Shown: one piece after another, positions 1 through 64,000 of the stretch
Position numbering within the stretch: position 1 is the stretch's first letter
Layout of the letters: each line of letters starts with the position of its first letter
NCBI GenBank assembly: GCA_008375315.1
Contig: CP032507.1
Coordinates: 62,001 to 126,000 of the forward strand
Reading direction: 5' to 3'
Length of the DNA stretch: 64,000 nucleotides
Origin: Ectothiorhodospiraceae bacterium BW-2
GTDB lineage: Bacteria > Pseudomonadota > Gammaproteobacteria > Thiohalomonadales > Thiohalomonadaceae
Notes under the pieces: model-generated
Seen by the model: only the letters and a program-made list of their open reading frames with translations
What the model was told of the DNA's origin: nothing
Databases searched by the model: none
Made by a program: the position numbers and the translations under genes

Positions 1-1
1 G

Positions 2-88
2 GCACAGCTCGATCAGTTCAGCCACACCATGCACCACGATAACAACCGTCCAATACAACCATTAAATGCCCGTCTGATCATTCAGTAA
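2..88 (+). CDS. C-terminal end of an unidentified protein (partial)
   Basis: An open frame enters from the left edge and reads 28 codons to a TAA at 86-88. It ends ...NARLIIQ. The rest of the gene lies outside the window, so the product cannot be named. The next gene is convergent (ends at 157), which fits a 3' end here. Real coding is likely but not certain from so short a piece. Confidence 0.4.
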   Translation, partial: AQLDQFSHTMHHDNNRPIQPLNARLIIQ

Positions 89-114
89 CTAGCCGAAAAA
101 GGATCGATCCCCTC

Positions 115-130
115 CCCCCCCTAGGGGGGG
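115..130. repeat. C7TAG7 palindrome between convergent genes
   Basis: A C tract (114-121) is followed by TA and a G tract (124-130), giving a 16-bp perfect palindrome. It lies between the end of the partial left-edge gene and the end of the convergent gene at 157. It has no loop and no T run, so it is not a convincing intrinsic terminator. Confidence 0.4.
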
Positions 131-156
131 CAAGAGGCGCGTCAAAAGCCTAATCA

Positions 157-531
157 TCAATAGTCCATTACCCATACCGATATCAACTTATAGGTTACCC
201 AAACAGAGGCGATAGTGGAGACAACAAAAAAGAGGAGCAGTAAGCGACCCACCCCTCGGGTTATGCCCCTTTTTAGGCGTCGAAACCAGCCCCATTCGGC
301 TGGAGCCGCATCGGGTATTGAGTGAAAGTAAGTTGTGAAGGCATACCCAATGAGTGACCAAAAAGCAACCAATATAGTAGGAATCTGAAACTGATATAGT
401 CGATTGTCACTCGATATCACCATAAAAACAAAACCAAAAAAAGACAAAACGCCGGTTATCAAAAAAATATAATTATACTTTTTTGTTTGATGGCTTAGTT
501 TTTTTATTACATCAATGTCAAATATCATCAT
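157..531 (-). CDS. Hypothetical membrane protein, 124 aa
   Basis: I do not recognise the family. The sequence shows three hydrophobic segments, about residues 20-41, 50-70 and 92-118. A basic stretch (RRLKRGITRG) lies between the second and third, so that loop is probably cytoplasmic. The short N-terminus is charged (KKLSHQTKK) with no cleavable signal. It is the last of several small minus-strand genes, with small gaps that would allow co-transcription. Function unknown; probably an inner-membrane protein. Confidence 0.6.
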   Translation of the reverse strand: MMIFDIDVIKKLSHQTKKYNYIFLITGVLSFFGFVFMVISSDNRLYQFQIPTILVAFWSLIGYAFTTYFHSIPDAAPAEWGWFRRLKRGITRGVGRLLLLFFVVSTIASVWVTYKLISVWVMDY

Positions 532-559
532 GCAATGTATTTTTAACCTAAATCAACGG

Positions 560-850
560 TTATATCCGCTCACCGTCATCGCTAAAATTGATCACCTGTA
601 CCACTTGGTCTTCATCGGTAATTTCAGCGCTTTTCAAACTGCCATTCGGATAGTATTGATAACAATGACTTATTTCAACCTCACCATAGACCACTTTCTC
701 GCACAGCACTAACTGCTCATTCGCATTATAGTGGGCACGAAAAAAAGTGTTACGGTGCTCGGTTGATTCGAGTGGGTTAACTAAATTCAATGGCAGCTTA
801 ACCCCACTGTAAGAGGCAAAAAAACGAGTTTGTGGCGGTGTGTTCATCAC
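560..850 (-). CDS. Conserved hypothetical protein, 96 aa (possibly DUF6156-like)
   Basis: A small soluble protein beginning MMNTPPQTRFFASYSG. It has a mixed alpha/beta look and the segments KLPLNLVNPL, FFRAHYNA and CEKVVYGEVEISHCYQYYPNG. These resemble the DUF6156 group of uncharacterised proteobacterial proteins; this is recalled from memory and is tentative. No signal peptide or membrane segment is visible. It sits between two other small minus-strand genes. No function can be given. Confidence 0.6.
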   Translation of the reverse strand: MMNTPPQTRFFASYSGVKLPLNLVNPLESTEHRNTFFRAHYNANEQLVLCEKVVYGEVEISHCYQYYPNGSLKSAEITDEDQVVQVINFSDDGERI

Positions 851-908
851 TCTCCTCTCTCAATAAATTCTACTTTAGTCGTGCTGTCGATATATCTATT
901 CAAAGTTA

Positions 909-1142
909 TCAATCATCCCGACTCTCCCGTCGCCGATAGGTTATCATCTTATCCAGTTTACGGGCAATGTAATCGCTATAGTCTGAACTATTGTCATACT
1001 CATACTCCAGCGCCAAATCGGCCAGCGTCTGCAAAGCATCACGCAGACGGGTAATTTCATCAAAACTTCTGCCACAAACGAGACAGTGTTCACCATCATC
1101 ACGACAGGCACTTTTGCCCTGACAGGGGATAAATTGACCCAT
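909..1142 (-). CDS. Small cysteine-rich hypothetical protein, 77 aa
   Basis: Residues 7, 13, 20 and 23 are cysteines (C-x5-C-x6-C-x2-C), which could bind one metal ion. The rest is a charged helix with several acidic and tyrosine residues (EYEYDNSSDYSDY) and a basic tail. I know of no assigned function. A longer frame overlaps it on the same strand (944-1225), but the cysteine-bearing frame looks more protein-like. It sits alone upstream of the small-gene cluster. Confidence 0.55.
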   Translation of the reverse strand: MGQFIPCQGKSACRDDGEHCLVCGRSFDEITRLRDALQTLADLALEYEYDNSSDYSDYIARKLDKMITYRRRESRDD

Positions 1143-1318
1143 ACTAACCCTTTTAATGACTCCCTAATTATAAACCGCCCCACTCTGCAAGTAGGGGTAT
1201 CAAAAATCAAACCAACATACGGCAATAACCAACTGCCCTACTCTAGCATACATTTCACCATTTTTGCGATTTTTGTAACAGCTCAAGAGGGGGACGAGAC
1301 GATGAACAAGGCCCACTG

Positions 1319-4300
1319 TTAACTGCTCTCTTTGTTGAGCTCATGTATAAAAACTCCCGCTTTCGCGTTAATGGTTCTTGCCAGTTCAATAACTCTGCTG
1401 TGATGGGTAAAAAGGAGAACCTGAGTCGTTGAGGCTAATTCGGCTAGAACCTCCAGACAGACGCGGGTACGGTTGTCATCAAAGCCAATGAGGATATCAT
1501 CAACGATAAACGGCATAGGTTCGCCTTTACTCAGATGCTGCTCAAGTGTGGCTAGGCGCAGGGAGAGATAGAGCTGATCCCGTGAACCATCGCTCATGCC
1601 ATCGATAGTAACCTCCTGGTCATCGGGGCGAATACCCAGCAAGATGGGATTGCTATTATCATCCAACTCGTCCCGCAGTCCCGCATAGGAACCTAAAGTC
1701 AGTCTGGAGAAGAGTTGACCCGCTCTGGCTAGAACCGGAGCCTGATTTGTCCTACGGTAGTTTTCGATTAACTGTTCGAGAATAAGTACGGCGGCCTGTA
1801 AACGAAGATACTGTTCACCATGCGAAGCGATGCTGGCAAGATGCTCCTTAGCCTCTTCCGAGGCATTAGCGGCTAGGGCGTTGCCATCTTTGGCCTCGAT
1901 CTCATTTTGCAGCGTCTGTCGCTGATCTCTTAACTTGTCCCGTCTGTCATGCAGCTCATTTAGCTCACCGGCGATCTGTTCAAGTTCACCCTCTATTGTA
2001 TCTATTTCCAACGCTTCCGACTCTGTTTCAATCTGCTCAATGGCCAGACCATCGCCGTTTCGGTTAAGCTCCTGTTCGAGCATATCCAGTCTCTTTTGAA
2101 GATCGCGTTTTTGGTTAGATCTCTCCCCAGCTTCAATCAGCGCCTCATTGGTTTCTACCTTAGCCTGCCTCCTTAATGCGGTTAGTTGCTCCTTGGCGTT
2201 GCGAATAGTTATCTCCGCGTTCTCGATCTCCTCTTTCATCGCTTTAATTTGAGACTCTGTACTTGTCAACTTTGATCGGGCTTCACGCGCTAAATTCAGG
2301 TCGCTGTTCAATTGAGCAGCTACTGCTGATGCCTCTAACCCTTCTCGTTTAACCCCTATGTTGTCAGCAAACTGACATACCTTGTGATCGAATCTCTCTT
2401 TAACCAGATCCATGCCATAAATACGTTTACGCAAATCCTCTGACTTGTCATATTTGTCAAAAAATGACAGCAATTTATCAAAGGTCTCAGTGGCATATTC
2501 AGGGTGAACATCCTGTTGCAACCCCAAACCCTTTATCGCTTCAAGCCACTCTTCTCTCCAGTTTGCAAGCTCGACACCAACTGACTTTAACTCATTCTGT
2601 TTTCTTGTTAGACGAATCTCTGACTCTTTGAGCGAATATTCATTCTGGCGACGCTGTTCGCGACTCGTCTCCTCCTCCTCCACTCGTTGCTCACATAACG
2701 ATATCAGCGACTCAAGACTCATATGCTGCGCATCTATCGAAGGGTCGAATTTTGAGATTTGTTCGGAAACAGTCTGCTTTAGCTGATCACACTCTGCGTC
2801 GAGACTCTGCTGATTGGCCGAGTAGTGTTTTGCTGTTTGAACTTTTTCAATAAGGTTCTCCATCCGCAAAAGCCACTGTTTCATCTCCCTCGGCGTTCCG
2901 GCAGTTATCTTCAGGGGTGACCAGATAGCGAACCACCTGGTCCGGAAATCATTTTGTCTTGCTTCAATATCGTTAAGAGAGTCCAATAGCTCATCCATTC
3001 TCAATTGCAGCGCTTCAATCTTTGATTCCAGCTCTGCCCGCTTAACCACCTGATCAGCCGCTTCACGCAGGCGATCAGAGATGTGATCGGCAGACGCGAT
3101 CCGCTTTTCATAGGTGGAGGATAAATCGTCCTCTTGCAGGTAGGCTGCGATCTCGCTTTGGTCAATCGCGATCTGTTCAATATATTTGCGTTTAATCAGC
3201 TGCCAGCCACTATTTCTAATGTCTCGCGAGAGCTCTAAATCGGCAAGAGTCGGTATATCATTTTGCAGTAACAGCGCCTTTAACTCCTGTTCTGCCTGCC
3301 TCTTCTCATCTTCTGCCTCCTGCTGTTTTCGGGTCGTATCCTTGTACTCTTCTGATAGCGCATCACTCTCTTTTTCGAACTGATCCAGCGTGACAGAGAC
3401 CGGCAGAGGCAGCTTCAATACCGAATCTAGTGTGCCGGTATATCTTCCTAGCCGCGCTAACTCGTTTTCACAGACCCCATTTTCGTCAGCCGCTCGTTTT
3501 TGTGCTTCGGCTGCCCGCTCCTCAATATCGCCCGCTTTTCGGGCAGCTGCAATCGCAGCTTTAAGCTGCTTCAATCCGATGTCGGACTCTGAACTGTGCT
3601 CCAATTTGCTTTGCAACGATTTGCGTTCATCTTCAATATCTTTAATCGACGCTTCAGCCTGTTCCCTAGTTTGAACCAACAGACTGTGTTTTTTGGCTAA
3701 GCCTGATATCCACTTTTTATTATTGAGTAGCGGTCGCAAACCATCAGCGCTATCGAGACTAACATCCGGACGAATGGTTTTGAGCAGCGTTTCAGCCTCA
3801 TTACGCAGTAAACGCCGTTTACCATCCTGTTGCGGGCGGTCATGCAGCGTCTTTTCGACGGCACCAAGCTCCTTATAAAGCGCTAAGATGGTCGCTTCGT
3901 TTTCAAGCAGATCGTCGCGGACATTTAATGAGTCCGCTTCCTGTTGTAATCCGAGCAGTTTTGCCTCTAAGCGCTCTTTAGTTTCATCGGCAGATTGAAG
4001 ATTGCCGCTAGCGGTTTTTCTGTTTTCTTCAAACTCTTCGGACACCAAATTAATCTGACCTAACGCTTCAATTTTATCCAGAGTACTCCGACGTTCAGCC
4101 AAGGCTCCTTTGACACGCTTAACTCGCTCTAGGCGACTTTTTACCCTGCTTTTTGCGTCAATATCTTGTTCGATATCTCTAATCGCCGCCATTGTGTCCG
4201 ATAGCTGCTGCTGCAATCTCTTCCAGTCAGTTATGGGCAAAGTCGCCTCTTTTATCCGTTTTTGGGCATCTTTATAGTGGGTGATTGCCTGATTTAAAAC

Positions 4301-4846
4301 AGCTTTGGATCCCCGCGATTTGAATATCTCGTCTGAGCTGTTTTGTAGCTCAGATAATACTTCGCGTAGATTTGCAGTCCCGACGGCTGCACTAAAAAGA
4401 GCCTGACCTAGGTCACCGGACTGCTGTAGTAGTTCACGCCCTCCGGCAATCAATCGCTCATAATCGATTCCCCAAAGTTTGGTGAACAGGGTTTCGTCAA
4501 TAGTTGCAGCAATAAACGGTGTCAGAGAAGCCTCATCAATGGGGTCGTTAGTGCCATATTTTAGCAGTGTATCTTTATTGCCCTTTTTTCTTGAAAACTG
4601 GAGTGTTGTTCCATCGACAAGTCGTAACTGCCCACCTATCCGCAGCTGCGAATTTGAGTGCAGAAAATTATCGTTGGTTCTGGCCGGGATACCGAATAGC
4701 CATGCAATAAGCGCTCTAAGCGAGGTGCTTTTACCCGCTTCGTTATCACCGTAGATTAGGTGTAATCCATGGTCGCCATTAGCTAAATCTAACGACTGAT
4801 CTGTAAATGAACCATAGGCTAGCAGATCGATACGGTCGATTCTCAT
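1319..4846 (-). CDS. AAA family ATPase, YhaN-like (SbcC/Rad50-type)
   Basis: 1175 aa. The N-terminus has a Walker A motif at residues 33-41 (GDNEAGKST). The middle 800 residues are long heptad-rich coiled coils with many Glu, Lys, Arg and Gln. The C-terminus has an ABC-like signature region (GMSDGSRDQLYLSLRLA) and a Walker B (PFIVDDILIGFDD) followed by the His-switch segment LLFTHHSRV. This is the architecture of SMC/Rad50/SbcC proteins and especially of YhaN. It overlaps the upstream metallophosphoesterase gene by 4 bp (ATGA), so the two are translationally coupled and probably form a DNA-end-processing complex. A zinc-hook CxxC is not apparent in the coiled coil, unlike Rad50. Likely cytoplasmic and nucleoid-associated; the substrate is unknown. 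Confidence 0.9.
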   Translation of the reverse strand: MRIDRIDLLAYGSFTDQSLDLANGDHGLHLIYGDNEAGKSTSLRALIAWLFGIPARTNDNFLHSNSQLRIGGQLRLVDGTTLQFSRKKGNKDTLLKYGTNDPIDEASLTPFIAATIDETLFTKLWGIDYERLIAGGRELLQQSGDLGQALFSAAVGTANLREVLSELQNSSDEIFKSRGSKAVLNQAITHYKDAQKRIKEATLPITDWKRLQQQLSDTMAAIRDIEQDIDAKSRVKSRLERVKRVKGALAERRSTLDKIEALGQINLVSEEFEENRKTASGNLQSADETKERLEAKLLGLQQEADSLNVRDDLLENEATILALYKELGAVEKTLHDRPQQDGKRRLLRNEAETLLKTIRPDVSLDSADGLRPLLNNKKWISGLAKKHSLLVQTREQAEASIKDIEDERKSLQSKLEHSSESDIGLKQLKAAIAAARKAGDIEERAAEAQKRAADENGVCENELARLGRYTGTLDSVLKLPLPVSVTLDQFEKESDALSEEYKDTTRKQQEAEDEKRQAEQELKALLLQNDIPTLADLELSRDIRNSGWQLIKRKYIEQIAIDQSEIAAYLQEDDLSSTYEKRIASADHISDRLREAADQVVKRAELESKIEALQLRMDELLDSLNDIEARQNDFRTRWFAIWSPLKITAGTPREMKQWLLRMENLIEKVQTAKHYSANQQSLDAECDQLKQTVSEQISKFDPSIDAQHMSLESLISLCEQRVEEEETSREQRRQNEYSLKESEIRLTRKQNELKSVGVELANWREEWLEAIKGLGLQQDVHPEYATETFDKLLSFFDKYDKSEDLRKRIYGMDLVKERFDHKVCQFADNIGVKREGLEASAVAAQLNSDLNLAREARSKLTSTESQIKAMKEEIENAEITIRNAKEQLTALRRQAKVETNEALIEAGERSNQKRDLQKRLDMLEQELNRNGDGLAIEQIETESEALEIDTIEGELEQIAGELNELHDRRDKLRDQRQTLQNEIEAKDGNALAANASEEAKEHLASIASHGEQYLRLQAAVLILEQLIENYRRTNQAPVLARAGQLFSRLTLGSYAGLRDELDDNSNPILLGIRPDDQEVTIDGMSDGSRDQLYLSLRLATLEQHLSKGEPMPFIVDDILIGFDDNRTRVCLEVLAELASTTQVLLFTHHSRVIELARTINAKAGVFIHELNKESS

Positions 4847-6129
4847 TTTGCAGCTCCTACTGTCAGCAATCTGCCGATTAACATCTGCTTGGCTTCGTCA
4901 ACCACTCGATGGAGAGTCTGTTCCTCATCTAGATTCAAAATGGAATCATGACCAAATGTCTCGGACGGTGCTTTTTGTCTCAGTTCCGCAACTTTCTGTT
5001 TCAGTCCATCAATATTGTCAGTATCACGGGTGATAGTAACAATCTCTTGTAGTAATTTCCCCATTGGGTTGTCATCGGCTAGCGTCGATTCCAAATCGAG
5101 TTTTCTGTTGGTCAAATTCTCTACCCGCTCAAGCCACAACTCATCTCCGGCGGTTTCTGCACTCAGCGCCTTAATTTGTTGATCAAGCCTGTCAGGATAG
5201 GCGGCGAGTTCATCCGCTACGGTAGTAGCGCCCTGTAGCCGTATCCGCATCGCAAGGGGCCGACCTTCAGCCGACGCTATCTCTTGATCGATCCTTTTCC
5301 GAACTCGTTCTAACACGCCACGCATCTCATCGATATCAGTGATGTCAATAACACACAATGACCATCTCAAGACATCTAAAGCTATTTTTTCGATATCGGA
5401 AACAACACCATCGTTAACAGTGACCACGACACACCCCTTTGCGCCTGTTTCACGAATATGACGCCCCTGGATGCAACCGGGGAAGATGACATACGGCTCT
5501 TTTGCGACGATTTCCTGTTTGTGTATGTGGCCTAAAGCCCAGTACTGATACTCTTTGGAACGAAGATCATCTAATGAGCATGGCGCATAGTTAGCATGGC
5601 CTTCACGACCATCAAGACTGGTATGCAAAAGCCCGATATTAAACAATCCCTTTGCGGCATCACAAAATCCCGCAGCTAAATTTTCATCCACATGTTGGCT
5701 TGGAAAGCTTTGCCCGTGAATTGCGACACCGAGATGATCCAGCTTAACGGTCTCGACTCTCTTTGAGGAGAATATTTTCATGTTAGCGGGACTCTCTAAT
5801 GACTTTGTCATTCGGTTCGCTGCATCGTGATTTCCGGATACGGCGAATACCCGGATATTGTGCTGAGCTAATCGTCCTATCTGCTTACTCAGAAAAATTC
5901 CGGTGCTGTAGTCTTTCCAGTCGCCGTCATATAAATCACCGGCTAGAAGGACAAAAGCCACTCTCTCCTCTATTGCGACATCAATAAGGTTTTCAAACGC
6001 CCGTCGGCAGGCGTTACGGATGGCATCTACTGGCGCGGATTCATAACGGGACAATCCGTGCAGCGGACTATCTAAGTGAATATCAGCTGCGTGAATAAAT
6101 TTGAACTCGGTTAAACTGGCGTCTGACAT
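4843..6129 (-). CDS. DNA repair exonuclease, YhaO/SbcD/Mre11-like
   Basis: 428 aa calcineurin-like metallophosphoesterase. Metal-binding motifs appear in the family order: D16-x-H18 (AADIHLDSP), GD (LAGDLYDGDW, about 62-70), GNHD (VSGNHDA, about 98) and GHIHK (about 200). The C-terminal 170 residues are helical and probably bind the ATPase partner. The downstream YhaN-like gene starts inside its stop codon region (4843-4846), the standard nuclease-ATPase pairing. By analogy with SbcD/Mre11 it would be a Mn-dependent nuclease acting at DNA ends. It may matter here because recBCD in this window is wrecked, but that compensation is only inference. Confidence 0.9.
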   Translation of the reverse strand: MSDASLTEFKFIHAADIHLDSPLHGLSRYESAPVDAIRNACRRAFENLIDVAIEERVAFVLLAGDLYDGDWKDYSTGIFLSKQIGRLAQHNIRVFAVSGNHDAANRMTKSLESPANMKIFSSKRVETVKLDHLGVAIHGQSFPSQHVDENLAAGFCDAAKGLFNIGLLHTSLDGREGHANYAPCSLDDLRSKEYQYWALGHIHKQEIVAKEPYVIFPGCIQGRHIRETGAKGCVVVTVNDGVVSDIEKIALDVLRWSLCVIDITDIDEMRGVLERVRKRIDQEIASAEGRPLAMRIRLQGATTVADELAAYPDRLDQQIKALSAETAGDELWLERVENLTNRKLDLESTLADDNPMGKLLQEIVTITRDTDNIDGLKQKVAELRQKAPSETFGHDSILNLDEEQTLHRVVDEAKQMLIGRLLTVGAAK

Positions 6130-6245
6130 AAAATTTCCTGACTTTTGGCGATTATGAACTATGGCAACGATAGAAAGAGCAATTAACAGTAGATAATACG
6201 CCAGATAAAAAACAAGGTCATCAAAAAATTTATTAAATCACCATT

Positions 6246-6326
6246 ATGACTATACTATTCCAAGAATCAGAATTTCGCTTGCAGTTGCCGTCAGGTGAGT
6301 TTATCGTTAAGCAACCTCATATTTGA
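6246..6326 (+). CDS. Possible 26-aa leader ORF upstream of rtcB
   Basis: ATG at 6246 opens a 26-codon frame ending in TGA at 6324-6326, just before a perfect Shine-Dalgarno sequence. A second short ORF (6337) and then rtcB follow. The spacing suggests either stacked short leader ORFs or the remains of one small broken gene. No family recognised. Confidence 0.3.
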   Translation: MTILFQESEFRLQLPSGEFIVKQPHI

Positions 6327-6336
6327 AGGAGGTCCG

Positions 6337-6426
6337 ATGGGTGAATCGCTGGACAATTCGTTCCTACATTACCCAAGGATTAGCCACCGCTTAAGAACCA
6401 GAGGATGTCATCATGCGACTTATTGA
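6337..6426 (+). CDS. Possible 29-aa leader ORF overlapping rtcB start
   Basis: A strong Shine-Dalgarno (GAAGGAGG, 6325-6332) precedes ATG 6337. The 29-codon frame ends at 6424-6426, 14 bp inside rtcB, whose own ATG is at 6413. Overlap of a well-initiated short ORF with the next start is the usual geometry for translational coupling. The peptide resembles nothing I know. It may be a regulator of rtcB translation or chance. Confidence 0.35.
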   Translation: MGESLDNSFLHYPRISHRLRTRGCHHATY

Positions 6427-7633
6427 CTCAGCACAGGGAGTCCCCATTCACGCCTGGATTGATGGGGTCGATTTAGATCCAAAAGCCGAGCAGCAGCTTC
6501 TCAATAGCGCTCAGGTGCCGGTGATTCACCCCCATATCGCGGTCATGCCAGATTGCCACTGGGGTATGGGAGCTACGGTCGGTAGCGTAATTCCAACACG
6601 AAAGGCCATCATTCCTGCTGCCGTAGGTGTCGATATCGGTTGTGGTATGGCGGCGGTTAAAACATCACTGACCGCCAATGACCTGCCCGATTCACTGCGT
6701 GGTATTCGAAAAATGGTGGAACAGGCTGTACCGCATGGACGCAGTGGCCATGGTAAAAAACAGCATGATAAAGGCGCATGGAAAGAGTTACCTAACCGGG
6801 TAGCTAACCTTTGGCGCAGTCAGTTGCAGCAGGGATTTGAAATGTTAACGGATCAATATCCGGTTCTGGAACAAGCCAATCATGTGCATCACCTCGGCAC
6901 ACTAGGCACCGGCAACCACTTTATTGAAGTCTGCCTCGATGAGAGTCAGCAGGTATGGGTCATGCTCCACTCCGGCTCGCGGGGCATTGGTAATCGCATT
7001 GCCACCATATTCATTGAGCGGGCTAAACAGGATATGGGGGATCAGCTAGGGCAGCTGCCTGATAAAGATTTGGCCTACATTAAAGAGGGTTCTCCCCATT
7101 TTGATGATTACATGGAAGCACTATTATGGGCACAACACTATGCGCGGGTAAACCGGCAGATCATGCTGGAAAATACCTTAGCCGGAATGGCTAAAGTTCG
7201 TGATTTACCCCCTTTTAAGGCGGATCTGATGGCGGTCAATTGTCATCACAACTATGTCAGCCGGGAGCACCACTTTGGTGAAGAGCTCTACATCACTCGT
7301 AAAGGTGCCGTCAGTGCAGGAAAAGGGGAATGGGGAATTATTCCAGGCTCAATGGGAGCTAAAAGTTACATTGTGCGGGGTAAAGGCAATCCGGACTCGT
7401 TTTGCTCCTGTAGTCATGGTGCCGGTCGGATAATGTCACGCACTGAGGCAAAAAGACGCTTTACGCTAGATGATCAGATTAAGGCCACCGAAGGGGTGGA
7501 GTGCCGTAAAGATAGCTCGGTCATTGATGAAATCCCAATGGCTTACAAAGACATTGATGCGGTGATGGCCGCACAAATGGATTTGGTAGAAGTCGTTCAC
7601 ACCCTAAAGCAGGTAGTTTGTGTAAAAGGGTGA
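6413..7633 (+). CDS. rtcB: RNA-splicing ligase RtcB
   Basis: 406 aa, the usual length of the short bacterial RtcB type. It joins RNA 2',3'-cyclic-phosphate or 3'-phosphate ends to 5'-OH ends using GTP and Mn2+, in RNA repair. Visible active-site segments are DIGCGM with the metal-binding Cys at residue 77, HSGSRGIGN, VNCHHNYV, the KGEWGIIPGSMG loop and the C-terminal SHGAGR that carries the guanylated His. A good RBS (AGAGGA) lies 6-7 nt before ATG 6413. No archease or RtcA gene is adjacent, and I see no sigma-54 promoter of the rtcR-controlled type upstream. Confidence 0.95.
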   Translation: MRLIDSAQGVPIHAWIDGVDLDPKAEQQLLNSAQVPVIHPHIAVMPDCHWGMGATVGSVIPTRKAIIPAAVGVDIGCGMAAVKTSLTANDLPDSLRGIRKMVEQAVPHGRSGHGKKQHDKGAWKELPNRVANLWRSQLQQGFEMLTDQYPVLEQANHVHHLGTLGTGNHFIEVCLDESQQVWVMLHSGSRGIGNRIATIFIERAKQDMGDQLGQLPDKDLAYIKEGSPHFDDYMEALLWAQHYARVNRQIMLENTLAGMAKVRDLPPFKADLMAVNCHHNYVSREHHFGEELYITRKGAVSAGKGEWGIIPGSMGAKSYIVRGKGNPDSFCSCSHGAGRIMSRTEAKRRFTLDDQIKATEGVECRKDSSVIDEIPMAYKDIDAVMAAQMDLVEVVHTLKQVVCVKG

Positions 7634-7770
7634 ATTCTGGGCGATGGCTGATTATTTTATTTATGACCACTATCCACAGTCGCTGTGGCTAAGCACAGCG
7701 AGCAAATGGTCACTATTTAACCAATTTATTGCTTATAGACGCTCATGATGTTCTCCCTTACAATGTGCCA

Positions 7771-8409
7771 ATGTTGAACCTACGCATCGTTGCTCTGTTA
7801 TTCGCGCTACTCTTAGCTAACGCACCGCTTTGGGCCACGCAAATTAGTATCAAAGGGCTCTTTAGCGGCCGTGCACTCATCGTTATCGATAACCAACAAT
7901 ATTTACTCAAAGCGGGTGAGTCGGTCAATGGCATAGAGCTAGTAAGCGCCGACAGTGAGCAAGCAACGCTGTTAATTGAGGGTCAAGAGCGCATCTTAGC
8001 GCTTGATAGTCAAATTTCGGGGCAGTTTATTGCTGCAAAAACCACAAGTGTTACCATTGCGCCAGATCCCCAAGGGATGTATCGTGCCAACGGGGCGATT
8101 AACGGACATCGGGTTAAGTTTTTAATCGATACCGGTGCCTCGATTGTCGCACTAAGTAGCGCCCTAGCCGATAAGCTCAATATTCCCTACCGCCAACAGG
8201 GTCGGCCCACCGTTACCGAAACCGCTTCCGGTATTGTCATCGCTCATCAGTTGCAGCTCGATTCGGTCTCACTCGGCGCGATTCGGCTTACTCATGTCAC
8301 GGGTGCGGTCATTGAGGGACAACAACCCTCTACCCCGCTATTAGGCCAATCGTTTTTGAATCGGGTAGAGTTACAACGACAAAACCGGTTAATGGTACTG
8401 ACCCGTTAA
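7771..8409 (+). CDS. Retropepsin-like aspartic protease (TIGR02281-type), exported
   Basis: About 212 aa from ATG 7771. That start was chosen because it opens directly onto a signal-peptide-like stretch (LRIVALLFALLLANAPLWA); an in-frame non-ATG start at 7729 would add 14 residues. The aspartic-protease motif is FLIDTGAS with the catalytic Asp at about residue 120, followed by hydrophobic beta segments ending LLGQSFLNRV, as in the clan AA single-domain retropepsins of proteobacteria. These act as dimers in the periplasm or at the membrane. The N-terminal 100 residues (beta-rich, ISIKGLFSGRALIVI) are typical of the group. Substrate unknown. It stands alone between rtcB and a repeat-rich gap. 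Confidence 0.85.
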   Translation: MLNLRIVALLFALLLANAPLWATQISIKGLFSGRALIVIDNQQYLLKAGESVNGIELVSADSEQATLLIEGQERILALDSQISGQFIAAKTTSVTIAPDPQGMYRANGAINGHRVKFLIDTGASIVALSSALADKLNIPYRQQGRPTVTETASGIVIAHQLQLDSVSLGAIRLTHVTGAVIEGQQPSTPLLGQSFLNRVELQRQNRLMVLTR

Positions 8410-8841
8410 CCGAATCCGGTAATAAGCAGAAGGTTATCGATATGATGTTCAAGATTTTTTAGAGAGCAGGTAAAAATGGTTGACGCTTTAACTGACACTG
8501 CGCCTGTAGTGATGTTATTGATGTTAACACTGGATAAGTCGTCAGCGGTACCATGTTCTGGCCATAATACTTTCAATTTTATAACCAGAAACGGCTACAT
8601 CAGAGCTTGGGCTATCGCACGCCCGTTGAGGTATATTTTTCATGAAAGTAGGGGCGGGTTAGAAACCCGCCCCTACACGCTCCCCTCCAACCCTGCCCGC
8701 TGGGGGAGGCGAGGAAGTCATGCTTCATGAGGGTGACGAGACAATGAACAAGGCCATCCGTACCTAGTGCAACGCCGCCCCGGACTTTGTGGCTGATATT
8801 GGCGCTGCGCCACCGGTTTCAGCGTAGCAACCCTTGGTTAC
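8410..8841. other. Intergenic stretch with interspersed repeats, no gene
   Basis: 432 bp between the retropepsin gene and the convergent PD-(D/E)XK gene. It holds the GTAGGGGC palindrome at 8648-8676 and the dispersed motif at 8733-8751. The one long frame here reads straight across the palindrome and has no coding character. I see nothing else. Confidence 0.6.
8648..8676. repeat. GTAGGGGC...GCCCCTAC palindrome
   Basis: Perfect 13-bp arms (GTAGGGGCGGGTT / AACCCGCCCCTAC) around a 3-nt loop, able to form a strong hairpin. The same GTAGGGGC/GCCCCTAC ends recur in every long unit of the 32-35 kb array, so this is a dispersed palindrome family. About 57 bp downstream (8733-8751) lies GTGACGAGACAATGAACAAGG, the second half of the same composite repeat. 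Confidence 0.75.
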
Positions 8842-9546
8842 TCACCCCACTCCTAAGTTAGCCTGTTCAGCAATAAACTCATCTTCCAGATCCATCTCTT
8901 CACAAATCTCCTCGGCAACAGAAGCTTTTTGCAGACACTGTATCACTGGCCAAAGCTCTTCATCATAGCGATCTTCGGGCAGATCCAGAAAATGCCTACT
9001 CTCCTCGGTGACATAGCTTTGGTCAAAAATGCTCAAAAGCTGCTCTAGTTTGTTCTGGTGGCTCTGCTTTAAGCGTTGTACCTGAATGATATAGCAATTG
9101 TGGATTAAGCTTTCGATAAACTCCTCTTTTTGTTTAATATTCTCTTTGGTTGCAGGGTCGTAGCAGTCGTATTTAACATGAGTGATGGGACAGTCGATAT
9201 GCTCTAATTTGTGGCTGAGAATGTAGATGCTAACAAGTGGTGTCGCATTGCCTAGCTGGCGATCTTGGTCGGTGTAAAATATCTGGTCAGATAGGTACTG
9301 TTTGGCCTTTTGTAGCTCAATAATCACCTGTTGTTGTGAGCCATCGAGTTGCACGATTTTCGCTAAAAATTCAAGTCGCAAGACCGTTAGACCACCATCG
9401 GGAAGCCTGTGACTCAGATCGGCGAAGCCAAACTCAAGGGCCTCTATCTGCTGCCCGATAATATGGGAGATGACCAATTTGGCAGCTTGGTTATCCTGCA
9501 TCAGATAGCGAAAAACAACATCGTAAAGGGGGTTAGCGATTTTCAT
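8842..9546 (-). CDS. PD-(D/E)XK nuclease family transposase (Rpn-like)
   Basis: 234 aa beginning MKIANPLYDVVFRYLMQDN, the diagnostic start of the PDDEXK_2/Rpn family. The nuclease core is visible as FRYLM, LRLEFLAKI and VIIELQKAK (the E-x-Q/K motif). Family members promote RecA-independent recombination or are carried by mobile elements. At 234 aa it is shorter than the usual 290-310, and the C-terminal part is acidic. Its upstream region (9581-9661) carries GTTCCCACGC / GGGAAC inverted repeats of the type often found beside these genes in sulfur bacteria. Mobility in this genome is not shown. Confidence 0.85.
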   Translation of the reverse strand: MKIANPLYDVVFRYLMQDNQAAKLVISHIIGQQIEALEFGFADLSHRLPDGGLTVLRLEFLAKIVQLDGSQQQVIIELQKAKQYLSDQIFYTDQDRQLGNATPLVSIYILSHKLEHIDCPITHVKYDCYDPATKENIKQKEEFIESLIHNCYIIQVQRLKQSHQNKLEQLLSIFDQSYVTEESRHFLDLPEDRYDEELWPVIQCLQKASVAEEICEEMDLEDEFIAEQANLGVG

Positions 9547-9580
9547 GTGGGGGTATCCTTCTCATCTTGGTTCATGCTTA

Positions 9581-9661
9581 GTTCCCACGCTCTTCGAGGG
9601 AACCCGTACGGGCATAGCCATCTTGCAATAGACTGGATTCCCACGCAAGAGTATGGGAACG
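9581..9661. repeat. Pair of GTTCCCAC inverted repeats upstream of the PDDEXK gene
   Basis: Two related palindromes: GTTCCC...GGGAAC at 9581-9603, and GGATTCCCACGC...ATGGGAACG at 9635-9661. Together they form a composite repeat just upstream of the nuclease gene start at 9546. This resembles a small non-coding palindromic element associated with this gene family. Confidence 0.5.
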
Positions 9662-9769
9662 AAAAATCTCCTCTTACATAGCTCCCCCCTGTGTCAGAAT
9701 AACTGTCAGGTAGCCTCGTAAGAACTTGCAATGAAGAAAGGGGCATAACGGAGGATTGATGGTATGCTG

Positions 9770-9818
9770 CCGTTGTGAGATGGAAGGAGCCCGGAGGGCG
9801 ACTGGAGTCTCACAACGG
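9770..9818. repeat. 49-bp inverted repeat (CCGTTGTGAGA stem)
   Basis: Perfect 11-bp arms CCGTTGTGAGA (9770-9780) and TCTCACAACGG (9808-9818) enclose a 27-nt GC-rich interior. It lies in the 335-bp gap between the PDDEXK gene and the MEKHLA gene, where no gene is seen. It could be a REP-type element or a small MITE. Confidence 0.55.
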
Positions 9819-9881
9819 CGGTGGCCAGCTCTCCCCCTCAGACAGTCGAGACAAAGAGTCATAAAAAAATACGAATCGGAA

Positions 9882-10370
9882 TTAAAACAGGCTCTCAAGA
9901 GGAGAGCATCGGTAGAGTGCCGCTGCTTGACCTTGATAGATGTTATTATCATCTACCAGATTCCAGATAATCGCCTCCTCAACTAAAAATCGCTTACCCG
10001 ATGAGCTAACACGCACCCCTCGGTAATCATCGATAAAACCGACCTGAGCAACTCGCTCTAGCAGTCGAGCCCGCTCCTCCCTAACTAAAGGCTCAGCAGA
10101 GAGTCTTGATGGGAGCTCGGTGAACTGCTTCCAACTAAACTCAAATAGCCGTTGGGCTCTTTTATTGGCGTAGTTAAAGATAGGATCTGCCGCCGTATTA
10201 TGAGAGAGAACAGCGACAGGTGCCTCGTAAAGAGAGCGGTAACGGTCAATTTCAGAGAGCTCCTCATCTACTAAGTGTCGTCCGGTCAAGCGATACAGGG
10301 TCGATAGAATTAGCTCCGCCTGCTCTGCTCGATAACGATTGTCTAGATTCGGTTCGTTCGCTATTGTCAT
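9882..10370 (-). CDS. MEKHLA domain-containing protein
   Basis: 162 aa, about the full length of the stand-alone bacterial MEKHLA proteins, which have a PAS-like fold and were first described from plant HD-ZIP III C-termini. Characteristic segments are VLSHNTAADPIFNYANKRAQRLF, LPSRLSAEPLVREERARLL and the GYIDDY-like FIDDYRGVRVSSSGKRFLVEEA, then WNLVDDNNIYQGQAA. The biochemical role is unknown; PAS kinship suggests ligand sensing. It is the last gene of a minus-strand run DsbA-cupin-MEKHLA, which reads as a damaged operon. Confidence 0.85.
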   Translation of the reverse strand: MTIANEPNLDNRYRAEQAELILSTLYRLTGRHLVDEELSEIDRYRSLYEAPVAVLSHNTAADPIFNYANKRAQRLFEFSWKQFTELPSRLSAEPLVREERARLLERVAQVGFIDDYRGVRVSSSGKRFLVEEAIIWNLVDDNNIYQGQAAALYRCSPLESLF

Positions 10371-10395
10371 TACAGTATCACACGCTACCCTCTAG

Positions 10396-10665
10396 CTAAA
10401 GGACAGCGTTCATCCTCAGAACACTATCGCCACCCCCTACCCTTAGGGGTATTAGAGTACCTACCTCTACGACACCACTACCACTAAGCATGTGGTAGCG
10501 TTCAACGGTATCTTGTAAATAGTGCCACTGCGTGGTCACACCGATCTCTACCCGAGCTCTAGCAATAGAGCAAGCCGGATCGTGTTCACTGTTAAGATAT
10601 TCAATAATATAACATCCCTCCTCAATATAGAACTCCGTCGATGGACGAAAAATTTTCGCTTTCAC
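10396..10665 (-). pseudogene. Cupin-domain protein, C-terminally truncated
   Basis: The frame shows the first part of a small cupin: KAKIFRPSTEFYIEEGCYIIEYLN, then VTTQWHYLQDTVERYHMLSGSGVVEVG. It runs to GDSVL and then breaks off after MNAVL-stop, where the family continues with an IPxGxxQ-type strand and about 30 more residues. It therefore lacks the second metal-binding cupin motif. The start is GTG 10665, or TTG 10674, which overlaps the stop of the broken DsbA-family gene by TTGA. It was probably an operon partner of that gene. A frameshift near 10415 or a replacement of the end would explain it. Confidence 0.6.
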
Positions 10666-10670
10666 GAAAG

Positions 10671-10836
10671 TCAACTTAACAAGCTCTCAATTGTCTCAAG
10701 CATAGAATGAGAATCAACATAATCAATCGCAATAGGCCAATAACTAGTTCCCGTTTGAAGTATTAGCGATGGAAAAGAGTCAACACCTAACGCCCGACTT
10801 TGAGCAATTTCTCCCCGCAGCGTAGCATCCCCTGAG
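10671..10836 (-). pseudogene. C-terminal fragment of IS-interrupted DsbA-family protein
   Basis: Reading the minus strand inward from the IS left end at 10836 gives 54 residues. They include GEIAQSRALGVDSFPSLIL, the typical cis-Pro-containing C-terminal segment of the DsbA/FrnE-like thioredoxin fold, and end at TGA 10671-10673. It continues in phase from the fragment at 12712-13190 when the IS is removed. It has no start of its own. Confidence 0.8.
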
Positions 10837-10909
10837 TGTCAAGATACCCTGAGACCACCCCTGATGAGAAATGAATGTAGAATCAGGGGGGCAACAGAGG
10901 AGATACACG

Positions 10910-11314
10910 ATGCCCAAAGATACTACCGTTTTACCCTCCAACGAGGTTACCGACCCCGATGAAGAGAAGCGCTCCTACCGCAAATTTAGTGAGGAAGAGA
11001 AGCTTCGGATCCTAGCAGAAGCAGAGCAGTGCAAGGAGCCGGGTCAGCTAGGCGAGCTGCTGCGCAAAGAGCAGATCTACAGCTCCCATCTGACCAAATG
11101 GCGCCGACAACTGCAAGCACAGGGGCAGGCTGGCCTGAAAGGGAAACAGAGTGGTCGCAAACCGAGCCTAGACAAGCGAGATAAGGAGATAGAGCGTTTA
11201 AAGAAGGAAATTCAGCGTCTTAGCCAACGGTTACAGCAGACCGAAGGGGTGATTGCGCTCCAAAAAAAAGCCTTCAGCTTATTGGAGCAGATGAACACAG
11301 AGATAAGCTTATGA
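10910..11314 (+). CDS. IS3-family transposase OrfA
   Basis: 134 aa from ATG 10910, chosen because AGAGGAG lies 7 nt upstream; an ATG at 10871 has no RBS. The N-terminal half is the helix-turn-helix (FSEEEKLRILAEAE... LGELLRKEQIYSSHLTKWRRQ) that binds the IS ends. The C-terminal half is a leucine-zipper-like coiled coil (DKEIERLKKEIQRLSQRLQQ). The stop overlaps the orfB start as ATGA (11311-11314), so orfB is probably made by coupled re-initiation rather than by the -1 frameshift common in this family. Confidence 0.9.
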   Translation: MPKDTTVLPSNEVTDPDEEKRSYRKFSEEEKLRILAEAEQCKEPGQLGELLRKEQIYSSHLTKWRRQLQAQGQAGLKGKQSGRKPSLDKRDKEIERLKKEIQRLSQRLQQTEGVIALQKKAFSLLEQMNTEISL

Positions 11315-12360
11315 GATTAGTTGAAAAAGAGTGCCCCAGTTCGGTGAGCATAAGAGCCGCTTGCGATAGCCTAGCGCTCTCGCGTGCAGGCTACTACCGC
11401 CGACAGGCTCCGGTTGTCTCCCCCCGAGCGAGCCTTCCAAGACCCGTCGCAGCCAATGCGCTGAGTGAGGCAGAGAGGCAAGCCGTTCTGGGGCTTTTGA
11501 ACAGCGAACGATTCTATGACCAACCTCCGGCAGAGATCTATGCTAGCCTGCTGGATGAAGGGAAATATTACTGTTCAATCAGTACGATGTATCGGATCCT
11601 TCGTGCTAATCAACAGACGGGAGAGCGGCGAGCTCAAAAACCGGCCAAATCACACGCTATCCCCCGATTACGGGCGACCCGCCCGAATGAGGTTTGGACA
11701 TGGGATATCACTAAGCTTCCCACCACAGAGCAGGGTAACTTCTTGAATCTCTATGTGGTGATGGATCTCTACAGCCGTTTTATTGTGGCTTGGATGGTCT
11801 CAAGGAAGGAGAATAGTGAGCTCTCCAAGCTGTTAATCAGTGACGCAGCGGCTCGCTATCGGGTCGCGCTCAGTGGCTTAACACTGCATCAGGATAGAGG
11901 TGTGCCGATGACCGCCAGAGGCTATCTCGACTTGATGGCCGAACTGGGGATCACCTGCTCCCACAGCCGTCCACGAGTCAGTAACGACAATCCGTTTAGC
12001 GAGAGTCAATTTAAAACACTCAAGCAACAACCCGATTATCCTCAACGATTGACAGGAGTTGACCATGCCAGAATATGGTTTAGTGACTATGTTGACTGGT
12101 ACTGTTTCCACCACCACCATCGAGGGATTGCGTGGTTCACTCCAGAGCAGGTATTTACCGGTCGTTACAAGGAGGTTAGCGAGCAGCGTGAACAGGCGCT
12201 GAAGCAGGCCTATCAGCAGCATCCGAAACGCTTTATTCATGGTGAGCCCAAGGTTAAGCAACCCCCTACTGAGGTATGGATTAACCCCGCTCTACCGGAG
12301 GAGGGGGTGGGGTCGCTGGAGGTCAACTATCCAACCCTGAATAGAGCGAAGGAGAGATGA
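11311..12360 (+). CDS. IS3-family transposase OrfB (DDE integrase)
   Basis: 349 aa with a complete rve/DDE core: D132 (WTWDIT), D195 (LHQDRG) and E231 (PFSESQFKTLK). The D195-E231 interval is the 35 residues of the DD(35)E signature. The N-terminus has the HTH_21-like region (YYCSISTMYRILRANQ). The frame is intact, so the element may still be active. It overlaps orfA by 4 bp. Confidence 0.92.
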   Translation: MRLVEKECPSSVSIRAACDSLALSRAGYYRRQAPVVSPRASLPRPVAANALSEAERQAVLGLLNSERFYDQPPAEIYASLLDEGKYYCSISTMYRILRANQQTGERRAQKPAKSHAIPRLRATRPNEVWTWDITKLPTTEQGNFLNLYVVMDLYSRFIVAWMVSRKENSELSKLLISDAAARYRVALSGLTLHQDRGVPMTARGYLDLMAELGITCSHSRPRVSNDNPFSESQFKTLKQQPDYPQRLTGVDHARIWFSDYVDWYCFHHHHRGIAWFTPEQVFTGRYKEVSEQREQALKQAYQQHPKRFIHGEPKVKQPPTEVWINPALPEEGVGSLEVNYPTLNRAKER

Positions 12361-12436
12361 GTGACGGTGCCGCTAGTGGGTCTATCGTCGATGGCTTTAG
12401 CCGGTTGTGGTGGCTGAATGACAGAGCGTTATCCAT

Positions 12437-12481
12437 AGCCCGCCCCCCGGAGACCCCCTTATTATCGTAGGGGGGCGGGCT
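12437..12481. terminator. Strong hairpin in the IS tail
   Basis: Perfect 12-bp arms AGCCCGCCCCCC (12437-12448) and GGGGGGCGGGCT (12470-12481) with a 21-nt loop, 77 bp after the orfB stop. There is no T run, so it would be a weak intrinsic terminator. It could equally block read-through into the transposase or serve as an IS structural signal. The rest of the IS tail (12361-12691) shows no gene. Confidence 0.5.
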
Positions 12482-12711
12482 GTGGGTAACGCGGTGCAGG
12501 AGGGAGGTTCCTAGATTAGGGGTTGCAGTTCGCCTTGCAGCTCCCCCTTGCTGAAGGGCTTGGCTCTTGCGGCAAAGGGCCATGAGGGTCATGTTCGCTC
12601 CTTGTTGCGTCATGACTCAACATAGGCGAAATTTGCCGGTGAGGGCAGTGGCAATCACCGGCTAGATTTAGAGCTTTATTTTTTTAACAACTGGTCTCAA
12701 ATTACTTGACA

Positions 12712-13190
12712 GCTTCCGCATCCGTTATCTCCGATTCTAAATGATACTGAAATCGATCCAGCTCTATTCCTAACTCATCAGCTAGAGCGACTAACACAGT
12801 GATCTCTGAAGGGTTACGAGCTTGTTGATAATAGGCTCTCTGTATCGCCGCAGTCATCAGTTGATCATATTCGTCCCCCTGCTCTCTCGCTGCAATCACA
12901 GCTCGACAGGCAGGATAGGTAGAGCGTTTGGGAGTATTTTGACACCAAAAATCAAAATTGAATTTTTTTGAAGGGATTTTTTGCTCAATTAGCCGCCAAT
13001 TAGCTTGAATCTGCTGCTGTATTATTAATGTCATCGGTTGATGGTTATCAGCAGCTAGCCCCCCTAGTAAACGGCGAAGCTCAATACTCTCATCAAGCTG
13101 AGAGATGAGAGCTTGGTAAGTCTCACTAAATCCCCAACACCAACTACACATCGGATCATGAATATAGCATAGTGAATATCTCTTGTTCAT
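12712..13190 (-). pseudogene. DsbA-family oxidoreductase, N-terminal fragment, interrupted by IS
   Basis: 159 codons precede the IS right end; the frame then reads two codons into the IS and stops at 12702. The thioredoxin-fold active site is CSWC in YIHDPMCSWCWGFSETY, as in the FrnE/DsbA-like family of thiol oxidoreductases or isomerases. The helical insert (QQQIQANW... YPACRAVIAA) is also typical. Joining it to 10671-10836 restores a 213-aa frame without adding or losing a base, the normal family length. The insertion removes the cis-Pro region, so the product is almost certainly inactive. Confidence 0.85.
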
Positions 13191-13688
13191 AATTTTCTCT
13201 TAGCAAATAGCTAAATACCGTCGTTAATCGCACTAGAAGGCGCTAATCTCTAGCATAGGCGTTAGCTCAACACTCTCTTGTTGTTTGGTCGCTCAAGTGT
13301 ACCACCTTACCCCCTTGCTATCCTCATTTTTTAGCTAGCGGTATCTCAAAATCATTGACATATACTGCTCATGCTCTACCCAAAAAAGCAGCTTAACACT
13401 TTAATTTTATTAAAAAACAGTTAGTTGTTAAAATTTTCTCTAGCTATAGATTAAATATTGTTCCACATAAAACAGAGCCACCCTTATGGCGCTATCACTT
13501 CGCCCTTGCAGAAAAGAGTCTGTGCGCAGCGGATACCGATCGCTATTCTGAAAAAGAGATGCTTTGTTGCTCCAGTGAGCGTAAACTCTTAGCTATTAGA
13601 CAGATGTCGCCACCATTCGCCCTCCCCTTCACCCACCTCCTCCCTCCTGCGGGCTTGCCCATCCTACCCTAAACTAGGGGATCTCTTT
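13191..13688. other. Upstream region of the glucan synthase gene, no gene called
   Basis: 498 bp between divergent genes. A stretch around 13392-13670 stays open in one frame (LWRYHFALAEKSLCAADTD is part of its translation) but has no ATG, GTG or TTG start with an RBS, so I do not call it. It may be a gene remnant. A TTGACA-like hexamer occurs at 13355-13360 without a clear -10 partner. Confidence 0.4.
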
Positions 13689-15869
13689 ATGTTTACCAAA
13701 ACATTTCGCTCTTCAGCGCCGCAGGCGTTGCTTAATGCTCAACAGTCCGAATTGCTACACGCTGAGCTGTTTAGTATCGAACAGCTTAAACGCCATGCGA
13801 TGACGCTCGCGGAGCAACACCACATCGACTCTCGAACGAAAACAGACTACCTACTATTGCGTCTAGCAGATAACCAGCAAGTCCTGCTAGCTGCCTATAA
13901 AATCGTTACAGCTACGGCTCTACCAGGACAGCAGTTGATGCCAGCAGAGGCGTGGTTACTAGATAACTTTTACCTCATCGAGCAGCAGATTATTCAGGCA
14001 CGACAACATTTGCCGCGTGGTTACAGTCGGCAGCTACCCCATTTAGCACAGGGGCCATCCGCTGGATTACCGCGAATTTATGATTTGGCAATAGAGCTAA
14101 TTTCACACATGGATGGTCGCATTGATAGCGACAATTGCAGCCAATTTTTAGCCGCATATCAGCGTGTGAGTATCTTGCAATTGGGAGAGCTGTGGGCATT
14201 TCCAATTATGTTACAGTTAGCCCTACTAGAGAATATTCGCCGTGTCGCACAGCGCATTGCGCAGCGACGGCAAGAGCGTGATGCGGCTATCACTTGGGCA
14301 GCGCGAATATTGGCTACTGCAGAGGCGACACCTAAACAGCTCATTCAGCTACTCGCCGAATTTGCCGATGCCGATGTGCCGCTAACCGCAGCATTTGTGG
14401 AGGAGTTTTATGCTCGTCTTCAAACGCAAGGTTCCGCACTAGGCTTTATTCAAACTTGGGTTGCGCAAAAATTACTCGATCAAGGTGTCACGGCTGCCCG
14501 ATTGTCGGCAATAGCGGCACAGAGAGCGGCTACCTATCAAATTTCGATTGCCAATAGTATTAGCAGCCTGCGCTTTATCGGCGCAATGGATTGGCGCGAT
14601 TATGTCGAGTCACTCAGCGTGGTAGAAGAGATCTTGTGCCAAGATCCGGCAGGGATGCACCGCGCCCAAGATTTCGCTACCCGCGACCGCTATCGTCACA
14701 TCATTGAAGCTATCGCTCGAAAGTATGCTCACGGTAAAATCGACACCGAAGTTACAGTAGCACAGCAGGCGATCCTTTTAGCACAACAGGCGGCAAAAGA
14801 GCGAGGAGGAGAGGATCGTAGCGCCCATGTCGGCTACTACCTGCTTGATCGTGGCCGCCCATCGTTAGAGCGTGCGATAGGGGGAGGCGTATCTTGGTAT
14901 AGCAGAGCACGGCGAGCACTACGACGGTTTCGACTAGGTTTTTATCTCACCCCGATTTTATTAATAAGCGTACTATTAACCGCACTAAGCTTATGGTTAA
15001 GCGGTGTTGAATCTAATTGGTACATGCTACTATTGGTTCTGCCTAGCTTAATTGCCACCTCTGCCCTAGCAGTCCCACTGGTGAACCGCATAGTAACGAT
15101 GTGGTTGCCGCCACGAGCGCTACCTCGCATCGATTTTGCTAGCGGTATTCCAGAGACTCACCGAACGATGGTGGTGGTACCGACTCTATTCAGTACCACA
15201 GCAGAGTTTGATCATCGACTAGAGGGCCTGGAGATTCGCTATCTGGGGAATCGAGATCCAAATCTCTGGTTTGCGTTGCTCACCGATCTCCCCGATGCCT
15301 CTACCGAGACACTCCCTGGTGATGAGGCGCTACTCACCTATGCAGAGGCGGCAATTAAGCGGCTCAATCAACGCTACGAGCTAGAACGCCCGGGGATTTT
15401 CTATTGGTTACACCGCCCTAGATGCTGGAATCCGCACGAAAATGTGTGGATGGGTTATGAACGCAAACGCGGCAAATTAGAGCAGTTTAATAATCTACTA
15501 CGCGGCGGTGATGAGGCAGCCTTCACAGCCATCGTTGGTAAACGCACCCTATTTAGCTCGATTCAATATATCATTACCCTCGATACCGACACCCAACTAC
15601 CTCGCGATAGTGCCCACGCTTTAATAGGCAATCTAGCCCATCCTCTTAATCGTCCACTCTACGATGCGACACAGAGACGAGTAGTCGAAGGCTACGCCAT
15701 TTTGCAACCGCGTACCGCCATTAGTCTCAGCAGTGCCGGCCAATCACAATTTAGCCAACTGTTCGCTGGAGAATCGGGAATCGATCCCTACTCCCGTGAA
15801 GTCTCTGATGTCTATCAAGATATGTTCGGTGAGGGATCTATCATCTCGATGCATTTCGTCAAGCGGTGA
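13689..15869 (+). CDS. ndvB: Cyclic beta-1,2-glucan synthase, N-terminal part (frameshifted)
   Basis: First 726 codons of an NdvB/ChvB-type gene. It has an N-terminal helical domain, two or more membrane segments (about 420-465) and the start of the GT84 glycosyltransferase domain (ITLDTDTQLPRDSAHALIGNL, about residue 630). The family polymerises UDP-glucose into cyclic beta-1,2-glucan at the inner membrane for osmoprotection and host contact. The frame ends wrongly: after FGEGS it reads IISMHFVKR and stops. The family expects FGEGS-F/Y-IGKGIY-x-x-DAF. The correct continuation lies one frame away from 15833 on, so the polypeptide is cut inside the GT84 catalytic domain. Confidence 0.88.
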   Translation: MFTKTFRSSAPQALLNAQQSELLHAELFSIEQLKRHAMTLAEQHHIDSRTKTDYLLLRLADNQQVLLAAYKIVTATALPGQQLMPAEAWLLDNFYLIEQQIIQARQHLPRGYSRQLPHLAQGPSAGLPRIYDLAIELISHMDGRIDSDNCSQFLAAYQRVSILQLGELWAFPIMLQLALLENIRRVAQRIAQRRQERDAAITWAARILATAEATPKQLIQLLAEFADADVPLTAAFVEEFYARLQTQGSALGFIQTWVAQKLLDQGVTAARLSAIAAQRAATYQISIANSISSLRFIGAMDWRDYVESLSVVEEILCQDPAGMHRAQDFATRDRYRHIIEAIARKYAHGKIDTEVTVAQQAILLAQQAAKERGGEDRSAHVGYYLLDRGRPSLERAIGGGVSWYSRARRALRRFRLGFYLTPILLISVLLTALSLWLSGVESNWYMLLLVLPSLIATSALAVPLVNRIVTMWLPPRALPRIDFASGIPETHRTMVVVPTLFSTTAEFDHRLEGLEIRYLGNRDPNLWFALLTDLPDASTETLPGDEALLTYAEAAIKRLNQRYELERPGIFYWLHRPRCWNPHENVWMGYERKRGKLEQFNNLLRGGDEAAFTAIVGKRTLFSSIQYIITLDTDTQLPRDSAHALIGNLAHPLNRPLYDATQRRVVEGYAILQPRTAISLSSAGQSQFSQLFAGESGIDPYSREVSDVYQDMFGEGSIISMHFVKR

Positions 15870-18800
15870 ACGGTCAATTTCCTGATAATTTAATTCTCAG
15901 CCATGATCTACTCGAAGGCGCGTATGCGCGAGCGGCCCTAGTGACCGACATCGATCTGATTGAAGAGCACCCCGCCAGTTATGCCGTTGAAGCTAGCCGC
16001 CGCCACCGCTGGATTCGCGGAGACTGGCAGGTGGCGAAGTGGTTACGAGCAGAGGTACCACTAAAATCGGGTAGCGGGCCGAATCCATTGACCCCCTTAT
16101 CACGCTGGAAAATATTCGATAATCTGCGCCGTAGCCTTGTATCGCCTGCCCTGTTGCTACTGCTACTCGGAGGCACACTATCGGCGTCAGGCGATCTCTG
16201 GATGGGACTCGCTGTAGCGGTAATCTTCTTACCGGCAATCGTGGGAGTGGTCACCGATTTCATTCGCCAACCGCGAGGGCGCGACTGGCGCACTCATCTA
16301 TACCTTACGCGCCACGCTGCTAGCCACCCCCTCTCCCAAGCCCTGTTAACACTGGTACTGCTACCTTATGATACCCTCCTCTGCCTCGATGCCATTCGCG
16401 TATCAGGGGTGCGAATGGTGTTTACCCAACGCACGCTACTACTCTGGCAACTACCCGCCTACACCCGTAGAAACGGCAATAGTTCGCTATTAGGATATAT
16501 TCGAGAGATGTGGATCGCGCCGCTACTAGCAGGAGTCCTAGCTATATCACTCTGGAATCACCCCCTCTGGCTAGGCTGGTGGGGAGTCGTCGCCCTCTGG
16601 GGAGTCTCACCACTGTTAGGGTGGAGTTTGAGTCGTCAGACAGGGACACCAAAGATGAATTTGAGCGCTGAACAGCAGATCTTTCTCCGTACCTCGGCAC
16701 GACGCACTTGGCGCTATTTTGCCGAGTTTGTCAATGCCGACCACCATTGGCTGCCACCCGATAACTTTCAGGAATATCCGATCCCCGTCGTTGCTGCACG
16801 CACCTCACCGACTAACATCGGCATGGGACTACTTGCCAATCTAGCGGCGCACGATTTTGGCTATATTGGCACCACAGAACTACTGCAACGATTAGATAAG
16901 ACTTTGGCGACTCTAGCAAAACTGGAGCGTTATCGAGGCCACTTTTACAACTGGTATGCCACCGATACCCTTCTCCCCTTATCACCACGCTATGTTTCGA
17001 CGGTCGATAGCGGCAATCTAGCCGGCTCTCTCTTAACATTACAAGCCGGTTTAACCGAATTACCGCACCAAACAATACTCCCCACCCATGCCCTACAGGG
17101 CCTACGCGATACCCTACAGGTGGTGATAGAGCAGTTACCAGCGAGAGTTGCACCTAAGGTAACACAGCAAATTAGCGCGATAGCGGAGAGATTATCTCTC
17201 GATCCCTCCGCCACCTTATCCGCTCTCATTGAGGGACTCGACACCGTTCACCACTTAGCTAGCGTCCTATTAAGCGAGTTTCCTACAGAGATTAACAGCG
17301 AATTACGCTCATGGACACAGGCGTTTATATCCCAGACACGCTCGCTGCGTAATGAGCTTAATGGGGTCTCACCACCCTATCTTGACACCCTCCCGACACT
17401 GACAGAACTAGCCACCCACTCTATCTATCCTGCGGCCAGCGCTACAGCACGACAACAGCTTGCAATGATAGAGGAATTAAAGGCGTGTTGTCATCAATTA
17501 GCACAGATTGATTTTTCATTTCTTTACGACTCTTCCCGCAACTTATTAAGCATAGGTTATGATGTAGGCGAGAGACGCCGAGATATAGCTTGTTATGATT
17601 TACTAGCCTCTGAGGCAAGGCTAGCTAGTTTTCTTCTTGTTGCTCAAGGAAAATTGCCACAAAAACACTGGTTTGCCCTAGGTAGATTACTTACAAGTCA
17701 TGGTGGCACGGTGAGTTTAATCTCTTGGAGCGGCTCAATGTTCGAGTATTTAATGCCACAACTACTGATGCCGAGTTATCCCCACACCCTATTAGAGCAA
17801 ACTTGCCGAGCTGTCGTGTATCGCCAAATTGAGTACGGACGACAACGCGCCGTCCCGTGGGGAATCTCCGAATCGGGTTATAATGCCACCGATATTCAGC
17901 AGAGCTACCAATATCGTGCCTTTGGTGTTCCTGGCCTAGGATTTAAACGCGGATTAGCTGATGATTTGGTAATCGCACCGTATGCTAGCGCCTTAGCACT
18001 GACGATCCTACCGCGTGAAGCTTGCCGCAACTTAGAGCGTTTAGCGGCCTCGGGGTTTCTCGCCGCTTACGGCTTTTACGAAGCGATTGATTACACTCCA
18101 TCGCGACTATTACGCGGTAAAAATCATGCGGTAGTACGCTCATTCATGACGCACCATCAAGGCATGAGTCTATTAGCCTTCGCCCAAGTATTGCTAGAGC
18201 AGCCGATGCAGCGCCGTTTTATGGCCGATCCCTCTGTACAAGCAACAGCGCTACTACTACAAGAGCGAGTACCAAAACGCGGCACAATGCTCCATCCGCA
18301 CACCGCTGAAGTGACCTCTGCCGCCCGCCCGCTCAGTGCCGAAGAGGGGGCGATTACCCGCACATTTAACAACCCTAACTGCCCCGTACCAGAGGTGCAT
18401 CTGTTATCTAACGGTCGTTACCATCTGATGACCACTCACGCTGGCGGTGGTTATAGCCGCTGGAACGATCTAGCCCTTAGCCGTTGGCGTGAAGATGCCA
18501 CCATGGATGACTGGGGCAGTTTTATCTATCTACGCGACCGCGACAGTGGACACTATTGGTCGAGCGCCTATCAGCCAACACGCTGTAAAGCTGATCACTA
18601 TGAGGCGATTTTTGTTCAAGCTCGGGCTGAGTACCGACGGCTAGATCATGCCATTGAAGCTCACACCGAGATCTGCGTATCACCGGAGGATGATGTAGAG
18701 ATTCGCCGTTTGACCCTAACTAACCTCTCCTCTCGCACCCGTCATATTGAAGTGACCAGTTATACCGAAGTCGTCTTAGCACCACCAAGTGCCGATCTAT

Positions 18801-21800
18801 CCCACCGTGCCTTTAGCAACCTGTTTGTACAGAGTGAAATTCTCGCTGAGCGCCAAGCGATTCTCTGCACCCGTCGCCCCCGATCTACAGATGAGTCGAA
18901 TCCATGGCTATTTCATCTACTCGCTCTACCTAGCACAGTGTGCGATAAAGCCTCGTACGAAACCGATCGTGCGCAATTTATTGGCCGAGGTCGTAATACA
19001 GCCGCACCGTTAGCGATGACTCGACGCGATCCAGCAAGACTCTCGAATGTTGCAGGTGCGGTGCTCGATCCTATCATGGCGATTCGTTCTACCCTCACCC
19101 TAGAACCTGATCAATCCGCCACACTACAATTTATCACCGGTATTGCCCAGTCTCGCGAAGCCACGCTCCCTATTTTGGATAAATATTGCGATCGACACTT
19201 TGTTGAACGCGCCTTTGAGATGGCTTGGTTTCAGAGCCAAGAGGTGTTGCGCCACCTCACTATTAACGAGTCCGATGCCCAACGGTATGGACGGTTAGCC
19301 ACTTCGGTGATATTTAGCACCGCTTTACGCCGCGCAGCACCTAGCATCACTGCCCGCAACCAAATGGGACAGGCAGGGTTATGGCGATTTGCCATCTCCG
19401 GCGATCTACCCATTGTATTACTACGAATGGGTGATCTAAACCATATCGATCTGGTCAAACAGGGGTTACAAGCCCACGCCTATTGGCGCATGAAGGGATT
19501 GAGTGCCGATTTAATCATTATTAATGAAGATTTTTCCAGCTATCGTGCTCTGCTGCAAGATCTGATTATCAACCTCATTCATACTGAAAACGATGGCTAC
19601 ACCCTCGGTAAATTGGGTGGAGTTTTTGTACTACGTGCCGAAGAGCTCTCTGAAGATGAGCGGGTGTTATTACAGACCGTTGCTCTCATAGTATTCAACG
19701 ACAGCGAGACAGCAACACTAGGTGAACCTGTGCGGGTACCGACAACAGCGCTAGCTGAGCGTTTCGACTCCTATAACCTAACAGTGGATAAAATAGCTCC
19801 ACCGCCACTCCCAACTCGTGAACGGATATTCTGCAACGGGTTAGGCGGTTTTACCCCTGATGGCCATGAGTATGTGATCATGCTAGAACCCACTCAAACC
19901 ACTCCCGCGCCATGGGTGAATGTGATCGCTAGCCCCCATATCGGCACAGTAGTGAGTGAAAGCGGTAATGCCTATACTTGGGTAGAGAATGCCCATGAGT
20001 TTCGTCTTACTCCTTGGCACAACGATCCTCTTAGTGATCGCAGTGGTGAAGCAATCTATCTTCGCGATGAGGAGAGCGGCGCATTCTGGTCACCTAGCGC
20101 CGCTCCCGCTCGCGGCACCTCAGGCTATGTCTGCCGACACGGTTTTGGCTATAGCATCTTTGAGCATGAGCAGGCCGGTATCGTCTCCGAGATGTCTATC
20201 TATGTAGCAATGGATGCGGCGGTTAAATTCGCTGTAGTCAAGCTACACAACCGTTCTGGGCGCAGTCGTCGGCTCTCACTGACCGGCTACTGGGAGCTAG
20301 TACTAGGCGAACTTCGCCATGCTAACCTAATGCATATCGTCAGCGAGATAGATCCTCATAGCGGCGCACTATTCGCCCACAACCCCTATCATCCTGAGTC
20401 TGCTAATCGTCTGGTATTTGCTCAAATTAGCGAGCGCGAACGCACCCTAAGCGGTGACCGCGCTGAATTCATCGGTCGCAACGGCTCTCTAGCCCACCCT
20501 GCCGCGATGCGCTCTCCCCACTTATCGGGCAAGAGCGGGGCAGGACTCGATCCCTGCGCAGCTATCCAGAGTACCCTCGAACTAGGCGATCAACAGCAGC
20601 TTGAGATTGTGTTTAGTTTCGGTGCCGCCCGCAACCATGACGAGGCACGGCAACTTATTCAACGATTTAGCGGCTCAGCAGGAGCGCGACAAGCCTTAGA
20701 AGCGGTATGGAGCTACTGGAACCACACTCTCGGTGCGGTACATATAGAGACCCCTGATCGTGCTTTAGATACTCTTAGCAATGGCTGGTTGCTCTATCAA
20801 ACCCTCTCCTCTCGCCTATGGGGACGCAGCGGTTATTACCAATCGGGCGGCGCTTACGGCTTTCGTGATCAACTACAAGATAGTATGGCTCTGCTACACA
20901 CCACTCCGTGGTTAGTGCGTGAACAGCTACTGCGTTGTGCCGAACGCCAATTTCTCCAAGGTGATGTACAGCACTGGTGGCATCCGCCCAATGGCCAAGG
21001 GGTACGCACCCACTTCTCTGATGACTATCTATGGCTCCCCTACACCACCTGCCACTATGTCAAAACCACCGGCGACAGCACGATTCTCGATGAGTCAGTA
21101 CCCTTCCTAGAGGGGCGTGAACTGAGTCTAGCAGAAGAGGCCTATTACGACCAACCGCAGCGCTCTTCAGAGACTGCCAGCCTGTATCAACACTGTGTCC
21201 GCGCCATCAAACACGGCCTGCGCTTCGGTGCCCACCAACTACCACTGATAGGCGGTGGCGACTGGAATGATGGCATGAATCGGATCGGCCATGAGGGCAA
21301 AGGCGAAAGTGTCTGGCTAGCATGGTTTTTATACGATAACCTGCAACGCTTCGCCGAATTAGCACAAAGCCATAACGATCCAGATTTTGCCAACTTGTGT
21401 CAAACTGAGGCAAAAACCCTGCGCAATCATATTGAAACCCACGCTTGGGATGGCGCTTGGTATCGACGCGCCTACTTCGACGACGGCACCCCACTAGGCA
21501 CTGCCAGCCACGATGAGTGCCAAATCGACTCTATCAGCCAAAGCTGGGCGGTAATTTCTGCCGGTGGCGATCCGATCCGCGCCCGCCAAGCGATGGATTC
21601 ACTCGACGAACGCCTAGTCCACCGCGACACCTGTCTGATACAACTTCTCGATCCGCCCTTCGACCACTCTACCCTAGAGCCGGGCTATATCAAAGGCTAT
21701 CTTCCCGGTGTGCGCGAAAACGGTGGTCACTATAGCCATGCCGCCATTTGGGCCGCTACCGCCTTCGCTCAGCTAGGCGATAATCGACGCGCTTGGGAGC

Positions 21801-22207
21801 TATTTACCATGCTTAACCCCATCCACCATAGCAGCCATGCGAACGACATGGAGCGCTACAAGGTCGAACCTTATGTCATGTGTGCCGATATTTACGCCAC
21901 CCCACCCCACACTGGGCGAGGCGGCTGGAGCTGGTACACAGGGGCGGCGGGCTGGATGTACCGCCTCAGCATCGAAACACTACTCGGCCTGCACCGTGAA
22001 GCTGACCATCTACGCCTTACCCCGTGCATCCCTGCAGAGTGGAAGAGCTATAAGATCCACTACCGTTATCAGAATACCTTTTACCACATCACCGTTAAGC
22101 GTGTTACCGAACATGAACAAGGGGTCAAAGTGGATGGCATCGATTGTAAGGGAGATATCCCCCTAGTAGATGATAGGCTAGAGCATAGTGTTGCGGTAGG
22201 CATCTAG
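15866..22207 (+). CDS. ndvB: Cyclic beta-1,2-glucan synthase, C-terminal part (frameshifted)
   Basis: 2113 codons from a formal ATG at 15866, but the homologous frame is already open at 15833 (GIYHLDAFRQAVNGQ). It holds the end of GT84 (LILSHDLLEG and the Q/R-x-x-R-W-like RRHRWIRGDWQ), several membrane helices (about 90-260), a large glycoamylase-like region, and tandem GH94 chain-length-control phosphorylase modules ending with GGDWNDGMNRIGHEGKGESVW and a C-terminal cap. Both parts together give the usual family length of about 2,840 aa. There is no good RBS for the second part, so the gene is probably inactive unless rescued by reading-frame variation. Confidence 0.88.
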   Translation: MNGQFPDNLILSHDLLEGAYARAALVTDIDLIEEHPASYAVEASRRHRWIRGDWQVAKWLRAEVPLKSGSGPNPLTPLSRWKIFDNLRRSLVSPALLLLLLGGTLSASGDLWMGLAVAVIFLPAIVGVVTDFIRQPRGRDWRTHLYLTRHAASHPLSQALLTLVLLPYDTLLCLDAIRVSGVRMVFTQRTLLLWQLPAYTRRNGNSSLLGYIREMWIAPLLAGVLAISLWNHPLWLGWWGVVALWGVSPLLGWSLSRQTGTPKMNLSAEQQIFLRTSARRTWRYFAEFVNADHHWLPPDNFQEYPIPVVAARTSPTNIGMGLLANLAAHDFGYIGTTELLQRLDKTLATLAKLERYRGHFYNWYATDTLLPLSPRYVSTVDSGNLAGSLLTLQAGLTELPHQTILPTHALQGLRDTLQVVIEQLPARVAPKVTQQISAIAERLSLDPSATLSALIEGLDTVHHLASVLLSEFPTEINSELRSWTQAFISQTRSLRNELNGVSPPYLDTLPTLTELATHSIYPAASATARQQLAMIEELKACCHQLAQIDFSFLYDSSRNLLSIGYDVGERRRDIACYDLLASEARLASFLLVAQGKLPQKHWFALGRLLTSHGGTVSLISWSGSMFEYLMPQLLMPSYPHTLLEQTCRAVVYRQIEYGRQRAVPWGISESGYNATDIQQSYQYRAFGVPGLGFKRGLADDLVIAPYASALALTILPREACRNLERLAASGFLAAYGFYEAIDYTPSRLLRGKNHAVVRSFMTHHQGMSLLAFAQVLLEQPMQRRFMADPSVQATALLLQERVPKRGTMLHPHTAEVTSAARPLSAEEGAITRTFNNPNCPVPEVHLLSNGRYHLMTTHAGGGYSRWNDLALSRWREDATMDDWGSFIYLRDRDSGHYWSSAYQPTRCKADHYEAIFVQARAEYRRLDHAIEAHTEICVSPEDDVEIRRLTLTNLSSRTRHIEVTSYTEVVLAPPSADLSHRAFSNLFVQSEILAERQAILCTRRPRSTDESNPWLFHLLALPSTVCDKASYETDRAQFIGRGRNTAAPLAMTRRDPARLSNVAGAVLDPIMAIRSTLTLEPDQSATLQFITGIAQSREATLPILDKYCDRHFVERAFEMAWFQSQEVLRHLTINESDAQRYGRLATSVIFSTALRRAAPSITARNQMGQAGLWRFAISGDLPIVLLRMGDLNHIDLVKQGLQAHAYWRMKGLSADLIIINEDFSSYRALLQDLIINLIHTENDGYTLGKLGGVFVLRAEELSEDERVLLQTVALIVFNDSETATLGEPVRVPTTALAERFDSYNLTVDKIAPPPLPTRERIFCNGLGGFTPDGHEYVIMLEPTQTTPAPWVNVIASPHIGTVVSESGNAYTWVENAHEFRLTPWHNDPLSDRSGEAIYLRDEESGAFWSPSAAPARGTSGYVCRHGFGYSIFEHEQAGIVSEMSIYVAMDAAVKFAVVKLHNRSGRSRRLSLTGYWELVLGELRHANLMHIVSEIDPHSGALFAHNPYHPESANRLVFAQISERERTLSGDRAEFIGRNGSLAHPAAMRSPHLSGKSGAGLDPCAAIQSTLELGDQQQLEIVFSFGAARNHDEARQLIQRFSGSAGARQALEAVWSYWNHTLGAVHIETPDRALDTLSNGWLLYQTLSSRLWGRSGYYQSGGAYGFRDQLQDSMALLHTTPWLVREQLLRCAERQFLQGDVQHWWHPPNGQGVRTHFSDDYLWLPYTTCHYVKTTGDSTILDESVPFLEGRELSLAEEAYYDQPQRSSETASLYQHCVRAIKHGLRFGAHQLPLIGGGDWNDGMNRIGHEGKGESVWLAWFLYDNLQRFAELAQSHNDPDFANLCQTEAKTLRNHIETHAWDGAWYRRAYFDDGTPLGTASHDECQIDSISQSWAVISAGGDPIRARQAMDSLDERLVHRDTCLIQLLDPPFDHSTLEPGYIKGYLPGVRENGGHYSHAAIWAATAFAQLGDNRRAWELFTMLNPIHHSSHANDMERYKVEPYVMCADIYATPPHTGRGGWSWYTGAAGWMYRLSIETLLGLHREADHLRLTPCIPAEWKSYKIHYRYQNTFYHITVKRVTEHEQGVKVDGIDCKGDIPLVDDRLEHSVAVGI

Positions 22208-22260
22208 CAGCGCGTTGCTAATAAGCCCTCCCCCCTACCTCCCTCAAATTGGATTTGAGC

Positions 22261-22410
22261 CTTCCTATTTAATGAGAAACGATAGCAACAAACGACCCAA
22301 GGACTATTCGCTGTGTCGCGAATAGCATGAGTTACATTTACTCTGAAAAATTTAAACAAAAAATAGATAGAGACTCAAATATATCCATTTTATTAATATC
22401 AATTACGCTG
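22261..22410 (+). pseudogene. Decayed copy of the small membrane-protein gene at 27926
   Basis: This stretch matches 27849-28068: shared runs include ttcctatttaat, ggactattc, ctgtgtcgcgaa, catgag-tacattta and aaaaaatagatag. It lacks the start-codon region (about 75 bp missing), has CAG changed to TAG at 22323-22325, and has a 2-nt loss shortly after. The copy diverges beyond about 22410. The formal ORF that starts at 22327 is in the wrong frame for most of this and is not a gene. Confidence 0.75.
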
Positions 22411-22476
22411 TTACACCACCTTCTCGCTAATGGAGTACACCCAAATTTGGAAAGGATCAGCTTTACTGAGAAAAGT

Positions 22477-24972
22477 CTATTGTTTTATCTTGTCAAGCCG
22501 TTCAACCGCACATGGCTCCACATGCCATATCTCATCGCAATATTGCTGAATGGCACGATCGGAGGAGAATTTACCAATTCTAGCTACATTTAATATCGAC
22601 ATTCTATCCCAGTGTGCTCTATCCATAAATGCGTTTGATACATGCTGTTGTACCTCAAAGTAAGATTGAAAATCGGCTAACAGCATAAAGCGATCATCAT
22701 AGAGCAAATTATCGACAATCGGTTGAAACAGTTGTGAATTGCCACGGGAGAAAAAACCGGAACGAACCAGATCGATAGCTGATCGCAAATGTTCATTTTG
22801 GCGGTACTGCTCTTCTGGATAGTAACCGCTATTTCGCCATTGGCGTAACTCCTGTTCGGTGTGGCCAAAAAGGAAGAAATTATCTGCACCAACCTCCTCT
22901 CTTATTTCGATATTAGCACCATCCAGAGTACCGATGGTGAGTGCACCGTTCATCGAAAATTTCATATTTCCCGTGCCTGATGCCTCCAGACCCGCAGTCG
23001 ATATCTGTTCGGAGAGATCGGCGGCTGGATAGATATGTTGTGCGTTTTGAACATTAAAATCGGGGAAAAAGACCACCTTAATTCGATCATTAATGGTGCG
23101 ATCCCCATTAATCATCTCACCGACAGCATTAATAAACTTAATGATTAACTTTGCCATAAAGTACCCTGGTGCAGCCTTGCCACCAAAGACAAAGGTTCTG
23201 GCAGGGATATCCAGATGTGGATTCTGTTTGAGCTGCTCATAGAGTGCAATAATGTGCAGTACATTTAGATGTTGACGCTTATACTCATGAATGCGTTTAC
23301 ACTGAACATCAAATAACGCAGTTGGATCGACACGAATACCGGTGCGTTCAATAATAACATGAGCCAGATGCTGCTTTGCCGCCAATTTAGTCTCTCGCCA
23401 CTGCTGACGGAATGGCTCCTCTTCAGCATAGCTCTCAAGTTGACGCAGTTGATTCAAATCACGAATCCAACCACTACCGATAGTCTGATTAAGCAGATCT
23501 GCCAAACGAGGATTGCTTAATACCATAAAACGGCGCGGAGTAACGCCATTAGTTTTATTGCTAAATTTCTCTGGCCACAGCTCGTAAAAATCCTTTAAAA
23601 CCGTAGATTTAAGTAGCTCGCTATGGAGATTAGCAACACCATTAATTGCATAACTGCCGACGCAGGCAAGATGTGCCATGCGTACTGAACGACGACCCTG
23701 CTCATTGATAAGTGACAGACGACCAATTCGATCCACATCATCTAAATAACGATAACGAATCTTATCGAGAAAACGGCTATTAATTTCGTAAATAATCGCC
23801 ATATGACGCGGTAAAATGCGCTCCAGCAGATCAACAGGCCAACTCTCTAGGGCTTCGGGAAGGAGAGTATGGTTGGTATAGGCAAAGGTATTGCGGGTAA
23901 TATCCCAAGCCAGTTTCCAATCCATATTGTGTTCATCAAGCAATATACGCATTAATTCAGGAATCGCTATTGCCGGATGGGTGTCATTAAGTTGAGCGGC
24001 AAATTTATGGTGAAACTGTTCGAGAGATCCCGTTGTCTGCCGTTGCAACCGTACCATGTCCTGTAGTGAGCAGGAGACAAAGAAGTACTGCTGTTTGAGT
24101 CGTAGCTCCTTACCGATCTCTGGCTCATCATTCGGGTAGAGCACCTTAGATAAATTTTCGGCGGTAACCTGACTGTTCACTGCCTCATAATAGTTACCCG
24201 TATTAAAAGCCTGAAAATCGAACGACTCACACGCTTCCGATTTCCACAATCTCAGTAGATTGACATTATCGACGCCATAACCAAGAATCGGTGTATCGTA
24301 AGCGACACCATTAACGACTTCAGCCGCATTCCAGTCAATCTTCAACCGACCATTTTCATCTGTTCGAGCCGACACAGAACCACCAAAACGGACTGGAAAA
24401 CGGAGTTTAGCACGTCGTAACTCCCATGGATTTCCATTGCGTAGCCAGTGGTCAGTAACCTCTGATTGCCAACCGTTCTCAATGGCCTGATCGAAAATAC
24501 CATACTCATATCGAATACCGTAACCGATGGCGGGAATTTGCAGTGTTGCGAGCGAATCCATATAGCAGGCAGCCAATCGACCCAACCCACCATTGCCTAA
24601 TCCCGGCTCCTCCTCTTGTTCAATAATCGCATCGAAATCGAGACCCAGCTCATCTCCAGCTTTACGGGCATTTTCTACAATACCTAAATTTATTAGATTA
24701 TTTAATAAATGGGGGCCTGGAAGATATTCAGCAGAGAGATAGCAGACAGTGCGTGCCCGCTTATTTTTATAGATCTGAGCCGTTTTAATCCATCGCTCCA
24801 AAAGACGGTCACGAACAGTATAGGCTGCCGCCATATACTGATCATGAATGCTGGCAACATCATAAAAGCGCCCTTGCAGATAGAAAAGATTGTCGTTAAA
24901 AGCCCGCTTTAATGCATCGACTGACATACCAGTACGAGTGTGTTCATGAGGTACTTCACTCTGCTTAGCCAT
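22477..24972 (-). CDS. glgP: Glycogen/starch alpha-glucan phosphorylase
   Basis: 831 aa from ATG 24972, chosen because GAGGAGGGG lies just upstream; a longer start at 24990 lacks an RBS. This is a GT35 phosphorylase: it cleaves alpha-1,4-glucan with phosphate to glucose-1-phosphate using PLP. Visible motifs are [31 protein letters not shown], the HEYKRQHLN segment and the PLP-lysine region [17 protein letters not shown] followed by DGANIEI. The length is normal. Its start overlaps the stop of the phosphoketolase gene by 8 bp, so it is the second gene of an operon linking glycogen breakdown to the phosphoketolase route. Confidence 0.96.
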
Positions 24973-27367
24973 TAGACTTCCCCTCCTCATCAGTTAACTC
25001 TTCAGGCCAGACCCAGTTATCAACTTCTGGCTTATCTATGCCGTTTTCATAGGCGTAATTTCGGCACTCTATCTGCATATCTCGTAACTGCTCTTTAACA
25101 TGCGCACCCGCCACCTGTAGTCGTGGCACACGATTAATGACATCAATAGCAAGACTAAAGCGATCAATTTCATTACTAATTGCCAACTCCAACGGTGTAT
25201 TGATATTTCCCTTCTCCTTATAGCCTCTTACATGAAGATTACAGTGATTAGTACGGCGATAGGCGAGACGATGAATAAGCCAAGGGTAACCATGGAAATT
25301 AAAGATAACGGGTCTATCTTTGGTAAACAGGGAGTCAAAATCACGATCAGATAGACCGTGCGGATGCTCGCCCTCTGACTGTAACCGAAATAGATCAACA
25401 ACATTGATAAAACGGATTTTGATATCATCAAAGTGTTGACGCAATAGTGCCGTGGCGGCTAGTGCCTCTTTAGTTGGAATATCGCCGCAAGCCGCCATGA
25501 CGACATCGGGTTCACACCCTGCATCATTACTGGCCCAACGCCAGATACCTATCCCTTTAGTACAGTGTTTTATCGCTTCATCCATGCTCAAATATTGCAG
25601 ATGCTGCTGCTTATCGGCAACAATAACATTAATGTCATCATGGCTACGCATGCAGTGGTTAGCGACTGAGAGTAGGGTATTGACATCAGGTGGCAGATAG
25701 ATACGGGTAACTTCTGGATTTTTATTCACAACCACATCGAGAAAACCCGGATCCTGATGGGTAAAGCCGTTGTGATCCTGTCGCCATACGGTAGAGGTAA
25801 TGAGAAGGTTGATAGACGAGATCGGGGCACGCCAAGGGATCTCCTCACAAATAGCTAACCACTTAGCGTGTTGGTTGTACATGGAGTCGATGACATGGAC
25901 AAACGCCTCATAAGTGGCAAAAAAACCGTGGCGACCGCTAAGAACATACCCCTCATACCACCCCTCCAGAGTATGCTCTGATAGCATCTCCAATACTCTA
26001 CCATCACTAGCTAGTTCACCGCCATCTTCATCTTCGGGCAGGTAGTCAGCAAGCCACAACTTTTTACTCACCTCATAAATATTATTCAACTTATTAGAGG
26101 TGTTTTCATCGGGACCAAAAACGCGAAAATTGTGCATATTATTAGCCATAATATCACGCAAATAACGCCCTAATGGCCGGGTATTCTCCGCTCTATCGAT
26201 ACCAGGCTGGGGTACTGATAGAGCATATTCACGAAAATCGGGTAGATTAAGTGTTTTTCGCAGCAATCCTCCATTAGCATGTGGATTAGCACTCATGCGT
26301 CGTTCCCCTTTGGGCGCTAACGCTTTTAGCTCAGGTATCAACTTCCCCTGATCATCAAACAGCTCTTCAGGACGGTAACTTTTAAACCACGCTTCGAGCT
26401 GTTTCAGTCTTGAGTCACTCTCTTTAACTTTGGTAAGTGGTACCTGATGGGCACGCCAAAACCCTTCTACTTTATGACCATCAACGGTTTGTGGACCAGT
26501 CCATCCCTTAGGAGAACGCAAAATAATCATCGGCCAGATGGCTCGTTTAACTGGCCCGCCATTGCGTGCCTGCTGTTGAATAGCTGTAATCTTCTGATAA
26601 CAGATCTCCACTGTTTCGGCCATTGCCTGGTGCATCGCCATTGGATCACTGCCTTCGACAAAGTGAGGCTCCCAACCATAGCCTTGCATTAGTGCCGCTA
26701 GCTCTTCATGAGGTATGCGTGACAACAGTGTTGGATTATTTATTTTGTAGCCATTAAGGTGCAAAATCGGCAAAACAGCACCATCACGCACCGGATTAAG
26801 ATATTTATTGGAGTGCCATGAGGTCGCCAGAGGACCCGTTTCAGCTTCGCCATCGCCTACGGCTACTGTGACCAATAGATCTGGGTTATCAAATGCAGCT
26901 CCAAAGGCGTGGGAGATGCTGTATCCCAACTCTCCACCCTCATGAATCGATCCAGGTGTCTCCGGCGTACAGTGACTACCGATACCACCCGGGAAAGAGA
27001 ATTGTTTAAAGAAGCGACGCATGCCATTCTCATCTTCACTCTTGTCTGGATAGATCTCAGAGTAGGTTCCTTCCAGATAGACCGGTGCCAACACACCAGG
27101 GGCACCATGACCGGGACCGGCCAAAAAGATGGCATTAACATCGTGATGGCGAATAATACGATTAATATGGACATACATAAACGAGAGCCCTGGACTTGCC
27201 CCCCAATGGCCCAATAAGCGGTTTTTAATCTGTTCTGGTGCCAGTGGCTTTTTTAGCAAAGGGTTACTGCGTAGGTATATCATACCAACAGCCAAATAGT
27301 TGCAGGCACGCCAATAAGCATCCATTAGCTTCAGTTCTTCAGGATCAATCGATACGGCAATCATCAT
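24965..27367 (-). CDS. xfp: Phosphoketolase (xylulose-5-P / fructose-6-P)
   Basis: 800 aa, the normal length. It splits xylulose-5-P (and often fructose-6-P) with phosphate into acetyl-P plus glyceraldehyde-3-P or erythrose-4-P, using ThDP and Mg. Motifs seen are GPGHGAPG near residue 85, the [13 protein letters not shown] stretch, the ThDP motif [22 protein letters not shown], and the C-terminal [16 protein letters not shown]. The start [21 protein letters not shown] is slightly short of some family members but plausible. It is the first gene of the operon with glgP, and a 558-bp upstream gap could hold the promoter. Acetyl-P made here can yield acetate and ATP under anaerobic conditions. 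Confidence 0.96.
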
Positions 27368-27925
27368 TCAGGACTCCTCGCGGCATATAGTGGAGGTTAG
27401 AGTTTATAGAGTTAATATGACTATAAAATTAAATAATAATGAATATTAGTGACTTAATTAAACGATTAGTTTAGGCCTCGTTCATTGTTTCATCAAACAG
27501 CCTTTGCTAACACCGGTTTAGTTTTACTCAACCGGTGCAGCAAAGCAAGCTCGTCAGGATGTTCAAAAAAGTCAGCGACGATCTCTGAAGGCAAAGTAAC
27601 GATTCTTTATGCCAAAACCAGTGCCGCAGTGAGGTGTGCGGGACTGCCAATTGCCCGTATTTCCTTATATTAGGTGAACAACTGCCATCCGGTTGCACAG
27701 GTTTTTCTTTGGGGTTGCGACAGAGTCGGTTAAACTAGCCTCTGACATGACACAGCCCCCCTTTTGGCGATACCCCTGTATCATGTCACCTGTGTGCTGG
27801 GAAGCCTTAGCGGTTTTGGCTCTCAGCTAACGAAACGATGAACAACCCCCTTCCTATTTAATTAGGAACGATAATAGATTTTACCAACTTTCCCCAATAT
27901 ACATACTTAAGACGATAAATCCTAA
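27368..27925. other. Gap with degenerate coding-like stretch and repeat motif
   Basis: 558 bp between divergent xfp and the small membrane-protein gene. On the minus strand, 27480-27680 reads as a protein-like segment with an in-frame stop (LPSEIVADFFEHPDELALLHRLSK is part), so it may be the end of a lost gene; I cannot name it. A copy of the dispersed motif (AACGAAACGATGAACAA) lies at 27829-27845. Promoters for xfp should lie at the left side but none is obvious. Confidence 0.4.
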
Positions 27926-28282
27926 ATGACTTTAGAAACAAACGACCAAAAGGACTATTCTCTGTGTCGCGAACAGCATGAGCTACATTTACTATCCAAA
28001 AAACTTAAGCAAAAAATAGATAGATACTCAAGTATATCAATTTTTTTAATATCAATTACCGTTATTATTGCAATAGATATCCTACAACAAATCATATTAA
28101 AAAACTCAATGATTTGCTCGGATTGTGTTATTACCCTCTCTTTCCTAAGTGTTGTCTTGTTCATGTTTTCCAGATGGTGTATAGAAAAAGAAAAACACTA
28201 TTTAATGGAGCTTTATACGATTGAAGCCAGAAAAAATCAAATCAACCAGGAGGTATGTTGTTTATTTGACTGCTATGACTAA
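27926..28282 (+). CDS. Small hypothetical membrane protein, 118 aa
   Basis: Two hydrophobic segments (about residues 39-60, ISIFLISITVIIAIDIL, and 70-86, VITLSFLSVVLFMF) follow a charged, lysine-rich N-terminus with a short coiled coil. There is no signal peptide and no family I recognise. A mutated, partial second copy lies at 22261-22410 on the other side of xfp-glgP, so this intact copy may be the functional one. It is AT-rich compared with the neighbouring metabolic genes, suggesting transfer. Confidence 0.6.
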   Translation: MTLETNDQKDYSLCREQHELHLLSKKLKQKIDRYSSISIFLISITVIIAIDILQQIILKNSMICSDCVITLSFLSVVLFMFSRWCIEKEKHYLMELYTIEARKNQINQEVCCLFDCYD

Positions 28283-28340
28283 CAGATACATCCTATAAAA
28301 AGCTTACAACTTAGCCATATTCAGCCATACAAGCTATAGC

Positions 28341-28946
28341 TTAAGTATTATTAAGCGATTGCCACAAATACCAAGAAGCAATAGAGCGATAGGGTCTCCA
28401 CAACTCCCCAAGGTAGATCATCTCCGCGCCGTCATACAAGTTTTGAATCGCCCGTTTCAATCCTCCATCACCCAACGAAAACACATCGGGTCGATGCAAA
28501 CCAAAAATGAGAAACATCTCTGCTGTCCATCGTCCTATCCCCGGTACTCGAATCAACTGCTCGACCACCTTCTCATCCGATAGCGTCGATAACTGTTCTA
28601 GATGGAGCGTCCCACTCTCAACCAGCTCCGAGAGAGCCTTCAAGTAGCGACACTTAGAGCGTGATAGGCCCGCCTGACGCAATCTTTCCTCAGAAGCCGA
28701 TAGCAGCACTTTCGGCGACAGCTCGTCTTCTAGCTGTTGTACCACCTTCTGGCTAATTGAGCGGGCAGCTTTGACTGATAACTGCTGCCCAATCATTGAG
28801 TGCACCAAAGTTTGGAAAGGCTCAGGCAGCTCAGGACCAATTTGGCAACGACCATAACGGTCAATCAAGGTAGCCATGATAGGATCTGAACGCCGCAGAG
28901 CTACCTCTGCATCTGGTAGAACCAGCACCAAATCCGCTTGATTCAA
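28341..28946 (-). CDS. DNA-3-methyladenine glycosylase II (AlkA-like, HhH-GPD)
   Basis: About 201 aa. It removes alkylated purines from DNA in base-excision repair. The helix-hairpin-helix is VPGIGRWTAEMF, followed by the catalytic Asp region DVFSLGDGGLKRAI, and the N-terminal MIGQQLSVKAARSI is the usual family segment. I prefer a TTG start at 28946: it overlaps the nuclease stop as TTGA and has GGGGAG upstream. An ATG at 28988 would add 14 residues and a 46-bp overlap. It lacks the N-terminal TBP-like domain of E. coli AlkA, like other short glycosylases. Confidence 0.9.
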   Translation of the reverse strand: MNQADLVLVLPDAEVALRRSDPIMATLIDRYGRCQIGPELPEPFQTLVHSMIGQQLSVKAARSISQKVVQQLEDELSPKVLLSASEERLRQAGLSRSKCRYLKALSELVESGTLHLEQLSTLSDEKVVEQLIRVPGIGRWTAEMFLIFGLHRPDVFSLGDGGLKRAIQNLYDGAEMIYLGELWRPYRSIASWYLWQSLNNT

Positions 28947-29491
28947 AATAGTGCTCCCCGCGCCCAAGCCCATAATGTTTCGATCCACGATGGCTCCTCC
29001 CGCTGCGCTTTACGCCACAGCCACGGCTGCTGGTGCAAACCACTCTCTTTCCAAATGCCGAGGTTTTGCGATCTAGCACTACCCTGGGCAGCAAAGAACT
29101 CCTTCTCTTCACAATATTGCGGATAGACCGCTGCGTAGCCCTCTCTCACCATACGAAGATTGAGGCTATCTCCTGCCTTATCTAACACATTCCCGATAAC
29201 CCTTCCATAGCGATCGGTACCGAGATGGATCACATCGACCCGATCTGGGCTGATATCTCGCAAGTGATCCCGACTCTTTTTACCCCACGAAACTTGCCCC
29301 ATTTCCGGGGTATCGATGCAGTGAAAGCGGACTTTAGTCTTCTCCCCGTTGCAATTGAGAGTCATAGTATCACCATCGTAGATCCTCTCAACTCGACATG
29401 AGTTTAGCCGATTATCAAAACTCGGTGGAGTACAGCTAAGAAGCGGCAAGAGAAGAAGAGAGCACCACAGAGCACCTAATTTACCCATCAA
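28943..29491 (-). CDS. Thermonuclease (SNase) family lipoprotein
   Basis: 182 aa. A lipoprotein signal peptide (LWCSLLLLPLLSC) ends in a lipobox with Cys at about residue 19. The SNase core follows: VERIYDGDTMTL, VRFHCIDTPE (active-site Arg and Asp/Glu), GTDRYGRVIGNV (second Arg), and MVREGYAAVYPQY. It would be a Ca-dependent nuclease anchored in the envelope, cutting extracellular DNA or RNA. It overlaps the glycosylase start by 4 bp (or 46 bp with the longer start), so the two are likely co-transcribed. Confidence 0.9.
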   Translation of the reverse strand: MMGKLGALWCSLLLLPLLSCTPPSFDNRLNSCRVERIYDGDTMTLNCNGEKTKVRFHCIDTPEMGQVSWGKKSRDHLRDISPDRVDVIHLGTDRYGRVIGNVLDKAGDSLNLRMVREGYAAVYPQYCEEKEFFAAQGSARSQNLGIWKESGLHQQPWLWRKAQREEPSWIETLWAWARGALF

Positions 29492-29590
29492 CCCCCCCTA
29501 TCTCTATGATGGTTATCTAATGAGGCGAATAATACCGCGCGGCAACCTCGGTAGGATTAAGGCACCTAGCCTGAGTGATTCGGGTAGCTT

Positions 29591-29599
29591 TTATCCACA
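29591..29599 (+). promoter_or_regulatory. Consensus DnaA box
   Basis: TTATCCACA, a perfect match to the strong DnaA-box consensus, about 400 bp before the first iteron. A one-mismatch copy (ATATCCACA on the minus strand) lies at 31212-31220, upstream of the initiator gene. Together with the iterons this supports an origin. Confidence 0.6.
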
Positions 29600-29904
29600 C
29601 GAATTCTTGGACAGTTACATCCTATTAACGACGGCGAGAAAGCCCATCTCTTCTCTTCTCCCCTCTCTTGTACCCATCCCGTACTCCAGCGGCTTCCATC
29701 GCACGCAGTAACGGCAGGCAACGGGTCTGTCACTTTCGTTCCATTAAACTTAACGGTGCAATTATAGAGGGCTCTAAAAATTAATCAAGCAACTGTTAAT
29801 TGCTCTGCTACGATGAAGCAATGGAGCCGTTGTGAATTAAACTTGGGGAGCAAGGTGACTCTTCCAATGGGCAAAAATATCTATTTATCCATCCTCAAAC
29901 GAAG

Positions 29905-29993
29905 TGCGAGAGTTTTTTTATTTATTATTTTAATCTTTTTATACTTTTACCCTCATGTAACCTATTGATTTTATTTTGTTTTTCGGGGGTAAA
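29905..29993. other. AT-rich stretch next to the iterons (candidate unwinding element)
   Basis: The region is nearly all A and T with runs such as tttttttatttatt and ttttattttgttttt, and abuts the first iteron at 29994. This is where a replication origin would be expected to melt. The wider gap 29492-29993 holds the DnaA box and no convincing gene. Confidence 0.55.
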
Positions 29994-30447
29994 TGGGAGC
30001 AATCTATAACGAAATTGGGAGCAATCTATAACGAACTGGGAGCAATCTATAAATAAATGGGAGCAATCTATAACAGTATTGGGAGCAATCTATAACAAAG
30101 TGGGAGCAATCTATAACGGGGTTAATTTGCGATATAGAACTGGGAACAATTTATAACGGAGATTGGGTTATGTGGCGCTAAATGGGAGCAATCTATAACG
30201 GGGTGAGTCTGTCCGGTGGTAAATGGGAGCAATCTATAACGGGGTGAGTCTGTTCGGTGGTAAATGGGAGCAATTTATAACGGGGGTGAGTCTGTCCGGT
30301 GGTAAATGGGAGCAATCTATAACGGGAGTGGGGCTGTCCGGTAGCCAATGGGAGCAATTTATAACGGGGGTGAGGCCGTCCGGTAGTAAATGGGAGCAAT
30401 TTATAACGGGGGCGAGGCTCCGGTGGTAAATGGGAGCAATTTATAAC
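29994..30447 (+). repeat. Origin iterons: 14 copies of TGGGAGCAATCTATAAC
   Basis: Direct repeats start at 29994, 30016, 30037, 30058, 30080, 30101, 30141, 30183, 30224, 30265, 30307, 30349, 30391 and 30431. Copies 1-6 step by 21-22 bp (two helical turns). Copies 7-14 step by 40-42 bp (four turns), and from copy 8 on are separated by a repeated GC-rich spacer containing GTCCGGT. Copies 7, 10, 12, 13 and 14 carry T instead of C (AATTTATAAC), and copy 7 also has GAACA. All point the same way and stay on one helix face, as binding sites for a Rep_3 initiator should. Confidence 0.9.
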
Positions 30448-31283
30448 ACTGTATGTGGGTACTTTGCAGGTTGTCGTTGGCACCACTAAGTTCTCGACTC
30501 TTTAGGGGAATGGGCAAACAAAGCGACAGTTGATGGTTACAGGGTGTGGTTAATTAAGTTAAATTTATCAGTGACTTATTTATTATTTAGTGGATCTGGC
30601 GGTGTGGGGCTGTGTGGTGTGAGGCGTTATTAAATTTGTCGAAAGAGTCTCGGAGGTGAGGGCTAGTTTTAAACTACCATCGAGCCGCATTGGCTAAAGA
30701 GCGTTGCTACGGGTAGCGAAATCTCTCTGGATAACTCCATTGTCAACCTGCTTACTAGCTAGGAGAGTGATATCCGGCATAGAGGTGGCGTGAGCCCAAC
30801 ACAGGTACTTTAGAGAGGTGACGGATTATGACTACTTGCCCGTGGTTAACTTTTATCGAAATATAGGGTTGAGAGATAGATAATTTATTGGGTTTGTCTA
30901 AAGTTATTTAGGGAAAGCTAATATAAAGAGCTGTCATCCATTAGATAAGTTGCGGAAATGTATTAGCTGCTATGATGTGAGTTAGGTAGATTGAGTTGTT
31001 TACGCTGAGCTTTATGAGAATTGATTGAAGAGACTTCTAAAATCTACTTCCTTACCATCAATCCCTCTCTTTGCGGGGTTTTTCTTCTCTCTAGCTCTCT
31101 CTTCTCCAGTTAGAGGTGGGAAGAGGGAGTCTCTCCTTGTGGGGAAGATTTGAAGTGGCGGGATAAAAAGAGATGAAATTGTTTTGCTTTTTTCTTATTT
31201 TTGTGTCAAGTTGTGGATATAGGAGGTGGGGGTTGTTGTTATTCCCATTTGGTATGGTTTGACTGTTTAGAGCGATATAGCTA
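30448..31283. other. Spacer between iterons and initiator gene
   Basis: 836 bp with no convincing gene. It contains a possible weak terminator (ATCCC...GGGGTTTTT, about 31067-31084) and a near-consensus DnaA box at 31212. The rep promoter should lie in its last 100 bp. The distance from iterons to rep is long for a plasmid, where they are usually adjacent. Confidence 0.5.
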
Positions 31284-32165
31284 ATGAGTTTACCGTATAT
31301 TAGTGATGCTGTTATTTCGAATGCTCTTGTGACTGCTAGCTATAAAATGTCAGTTCCGGAGAAGCGTATTATTGCGCTAGCAATATCCCAAATTGGTATG
31401 GATCAAGATGTGACCGATGAAGATGTATATCGTGTTTCTAATTTCCAATATAGTAAGATGTCAGGGGTCAGTCGTTCAATGGCTTGGTTGGAGATTAAAG
31501 AAGCTACAACAAGATTGCTAGATAGAAAGGTGTCTATAGAAAGAGGGAAAGATACTATGGTTTTTGTTTTTGTGCAGCAAGCAATCTTTGAGGAAAATAG
31601 TAGTATTTCAATAAGATTTAGCAAGCCTATTTTGCCATTTATTTCTCAGCTAAAGAAAAACTTCACCAAGCTTGATGTAAGAGAGTTGGTTTCTTTTTCT
31701 GGTTTTTATGCGATGAGACTTTACGAAATGATTATGCAATATAAAAACATTGGTAAATGTAATATAACGGTTTTGCAATTTAGGAAATCATTGGGTATTG
31801 ATGAGGGTAAGTATGTAAATGGAAAAGATTTCAGGCGGTATATTATCGAAAGACCGTTGAATGAGATCAATAATAAAACAAAATATAATATTAGTTATAA
31901 GCCGATAAAATTAGGGCGGAAAATTAATTCGTATGAGTTTGTTATAAGAGAAAAAGAGATTGTTGATAATGGAGATTTTTTAGGCGTTCAGGTTGATAAA
32001 AATAGCAGAAAACCAAGTTTTCCGCCATTGCGCTGGCTTGAAGCACATAGTGAGTTGGCACCGCCTGGGAAAACCTATAGCGAAATAAAATCCAATCCAA
32101 ATAAAAAAATTATTGATGCTTGGGAGCGTGAAAATGATTGGTTGAGATGGGTTAGGGTGAAATAG
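31284..32165 (+). CDS. Replication initiation protein (Rep_3 / RepB family)
   Basis: 293 aa. The N-terminus (VISNALVTASYKMSVPEKRIIALAISQI) is the hallmark of Rep_3 initiators such as F RepE and pPS10 RepA. It is followed by the first winged helix. The second winged-helix domain includes FYAMRLYEMIMQYKN, VLQFRKSLGI and FRRYIIERPLNEINNKTKYNISYKPIK. These proteins bind iterons as monomers to open the origin and often repress their own gene as dimers. The codon use is much more AT-rich than the flanking metabolic genes. It lies downstream of 14 iterons and upstream of a palindrome array and parAB, so this is a full plasmid-type replication module. Confidence 0.92.
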   Translation: MSLPYISDAVISNALVTASYKMSVPEKRIIALAISQIGMDQDVTDEDVYRVSNFQYSKMSGVSRSMAWLEIKEATTRLLDRKVSIERGKDTMVFVFVQQAIFEENSSISIRFSKPILPFISQLKKNFTKLDVRELVSFSGFYAMRLYEMIMQYKNIGKCNITVLQFRKSLGIDEGKYVNGKDFRRYIIERPLNEINNKTKYNISYKPIKLGRKINSYEFVIREKEIVDNGDFLGVQVDKNSRKPSFPPLRWLEAHSELAPPGKTYSEIKSNPNKKIIDAWERENDWLRWVRVK

Positions 32166-33349
32166 ATTGTTGACAGTGAATGTAGTCTATTAAAGTTAAG
32201 CTATGCAAGCATAATATAGTGATGCATAAAAATTATATTTCCGCCCTCCCCTATAGCCATGAGATGGTGATGTATGGTCGGAATTTTGAGCTAAAATGAC
32301 TAATTTTTTTTCAAATGGTATGTGATGGCTAGTGGGTGCCTAGAAAATATCTACGAGTAGATTTTTTAAAAGGCACATTTTCATGTTGGGTTACTTTTGC
32401 CCGATTTGTGGTTGCGTAGGGGTACCTCCCCTTGGGTTCCCCTATGATGGGTGCCCGATTTGCATGTGCCCATATTATGATAGTTGGACGGCATCAGGGC
32501 AGGCACAGGGGCCTGCCCCTACGATGATAACGATTAACCGCTGATGGAGCTTCAAGCTAGTGGTTCTGTTTAATGCCTAACCTGACGAAACAGTGAATAA
32601 GACTGGGGTAGAAAATAGAAAATATCTACGAGTAGATTTTTTAAAAGGCACACATTCTTGCCGAGTTACCTCTTAATAGATGAGCTATTTTTGATGCCTA
32701 GCATTGGGTGTGGTAGAAAATATCTACGAGTAGATTTTTTAAAAGGCATATTTTCATGTTGGGTTACTTTTGCCCGATTTATGGTTGCGTAGGGGTACCC
32801 TCCTGTGGGGTGGCTATGGTGGGTTCCCGATTTATATGTGCCCATATTATGTTTGGGCGGCATCAGGGCAGGCACAGGGGCCTGCCCCTACGATGATAAC
32901 GATCAACCGCCGATGGAGCTTCAAGTTGGTGGTTCTATTTAATGCCTAACCTGACGAAACAGCGAATAAGACTGGGGTAGAAAATCTACGAGTAGATTTT
33001 TTAAAAGGCACACATTCTTGCCGAGTTACCTCTTAATAGATGAGCTATTTTTGATGCCTAGCATTGGGTGTGGTAGAAAATATCTACGAGTAGATTTTTT
33101 AAAAGGCACATTTTCATGTTGGGTTACTTTTGCCCGATTTGTGGTTGCGTAGGGGCACCCCCCCTTGGGTTCCCCTATGATGGGTTCCCGATTTGCATGT
33201 GCCCATATTATGATGGTTGGACGGCATCAGGGCAGGCACAGGGGCCTGCCCCTACGATGATAACGATCAACCGCCGATGGAGCTTCAAGTTGGTGGTTCT
33301 ATTTAATGCCTAACCTGACGAAACAGCGAATAAGACTGGGGTAGAAAAT

Positions 33350-35281
33350 ATCTACGAGTAGATTTTTTAAAAGGCACATTTTCATGTTGGGTTACTTTTG
33401 CCCGATTTATGGTTGCGTAGGGGTACCCCCCCTTGGGTTCCCCTATGATGGGTTCCCGATTTGCATGTGCCCATATTATGATGGTTGGACGGCATCAGGG
33501 TAGGCACAGGGGCCTGCCCCTACAATGATAACGATCAACCGCCGATGGAGCTTCAAGCTAGTGGTTCTGTTTAATGCCTAACCTGACGAAACAATGAGCA
33601 AGGTTGGGGTAGAAAATAGAAAATATCTACGAGTAGATTTTTTAAAAGGCACATTTTTCATGTTGGGTTACTTTTGCCTGATTTGTGGTTGCGTAGGGGC
33701 ACCCCCCTGTGGGGGTGGCTATGGCGGGTTCCCGATTTATATGTGCCCATATTATGCTTGGTCGGCATCAGTGCAGGCACAGGGGCCTGCCCCTACGATG
33801 ATAACGATTAACCGCCGATGGAGCTTCAAGCTAGTGGTTCTGTTTAATGCCTAACCTGACGAAACAGTGAATAAGACTGGGGTAGAAAATAGAAAATATC
33901 TACGAGTAGATTTTTTAAAAGGCACACATTCTTGCCGAGTTACCTCTTAATAGATGAGCTATTTTTGATGCCTAGCATTGGGTGTGGTAGAAAATATCTA
34001 CGAGTAGATTTTTTAAAAGGCATATTTTCATGTTGGGTTACTTTTGCCCGATTTGTGGTTGCGTAGGGGCACCCCCCCCCTTGTGTTCCCCTATGATGGG
34101 TGCCCGATTTGCATGTGCCCATATTATGATGGTTGGACGGCATCAGGGCAGGCACAGGGGCCTGCCCCTACGATGATAACGATCAACCGCCGATGGAGCT
34201 TCAAGTTGGCGGTTCTGTTTAATGCCTAACCTGACGAAACAGTGAATAAGACTGGGGTAGAAAATATCTACGAGTAGATTTTTTAAAAGGCACACATTCT
34301 TGCCGAGTTACCTCTTAATAGATGAGCTATTTTTGATGCCTAGCATTGGGTGTGGTAGAAAATATCTACGAGTAGATTTTTTAAAAGGCACATTTTCATG
34401 TTGGGTTACTTTTGCCCGATTTATGGTTGCGTAGGGGTACCCCCCCCTTGGGTTCCCCTATGATGGGTTCCCGATTTGCATGTGCCCATATTATGATGGT
34501 TGGACGGCATCAGGGTAGGCACAGGGGCCTGCGCCTACGATGATAACGATCAACCGCCGATGGAGCTTCAAGCTAGTGGTTCTGTTTAATGCCTAACCTG
34601 ACGAAACAATGAGCAAGGTTGGGGTAGAAAATAGAAAATATCTACGAGTAGATTTTTTAAAAGGCACATTTTTCATGTTGGGTTACTTTTGCCTGATTTG
34701 TGGTTGCGTAGGGGCACCCCCCTGTGGGGGTGGCTATGGCGGGTTCCCGATTTATATGTGCCCATATTATGCTTGGGCGGCATCAGTGCAGGCACAGGGG
34801 CCTGCCCCTACGATGATAACGATCAACCGCCGATGGAGCTTCAAGCTAGTGGTTCTGTTTAATGCCTAACCTGACGAAACAGCGAATAAGACTGGGGTAG
34901 AAAATATCTACGAGTAGATTTTTTAAAAGGCACACATTCTTGCCGAGTTACCTCTTAATAGATGAGCTATTTTTGATGCCTAGCATTGGGTGTGGTAGAA
35001 AATATCTACGAGTAGATTTTTTAAAAGGCACATTTTCATGTTGGGTTACTTTTGCCCGATTTGTGGTTGCGTAGGGGCACCCCCCCTGTGGGGAGCTATG
35101 GCGGGTTCCCGATTTATATGTGCCCATATTATGCTTGGGCGGCATCAGGGCAGGCACAGGGGCCTGCCCCTACGATGATAACGATCAACCGCCGATGGAG
35201 CTTCAAGTTGGTGGTTCTATTTAATGCCTAACCTGACGAAACAGCGAATAAGACTGGGGTAGAAAATATCTACGAGTAGAT
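33350..35281. repeat. Higher-order tandem duplication of about 1 kb inside the array
   Basis: Five successive sites from 33350 (33350, 33625, 33898, 33996, 34266) recur at 34364, 34640, 34906, 35004 and 35268, offsets of 1014, 1015, 1008, 1008 and 1002 bp. Rare variants also recur at the same places, for example ACAATGAGCAAGGTTGGGG before the second site and ATTTTTCATG after it. The array therefore grew partly by block duplication. Confidence 0.75.
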
Positions 35282-35745
35282 TTTTTAAAAGGCACATTTT
35301 CATGTTGGGTTACTTTTGCCCGATTTATGGTTGCGTAGGGGTACCCCCCCCCTTGGGTTCCCCTATGATGGGTTCCCGATTTGCATGTGCCCATATTATG
35401 ATGGTTGGACGGCATCAGGGCAGGCACAGGGGCCTGCCCCTACGATGATAACGATTAACCGCCGATGGAGCTTCAAGCTAGTGGTTCTGTTTAATGCCTA
35501 ACCTGACGAAACGATGAACAAGGCTGGGGGTAGAAAATATCTACGGGTAGATTTTTTTCATGGCTGGTTTTCATTGCTACCACATCTTCCTGTTTGAAGG
35601 GATATTTTATACTTTTCTCAGTTTAGAGAACGATTAGGCTTCTAGTTCAGTAGTTAAAATCTCATGACTTGATGGGTGTAATCTATTTAACGCTAACTAC
35701 TATCACTCTAGCTTGCATGTTAAAACAGAATTCTTGCCCTAAAAA

Positions 35746-35759
35746 ATCTACGCGTAGAT
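35746..35759. promoter_or_regulatory. Perfect palindrome ATCTACGCGTAGAT, parA-proximal site
   Basis: This is the only fully symmetrical member of the 17 sites and the one nearest parA. It stands outside the repeated units, in unique sequence. It is a good candidate for the original, highest-affinity site of the partition protein, or for a par operator. Confidence 0.6.
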
Positions 35760-35902
35760 ATTCACAGGTGTCAGGATAATCCCTATAATTCATGGGGTGT
35801 AGTTTGCAATGATTATTGATCATAACTAATTCTTGATGAGAAATGGATGGGATATGGAGGATAGGAACTCTATGAGTTCAGATGCTTACATGGAGTTGAT
35901 GG

Positions 35903-35974
35903 GAGCGATAGGTTTGAGAGAAGATTTTTATGGGTGACTCACGCTAGTTTGTTGTGCTAACGCTCCTATCGCTC
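35903..35974. repeat. Long inverted repeat upstream of parA
   Basis: GAGCGATAGG (35903-35912) and CCTATCGCTC (35965-35974) are perfect 10-bp arms around 52 nt. Another short inverted repeat, ATTAAC-N6-GTTAAT (36184-36201), sits 13 bp before the parA ATG and could be an operator. The gap 35760-36213 has no gene. Confidence 0.5.
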
Positions 35975-36213
35975 TCCCTCGGGAGTTGATCTAATGTTGG
36001 TAGTAAAAATTGATGAAGCTTGATTGTTTAGAAAATATAGCTACGCGAAAAAATAAAAAATATCTAGTGCAGATAGTAATTTAACAGATAGTTAAGTTTT
36101 TATTCGTAATCCAATTTTTAGAAAATTCTTGAGATTAATTGATGATCATGATATGGTGACATAAAATTACATGGCGCATGTATATTAACTAAATCGTTAA
36201 TCAGGTAGTTTTA

Positions 36214-37089
36214 ATGAAAGTATTAACCATCGCAAATAATAAAGGAGGGGTTGGAAAGACCACCCTTTCAAGGGTCTTAGGGGAAGGTTTGTCATTTCTT
36301 CATGGTAAAAGAGTGTTATTGATTGATTCAGATCCTCAAGCCAACTTAACTAGTTGTTATCTGGATATGCGTTATCAAGCAGGAACGGGGGAGAGTGGCA
36401 TTTTCCCTCCACCACACCCAGATTATGATCCCGATGATCAGGAGTGGAGTAGGGATTATCTTACCCTGGCCGATTTATATGTTGATAACGGTACTAACTG
36501 GTATCCAACTGAGACAGCTGGTATATCAATTATTGCATCCGATCCTGAAGGGATTAATGAGGAAACTGTCGCAAAATATTATAACAAGATGGGATATAAA
36601 AATTTTATTGGTCTATTGGGATTATGGTTACGCGAGATTGTAGCACCCACAAATAAATTTGATGTTGTTATTATCGATACTCCCCCTAGTAGAGGACCGT
36701 TAACAAAGTCAGCATTTTCTGCGTCAACGCATGTTTTATCACCAATGACAGTCGATAATTTTGCAACGGCAGGTGTAGGAAGCTTGAACTCATTAATTGA
36801 TCTCGAAAATCAGAGTCGAGAAGAAAATCCCATTAAATTTATTGGCATTTTATTGACCCAATACCAAAAAAGTTTGCGCCAACACCAGCAAATAAGAGAC
36901 ACCATCTACGACGCTAAAGCGTTAAAAGATGTGATGCTAACTGAAATTATGCATAGTTGGGGAGGGTACAAGACATCAACGGTCAAAGGTTGGGAATATT
37001 CTGTTTTTGCTCGGCAACCTAAAGATAGGGTTAGGGTTGAAGCCACAAATATCGTTAAAATTGTTAAGGAGGGATTGTTTGATGGCTAA
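36214..37089 (+). CDS. parA: ParA family partition ATPase
   Basis: 291 aa. It starts MKVLTIANNKGGVGKTTLSRV with a deviant Walker A (KGGVGKTT, residues 10-17), then DSDPQANLT and, about residue 150, VVIIDTPPSRGPLTKSA. There is no N-terminal helix-turn-helix, so autoregulation, if any, must come from ParB or the third gene. These ATPases bind nucleoid DNA and move ParB-bound centromeres. It contains extra residues around 55-90 (PPPHPDYDPDDQEW) compared with small ParAs. The stop overlaps parB by 8 bp. Confidence 0.95.
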   Translation: MKVLTIANNKGGVGKTTLSRVLGEGLSFLHGKRVLLIDSDPQANLTSCYLDMRYQAGTGESGIFPPPHPDYDPDDQEWSRDYLTLADLYVDNGTNWYPTETAGISIIASDPEGINEETVAKYYNKMGYKNFIGLLGLWLREIVAPTNKFDVVIIDTPPSRGPLTKSAFSASTHVLSPMTVDNFATAGVGSLNSLIDLENQSREENPIKFIGILLTQYQKSLRQHQQIRDTIYDAKALKDVMLTEIMHSWGGYKTSTVKGWEYSVFARQPKDRVRVEATNIVKIVKEGLFDG

Positions 37090-38071
37090 GGGTCTGAATT
37101 TTAACATGGGTGGGGTAGCTAACTTTGCACGCGAAGCGACAAAAGAGAGGGAGAAAGACAAAGAGAGATTAGTTAATATACCAGTTAACAAAATAGCTAT
37201 CGATCCTGATCAACCTAGAACTCTCACATTTAATTTAGATGATTTGAGAGAGTTCGTGAAAAATGATGAATCAGGGAGAGATGAAAAATGGAGTAATCAA
37301 CAAAAAGAGGATATGGAGCAGTTAATTCTGCTTTCAGAAAATATAAAAAAAATTGGGCTAAAAATGCCTGTTTTAGCCTATCAAGAAGACGATGATAGCT
37401 ATCGCCTTATATCTGGAGAACGGCGATTAATGGCGCACCGTTTTAATAATGCCGCCACTATTGCAGCAACCGTTTGTCGGAAACCGGATATTGAAAAAGA
37501 AGCAGACTCACTCGGGCTAGAGATTGACGATAAAAATAGTTCAATATTGCTAGAGCTTGCGATAAAAGATATTCAGGTAAGTGAGAATTTGCAGCGTGCT
37601 GATCTATCTTTTCTTGATTATTTTCAGTTAATAAAAAAATATGATTCAATTTATAAGGCGCTGGGAAAAAAATTTACTGGTGAAATATATTCAGAAAGGG
37701 TAAATTTTAAGCGTGCCTACGCCTATCGATATTATCGCTTGCTAACAAAAGGTAGTGCTGAGTTGCATGATAAGATTGAACAGGGGGTTATTGCTACCAT
37801 GACTGAGGCAATGGCGGCACTCAATGATGAGTTAAATAGGGCGAATAAATCATCTAAAAATGAGGGAAAAATATCTTCAATATCTAAACATAAAAATCCA
37901 TTTACTTTAGGGGCAAATAAACAGAAACAGATTAAGGTGGCTGTTAAGGTAATTGAGAAATTTAAAGACGAATTGGGCATCGTTTTAGAAGATAAAAATG
38001 ATATTAAATGTGTTCAAGAAGCTTGGGCTCTTGTTTTGAAAAAATTAACAGATGATAGCGAAGAAATATAG
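37082..38071 (+). CDS. parB: ParB/RepB/Spo0J family partition protein
   Basis: 329 aa from ATG 37082, inside the parA end (overlap ATGGCTAA); preceded by AAGGAGGG. A longer in-frame start at 37007 would overlap parA heavily and is less likely. The N-terminal ParB/sulfiredoxin-like domain shows VNKIAIDPDQPRTL and the CTPase/GERR motif SGERRLMAHRF. A central HTH region (IQVSENLQRADLSFLDYFQLIKKYDSIYKALGKKF) follows. A lysine-rich C-terminal region would dimerise. It probably binds the palindrome array upstream. AT-rich like rep and parA. Confidence 0.92.
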   Translation: MAKGLNFNMGGVANFAREATKEREKDKERLVNIPVNKIAIDPDQPRTLTFNLDDLREFVKNDESGRDEKWSNQQKEDMEQLILLSENIKKIGLKMPVLAYQEDDDSYRLISGERRLMAHRFNNAATIAATVCRKPDIEKEADSLGLEIDDKNSSILLELAIKDIQVSENLQRADLSFLDYFQLIKKYDSIYKALGKKFTGEIYSERVNFKRAYAYRYYRLLTKGSAELHDKIEQGVIATMTEAMAALNDELNRANKSSKNEGKISSISKHKNPFTLGANKQKQIKVAVKVIEKFKDELGIVLEDKNDIKCVQEAWALVLKKLTDDSEEI

Positions 38072-38094
38072 GAAAATAGGGGTTAAAATATTCT

Positions 38095-38577
38095 GTGAAG
38101 AAACTAATATCTCCACCTAAACAAGTTTCTTATAAACGAGTTAATATTCAGCTTCTTTCATCTCATAAAAAGGCTATGAAGGCAAAGATGAAATTGTCTG
38201 GCTTAGGAAAAAGCGAATGGGTTTTGCAATCAATTCAGTCTCTATTTAATGACAATGCTATTGTTGATTTGGTTTTAGATGCTGAAGTTATGACTCGGTT
38301 TGATGAGAAGGATAATGTCCTTGTCCCTGTGGGATTGCACCAAGAGATGATTCGGATGCTTGACGCCATCACTATATTGGTTCTTCAGGCAAGATTTCAT
38401 CCTCGTGGACGAGTTACAAAGTCACAAGTACCCCAAATTATTCACCATAGCATAACGGATGATCAAGACTATCGAACAGAGAGAATACCAACAGTGAGTG
38501 GATTTATTCGCTCTGCGATTATCAAGGGGCTTTATAGCGATGTTAGTTTTGATAACAGTCATTTCAGCTTGTGTTAG
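38095..38577 (+). CDS. Third partition-operon gene, ribbon-helix-helix-like protein
   Basis: 160 aa from GTG 38095, 23 bp after parB, so co-transcribed. I know no named family. Two parts look like MetJ/Arc folds: the N-terminal YKRVNIQLLSSHKKAMKAK...GLGKSEWVLQSIQSLF (strand then two helices), and the C-terminal IPTVSGFIRSAIIKGL. A hydrophobic helix (MIRMLDAITILVLQA) lies between. By position and shape it could be a second DNA-binding partition or copy-control protein. That is inference; no experimental relative is known to me. Confidence 0.6.
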   Translation: MKKLISPPKQVSYKRVNIQLLSSHKKAMKAKMKLSGLGKSEWVLQSIQSLFNDNAIVDLVLDAEVMTRFDEKDNVLVPVGLHQEMIRMLDAITILVLQARFHPRGRVTKSQVPQIIHHSITDDQDYRTERIPTVSGFIRSAIIKGLYSDVSFDNSHFSLC

Positions 38578-38699
38578 TATCTGTTGTCAAAGTGACTTAT
38601 TTTGTCAAGATATCTCTTGGCTGTTGTGGATCGTTACACCTGCTACTGCGGAATTAGCAGTAGCAGGGATTTTATTGAGAAGTTCCCTTATCAATACAT

Positions 38700-39302
38700 T
38701 CAGACAAATAGATTTACATCGGCCTCAAGCGCTTTCGGTAAAAAGGTCGCGGCACCGACCCAGTCGCTTATACCGTCGATGAACTGGGTTTTTTGGTAGT
38801 CAAATAAATCGACTGTCATTTGACAGGCGATCATTCGCACATCTGCTTCGATACATAGCTCGCGCAGTTCTCTAATCGAGGCAACGCCTTTATTGGTAAG
38901 AGTTTGGTTCATCATCGAAGTTGCCATCGATTCGAATCCTGGTACTACTGACATAATCGCATTGGGTATCGGAATGGTTTTGCCACGAATCCAGTTGGGT
39001 CCGAGCGGTAGTTTCATCGGCATTGCTGGATTGCCTAGTGGCGAAATTCGCAATTGCAACTCTTTTTTTAGCAGTTCTAGTCCATAGAAGGTAAAGAAAA
39101 TCGAGACATCCCAGCCTAATGCGGTTGCAGTGGAAGCCAGAATAAACGGTGGATAGGCCATATCGAGTGTGCCTTTGGTGGCGATGATGGTCATTGACGG
39201 GGTTTTGTTGGCTTGGTGTTCGGCCATTTTTTCGGCAAAACGGTTATCAAACCAGCTATTTAAATCTTCGATTTGTATATTAGGTTGTGCGATTGCGTTC
39301 AT
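38700..39302 (-). CDS. DsrE/DsrF/DrsH-like family protein (DsrE2 type)
   Basis: 200 aa. The family carries sulfane sulfur on a conserved Cys in sulfur-relay systems. Visible features are SMTIIATKGTLDMAYPPFILASTATALGWDVSIFFTF (first strand and hydrophobic hairpin), the internal PGFESMATSMMN region and the C-terminal MIACQMTVDLFDY with the conserved Cys. The start overlaps the tusA stop as ATGA. TusA plus DsrE2 next to each other is the usual cluster in sulfur oxidisers, where a rhodanese gene is often also present; I see none here. Confidence 0.9.
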   Translation of the reverse strand: MNAIAQPNIQIEDLNSWFDNRFAEKMAEHQANKTPSMTIIATKGTLDMAYPPFILASTATALGWDVSIFFTFYGLELLKKELQLRISPLGNPAMPMKLPLGPNWIRGKTIPIPNAIMSVVPGFESMATSMMNQTLTNKGVASIRELRELCIEADVRMIACQMTVDLFDYQKTQFIDGISDWVGAATFLPKALEADVNLFV

Positions 39303-39553
39303 GAGGTTACTCCGGTTTTGGATATTTTACGAATCTGAAATATAAATTCGCCGTTCTCTTCCCGACTTTCCAATAAAATATTGCCGGTCTGTTTACAAAA
39401 TGCTTGCAGATCTTTCACCGAACCAGGATCGGTTGCGATGATTTGCAAAATTTCGCCGTCACGCATTGCCGATATCTGCTTTTTGGTGCGTAGTATCGGA
39501 AGAGGGCAGTTGAGTCCACGGGCATTTAGTGTAGTCAGTTGGGATGTGCTCAC
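39299..39553 (-). CDS. tusA: TusA family sulfurtransferase
   Basis: 84 aa from GTG 39553, chosen because AGGAG lies 8 nt upstream and this gives the normal TusA length. Upstream in-frame ATGs (39622, 39655) have no RBS and fall on or beside the operators. The family motif CPLPIL (Cys-Pro-x-Pro) is in NARGLNCPLPILRTKKQI. It carries a persulfide on this Cys and passes it to partner proteins, here likely the adjacent DsrE2 protein. The 97-bp leader carries two TetR-type operators. Confidence 0.92.
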   Translation of the reverse strand: MSTSQLTTLNARGLNCPLPILRTKKQISAMRDGEILQIIATDPGSVKDLQAFCKQTGNILLESREENGEFIFQIRKISKTGVTS

Positions 39554-39625
39554 ATCGATAGCTCCTGAGTTGGTTGAAGGAAGGTGAGAGTGACATAGGA
39601 GACACAGAGACTCTGTTGTCATAAT

Positions 39626-39690
39626 AATAGACCGGTCGGTCAATATTGTTGCCAAAAAAAGCTGTTAATAATAGACCGGTCAGTCAATAT
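39626..39690. promoter_or_regulatory. Two GACCGGTC operators upstream of tusA-dsrE
   Basis: AATAGACCGGTCGGTCAAT (39626-39644) and AATAGACCGGTCAGTCAAT (39670-39688) are 44 bp apart, each centred on the palindrome GACCGGTC. The third copy lies before the tetR gene. They probably bind the adjacent TetR protein and block tusA-dsrE transcription. Confidence 0.8.
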
Positions 39691-39716
39691 GGTGCGGAAA
39701 AAAAACGCAGTTGTAT

Positions 39717-40316
39717 TCATTCGATTTCGACTCGAATCAGACGAACCGCAGATCCCATCAGACGGATCAGTTCAGGATCGTTTTGGGTTTTAGCTATGAG
39801 GATCACCCCTTCGAGATAGGCGAGCATTGCTAACGCAGTCAACTCCGTATGGAGTGGCGGGAGACTCCCGGCGGCGACAGCTTCATCGAGTGCTTGTCGG
39901 AACTGATAACTAGCTTTGTCAAAGACAGCTCTCAATTTGGCGCGTAAGACATCGTCGCGAGTGCTCAGTTCTAGTGCGAGATTACCAAATAAACAACCGG
40001 GTAGTCGCCCATCGATATCTTTCGCGGCTTTTTGCCAGTAGTAAATGGCATCGACCATATACTCTAACCGTTCCATGGGGGTAAGGTTGGGATCGAACGA
40101 CTCGGCAACAAAACCGGTTGCCCAATCCTCAGCCATATTGTCGATTACTGCTACCGCCAGATCTTGTTTAGAAGGAAAGAAATGGTAAAAGCTACCCTTT
40201 TGCACTTTGGATAAAGCGCAAATCTCTTGGATGCCGACATCCGCATAGCTGCGACTGTGAAATAAGTCGCGCGCAACTGCGAGGATACGGTTTTTGGTGT
40301 TGAGTGTGGGCTGCAT
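39717..40316 (-). CDS. TetR/AcrR family transcriptional regulator
   Basis: 199 aa from ATG 40316, a typical TetR length; an upstream start at 40445 would cross the operator and is rejected. The N-terminal HTH is TKNRILAVARDLFHSRSYADVGIQEICALSKVQKGSFYHFFPSKQDL. The C-terminal ligand domain has GCLFGNLALELSTRDDVLRAKL, typical of the YcdC/AcrR-C-like group. It sits between its own operator (40329-40347) and the two at tusA (39626-39690), so it most likely represses itself and tusA-dsrE. The inducer is unknown; a sulfur compound or disulfide would fit. Confidence 0.92.
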   Translation of the reverse strand: MQPTLNTKNRILAVARDLFHSRSYADVGIQEICALSKVQKGSFYHFFPSKQDLAVAVIDNMAEDWATGFVAESFDPNLTPMERLEYMVDAIYYWQKAAKDIDGRLPGCLFGNLALELSTRDDVLRAKLRAVFDKASYQFRQALDEAVAAGSLPPLHTELTALAMLAYLEGVILIAKTQNDPELIRLMGSAVRLIRVEIE

Positions 40317-40328
40317 AGGGCTTATTTT

Positions 40329-40347
40329 AATAGACCGGTCGGTAAAG
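40329..40347. promoter_or_regulatory. Third GACCGGTC operator, upstream of tetR
   Basis: AATAGACCGGTCGGTAAAG lies 13 bp before the tetR ATG. It matches the tusA operators for the first 15 bases. The position supports negative autoregulation. Confidence 0.75.
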
Positions 40348-40434
40348 TCAAGGTCAATGGAGAATTTTTTTGCCGCAAGATGGCGTTTCGTTTGGCGGTT
40401 GGGTTTGGGGGTAAAAAGGCCTTGATACTGAGCT

Positions 40435-43400
40435 TTAAGCGGCAACTACCACTCGATTACGCCCACCTTTTTTCGCCTCGTAGAGCGCCGCATCGGCTCG
40501 TGATAGCAGCTCACTGGTCGTTTCACCTAGGTGGTGAGAGGCGACACCAAAACTAGCTGTGACTTGATTGACGATCTCAAAAGGGTGTGTTTCGAGAGTA
40601 ACTCGTATCTTTTCTGCCATATCAGTTAACGATACCTGGTCGCTTTGAGGGATGATAACAATAAACTCTTCTCCCCCCCAGCGGCCGATAAAGTCGCTCT
40701 TTCGGGTGGCTGTTGATAAAATGTGTGCAAAGGTAACCAATGTTGAGTCACCTACATGGTGGCCAAACAGATCATTAACCTTTTTAAAATGGTCAACATC
40801 GAGAATGATCACCGCAAAGATGATCTGATACCGCTGAGCTAGGTCGAGCTGCTGCTCTAATAGCTCATCGAGTTTGTGCCGATTGTAGAGACCTGTTAGT
40901 TGATCGGTTAAGGCTAGCCTCTCTAGCTCTCGTTCATAGGCTAGCGTTTGGGTAATGTTGCGCGTGAGGCCAATAAAACGCATCTCACCACTTTTGGCAT
41001 CGACAATCAATCGCCCATTAACTTCAGTCCATACGGTTGAGCCATCTCGACAAGGTTGTTCGACCCGTACACAACGGGAGGGGGGATCCTCTCCTCTTAG
41101 CGCTATCTCTATAGCTCCTCTCATCTCATCTCGAATGAGTTGGCGTGAGCCCTCGCAGATCACCTCTTCAAAACTCTGTTGCATCACTTCAGCTGGAGTA
41201 TAGCCGCGAACCTTCTCAACTGAGGGGCTAACATAGATAAAATTTCCCTCAACATCCATTACCCATACCACATCATCTATATTTTCCGCTAACCATGAAT
41301 ATTTCTCATAGGCCTGTTGTAGCTGCCTATTCTTTTCGGCAATGGTTTGATTAATGCGATAAAGTTCACGATGACGCGAATAGCCTAGCAGTACTAATAT
41401 GACAAAGCCAATAATGACTTTATATAGTAGTGTATAGTCAACTCGTGACTCATAACGAATTGCAAGCCATTTGTTATATGTTTTTTGAATTGTCTCGGCA
41501 TCAATGGTATCGATCGCTTTTTGCATAATGCCACGCAGTAGCGGCTCATCATTACGGGTGGCAAGGCTGAGCATAAAATCCTGTTCTAATCTACCTGAAA
41601 TACGAATATCGGTCAGCCCCTCCTGTTGTATGGCCTGTGCTAATGGGGGGAGGGCATCGATATAACCAAACACCTCTCCCGCTCTAACTAGAGCGATACC
41701 CTCGTGTAGGGAATCGACTGCAATGATCTCGATATTTGTCGGGCCTGTTTTAAGGAGTTCAGCGGTCGCGTATTCTTGTAACATCGCCATCTTTCTACCC
41801 GATAATAGTTGAATGTTATCGACAAAAATTTCACTGTTTCGGGTCGCAATCACAAAGGGAAAAGAGATGTAGGGGCGTGTGAAATCCATATATTGGCGTC
41901 GCGTTGGTGTCTCCATCGCTAGAGAGAGGATATCGCACTGGTGCTGTTTTACTAGAGTGAGACTCTCCTGCCAGCTTTGGGTCGGTACTAGCTGTAGCCG
42001 AATGTTGCTGCGCCGTTCCATCTCATTAAGGATATCGGCAGCAATACCGATATGTTCGAGCTGATCATCGAGCCCCTCTAACGGCATCCACTTCGGATTA
42101 ATACACATTTTTATCGTCTGTTTTTGGGTTAAGTAGTTCTGCTCCTCCTGAGTGAAGTGAGCCGCTTTTTTTGGCGTTAAATCTTGAGTTCCCAGCCACT
42201 TTTCTGCAAGATCTCTCCACTCTGCCTCCGTGACTGTCGCCATCCCCTTTGTAATAATTGATAGGAGTTGCGGAGTATCGGCACGAATACCAAAGCGGAG
42301 ATCCTCTCTGCTGATGGTGGGGAGTGTCAATTCGCCGGCTAGACGCAGATTAGTGTAGGCGTGCTCCTTAATCTGTGCATTGATATTGGTCAAATTTTGC
42401 ATTAAGGCATCCACTTCGCCAAAGACTAACGCTTTGGTTAATGTTTCGTAGGTTTCGTAAACCACTAGATCAAAGCTCTCTAACTGCTGTAGTGCTTTGG
42501 TATAGAAAATATCTTTTAATATACCGACCCTCTTACCCTCAAGGCTCGATAATCCATTATAGTAGCCAAAGTCGTTTCGAATATAGATCATAATTGGAAT
42601 TTCGTAGTAGGGCTCGGTAAATAGAGTGAAGGGTACTCTATCCTCATGATAGGAGATGCTAGAAATCATATCGACCTGTTTTGCCTTAAAGGCACTATAG
42701 CCTATGTTCCATATATTAAATTCAGGAATAAAGGTGAGTCCGGTTCTAGCGCTCAGTAGTGCGAGGAGTTGATGCTCAAATCCATCTATTTTACCGTTGT
42801 CTTTAAAGCTAAAGGGGGTGAAATCTGGCATCATCGCTACTGAGACTGTTGGGTTCGATTCAAGATAGCGCCGCTCCTCTGTGGTTAACTCAATTGGGGG
42901 CGTATCTGCCTCTTTTTGAGTCGAGCCGAGTTGCGTCAATAGGTTGGCGATAGGCTTAACTTTTTTAAGGTCAATGGTGTCGATAGGATAGCTTTTAGGT
43001 GGTTCTATGTGTCCTATCTGTTGCGCCTCAAACAGTAGCTGTTCACGGCTCTTGTTTTGGCTGTTATAGTGGCTGAGCATGAGCTCGACAATCTCTTCAG
43101 GGTGCTCTTGTGCATACGCTCGGCCACGATCAGTCGCCTTAAGTAGGGCGTCTATCTGTTCTGGCCGATTGTCAATCCACTCCTGAGAGGTAAAGAGACT
43201 AATATCGTAGAGTTCGATAGTATTGTGGTTGACAGTGGTGTTATAAGCGGTACCCCAAATACCAAAATCGACTCTGCCCGAGCTAACCTCAGCGACAACA
43301 TCACTATGTTGACTATATTCTAAAATTTCGACCTCTAGTCCTGCCTCCTGGTAGAATCCTAGCGCTTTAGCCGCATAAAATCCGGCAAACTCAAATTGGT

Positions 43401-43500
43401 GTTGCCATTGTAACCGTAGTGATACCTTGTCAGTCTCAGCAGAGGCAAGACTCATGGTTATAAACAGTATAATAACAGTAACTAATAGTCGTAAAATCAT
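40435..43500 (-). CDS. Sensor diguanylate cyclase with periplasmic binding domains, PAS and GGDEF
   Basis: 1021 aa. It has a signal peptide (residues 1-22) and an NMT1/THI5-like binding domain (about 25-195). Two SBP_bac_3 amino-acid-binding-type domains follow (about 205-445 and 455-685), then one membrane helix (VIIGFVILVLLGY), a PAS domain (YSWLAENIDDVVWVMDVEG...) and a C-terminal GGDEF domain with an intact GGEEF active site (RWGGEEFIVIIP). It would sense periplasmic solutes and make c-di-GMP. The NMT1 domain lacks its middle third: after VDFGIWGTAY the sequence jumps to IELYDISLFTSQEWID, about 110 residues short of related proteins, yet the frame is kept. Confidence 0.9.
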   Translation of the reverse strand: MILRLLVTVIILFITMSLASAETDKVSLRLQWQHQFEFAGFYAAKALGFYQEAGLEVEILEYSQHSDVVAEVSSGRVDFGIWGTAYNTTVNHNTIELYDISLFTSQEWIDNRPEQIDALLKATDRGRAYAQEHPEEIVELMLSHYNSQNKSREQLLFEAQQIGHIEPPKSYPIDTIDLKKVKPIANLLTQLGSTQKEADTPPIELTTEERRYLESNPTVSVAMMPDFTPFSFKDNGKIDGFEHQLLALLSARTGLTFIPEFNIWNIGYSAFKAKQVDMISSISYHEDRVPFTLFTEPYYEIPIMIYIRNDFGYYNGLSSLEGKRVGILKDIFYTKALQQLESFDLVVYETYETLTKALVFGEVDALMQNLTNINAQIKEHAYTNLRLAGELTLPTISREDLRFGIRADTPQLLSIITKGMATVTEAEWRDLAEKWLGTQDLTPKKAAHFTQEEQNYLTQKQTIKMCINPKWMPLEGLDDQLEHIGIAADILNEMERRSNIRLQLVPTQSWQESLTLVKQHQCDILSLAMETPTRRQYMDFTRPYISFPFVIATRNSEIFVDNIQLLSGRKMAMLQEYATAELLKTGPTNIEIIAVDSLHEGIALVRAGEVFGYIDALPPLAQAIQQEGLTDIRISGRLEQDFMLSLATRNDEPLLRGIMQKAIDTIDAETIQKTYNKWLAIRYESRVDYTLLYKVIIGFVILVLLGYSRHRELYRINQTIAEKNRQLQQAYEKYSWLAENIDDVVWVMDVEGNFIYVSPSVEKVRGYTPAEVMQQSFEEVICEGSRQLIRDEMRGAIEIALRGEDPPSRCVRVEQPCRDGSTVWTEVNGRLIVDAKSGEMRFIGLTRNITQTLAYERELERLALTDQLTGLYNRHKLDELLEQQLDLAQRYQIIFAVIILDVDHFKKVNDLFGHHVGDSTLVTFAHILSTATRKSDFIGRWGGEEFIVIIPQSDQVSLTDMAEKIRVTLETHPFEIVNQVTASFGVASHHLGETTSELLSRADAALYEAKKGGRNRVVVAA

Positions 43501-43656
43501 CTCTATCTCTCAATCTAACCATCTTTCTGACCCAGTAGAAGAGGGTCAAAAACTGAATCGCAATCTTATCAACCCCGAACGATACTCCAAAATACCGCTA
43601 CGATATGCCTATTTAATCACATTTATGGCGATCAAATTGGAGACAGTCGGCGCAGA

Positions 43657-44550
43657 TTATCTCGTGCTAGCGGCAGATGAAAATGAGCCTAGCGTAAACA
43701 CAACTAACGCGGCCCATATAAAGCAGAAACCGATGAGCTGTCTCTGTTCAAACGGTTCATTGAAAACCACCACAGCCGTAATAAACTGCATCGTCGGATT
43801 AATGTACATCATAAAACCGACCACACTAAGGGGGAGTCGTTTAGCGGCCGCCGCGAAGAGTAGCAGCGGGGTTGCGGTCACCACGCCGCTTAAGAGTAGC
43901 AGTAGGTTCGTTAAGGGCTGCGCCACCATAAAGGCTGTATGGTCAAAAAAGAGCAACATCACTACACCATACCCTAGTGCAAAGGGGAACAGCAGCAATA
44001 TCTCCACACTAAAACCGGTTAGACTATCGACGGCTACCTGCTTGCGCACTAAACCATACCCTCCAAAGGTCAACGCTAATAGTAGCGAGATCCATGGTAA
44101 CACCCCCTCATGGACAATTAACCATATCAGTCCGGTAATCGCCATGAGAATGGCCCCTTTTTGCCACCCATTTAATACTTCATGCAGAATAAACCGCCCC
44201 AAAAAAACACTAACTAGGGGGGTGATAAAGTAGCCTAAACTCGACTCAACCACTCTAGCTTGAGAGACAGCCCAAATAAATACCAGCCAGTTAACAGAAA
44301 TAAGTAGCGACGACAATAGCAGGCGCCTACGAACTGCTGTTGAGTTTAAGGCCGTTCTAACCTGCTGCTGCCGCTTTAACAGTAGTGTCAGCGCCACAAC
44401 GACCGCAAATGACCAAAGAATGCGATGCATTAACACATCAGGGGCGGGTACTGCGGCTAAAAAATGGAAAAAGAGCGGAAAAAATCCCCACAGCAGATAG
44501 GCACCGATCCCATAAATCGACCCGATATAGCGACTATTTAATCCTTTCAT
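43657..44550 (-). CDS. rarD: EamA-type permease RarD
   Basis: 297 aa with ten predicted membrane helices and the RarD start (IGSIYGIGAYLLWGFFPLFFHFL). Characteristic segments are VLMHRILWSFAVV, NWLVFIWAV, LGYFITPLVSVFLG and MMYINPTMQFITAVVVFNEPF. RarD proteins are drug/metabolite transporter superfamily members of unsettled substrate, first described for chloramphenicol sensitivity. It is monocistronic here. Upstream, 44726-44751 holds a hairpin. Confidence 0.93.
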   Translation of the reverse strand: MKGLNSRYIGSIYGIGAYLLWGFFPLFFHFLAAVPAPDVLMHRILWSFAVVVALTLLLKRQQQVRTALNSTAVRRRLLLSSLLISVNWLVFIWAVSQARVVESSLGYFITPLVSVFLGRFILHEVLNGWQKGAILMAITGLIWLIVHEGVLPWISLLLALTFGGYGLVRKQVAVDSLTGFSVEILLLFPFALGYGVVMLLFFDHTAFMVAQPLTNLLLLLSGVVTATPLLLFAAAAKRLPLSVVGFMMYINPTMQFITAVVVFNEPFEQRQLIGFCFIWAALVVFTLGSFSSAASTR

Positions 44551-44725
44551 TGCAGCCTGTTACCGTTGATCTCCTTGCTAACGGAAGAGGCGCAAAGATG
44601 CCCCTGCTACCACCGACTATCCCTCTCACACACGCTCGCCCCATATCACCTCATGACATAACCCTGATGAGTTGTGCCCAAGTCGTAGCTTAGAGAGCGT
44701 AAAAGTTGCATAATACCCGGCGCAG

Positions 44726-44751
44726 GTGGGGGCTTTTGGTGAAGCCCCCAC
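44726..44751. terminator. Hairpin between rarD and the 100-aa gene
   Basis: Perfect 10-bp arms GTGGGGGCTT and AAGCCCCCAC with a 6-nt loop, followed 12 bp later by a T run (aattttt). It looks like an intrinsic terminator but lies between divergent genes, just upstream of the gene at 44787. It could be a leader attenuator of that gene, or belong to an unseen short transcript. Confidence 0.5.
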
Positions 44752-44786
44752 TCCCCTCTAATTTTTAGCGAAGGCCCTTTTTAACA

Positions 44787-45089
44787 ATGACCGACTCTCC
44801 CCCCACGGTTGCCGAATTCAACCGGCAGATTGTATCACTAATGAGACAGTTAGGCACCCAAGCCTTTTGTGCTCAACCCGACAAAAAACCTGACTACACG
44901 CTATTTATCGATGGCGATCAGGTTGTGGCAGAGCCTAAGGGGGCTCCTCGATATCCGTATGGTCTCTACCACACCATCGACTCAGGCCTCTCTGACACCG
45001 ACATTGGACATCATGTGGATCGATGGCTCGCCTCTGGCGAGGCGTATCAAGAGTTTTTAGCGATGAATGTCTGTCGCTATAACTGTTAA
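44787..45089 (+). CDS. Hypothetical protein, 100 aa
   Basis: A small soluble protein starting MTDSPPTVAEFNRQIVSLMRQLG. The middle resembles a compact alpha/beta fold (DYTLFIDGDQVVAEPKGAPRYPYG) and the C-terminal YQEFLAMNVCRYNC ends in two cysteines. I do not recognise a family. It is followed 42 bp later by the chorismate-lyase-like gene and may share its transcript. Confidence 0.55.
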   Translation: MTDSPPTVAEFNRQIVSLMRQLGTQAFCAQPDKKPDYTLFIDGDQVVAEPKGAPRYPYGLYHTIDSGLSDTDIGHHVDRWLASGEAYQEFLAMNVCRYNC

Positions 45090-45131
45090 TGAGTTCGATG
45101 TTGTTTGTCGATTGGTTATTTTTTAACCACC

Positions 45132-45707
45132 ATGACTATGCCACACTTAAACAAAAACTATCTTGAGACGCTCTATCTCGGCACTATCGAGGGATCAGAG
45201 CCGGTCAACCACGCCCAACTGAGCCCTTTTCAACGGGTGATGTTGGTTGCAGACGGTACTTTAACCCATGCCATTGAGGCTTGGGTCGATGAGGCGGTGT
45301 CGGTTTGTAAACTCAATGAGACCACTTTACACACCAAGGAGCCGGTGCCGCTGCTACAGCTTGACCACCGAACGGAGCTGTTACAGCGGGAGATTCTACT
45401 CAAAGGGAGCGATAGCAACCGAACTTGGCTCTACGCCTGCTCATTTATCGTATTAGAGCGTATTAGTGCCGCGTTTCGCGACGATTTGATGATATCAAAG
45501 CGGCCTATCGGTAAGTTGTGGCGCGACCATCGCACTGAAAACTACAAAGAGATTGTCTCCTGCTGTTGCCACCCCGCACTAGAGTTAGCACAACACTTCA
45601 ATCTATCTTTACAGCAGACGCTGCTCTCGCGTACCTATCGCGTCTTTAATGGCGGCAAACCTGTCATGATGATTACCGAAAAGCTGCCGCTGAATCTGTT
45701 TCGTTAA
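45132..45707 (+). CDS. Chorismate pyruvate-lyase family protein (DUF98-like)
   Basis: About 191 aa from ATG 45132, or 45138. The family segments LSPFQRVMLVADGTLTHAIEAWVDEAV, LLQREILLKGSDSNRTWLYACSFIVLERI and KRPIGKLWRDHRTENYKEI match the chorismate pyruvate-lyase / UbiC-related fold (chorismate to 4-hydroxybenzoate plus pyruvate). The Arg in LLQREILL and the Glu/His-rich C-terminal half are in the usual places. It is not next to ubiA, so a quinone role is inference. The last 35 bp overlap the end of the convergent GGDEF-EAL gene. Confidence 0.75.
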   Translation: MTMPHLNKNYLETLYLGTIEGSEPVNHAQLSPFQRVMLVADGTLTHAIEAWVDEAVSVCKLNETTLHTKEPVPLLQLDHRTELLQREILLKGSDSNRTWLYACSFIVLERISAAFRDDLMISKRPIGKLWRDHRTENYKEIVSCCCHPALELAQHFNLSLQQTLLSRTYRVFNGGKPVMMITEKLPLNLFR

Positions 45708-48681
45708 GCCTTTTTTGCAATGAGGCTAGCGGTAGCGGCCTAGAGAAGAGATACCCCTGACCGTAGTGGCACTGAGACTGTCGTAGAAAATCGCGCTGAG
45801 CAGGGGTCTCTATCCCTTCGGCAACCAATTTTAGGTCGAGTTGGTGCGCCATTGAGCAGATCGCCGAGACAATGGCTGCATCGTTGTTATTCTGTTCTAG
45901 ATCAGCGACAAAGGTTCGATCAATCTTTAGGGTATTAACCGGAAACTTTTTCAGATAGGCTAACGAGCTATATCCGGTACCAAAATCATCAATGGAGAGC
46001 GATATTCCCCGTTCGACTAACTGCTGCATCATGGTAATGGTGTAGTTGGTATCGCTCATAATCGCCGTTTCGGTGATCTCCAACTCAAGCCGCTCGGCAG
46101 GAAGATCGCTCTGCTGTAGCGCCCGTTCGACGAGTGCGAGGATATCGGCATCACGAAACTGCCGCGGGGAGAGGTTAACCGCCATGCCGAACGGATAGTC
46201 AAACTGTTTAGCTAACTGATAAGCATCTTCACACGCCTGCTGTAGCACCCACTCTCCGATAGGTAGAATAAGGCCACTCTCTTCAGCGAGCGGGATAAAC
46301 TCCTGCGGGGAGACGATGCTGCCATCCTCTTTTTGCCATCTAATAAGCGCCTCCATACCGATAATACGCAGGCTGATCAGATCGACCTTAGGCTGGTAGT
46401 AGAGCACAAATTCACGCTTTTCAATCGCTTGGTGTAGCGCTGTTTCGAGGAAAAATCGCCGACTACTGTTAATGTTCATCGCTTCGGAGTAGAACTGAAT
46501 CGTATTTCCCCCCTCCGCTTTAGCTCGACCCATCGCCTGTTCGGCACAGAGCAGCAGACCGGCATGGGTGGTTGCGTTATCGGGGTAGGTGGCAATGCCA
46601 AGCGAGGCGCTTAAATGGAGTGAAAAACCATCTATTTCCATAGGTTTGGTGATACTCGCCACCATGCGTCTAGCGACAATGGCCGCATTCTCCGGCTGTT
46701 TTAGTTCGGAGAGAATAATCGAAAACTCATCGCCACTGAAACGGGCAACGGTGTCCGCTTTTCGCCCTTTAGCGTTATTATCCCGTGCGATTAGATCGGT
46801 TTTGCGTACAATCTGCTCTAGCTGCTTGGCAACCGATTTTAGGACTTTGTCACCGATGAGATAGCCGAAATTTTCATTCACCTGACGAAATCGATCCAGA
46901 TTGACCAGTACCAGCGCGGTACTACAGTTATGGCGGCGGCTGACCTCAAACTCATGCTCTAAGCGATGGCGAAACAGGGTGCGGTTGGTCAGGCCGGTGA
47001 GTTGATCATAGTGTGTCAGATACTCCAGCTCTCGTTCGGTGCTCTTTTGGTGGGTCAAATCTTCGAACATAGCGACATAGTTGACTACCTCACCCTCTTG
47101 GTTCAGCAGGCGATCGATATAGAGATATTTGGGGTATATCTCACCGTTAGCACGGCGATCCCATATCTCCCCCTCCCAGTGGTTATCCCGATTTAACTGT
47201 TGCCACATCTGTTGATAGAACTCATCACTCTGCTGTTCCGATTTACCTATTGAGGGTTTGGCGCCGATAACCTGCTCACGGCTAAAACCGGTTAAGGTGA
47301 TATAGGCCTGATTGACCTCGATAATGGTGTTCTCTTTATCGGTAATGACCACCGCTTGGCGGCTATTTTGCATCACCTCCCGCACTAGCTGTAGCTGATT
47401 TTGGGTCTGGTGGTGCTTCTCGATCTCCTGTAGCAGCTCGGTGTGGCGCTGCTCTAGGGCCGAAGTGCGTTCAGCGACCTGCTGTTGTAGCCGCTTCTCT
47501 AAGGTGGTGCGCTGGGTAAACTCTTGTTTTATTTTGCGGTGAAGTTGTAGAAAAGCGGCCCTTAATAGTTCAATCTCTTTAATAAAGAACGGCTTTTCAA
47601 GCGCCCGTTCATCAAAGGATTCGTTATTGTAGTGGCTCATAGTGCGCTTGAGTAGCTGGATCGGGTGGCAAAGTGTGGTCGCGGCGATAAGAGCTAACAC
47701 AATCCCTCCAATAAACACTAGCAGTGAGATGCCGGTAGCGTAGCGCAACTTATCGTTATACTGGGCGGGAAAGAGCTGTCGATGCCCAACCTCAATATAG
47801 AGGCTCATCGGGTGGCCGCTGTGGCTTGGGCCGATCGAAAAGTGGTGCAGTGCTCCTATCGAGTCGTCGTGCAGTACGATCTGCTGCTGTGGCTGGCCCT
47901 CTCTAGCTAAAGTCTGAGCGAGGGGTAGGGTAGGCTCTTGACCAACATGAAAGATAGTCTCACCCCCTTCCCGAAATAGGGTAATGCTAGCCTCCGGCCA
48001 AGGGAGAGTGTCGGCTAGCTGCTCTAGCGCAGCGCCAAGATTGTGTTGTGCCACCACGATAGCGACAAGCTGCTGTTTATCATAGACAGGCACCATGAGC
48101 TGCTGCACCAGGTTCGTCCCCGCACTATTATCATCACTCACGACCGATAGAGTATGAATGGTAGAGCAGCCACAATCGGCCTGTTGCTGCTCAAACAGTG
48201 CCAGCACTGTCTGAAAATCACTCGTCTCAGTGGGGGTGTGATCGATACGGCTATCGGTAGGATAGAGGTAGATATTCTCCCCTTCACGAGCGACTGAAAT
48301 GAGATCTGTTTGGTTCTCAACCCCAAGCAGTCTGACTTGGGTAATTGTCTCAATATGGCGAACATAGTCTTGAAAGAGTTGGGTCACTGTCTGCTGAATT
48401 GAGTGGTGCAGCTCCTGATCGCTGTTAGGTGAGTTAAGCTGTACAAACTGTTCTACTGACCAGTTGTTACGAATAATATTGAGGTAGGGGAGGGGCTCCT
48501 CTATCTGGCGGCGTAGCAGATTGACCGCTCGACTCGTCTCGAAAGCGAGGGTCTCGCCACTTTTTTCAATAAAGAGTGATTGTAACTGTAGCCGAGTGCT
48601 ATACCAAAGCAGCATCGATGAGAGGGTTAATAATAATAAGAACCATCCAGTAAGTGCCTGTTTTATCGATATGTTTATCAT
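45673..48681 (-). CDS. Membrane GGDEF-EAL c-di-GMP protein with PAS domain
   Basis: 1002 aa. Domains in order: an N-terminal membrane helix (about 8-30); a large periplasmic sensor (about 31-320, dCache-like); a second membrane helix (ISLLVFIGGIVLALIAATTL); a HAMP-like linker with coiled coil; PAS (VREVMQNSRQAVVITDKENTIIEVNQ); GGDEF with SGDEF at the active site; and a full EAL domain (MEALIRW, ETAIMSD, DDFGTGYSS, KIDRTFV, VAEGIET). The EAL residues are intact, so phosphodiesterase activity is likely; the SGDEF variant leaves cyclase activity uncertain. Convergent overlap of 35 bp with the chorismate-lyase-like gene. Confidence 0.92.
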   Translation of the reverse strand: MINISIKQALTGWFLLLLTLSSMLLWYSTRLQLQSLFIEKSGETLAFETSRAVNLLRRQIEEPLPYLNIIRNNWSVEQFVQLNSPNSDQELHHSIQQTVTQLFQDYVRHIETITQVRLLGVENQTDLISVAREGENIYLYPTDSRIDHTPTETSDFQTVLALFEQQQADCGCSTIHTLSVVSDDNSAGTNLVQQLMVPVYDKQQLVAIVVAQHNLGAALEQLADTLPWPEASITLFREGGETIFHVGQEPTLPLAQTLAREGQPQQQIVLHDDSIGALHHFSIGPSHSGHPMSLYIEVGHRQLFPAQYNDKLRYATGISLLVFIGGIVLALIAATTLCHPIQLLKRTMSHYNNESFDERALEKPFFIKEIELLRAAFLQLHRKIKQEFTQRTTLEKRLQQQVAERTSALEQRHTELLQEIEKHHQTQNQLQLVREVMQNSRQAVVITDKENTIIEVNQAYITLTGFSREQVIGAKPSIGKSEQQSDEFYQQMWQQLNRDNHWEGEIWDRRANGEIYPKYLYIDRLLNQEGEVVNYVAMFEDLTHQKSTERELEYLTHYDQLTGLTNRTLFRHRLEHEFEVSRRHNCSTALVLVNLDRFRQVNENFGYLIGDKVLKSVAKQLEQIVRKTDLIARDNNAKGRKADTVARFSGDEFSIILSELKQPENAAIVARRMVASITKPMEIDGFSLHLSASLGIATYPDNATTHAGLLLCAEQAMGRAKAEGGNTIQFYSEAMNINSSRRFFLETALHQAIEKREFVLYYQPKVDLISLRIIGMEALIRWQKEDGSIVSPQEFIPLAEESGLILPIGEWVLQQACEDAYQLAKQFDYPFGMAVNLSPRQFRDADILALVERALQQSDLPAERLELEITETAIMSDTNYTITMMQQLVERGISLSIDDFGTGYSSLAYLKKFPVNTLKIDRTFVADLEQNNNDAAIVSAICSMAHQLDLKLVAEGIETPAQRDFLRQSQCHYGQGYLFSRPLPLASLQKRLNETDSAAAFR

Positions 48682-48702
48682 AAGTAGATTGCTTAAATTT
48701 TA

Positions 48703-50082
48703 TCAAAGTCCTTCAGCTAGGCCGCTACTGCGTAGAATGCGGTTCTCAATACACTGTGCTAACACCTGTCTCTTAGCGGCAAACAGGGTAAAGCGTGATT
48801 TTGCCCGAGTTATCGCGGTATAGAGTAGCTCCCGCGTCAGTAATGGCGTGGTGTAGGGGGGTAATAGTAGCGCACAGTGGTCAAACTCAGAGCCTTGCGA
48901 TTTATGCACAGTGAGGGCGTAGCTACTCTCTACCTCCCCTAAACGGCTCGGTAATACCCACTGAATCTCTCGCTTTGTGCCGCTCTTTGGCAGGCGTTCA
49001 AAGGCGACTCTTAGCTGGCCATCGGCCCGTCGTAGGGTGATGCCGACATCGCCATTCATCAGGCCTAAAGCGTAGTTATTGCGCAGCACAATGACCGGTC
49101 GTCCCACATACCACTCATGGCCGCTAGCGACCCTATCTGCCTGCTGTAGCCAAGCTTTGATGTGGCGATTCATCTCACTGGCCCCCCACTCCCCCTCTTT
49201 GAGGGCACAGAGGAGTTGGAACTGGCGTAGCTGTTGTAGTAGCTGTCGCGCCTCCTCATCACCACTCCCTGTCACTGAGATGGTTTTTAGCCACCTCCCC
49301 ATCGCCTCAATGACGACTGTTTTTAGGGCGTTATCGTTGACTCGCTTAAGTTGTACCCAGCGCAGGGAGCTCTCCGCGCCCTCGCTCGCCCTAAGTTGCT
49401 GGAGGCTCTGCTCGATCTCACCGCGATTAACCGCCATAGCTAGCTGACCAATCGCACCGCCAAAGCGGTAGCTGTGGCGCAACATCACCGTGGCCTGATT
49501 GATGCGACTCCCCTCACCTTGCCAAGGGGTTAAATCGGCGGTGGTATAGGGTTGCATCTGTTTTAAGGTGGCGTCGTCGTACCCCCCCTGCTCAGCACCA
49601 CGGCAGAGCTCACCTAGCACCGCACCCGCTTCGACCGAGGCGAGTTGATCTTTATCACCTAGCAGAATCAGTCGCGCCTCTGGCCGCAGTGCCTGCATCA
49701 GCGCCGCCATCAGCTCTAAATCGACCATGGAGGCCTCATCGACCACCACCACATCTTCGACTAGCGGTCGGCCGGCGTGGTGGCGAAAGCTCTGGTGGTG
49801 TAGCTGTACGCCTAGCAGGCGATGTAGCGTCATAGCGCGGGTCGGTAGGTGGGCAGCCGATGAGGTGGGGAGCTGTGAGAGTGCCCCAACAATCGATTCG
49901 GTCAGTCGTGCGGTCGCTTTTCCGGTTGGCGCGGTTAGGGCGATAGTTAGTTTACCCTCGGCCTGCTGTTGTAGCGCCGCTAACAGCTTGGTGACTGTGG
50001 TAGTTTTGCCGGTGCCGGCACTGGCCTCTATCAGCCGAATGTTGTGCAGTGGAAAGGTAAGCGGATTGAGGGGGGAGGACAT
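48703..50082 (-). CDS. recD: RecB-RecD chimera (exonuclease V alpha subunit, truncated)
   Basis: 459 aa from ATG 50082 (TAATG overlap with recC). Residues 1-about 26 (LNPLTFPLHNIRLIEASAGTGKT is the clear part) are the N-terminus of RecB, not RecD. From the P-loop on, TTTVTKLLAALQQQ, IALTAPTGKATARLTESI, VVVDEASMVDLELM, GDKDQLASVEAGAVLGELC and the C-terminal ALTVHKSQGSEFDHCALLLP are RecD helicase motifs. The whole of RecB after its P-loop and RecD's N-terminal domain (about 150 residues) are missing. The join falls on the shared GTGKT codons (50002-50016). The helicase core may fold, but a RecBCD enzyme cannot form. An upstream in-frame start (50436) would run inside recC in another frame and is rejected. 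Confidence 0.85.
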   Translation of the reverse strand: MSSPLNPLTFPLHNIRLIEASAGTGKTTTVTKLLAALQQQAEGKLTIALTAPTGKATARLTESIVGALSQLPTSSAAHLPTRAMTLHRLLGVQLHHQSFRHHAGRPLVEDVVVVDEASMVDLELMAALMQALRPEARLILLGDKDQLASVEAGAVLGELCRGAEQGGYDDATLKQMQPYTTADLTPWQGEGSRINQATVMLRHSYRFGGAIGQLAMAVNRGEIEQSLQQLRASEGAESSLRWVQLKRVNDNALKTVVIEAMGRWLKTISVTGSGDEEARQLLQQLRQFQLLCALKEGEWGASEMNRHIKAWLQQADRVASGHEWYVGRPVIVLRNNYALGLMNGDVGITLRRADGQLRVAFERLPKSGTKREIQWVLPSRLGEVESSYALTVHKSQGSEFDHCALLLPPYTTPLLTRELLYTAITRAKSRFTLFAAKRQVLAQCIENRILRSSGLAEGL

Positions 50083-51683
50083 TAGCGCGCTCCTTCCGTT
50101 TGAGAGGGCGAGGGGTGCCACTGCCAAGGGGTCTCGACTAGGGGGCCATAGAGGTAGGCGGCCTGTTCGGCGAAGCCGGCTTTTAGCAGCGTCTCGAAGT
50201 CGGGGTAGTAGCGCTGTAGTGGCGGTGAGCTCTCCCGTTCGCCTGTCGTTTGGTAGCCCCCTTCGTAGAGCTCGCGACTGCTCTTCTCGATGGCAATTAA
50301 GAGCGGGTTGTGGCCCCGTTGACGCTGATCGGCTAGGGTGTAGCCGATATAGCGGTAATCGTTGTTGTCGATACGCCCGAAGACGGCATGAATGGCAGCG
50401 GCATAGTGGTGAATATCGGGCATCATCACCATACAATCACCCGGTTGCAGGGTTGGATCGGCGGCTAGATCACCAATCAGTCGATCTTGGAGAATCTCTA
50501 CCTCCCGTTGACGGGAGTGGGCGATGTGAAAAGTGACCGAGCGATCCTCCGCATCAAGTTGACGGGGGGGGGAGGGGAGGGGGCGCAGTTCGAGAATATC
50601 GCGCTGTAGCTGCTGTAGCAGGCTCCCCTCTCCCTCTGGCAACGGCTCATCAAAGAGATCGATCTGCTTAAACCACTGCTGGTAGTGCTCGGGATGGTCA
50701 AACTCCTGTAGATAGTTGATATAGTCGCGCCCCTGTTTGCCTAGTGAGGCGAGCAGAGGGGGGGCGTGGAGGTGGAGAGTATCGGGATCGAGCTCTAGCG
50801 GCACCCCCTCTCTTCGTTGCTGTCGCCAGCGTCGTTTGCGCACCTCATCTTTAAGCAGGGTAATATCGCCCCAGTAGTAGCGACAGGGGTTCAAAATGGT
50901 CATCAGCACCTGTCGTTGCGAACTCAGCGCCGCTAGCAGTTCAACACTCTGTTCGGGCAAGGTGGCGATACCAAAGACCACTAGCCGTTCAGGTAGCGCC
51001 TCGGGGTGGGCGATCTCTCCTTGTTGCAGTGCCTTAAACGCCTGTCGATGGACATCGGCCCGACTAGAGAAGGGCTGCACGGCTTCACGCAGCGCCATAT
51101 CGTCACGCAGGGCACGCCATAGCGCCGGCTGCCACCGCTGGGTTTCGGGAACCGCAACGCTTTTGCCACTCATATCGGGCAGGTTATCTCTACCTTGGCT
51201 CCACTCGTTGAGCCAGTCAGCGCGATAGACCTGATACTGGTCAAATAGATCGGCTAGGCGGAGGGCTAGATGGTAGGCTTTAAGCTGCTGTTCGTCGTGT
51301 TGCAGATAGCGGGCGATAGGGGCAAAGAGGGGGGCATGGATTAATGAGGGCAGTAGTTGCAAAATACGCCAGCTAAGATTGCCTTTATCGTAAGGGAGGT
51401 GCTTAGGGACGACAGGACCTAAGGCGGCTCGATAGAGCTGCCACACAAACTGGTTAGGCAGTTCAATCTCTACTCCGGCAGCCACGCCTGGGCCGTTAAA
51501 GTCGCGACTGGCCAGCGCCATCTTTAGCCACTGGGCGATGCCGTTGGACTGCACTAAGATGGTCTCTTTTGCCAGAGGAGCCACCGGCTGCTCTCTCATC
51601 CATTGAATGATTAGCTGTCGTAGCTGCTCCATATCGTTGCTGTAGATGATAGCCAGCCCGGGTTGGGGGAGAGTGTGTGGCAT
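50082..51683 (-). CDS. recC: RecC (exonuclease V gamma subunit) with large internal deletion
   Basis: 533 aa against the usual 1,050-1,150. The first about 465 residues are normal RecC: IIYSNDMEQLRQLI, VQSNGIAQWLKMALA, LVVFGIATLPEQSVELLAALS, and then YTLADQRQRGHNPLLIAIE. After that the protein jumps to a RecC C-terminal tail (SSRELYEGGYQTTGE... RYYPDFETLLKAGFAEQAAYLYGPL). About 550 residues, including the Chi-recognition nuclease-like fold and most RecB contacts, are gone, yet the frame is kept. It ends 1 bp into the next gene (TAATG). Confidence 0.85.
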   Translation of the reverse strand: MPHTLPQPGLAIIYSNDMEQLRQLIIQWMREQPVAPLAKETILVQSNGIAQWLKMALASRDFNGPGVAAGVEIELPNQFVWQLYRAALGPVVPKHLPYDKGNLSWRILQLLPSLIHAPLFAPIARYLQHDEQQLKAYHLALRLADLFDQYQVYRADWLNEWSQGRDNLPDMSGKSVAVPETQRWQPALWRALRDDMALREAVQPFSSRADVHRQAFKALQQGEIAHPEALPERLVVFGIATLPEQSVELLAALSSQRQVLMTILNPCRYYWGDITLLKDEVRKRRWRQQRREGVPLELDPDTLHLHAPPLLASLGKQGRDYINYLQEFDHPEHYQQWFKQIDLFDEPLPEGEGSLLQQLQRDILELRPLPSPPRQLDAEDRSVTFHIAHSRQREVEILQDRLIGDLAADPTLQPGDCMVMMPDIHHYAAAIHAVFGRIDNNDYRYIGYTLADQRQRGHNPLLIAIEKSSRELYEGGYQTTGERESSPPLQRYYPDFETLLKAGFAEQAAYLYGPLVETPWQWHPSPSQTEGAR

Positions 51684-51850
51684 CAATAACCCGACTTCAC
51701 GCTCTGCGCTATCCCTACTTTGTTCACCGCCATCGCTCCTCCTCTGTTATCTCACCGAGGCAGGATACCACACACTCTCCCTGAGTCGCTAATGCCGTTT
51801 AGGGTGACTTGCGGTGACAGTACGCTAACTAGACCTAGTCTATTAGGTCA

Positions 51851-52717
51851 TTAAGGGAGGCAACGCTCGGTTGCTGCTTGAATTTTTTGAAGCTCACCGG
51901 AAGTGGCCATCTGCTTTAACTGCTCGTTCATACCGGCCAAAATCGCGGGGTAACCCGGTTTTTTAGTAGAAAATGCCAAATATAAGCTCTTCTCTTCCAT
52001 AACCGGATAGAGCGGTTCGAGCCGTGCTAGATAGGCCTCTGCCTCCTGGGCAGAAAAATGAGTATGGATTAAATGGCGAAACACAAACGGGTCTCCCACA
52101 ATTAGGTTGACTCGATTGTTGTAGAGTTTTTTGAGATTGAGCAGATCGGAAGGCGCTTTACTGATCGCAAAGAAGCCATTTTTCATCAGCATATCAAATT
52201 CAGTCGTGTTTTCGTAACCATCTACCACGCCAATTCGTTCGCCTTTAATCGACTCATATTGACCATTCCAAGCGGTTGCATAATCCTTGCGTTTCCAGAA
52301 CATTAGCGGTCCACTCGGAAATCCTTCGCTCAGTTCGAGCAGATCGAGACGCTTTTTACCGCTAACAATGTCAGAGTCAGCCTCTTTGCCAATGTCATAT
52401 TCAGGAAATAGAATATCTGCTTGACCCGTTTCAACCATCATCACAGCCCGTTTCCAGGGCAAAATTTCGACCTTAGCCGCGTAGCCCTGTTGCATAAGCC
52501 CGTGCACCACCACTTGGGTTACCCATCCTAAGCCGCACATATCTGCGCCGACATAAGGTTGCCAGTCGAGTGTTGTCAGATGGATAAGTTGCCGTTTGCC
52601 ATCATCATTAAATGAAAAAAGATTGTTGTCTAGTTGTCTGCTCTGATAGAGCTCAAAAGCGGTGGCAAGCTGACAAAAAGATAGCCATAAAACCAACCAC
52701 AATAGTTTTTTACCCAC
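51851..52717 (-). CDS. Periplasmic substrate-binding protein (SBP_bac_3-like)
   Basis: 288 aa with a cleavable signal peptide (LLWLVLWLSFCQLATA). The rest is a type II periplasmic binding fold: LDWQPYVGADMCGLGWVTQVVVHGLMQ, VEILPWKRAVMMVETGQADILFPEYD, and the hinge-return segments GVVDGYENTTEF and NRVNLIVGDPFVF. No transport permease genes are nearby, so it may feed a sensor or be an orphan. The ligand cannot be told. It is a single gene with a 269-bp upstream gap that is AT-rich and may carry its promoter. Confidence 0.85.
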   Translation of the reverse strand: MGKKLLWLVLWLSFCQLATAFELYQSRQLDNNLFSFNDDGKRQLIHLTTLDWQPYVGADMCGLGWVTQVVVHGLMQQGYAAKVEILPWKRAVMMVETGQADILFPEYDIGKEADSDIVSGKKRLDLLELSEGFPSGPLMFWKRKDYATAWNGQYESIKGERIGVVDGYENTTEFDMLMKNGFFAISKAPSDLLNLKKLYNNRVNLIVGDPFVFRHLIHTHFSAQEAEAYLARLEPLYPVMEEKSLYLAFSTKKPGYPAILAGMNEQLKQMATSGELQKIQAATERCLP

Positions 52718-52976
52718 AGTGATTCCCTCCTTAAGTTTTAGGGGAAGATTACAGTTAAAGTAAAGTCGAAGTGCTTTAAAACTTCACAATCTTTACAAGA
52801 TTTTGTCACATATCAGTAACATATCAAATAAAAAATAAGTTGAGTTTGCCTTCGGTAAGCATCGGTTGCTAATCTACGAAAAAAGATTCTATAGTGCAAC
52901 TCAATTTATATTAATTATATATATGAATTATATTAATCTCTGTCAGTTAACCCTCTCTCTCCCCCGTAGGGGAGGG

Positions 52977-52995
52977 CTACTCTAGCCTAGAGTAG
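52977..52995. repeat. Palindrome across the moeA stop codon
   Basis: CTACTCTAG-C-CTAGAGTAG, perfect 9-bp arms, includes the moeA TAG stop (52987-52989). A second inverted repeat, CCCTC...GAGGG (52951-52976), follows. Together they may terminate moeA, though there is no T run. Confidence 0.5.
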
Positions 52996-54222
52996 CTGTT
53001 CAAACGGATAGTAGTCGATACACTCTCCGGGGGTGATGGCGTGCCCGGTCGGGATTTTAGCCAGACCATCGGCCCAACTGATCGAGGTGAGCACACCAGA
53101 GCCCTGATGGGGAAACCGGGTCAACTGTCGCTGCCCCTCTACCATCTCTAAGCGCACTCTTAGGTACTCCTGCCGTTTAACTTTAGGCCAACTAAAGGCG
53201 GCCTGCATCGGCAGTGGCTGCGGGTGGTAGCGACTCATCCCCTGCCTTTTTTTAATAAACGGTGCCGCAAAGAGGGTAAAGGTGACAAAGACTGAGACCG
53301 GATTGCCCGGCAGACCGATAAAGGGGGTGTGATCGAGATGGCCAAAGGCGAGCGGTTTGCCCGGTTTCATCGCCACGCGCCACATCGATAGCTGACCGAG
53401 CTGTTCGATAGCGTGACGAACATGATCCTCTTCACCGACCGAGACTCCGCCGGTTGTCATGATCAGATCGATGCTAGCTGTGAGCGACTTTAGCGCCGCC
53501 ATGGTAGCCGCTAAGCTATCTTCAACGATCCCTAAGTTGATCACTTCACACCCCATCTGTTGCAGCAGGGTGGTTAATACAAAGCGGTTGGAGTCGTAGA
53601 TCTTTCCCTCTGGTAGGGGGGTGCCTGGCTCAATCAGCTCATCACCGGTAAAAAATATCCCTACTTTAAGGCGGCGGTAGAGCGAAAGAGTGGCGCGGCC
53701 GACCGAGGCGGCTAACCCTAGCTCCTGTGGGCGCAGGCGCCTACCTTGGCTTAATACCTTACTCCCTTGAGTGATATCTTCCCCTTTGGCTCTGACATTC
53801 TCTCCGGCAGAGATCGCGCCTTGAAAAACCACCTCATTCGCTGCCATCGTTATCTGCTCTTGCATTATCACACTATCGGCCCCCGGCGGAATGGGGGCGC
53901 CGGTAAAGATACGGGCGACTGTCCCGCGCTGTAGCGGTGTCCCGATCTCGCCAGCACAGATTCGTTGGGAGATGGCTAAGCGATTCTCCCCTGCGTGGCT
54001 ATCTTCATGGTGCAGTGCGTAGCCATCCATCGCGCTATTATCGTGTGGCGGCACATCAATCGGTGAGGTGATTGTTTCGGCTAGCACGCGCCCTAGGGCG
54101 CTCGTTAAGGGTAGCGCCTCACTCTCTGTTAATGGCACCGCTTGGGATAGCATCTGCGCTAGTGCCTCATCAACGGTGAGCAGCCCTTTTGTTGCTTGAG
54201 TATCACATCCACACGCTGTCAT
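52987..54222 (-). CDS. moeA: Molybdopterin molybdenumtransferase MoeA
   Basis: 411 aa, normal length. It inserts molybdate into adenylyl-molybdopterin. Seen: LTSALGRVLAETITSPIDVPPHDNSAMDGYA at the N-terminus, VARIFTGAPIPPGADSVIMQE, LRPQELGLAASVG, and the MoCF-binding segment TTGGVSVGEEDHV, then GKPLAFGHLDHTPFIGLPGNPVSVFVTF. It lies 1 bp after moaB on the minus strand, in a run narX-narL-moaB-moeA, so cofactor supply is tied to nitrate control. Confidence 0.97.
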   Translation of the reverse strand: MTACGCDTQATKGLLTVDEALAQMLSQAVPLTESEALPLTSALGRVLAETITSPIDVPPHDNSAMDGYALHHEDSHAGENRLAISQRICAGEIGTPLQRGTVARIFTGAPIPPGADSVIMQEQITMAANEVVFQGAISAGENVRAKGEDITQGSKVLSQGRRLRPQELGLAASVGRATLSLYRRLKVGIFFTGDELIEPGTPLPEGKIYDSNRFVLTTLLQQMGCEVINLGIVEDSLAATMAALKSLTASIDLIMTTGGVSVGEEDHVRHAIEQLGQLSMWRVAMKPGKPLAFGHLDHTPFIGLPGNPVSVFVTFTLFAAPFIKKRQGMSRYHPQPLPMQAAFSWPKVKRQEYLRVRLEMVEGQRQLTRFPHQGSGVLTSISWADGLAKIPTGHAITPGECIDYYPFEQLL

Positions 54223-54223
54223 G

Positions 54224-54754
54224 TTACTGCTCCATAAACCGAGGCATTAGCTCGACCAGATTACAGGGGCGGTGGGTGGCGTCGAGCTGATGGCGAATAA
54301 TCTCCTCCCAGCCATCGCGACAGGCACCGGGAGAGCCTGGCAGGCAGAAGATAGCGGTCCCATTGGCTAGACCGGCGACGGCACGCGATTGAATGGTCGA
54401 GGTTTTAATGTGTTGGTAGGAGAGGGAGCGAAACAGCTCGCCAAAGCCATCAATCTCTTTATCAAATAGTGGTCGTACCGCCTCAGGAGTGATATCGCGT
54501 CCGGTGAGGCCGGTACCGCCGGTGGTTATGATGGCGTGAATCGCCTCATCGACAATCCAGTGGCAGAGGGTGGCGCGAATTTGGTAGCGGTTATCGGCGA
54601 CAATCTTTTTAGCCGCTAGGTGGTGGCCGGCGGCGGTCAACTGCTTGGCCAGCTCCCCTCCTGCGGTGTCGCTCTCTTCGGTACGGCTGTCAGATATCGT
54701 CATCACGGCGATATTAAGTGGGATAAATAGCGCATCGGCTCGGGTTTGGAACAT
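54224..54754 (-). CDS. moaB: Molybdenum cofactor biosynthesis protein MoaB
   Basis: 176 aa MoCF-binding protein (molybdopterin adenylyltransferase fold). Motifs: [46 protein letters not shown] and the C-terminal [22 protein letters not shown]. It ends 1 bp before moeA. The 47-bp gap to narL contains repeated ttaagtta units. Confidence 0.95.
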
Positions 54755-54801
54755 CGGTCTCTCTACTCCAGGTTAGTTAAATTAAGTTAAGTTGAATTAA
54801 G

Positions 54802-55479
54802 TTAAGCCAAGTTTTGGCTGTTCATTGCCCACACCGCAGCTTCGACGCGGGTACGCAGGTTCAATTTTTTGAGAATATGTTTGACATGCACCTTAACGGT
54901 GGTATCGCTAATGCCTAACTCTCGTGCAATCAGTTTATTGCTATGCCCTTGGCTTAGGTGGATAAGGATCTGCTGCTCTCGCTCGGTCAGCCCCGCTTGA
55001 CTCTGGTTAAGCGGGGTGGTGGGTTGACCCCGAATAACATTCGCTAGTTGTACCGCTAGCCGGCCACTGACGACCAGTTTACCTAGTGCGGCTTGACGAA
55101 AAAACTCCAGAGTCTCCTCCGGATCCATATCTTTAAGTAGATAGCCATCGGCACCGGTACGCAGCGCTTTAACGACATCCTCCTCGTGATCGGAGACAGT
55201 GAGCATAATGATACGGCTATCAATATCGCTCTCTTTGAGCTGTTGTAGTACCGCTATCCCATCCATTCCCTTCATATTGAGATCGAGAATAATCAGATCA
55301 GGTTGCAGCTCTAGCGCTAACGCCACCCCTTTTTGGCCACTATCGGCCTCTCCTATGAGCTGTAGTTTCGGTTCAAGGGCAATGAGATCGGCAACTCCTT
55401 TGCGAAACAGGGGGTGATCATCAATCAAGAGTACGGTCGCTGTGGTTGCAGCTAGATCTATCGGGGGGGGTAGGGTCAT
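54802..55479 (-). CDS. narL: Nitrate/nitrite response regulator NarL
   Basis: 225 aa. The receiver domain has the acidic DD pair (LLIDDHP, residues 19-20), phospho-Asp in LIILDLNMKGMDG (about 66), Thr in MLTVSDHEED and Lys in YLLKDMDP. The C-terminal LuxR-type HTH is LTEREQQILIHLSQGHSNKLIARELGISDTTVKVHVKHILKKL, as in NarL/NarP. It lies 13 bp after narX, the same operon. It would activate nar genes and repress alternatives under nitrate. Confidence 0.95.
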   Translation of the reverse strand: MTLPPPIDLAATTATVLLIDDHPLFRKGVADLIALEPKLQLIGEADSGQKGVALALELQPDLIILDLNMKGMDGIAVLQQLKESDIDSRIIMLTVSDHEEDVVKALRTGADGYLLKDMDPEETLEFFRQAALGKLVVSGRLAVQLANVIRGQPTTPLNQSQAGLTEREQQILIHLSQGHSNKLIARELGISDTTVKVHVKHILKKLNLRTRVEAAVWAMNSQNLA

Positions 55480-55492
55480 CTCTATCCTTAGG

Positions 55493-57376
55493 TTATAGGG
55501 CGGCCTTAAAGCGGAGTTTAACGCAGGTGCCGCCCATGGTTGAGGGTTGGAGCTGTAACACTCCTTGGAGCTGTTTGGCTCGCTCCTCCATAATCGTCAT
55601 GCCGTAGTGGTGTCGCTGGGGCTCGCTCTGGGGGGGGATGCCGATACCATCATCCTCAATGGTGGCGGTGACAATCCCATCGGTATCGCAGTTCAAGGTA
55701 ACGCACGCTTGGGTCGCGTGGGCGTGGTGGACGATATTGGAGAGCGCTTCACGAATAATCTGTACTAGATGGACTTCGCTGTTCGGCTTTAGAGGGCACC
55801 CGCCTAATTGATAGTTTAGACTCATCGCGGTGTCGCTGTGGCGGCTGAATTCGGCCAGGGTCGTTTGCAGAATCTGTTTTAGATCACCATCCCCTAACTG
55901 GAGGCGAAAGGTGGTTAATAGCTCGCGTAGTTGACGATAGGCGCTAGTGAGACCATCGGAGAGCTCGGCAATAATCGGTTGAGCCTTATCGTTCTGCTCG
56001 CTCTGAGCGAAAACTCGTTTAAGTAGTGCGACCTGAATTTTTAGGTAGCTTAGTGATTGGGCTAACGAGTCGTGCAGCTCTCTTGCGATGGTGCTGCGCT
56101 CCTCCATCAGCGCCAAGATATGGCCTTGGGCCGCTTGCTGTTGTCGCTGCAGCGCCATGGCAATATGGCTAGCAACCGTATCGAGTAGTTTTCTTTGCCA
56201 ATCATGCAGCGGCTCTTTGTGAGGGATGTCGAGTCGCAAAATACCGTACTGCTGGCCATTATCGCAAATGGGGATCGAGAGGGTTGCGCTATCGGTCGCA
56301 GAGGTGAGAAAACAGTGGCCGCAGTCGGGGAGGGGGCACGGCTCCTTGGAACCCGATAGGGCAGGACGGGTCGAGGCGAGCCTGAGGGCAGGTTGTTGCT
56401 GTGACTGCTGCTTGCTATCCCCTAAACAGAGTGTTCCCGGCCCGATGCCGCTGAGTCGTTCAATATCGTACAGTAGCGACTGGTAGCTCTCTGCGGTAAG
56501 CGGTAGCTGGTTTAGACGGCGAGTGGTGTTGTAGAGCAGCTCTAGCGAGCGGTTACTACGCTCTAAGTTAGCGGTCTGCTGCTGTACCCGAATCTCCAGT
56601 TCGTCATACATTCGGGCTAAATCTTGCGCCATGAGGTTAAAGGCGCTGCTAAGCTGTCCGAGCTCATCGTCACCACGATGATCTATCTGCCAATCAAAAT
56701 GGCCTTGGCGACTCGCTTTCGCCGCCTCTAATAGCTGTTGCAACGGTATAATAACGCGACGGTAGAGCAGAACCATGGAGACGATGACGACGACTACGGT
56801 TAAGAAGAGGGAGATGATTTGGATCAGTCGTAGCTTTCGAATTTGGGTTTCGCTATTGTGCTCTAGCTCCGCCACCATGGTGTTGATAAGGGTGACATAC
56901 TCATCGATTTGAGCCAGATAGTCGCTAGCATCCATCGGGGCGGATGCGGGTTGCAGCGCCTGTTTTAGCATCGGTTCGAGCTGTTGTTGCCAGTGGTGGA
57001 TAATTTGTCGGTAGAGGTGACCTACAGATAATTTGCTATGGCGCTGCAGCAGCCACTCCAGATGGGGTGCAAATAGGCGTCGGCTAAACTCACTCATGCG
57101 CTGTTCCACTTGCAGAGCTACAGTGAGTGTACGCTCTTGTCCGATATAGAGGTTGAGCTGGCTGGCGATGCGGTAGGAGTGCATCCGCAGCGCACCGGCT
57201 TGATTAATAGCGGTGGCGTGCCCTTCGAGCGTTTCAGCGATGAAGACGGAGCTTAGCATACTGGAGAAGGCGAGCAGGGTAATGGCCGTCATCGCGATCC
57301 CTAACTGTAGCAGCAGTGACTGTTTGGTGATCTCTATCATGGCGCATAGCTTAATGGGTTTCATCCTAAAAGACAC
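55493..57376 (-). CDS. narX: Nitrate/nitrite sensor histidine kinase NarX
   Basis: About 615-627 aa, the exact start uncertain: GTG 57376, or an ATG at 57364 or 57340. It has a membrane helix near 20-40, the NarX/NarQ P-box (AINQAGALRMHSYRIASQL) that binds nitrate, a second helix (LIQIISLFLTVVVVIVSMVLLY) and HAMP. A GAF-like signalling region with cysteines (CPLPDCGHCFL) follows, then HisKA_3 with the phospho-His in RELHDSLAQSLSYLK, and a HATPase (DDGIGIPP). It phosphorylates NarL. It is divergent from narK1, so the 57377-57633 gap is a shared control region. Confidence 0.95.
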   Translation of the reverse strand: MSFRMKPIKLCAMIEITKQSLLLQLGIAMTAITLLAFSSMLSSVFIAETLEGHATAINQAGALRMHSYRIASQLNLYIGQERTLTVALQVEQRMSEFSRRLFAPHLEWLLQRHSKLSVGHLYRQIIHHWQQQLEPMLKQALQPASAPMDASDYLAQIDEYVTLINTMVAELEHNSETQIRKLRLIQIISLFLTVVVVIVSMVLLYRRVIIPLQQLLEAAKASRQGHFDWQIDHRGDDELGQLSSAFNLMAQDLARMYDELEIRVQQQTANLERSNRSLELLYNTTRRLNQLPLTAESYQSLLYDIERLSGIGPGTLCLGDSKQQSQQQPALRLASTRPALSGSKEPCPLPDCGHCFLTSATDSATLSIPICDNGQQYGILRLDIPHKEPLHDWQRKLLDTVASHIAMALQRQQQAAQGHILALMEERSTIARELHDSLAQSLSYLKIQVALLKRVFAQSEQNDKAQPIIAELSDGLTSAYRQLRELLTTFRLQLGDGDLKQILQTTLAEFSRHSDTAMSLNYQLGGCPLKPNSEVHLVQIIREALSNIVHHAHATQACVTLNCDTDGIVTATIEDDGIGIPPQSEPQRHHYGMTIMEERAKQLQGVLQLQPSTMGGTCVKLRFKAAL

Positions 57377-57492
57377 GGGGTAGCGTGAGTGTTATTGGGA
57401 GTACACCTAAAATATCATTCGGTGAGTGATGCCTCAGTTTGTTGTTGGGCTACAATTTTTATTTGCGTTTAAAATCAGTTAGTTAATTAATA

Positions 57493-57518
57493 TACCACCC
57501 GCTACTCCCTTGGTGGTA
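57493..57518. promoter_or_regulatory. Inverted repeat in the narX-narK1 divergent control region
   Basis: TACCACC (57493-57499) and GGTGGTA (57512-57518) flank CGCTACTCCCTT. Nearby TACTCCC and TACTCAC heptamers are close to the NarL consensus TACYYMT but each misses the last base. No perfect FNR box was seen. A regulatory role is likely but the factor is not fixed. Confidence 0.4.
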
Positions 57519-57633
57519 ATCCGATTTTTTTAGTCGGGTATTGGCCTATTGCAGCCGCTACTCACTCCCCTTTAGCATGGCTCACTTCGTTGTTTTAACC
57601 ATCATTAATCACTTTAAAGGGGGGAGGCATTTT

Positions 57634-58902
57634 ATGCCAAGTCATCAAACCAAACAGCTCTCTGTGCTGACTATGAATACCTTGGCCTTTACCGCCTGCT
57701 TTGCGGTTTGGGTTATCTTCTCCATTATTGGTATCCCGATTAAAGAGCTATTAGAGCTCAATGAGACCCAGTTTGGGATCTTAATCGCGATGCCCATTCT
57801 AACCGGCTCTCTGCTACGGCTGCCGGTCGGTATGCTGACCGATAAGTATGGGGGGCGAATTGTCTATTTTCTGCTGCTCTGTACCGTACTGGTTCCGCTC
57901 TGGTTTATCGGTTCAGCGACCGAGTATTGGCAGTTTCTGGTGCTAGGGTTGATGGTTGGGGTCGCCGGTGCCTCCTTTTCGGTCGGCATCGCTTACACCT
58001 CGCGCTGGTTTACGAAAAAGAACCAAGGCTTTGCCATGGGTATCTTTGGAGCCGGCAACGCCGGTGCGGCGCTAACTAAGTTTGTCGCCCCCTCCATTGT
58101 GGTCACCTATGGCTGGCAGGCGGTGCCCCATGTCTATGCGATTGCGATGTTTGTGGTGGTGGTGCTCTACTGGTTTTTTACCTACGAAGATCCCGACCAT
58201 AAAGTCCACTCCTCGGTCACTTTTCGCCAGCAGCTACAGGTGCTTAAAGACCCACGGGTATGGAAATATTGCCAATACTACTCATTAGTCTTTGGCGGCT
58301 TTGTCGGCCTCTCTCTGTGGATGACTAAATATTATATGGCCGAGTATGGCTTCGATATTCAGACCGCGGCACTGTTAGCGGCCGTTTTTGTGCTGCCATC
58401 GGGGATTATTCGTGCCCTAGGGGGGTGGTTTTCAGATCGCTATGGTGCCTATAAGGTGACCTGGTGGGTGATGTGGATCTCTTGGGTCTGCCTCTTTTTA
58501 ATGTCCTATCCACAGACTGAGATGACGATAAAAACCGTCAACGGTCCAATGAATTTCGATTTAAGTCTCAATGTCTGGGTCTTTACCCTACTGCTATTTA
58601 TTGTCGGTATTGCTTGGGGCTTTGGTAAGGCTTCCGTGTTTAAATTTCTCTCCGATGAGTATCCCGATAACATCGGTGTCGTCTCCGGTATTGTCGGTCT
58701 CGTTGGGGGGATGGGCGGTTTCTTACTGCCGATTATGTTTGGCGCTCTAGTCGATATCACCGGCATTAATAGCGCTATCTTTATGCTGCTCTATGGAGCG
58801 ACAACCGTCTCTTTAGTCTGGATGCACTACACCTTTGCTAAAGATAAAAAGCGACAGGATATGGAGCAGGCGATTTTAGAACACGGCTCGACTCGCCCAT
58901 AA
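57634..58902 (+). CDS. narK: Nitrate/nitrite MFS transporter, NarK1 type
   Basis: 422 aa from ATG 57634, which has GGGGGGAGG 8 bp upstream; the 31-codon extension to 57541 has no RBS and no homology character. Twelve membrane helices. The nitrate signature appears as FGIFGAGNAGAALTKFVAP-like (MGIFGAGNAGAALTKFVAPS) and FGKASVFKFLSDEYPDNIGVVSGIVGLVGGMGGFLLP. NarK1-type proteins bring nitrate in with protons. It is followed 51 bp later by the second transporter and then narG. Confidence 0.95.
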   Translation: MPSHQTKQLSVLTMNTLAFTACFAVWVIFSIIGIPIKELLELNETQFGILIAMPILTGSLLRLPVGMLTDKYGGRIVYFLLLCTVLVPLWFIGSATEYWQFLVLGLMVGVAGASFSVGIAYTSRWFTKKNQGFAMGIFGAGNAGAALTKFVAPSIVVTYGWQAVPHVYAIAMFVVVVLYWFFTYEDPDHKVHSSVTFRQQLQVLKDPRVWKYCQYYSLVFGGFVGLSLWMTKYYMAEYGFDIQTAALLAAVFVLPSGIIRALGGWFSDRYGAYKVTWWVMWISWVCLFLMSYPQTEMTIKTVNGPMNFDLSLNVWVFTLLLFIVGIAWGFGKASVFKFLSDEYPDNIGVVSGIVGLVGGMGGFLLPIMFGALVDITGINSAIFMLLYGATTVSLVWMHYTFAKDKKRQDMEQAILEHGSTRP

Positions 58903-58953
58903 CCGTCCACTCTCTACTCATCTAACTTAACTTAACTCTTAAAGAGGTCAACT

Positions 58954-60558
58954 ATGTCCGATCTACATCGATGGAATCCGGAAGATACCCACTTTTGGGA
59001 TTCAGAGGGGAGGAGGCTTGCCTATCGCAACCTCTGGATATCGATTCCTAGCCTATTGTGCGGCTTTGCCGTCTGGCTCTATTGGGGAATTATTACCGTA
59101 CAGATGCTCAATTTGGGGTTTCCCTTCGCTAAAGCGGAGCTCTTTACCTTGGCGGCGATTGCCGGACTTACCGGCGCGACGCTGCGGATCCCCTCTAGCT
59201 TCTTTATCCGTATTGCCGGTGGTCGTAACACCATCTTCTTTACCACGGCGCTACTGATGTTGCCTGCCATCGGTACCGGTATTGCGCTACAGGATAAGGA
59301 TACGCCGCTATGGGTGTTTCAACTATTGGCGTTTCTCTCCGGTTTAGGGGGGGGTAACTTTGCCTCGTCGATGTCTAACATTAGCTTCTTCTTCCCTAAG
59401 CGGATGCAGGGGTTAGCGTTAGGGCTCAATGCCGGACTAGGTAACGCTGGGGTGACCACCATGCAGATTTTGATTCCGCTGGTGATGACCTTTGGTCTGT
59501 TCGGTGGCGATGCGATGATTCTGGAGAATACCTCCGGCACCCTCATTGGCAAAATTCCCGCCGGCTCCGAGACCTGGATCCATAATGCCGGTTTTGTCTG
59601 GTTGCTGCTGCTAATTCCGCTGGCGGTGGCCGCTTGGTTTGGGATGAATAATATTCGTACCGAAGAGGTCTCCCCCTCGATCGGCTCTCCGATTGGGGCG
59701 ATGTCTAAAATTACCCTCATGTTACTAATCGGGTTTTTAACCGCCGCTGTCGGTCTCTATATCATCCTGCCGGCACCGACCGGATTAGGAGCACCTAGCT
59801 GGGCGAAGTGGCCGGCGATTGCGGGGGTTATCTTCGCTACCGTGATGCTAATGAAGCTCATTCCGGGTGATATTAAGCCTAACTTGCAGCGGCAGTTCAA
59901 AATCTTTGGCAATAAGCACACTTGGGTGATGAGTATTATCTACACCATGACCTTTGGTAGCTTTATCGGCTACTCCGCCGGCTTTGCCTTAGCGATTAAG
60001 GTGGTGTTTGGCTATCAGCATGTCGAAATTGATGGGGTTTTAACGCACGACTTAATTAATCCTAACGGCCCCTCAGCCCTAATGTATGCCTGGATGGGGC
60101 CGTTTATCGGTGCCTTAATTCGACCACTAGGGGGCTGGATGGCCGATAAGATGGGGGGGGCGAAGGTGACCCAATACTGCTCGATTGTGATGATAGGTAG
60201 CGCCCTTGGCGTGGCCTATTTTCTCAAAATGGCGTATCAGTCGGCGACGCCAGAGGAGTTCTTTGTCCCCTTCTTAGTGCTGTTTTTAATCCTCTTTGCC
60301 GCTACCGGTATCGGTAATGGATCGACCTTCCGTACCATCTCTCAGGTCTTTCCGAAAGAGCAGGCCGGGCCGGCCTTAGGCTGGACTTCAGCGGTGGCAG
60401 CCTATGGCGCATTTCTAATACCGCAAATTTTTGGTGAACAGATTAAAGCGGCAACCCCAGAGAATGCTCTCTACGGTTTTGCCATCTTCTATGTGATCTG
60501 TTTGGTGTTGAACTGGTGGTACTACCTCGGCCCTAAGGCTGAATTTAAGAACCCTTAG
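58954..60558 (+). CDS. narK: Nitrate/nitrite MFS antiporter, NarK2 type
   Basis: 534 aa. It starts with a soluble N-terminus (MSDLHRWNPEDTHFWD) then 12 or more helices. Signature segments are GLNAGLGNAGVTTMQILIPL and GNGSTFRTISQVFPKEQAGPALGWTSAVAAYGAFLIPQ. It has a longer central loop and two more helices than NarK1, as in NarK2 nitrate/nitrite exchangers. In Paracoccus the two are fused; here they are separate genes in the same order, giving uptake and product export for NarG. Confidence 0.95.
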   Translation: MSDLHRWNPEDTHFWDSEGRRLAYRNLWISIPSLLCGFAVWLYWGIITVQMLNLGFPFAKAELFTLAAIAGLTGATLRIPSSFFIRIAGGRNTIFFTTALLMLPAIGTGIALQDKDTPLWVFQLLAFLSGLGGGNFASSMSNISFFFPKRMQGLALGLNAGLGNAGVTTMQILIPLVMTFGLFGGDAMILENTSGTLIGKIPAGSETWIHNAGFVWLLLLIPLAVAAWFGMNNIRTEEVSPSIGSPIGAMSKITLMLLIGFLTAAVGLYIILPAPTGLGAPSWAKWPAIAGVIFATVMLMKLIPGDIKPNLQRQFKIFGNKHTWVMSIIYTMTFGSFIGYSAGFALAIKVVFGYQHVEIDGVLTHDLINPNGPSALMYAWMGPFIGALIRPLGGWMADKMGGAKVTQYCSIVMIGSALGVAYFLKMAYQSATPEEFFVPFLVLFLILFAATGIGNGSTFRTISQVFPKEQAGPALGWTSAVAAYGAFLIPQIFGEQIKAATPENALYGFAIFYVICLVLNWWYYLGPKAEFKNP

Positions 60559-60660
60559 CTTTTAACCGGCGTTATGAGTAACTAGGCTGATTGTGCTGCT
60601 GATTCCATGATTGGACTCTGGTTACTCACTTTTTTCATCTGCTTAATTGGAGATAACACA

Positions 60661-63600
60661 GTGAGTCACTTTCTCGATAAATTCAAATTTTTCTCTCGTG
60701 CGAAGGAGAGTTTTTCCAACGGTCACGGCATCGTCACAGAGGAGGATCGCCGTTGGGAGGATAGCTATCGCAACCGCTGGCGGCACGATAAGGTCGTCCG
60801 CTCTACCCACGGGGTTAACTGCACTGGCGGCTGTTCGTGGAAAATCTATGTTAAAAATGGTCTGGTCGCCTATGAGATGCAGCAGACCGACTACCCCGAA
60901 ACTCGCCCCGATATGCCTAACCACGAGCCGCGTGGCTGCCAGCGGGGAGCCTCTTTTTCGTGGTATCTCTACAGCCCCCACCGGATCAAATATCCGCTCA
61001 TTCGTGGCCGACTGGTCGATCTCTATCGCCAAGAGCGGGCGAGCGGCAAGAGCCCCGTCGCCGCGTGGGAGGCGATTCAGGTCGATGAGGCCAAGCGCAA
61101 GAGCTATACCGGTGTGCGCGGTCTAGGCGGTTTTGTGCGGGCGGAGTGGGATGAGGTGGTCGAGATGATCGCAGCTGCCAACATCTACACGATCAAAAAG
61201 TGGGGACCTGATCGCATCTACGGCTTCTCTCCTATTCCGGCAATGTCGATGATTAGCTACGCCGCCGGCTCACGCTATCTGTCGCTAATCGGTGGGGCGT
61301 GTGGTTCGTTCTACGACTGGTATTGCGATCTGCCTGCCGCCTCGCCTCAGGTGTGGGGCGAGCAGACCGATGTACCCGAAGCGGCCGACTGGTACAACGC
61401 TAAATATCTCATTATCTGCGGTGCTAACCTGCCGATGACCCGTACCCCCGATGCCCACTTTGCGATCGAGTCGCGCTATAACGGCACCAAGGTGGTCTCG
61501 ATGGCACCCGATTATGCTGAGTATGTCAAATTTGCCGATCTCTGGATGCCGGTCAGACAGGGAACCGATTCGGCCGCCTTTATGGCGATGGGCCATGTGG
61601 CGCTTAAAGAGTTCCATGTTGATAAACAAGATCCCTACTTTATCGAGTATGTGCGTCAATATACCGATCTGCCGATGCAGGTGATTTTGCAACAAGATGG
61701 CGAGCGCTATCTCTCTGGCCGTTTTCTACGCGCTTCCGATTTTAATCAGGCTCTAGGTGAGAGCAACAACCCTGAGTGGAAGACCGTTGTCTTCGATACC
61801 AAATCGAATAGCTTTGTCGTTCCTAACGGCTCGATCGGCTTCCGTTGGGGCGAAGAGGGTAAGTGGAATCTACTCGAACGGGCAGGGAGCGAGCAGGCCG
61901 AAACAGAGGCTGAGCTGAGCTGTATCACCCATAAAGATGGGGTGATCACCGTCACCTTCCCCCACTTTACCCCCGGCGAAGGTGACTCATTCACTCGTAA
62001 TGTGCCGGCACGCAAACTCAAACTAGCCAGTGGTGAAGAGGTTTGGGTGGCCTCGGTCTATGACATGCTCATTGCCCAGTACGGCATTGATCGTGGTTTA
62101 GGTGACAATCTAGCCACCTCCTATGACGATGCCAATATCGCCTACACCCCTGCCTGGGGCGAGAAGGTGACCGGCGTAAAACGGGCCGATCTCATTCGCA
62201 CCGGACGAGAGTTTGCCGACAATGCGAGTAAAACCCAGGGTAAATCGATGGTCATTATGGGGGCAGCGATTAACCACTGGTACCATAACGATATGGGCTA
62301 TCGCAGCATTATGAATATGCTCCATATCTGCGGCTGCGTTGGTCAGTCGGGGGGTGGCTGGGCGCACTATGTCGGTCAAGAGAAGCTACGGCCTCAAGCG
62401 GGTTGGGCGCCAATAGCCTTTGCTCTCGATTGGCATCGGCCACCGCGTCACATGAACTCAACCACCTACTGGTACTTCCATACCGATCAGTGGCGCTATG
62501 AGAAGGTGAGTGGCGACTCGATTATGGCCTCTACCGCCAAAGGGAAGTATAAGGGCTACCAGATTGCCGACTACAATGTGGTTTCACAACGGCTCGGCTG
62601 GCTCCCCTCGGCACCCCACTTTAACCAAAACCCTATCGAGATTGTAAAAGCGGCTGAAAAAGCCGGCGCAACCGATGAGGCGGGTGTGGCGAACTATCTG
62701 AAAGAGCAACTTAAAAGTGGCAAAATTGCCTTTGCGAGTGAAGATATCGACGCCGCAGAGAACCATCCTCGCAACCTCTTTGTCTGGCGGGCTAACCTGC
62801 TCGGCTGTTCGGCTAAGGGGCATGAGTATTTTCTCAAACACCTAGTCGGGGCACAAAATGGCGTCATGCAGGAGGGAACGGAGGGAGCCGACTCCAAAGA
62901 GATTAAGTGGCGTGAAAAGTCACCGGTCGGTAAGCTCGATCTCATGGTCGATATCAACTTCCGCCTTAACTCAACCGGTGCCTACTCCGATATTATTCTG
63001 CCGACGGCAACCTGGTATGAGAAGGCCGATCTCAACACCACCGATATGCACCCCTTTGTCCACCCGATTGGCAAGGCGGTCGATCCACAATTTGAGTCAA
63101 AATCGGATTGGCAGATCTTCCAGACCATTGCGAAAAAGTTCTCTGAACTGGCCGAAAGTGAGCTCGGTACCCAAAAGGATGTCGTCTCGCTGCCGATGCA
63201 GCACGACTCTCCCATGGCATTAGCCCAGCCGTTTGGTGAGGTAAAGGATTGGAAACGGGGCGAGTGCGATCTGATCCCCGGCAAAACCGCGCCGCTGTTT
63301 AAACTGGTAGAGCGCGACTATCCTAATACCTGGAAGAAGTTTACCTCGGTCGGCCCCTTAATGAACAAGCTAGGGAATAACATTAAAGGGATCGACTGGA
63401 ATACCGATCTTGAAATTGAGCAGCTTGGCAAACTCAATGGAGTGATTACGGAGGAGGGGATCTCAAAAGGGCGGCCACAACTGCTCGAAGATGAGGCGGT
63501 CTGCGATACGGTACTGCACATGGCTCCAGAGACCAACGGTGAAGTAGCGCACAAATCGTGGACAGCACTGTCGAAAAAGACCGGCATTGATCACCACCAT

Positions 63601-64000
63601 CTCTACGCCGGACGGCATGAGGAGAAGATTCGTTACCACGACATTATTGCCCAGCCGCGCAAGATTATTACCGCGCCGACCTGGTCGGGCATTGAGTCGG
63701 AGGAGGTGAGTTACAACGCCTGCTATACCAATATCCATGAGCATATCCCCTTTAGAACCCTGACTGGCAGAGCCTCGTTCTATCTCGATCATGAGTGGAT
63801 GCTCGACTTTGGCGAAGGGCTCTGCTGCTATCGGCCACCACAAGATCTTGGCGCGCATACCCATCTGCCGGCGGTACTCGCTGGTAAGCTGCAAGGTAAA
63901 AAGACCCTCACCCTTAACTGGATCACGCCCCATTCGAAGTGGGGGATCCACTCGACCTATCAGGACAATCTGCGGATGTTGCACCTGTTTCGCGGCGGCC
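60661..64000 (+). CDS. narG: Respiratory nitrate reductase alpha subunit NarG (partial, runs off end)
   Basis: Starts at GTG 60661 after AATTGGAGATAAC (an RBS with GGAG). The open frame is continuous to the right edge: 1113 codons of the usual about 1245. It reduces nitrate to nitrite with Mo-bisMGD. The FS0 [4Fe-4S] ligands are H50, C54, C58 and C93 (STHGVNCTGGC ... EPRGC), at the E. coli positions, and the Mo-ligand Asp lies in FYDWYCDLP (about 217-225). Also PMTRTPDAHF and HICGCVGQSGGGWAHYVGQEK. No Tat signal, as expected for a cytoplasmic NarG. narHJI should follow outside the window. Confidence 0.96.
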   Translation, partial: MSHFLDKFKFFSRAKESFSNGHGIVTEEDRRWEDSYRNRWRHDKVVRSTHGVNCTGGCSWKIYVKNGLVAYEMQQTDYPETRPDMPNHEPRGCQRGASFSWYLYSPHRIKYPLIRGRLVDLYRQERASGKSPVAAWEAIQVDEAKRKSYTGVRGLGGFVRAEWDEVVEMIAAANIYTIKKWGPDRIYGFSPIPAMSMISYAAGSRYLSLIGGACGSFYDWYCDLPAASPQVWGEQTDVPEAADWYNAKYLIICGANLPMTRTPDAHFAIESRYNGTKVVSMAPDYAEYVKFADLWMPVRQGTDSAAFMAMGHVALKEFHVDKQDPYFIEYVRQYTDLPMQVILQQDGERYLSGRFLRASDFNQALGESNNPEWKTVVFDTKSNSFVVPNGSIGFRWGEEGKWNLLERAGSEQAETEAELSCITHKDGVITVTFPHFTPGEGDSFTRNVPARKLKLASGEEVWVASVYDMLIAQYGIDRGLGDNLATSYDDANIAYTPAWGEKVTGVKRADLIRTGREFADNASKTQGKSMVIMGAAINHWYHNDMGYRSIMNMLHICGCVGQSGGGWAHYVGQEKLRPQAGWAPIAFALDWHRPPRHMNSTTYWYFHTDQWRYEKVSGDSIMASTAKGKYKGYQIADYNVVSQRLGWLPSAPHFNQNPIEIVKAAEKAGATDEAGVANYLKEQLKSGKIAFASEDIDAAENHPRNLFVWRANLLGCSAKGHEYFLKHLVGAQNGVMQEGTEGADSKEIKWREKSPVGKLDLMVDINFRLNSTGAYSDIILPTATWYEKADLNTTDMHPFVHPIGKAVDPQFESKSDWQIFQTIAKKFSELAESELGTQKDVVSLPMQHDSPMALAQPFGEVKDWKRGECDLIPGKTAPLFKLVERDYPNTWKKFTSVGPLMNKLGNNIKGIDWNTDLEIEQLGKLNGVITEEGISKGRPQLLEDEAVCDTVLHMAPETNGEVAHKSWTALSKKTGIDHHHLYAGRHEEKIRYHDIIAQPRKIITAPTWSGIESEEVSYNACYTNIHEHIPFRTLTGRASFYLDHEWMLDFGEGLCCYRPPQDLGAHTHLPAVLAGKLQGKKTLTLNWITPHSKWGIHSTYQDNLRMLHLFRGG

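Follow-up and report, generated by a model that had tools for sequence, protein, structure and literature searches.

Iteron plasmids of the Rep_3/RepE type, among them F and mini-F with their initiator RepE and the Acinetobacter plasmids with RepM, combine an initiator of two winged-helix domains with direct iterons, and carry an AT-rich tract and a DnaA box upstream of rep. When an iteron origin is carried passively on a chromosome, it is usually held off by handcuffing between Rep and iterons. Chromosomes with two active origins are nevertheless already known. The ori2 of Vibrio cholerae is active in strain NSCV1 and silent in NSCV2 (PMC6284228), both origins stay active in the fused dicentric chromosomes of Agrobacterium (PMC12153318), and ori-pHV4 of Haloferax volcanii is an active integrated plasmid origin (PMC7174701). 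In a Synechococcus dnaA mutant, replication has moved to an integrated plasmid (PMC7198777).

We analyzed a stretch of 64,000 nucleotides (the window, C1:62001-126000) in the genome of Ectothiorhodospiraceae bacterium BW-2, which is assembled as the single contig C1 (4,074,140 bp, 99.73% complete). The first-pass annotation had placed at window 29591-38577 a DnaA box, an AT-rich tract, iterons, a Rep_3 initiator gene, palindromes and a parA-parB-third gene operon, and all of these parts are present, on the same contig as dnaA. By its sequence, the locus is an intact second origin beside oriC on one molecule. In our reading, the main chromosome of this gammaproteobacterium captured from a low-copy iteron plasmid a core for replication and partition, which is usually silent and able to fire; to this reading we assign a probability of about two in three. 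An intact, mostly silent core is the most likely state, and its main rival is an active second origin. As in NSCV1 and NSCV2, one chromosome here carries oriC together with an intact iteron-type origin and its parAB; in those strains, however, a whole secondary chromosome has been fused (PMC6284228), whereas here a 9-kb core is recognizable and the initiator belongs to another family. The Agrobacterium fusions and Haloferax ori-pHV4 likewise place a plasmid-type origin (in Agrobacterium also a centromere) in a larger chromosome, with activity established there by marker frequency (PMC12153318, PMC7174701).

The upstream part of the core follows the layout of Rep_3/RepE plasmids. The DnaA box TTATCCACA (window 29591..29599, plus strand) is the sole perfect match within the 64-kb window, and an AT-rich tract apparent on direct reading of the sequence (29890..29993) adjoins the first iteron as a candidate unwinding element. 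The iteron TGGGAGCAATYTATAAC occurs in 14 direct copies on one strand (29994-30447), 12 of them exact and two with one mismatch. Six copies are spaced by 21-22 bp, or two helical turns (29994..30117, plus strand), and the other eight, a candidate copy-control set, by 40-42 bp, or about four turns (30141..30447, plus strand); across both phasing classes, all 14 face roughly the same side of the helix. No further copy was found outside the locus in the whole 4.07-Mb genome at up to two mismatches, the reversed pattern, used as a control, giving 0 forward matches and 1 reverse match.

Near these tandem, replicon-specific iterons lies rep (31284-32165, plus strand), which encodes an intact Rep_3/RepE-type initiator of 293 aa, identified by Pfam, by NCBIfam as RepM-like and by its PDB relationship to RepE. 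Both winged-helix domains are recognized (Rep3_N, 1e-29; Rep3_C, 6e-15), and the best solved relatives are the RepE-type initiators 2z9o and 1rep (E about 3e-14), with an alignment to RepE across residues 10-223. The relatives listed are plasmid initiators that are only about 31-37% identical to Rep; this divergence, the 14 iterons in two phasing classes and the chromosomal location set the core apart from described Rep_3/RepE plasmids. The gene occurs at a single locus in the genome, and relatives were found neither in viral contigs nor, by short patterns, in genome contigs. Rep_3 is present in 26 of 276 sampled genomes of the class, mostly fragmented assemblies in which cases may be missed, and this genome is the one among them with an intact Rep_3 on a chromosome-sized contig; the other initiators lie on small contigs or are themselves fragments.

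Between rep and parA extends a centromere-like array (32343..35762, no strand assigned) that holds, inside its repeat units, 17 copies of ATCTACGNGTAGAT, a candidate parS. The 14-bp palindrome (ATCTACG, then A, G or C, then GTAGAT) is found in 17 exact copies at window 32349-35759, as part of a more extensive repeat array whose units are spaced 264-375 bp apart. Elsewhere in the 4.07 Mb there is no exact copy, and the few matches with one mismatch do not outnumber those of a reversed-pattern control. Since the iteron and palindrome sets are both absent from the rest of the genome, their clustering is far beyond chance and private to the locus. A second palindrome, AGGGGCCTGCCCCT, alternates in nine copies with the candidate parS sites (window 32507-35441), and pieces of the array repeat unit are found also near C1:3.44 Mb. 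One 23-bp sequence of the array (window 35502-35524, and the corresponding end of other units) agrees base for base with the terminal inverted repeat of a different insertion sequence (IS) at C1:172702-174567, and the array may hence have grown from IS ends.

The array is followed by an operon of three genes on the plus strand. The first, parA (36214..37089), encodes an intact Walker-type partition ATPase of 291 aa (AAA_31, 1.9e-26); parB (37082..38071), best read from the ATG at 37082, encodes an intact protein of 329 aa with a ParB_N domain (1.3e-7); and the third gene (38095..38577) encodes a protein of 160 aa with a K-S-x-W motif, for which a single-sequence structure prediction (pLDDT 39.8) was not used. 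Walker ATPase and ParB_N protein in one operon, together with grouped palindromic sites specific to the locus, make up a ParABS-type system with a candidate centromere. Large gammaproteobacterial plasmids (73-278 kb) share the order parA-parB-small ORF, among them Thioalkalivibrio pTK9001 (240 kb), Xanthomonas pLM159.1 (201 kb), the Methylomonas sp. DH-1 plasmid (278 kb) and a Legionella longbeachae plasmid (74 kb), on which the position of the third gene is conserved. Their ParA proteins are 31% and their ParB proteins 22-28% identical to those of the core, and most of their third proteins share the K-S-x-W motif and are otherwise divergent. ParA relatives in viral contigs are distant, with 24-32% identity over long stretches. 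Two of these plasmids, those of Thioalkalivibrio and Methylomonas, have distinct palindrome families of their own grouped near par, which supports taking those of the core as its candidate centromere, where ParB would bind ATCTACGAGTAGAT. The palindrome sequence differs from those of the plasmids, and here it sits among densely packed repeats that span 3.4 kb.

The molecule that bears this core has the ordinary equipment of a main chromosome. The order dnaA-oriC-dnaN looks ordinary, with dnaA at C1:1,677,908-1,679,425, dnaA-dnaN spanning 1.678-1.680 Mb and, between dnaA and dnaN, a group of six DnaA boxes (at most one mismatch; 1.6794-1.6797 Mb). The nearest named relatives of DnaA are about 50-60% identical and almost all gammaproteobacterial. 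The GC-skew minimum (1.65 Mb) is near oriC and the maximum at about 3.19 Mb, which implies uneven replichores of about 1.5 and 2.6 Mb; the core, at a distance of 1.59 Mb from oriC, belongs to the longer of the two. The earlier suggestion that the core replaces oriC finds no support in a contig whose dnaA and oriC have a normal appearance and on which the skew minimum and a near-canonical chromosomal parS, adjoining dnaA at C1:1,688,527, fall together at 1.65-1.69 Mb. The chromosomal parAB genes, in the order rsmG-parA-parB, are at C1:1047073 (1.047 Mb), about 640 kb away from this parS, the only near-canonical one. A pattern search with up to three mismatches found no dif site, and no long ORF that would show the contig to be closed runs across the join of its ends.

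Base composition and edges bear on how the core came to lie there. The AT-richness reported for the core genes holds: GC3 averages 0.59 over the genome and is 0.31-0.33 in rep and the three genes of the par operon. These genes lie in a low-GC3 stretch of about C1:38.5-106.6 kb; comparable stretches occur elsewhere in the genome, and low GC3 alone therefore outlines no plasmid. Also as previously described, no boundary marks are seen: the window has no tRNA and no integrase, and no att-like repeat beyond chance was found at the edges of the core or of the low-GC3 block, which leaves the locus without the marks of an ICE, IME or prophage. The core does sit amid metabolic genes, as had been stated, but the recC named among its household neighbors is a decayed recC/recB/recD remnant (window 48703-51686); with the intact recCBD at C1:142974-151936, the genome holds two related copies, one of them degraded. 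Just downstream of the core, a second DsrE2 gene beside tusA (window 38700-39302) has an N-terminal extension, the other copy at C1:1094124 being of the usual family length, and C1:49576-52153 contains four tandem copies of a gene for a coiled-coil-like protein of 150-175 aa that starts MLAEEDISFIKNHLGRWLAEQ. PLSDB contained no DNA match to the core. Among the stretches read by eye we recognized neither transfer genes nor plasmid cargo and identified no junction, which counts against capture. For capture speak the plasmid-type relatives of Rep, the par operon shared with plasmids, the low GC3, the confinement of rep, iterons and palindromes to one locus and the normal oriC on the same contig; the proposal that a plasmid core was captured by the chromosome is thereby strengthened.

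Whether the captured core fires was approached through GC skew at fourfold-degenerate sites, split by gene strand and sampled genome-wide in 20-kb stretches (a sample of each arm), after removal of genes in repeated DNA. Scores were calibrated on the two arms of the same genome such that 0 denotes leftward and 1 rightward replication. To the right of the locus, C1:100.6-200 kb scores 0.73 (CI 0.59-0.89), toward rightward replication and as a firing origin would leave it, which counts against silence; the score is 0.27 at 0-91.5 kb, 0.19 at 200-300 kb and, past 400 kb, near 0 or negative. Other left-arm windows of 45 genes average 0.03 (sd 0.12), and no sampled left-arm stretch has a stronger rightward anomaly than the 100 kb that adjoin the locus on its right. 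A skew switch at the locus thus exists, and it is no proof of origin activity. Over the 26 kb beside the locus (100-126 kb), heptamers balanced in G and C disagree with the skew: their score is 0.40 there and 0.61 in the adjoining 126-200 kb, compared with 0.34 for the left and 0.66 for the right arm. According to the first-pass annotation, a silent integrated plasmid would show a normal oriC on the same molecule and neither a skew switch nor a coverage peak at the locus; the normal oriC is there, but so is a local skew switch, a mixed outcome that makes a silent integrated plasmid likely, not proven.

The skew block may instead be an inverted or imported, IS-rich defense island with no relation to the replicon, an explanation that competes only with the reading of the skew as origin activity and is compatible with plasmid capture. 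Its odds appear to us about even. The segment at 126-200 kb is IS-rich and contains restriction-modification and other defense-like genes (named by eye), together with six copies of a 1.89-kb IS, four of which have mismatched target duplications; rearrangement or import can on these grounds explain much of the block. The anomaly begins at the locus, however, and takes in 100-126 kb, which is free of that IS, and to the right of window 44.8 kb most genes are close to the genome average in GC3.

If the core were instead an active second origin, firing late in a good fraction of cells, its rightward fork would travel a distance of 100-200 kb until it met the fork from oriC, its leftward fork would continue to ter, and the longer replichore would be completed sooner. 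The skew step at the locus and its decay with distance (0.73, 0.19, about 0 or below) agree with such firing, as do the unequal replichores with the locus in the longer one, the intactness of all core parts and the precedents of NSCV1, the Agrobacterium fusions and ori-pHV4 (PMC6284228, PMC12153318, PMC7174701). Yet the left flank, which should be fully leftward, is weakened too (0.27), the heptamers are leftward-like at 100-126 kb, with no flip until the IS- and defense-rich 126-200 kb, and local skew minima are frequently not origins (PMC4403523). We consider an active origin unlikely on balance. The fuller picture, of a chromosome replicated from both oriC and the Rep_3 origin, with two ParABS systems whose different centromeres lie 1.6 Mb apart and a core that balances a lopsided chromosome, is if anything more doubtful.

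That a free plasmid and the chromosome were misjoined in assembly is conceivable, given at least 35 near-identical genome copies of the 1.89-kb IS, one of them at window 10826-12720, with 3-bp target duplications that are mismatched in 12 of 35 copies, a sign of recombination between copies. The copies nearest the core are nonetheless about 17 kb to its left and 35 kb to its right, the target duplications of the left one (C1:72.6 kb) match each other (CAT/CAT), and no repeat connects the two edges of the core; a misjoin is thus very improbable. The matching CAT/CAT also led us to reject a cointegrate formed through the obvious pair of flanking IS copies. One pair with swapped duplications (138.8 kb and 1536 kb) was taken as chance, both members adjoining a partial IS and no empty site being rebuilt. 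The chromid or secondary chromosome proposed earlier, with the iteron origin as its only origin, would account for plasmid-type replication genes among metabolic ones, but, barring a misassembly of the contig, we give it almost no credence since the same contig has an ordinary dnaA-oriC-dnaN with its box cluster, the skew minimum, parS and parAB, as well as hemA, lysA, tmRNA and tRNAs.

Under the preferred reading of a captured, mostly silent core, forks from oriC would copy the locus passively, and each fork passage would renew the iterons, whose pairing through Rep is expected to keep the origin from firing in most cells. Were oriC to fail or its fork to arrive late, the core may be able to fire: Rep, bound to the 14 iterons, would open the adjoining AT-rich tract with the help of DnaA and load the replisome, making a role as a back-up of oriC possible. 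The palindrome array, once covered by ParB, would be moved by ParA and would give the chromosome another ParB-bound site, at a distance of 1.59 Mb from oriC. Should the origin fire, this chromosome would offer a natural test of how bacteria tolerate two unrelated origins and two centromeres per chromosome, and of a plasmid core becoming a back-up origin. Should it be silent, the locus would be a ready example, comparable to ori2 in NSCV2, of an intact iteron origin silenced in nature.
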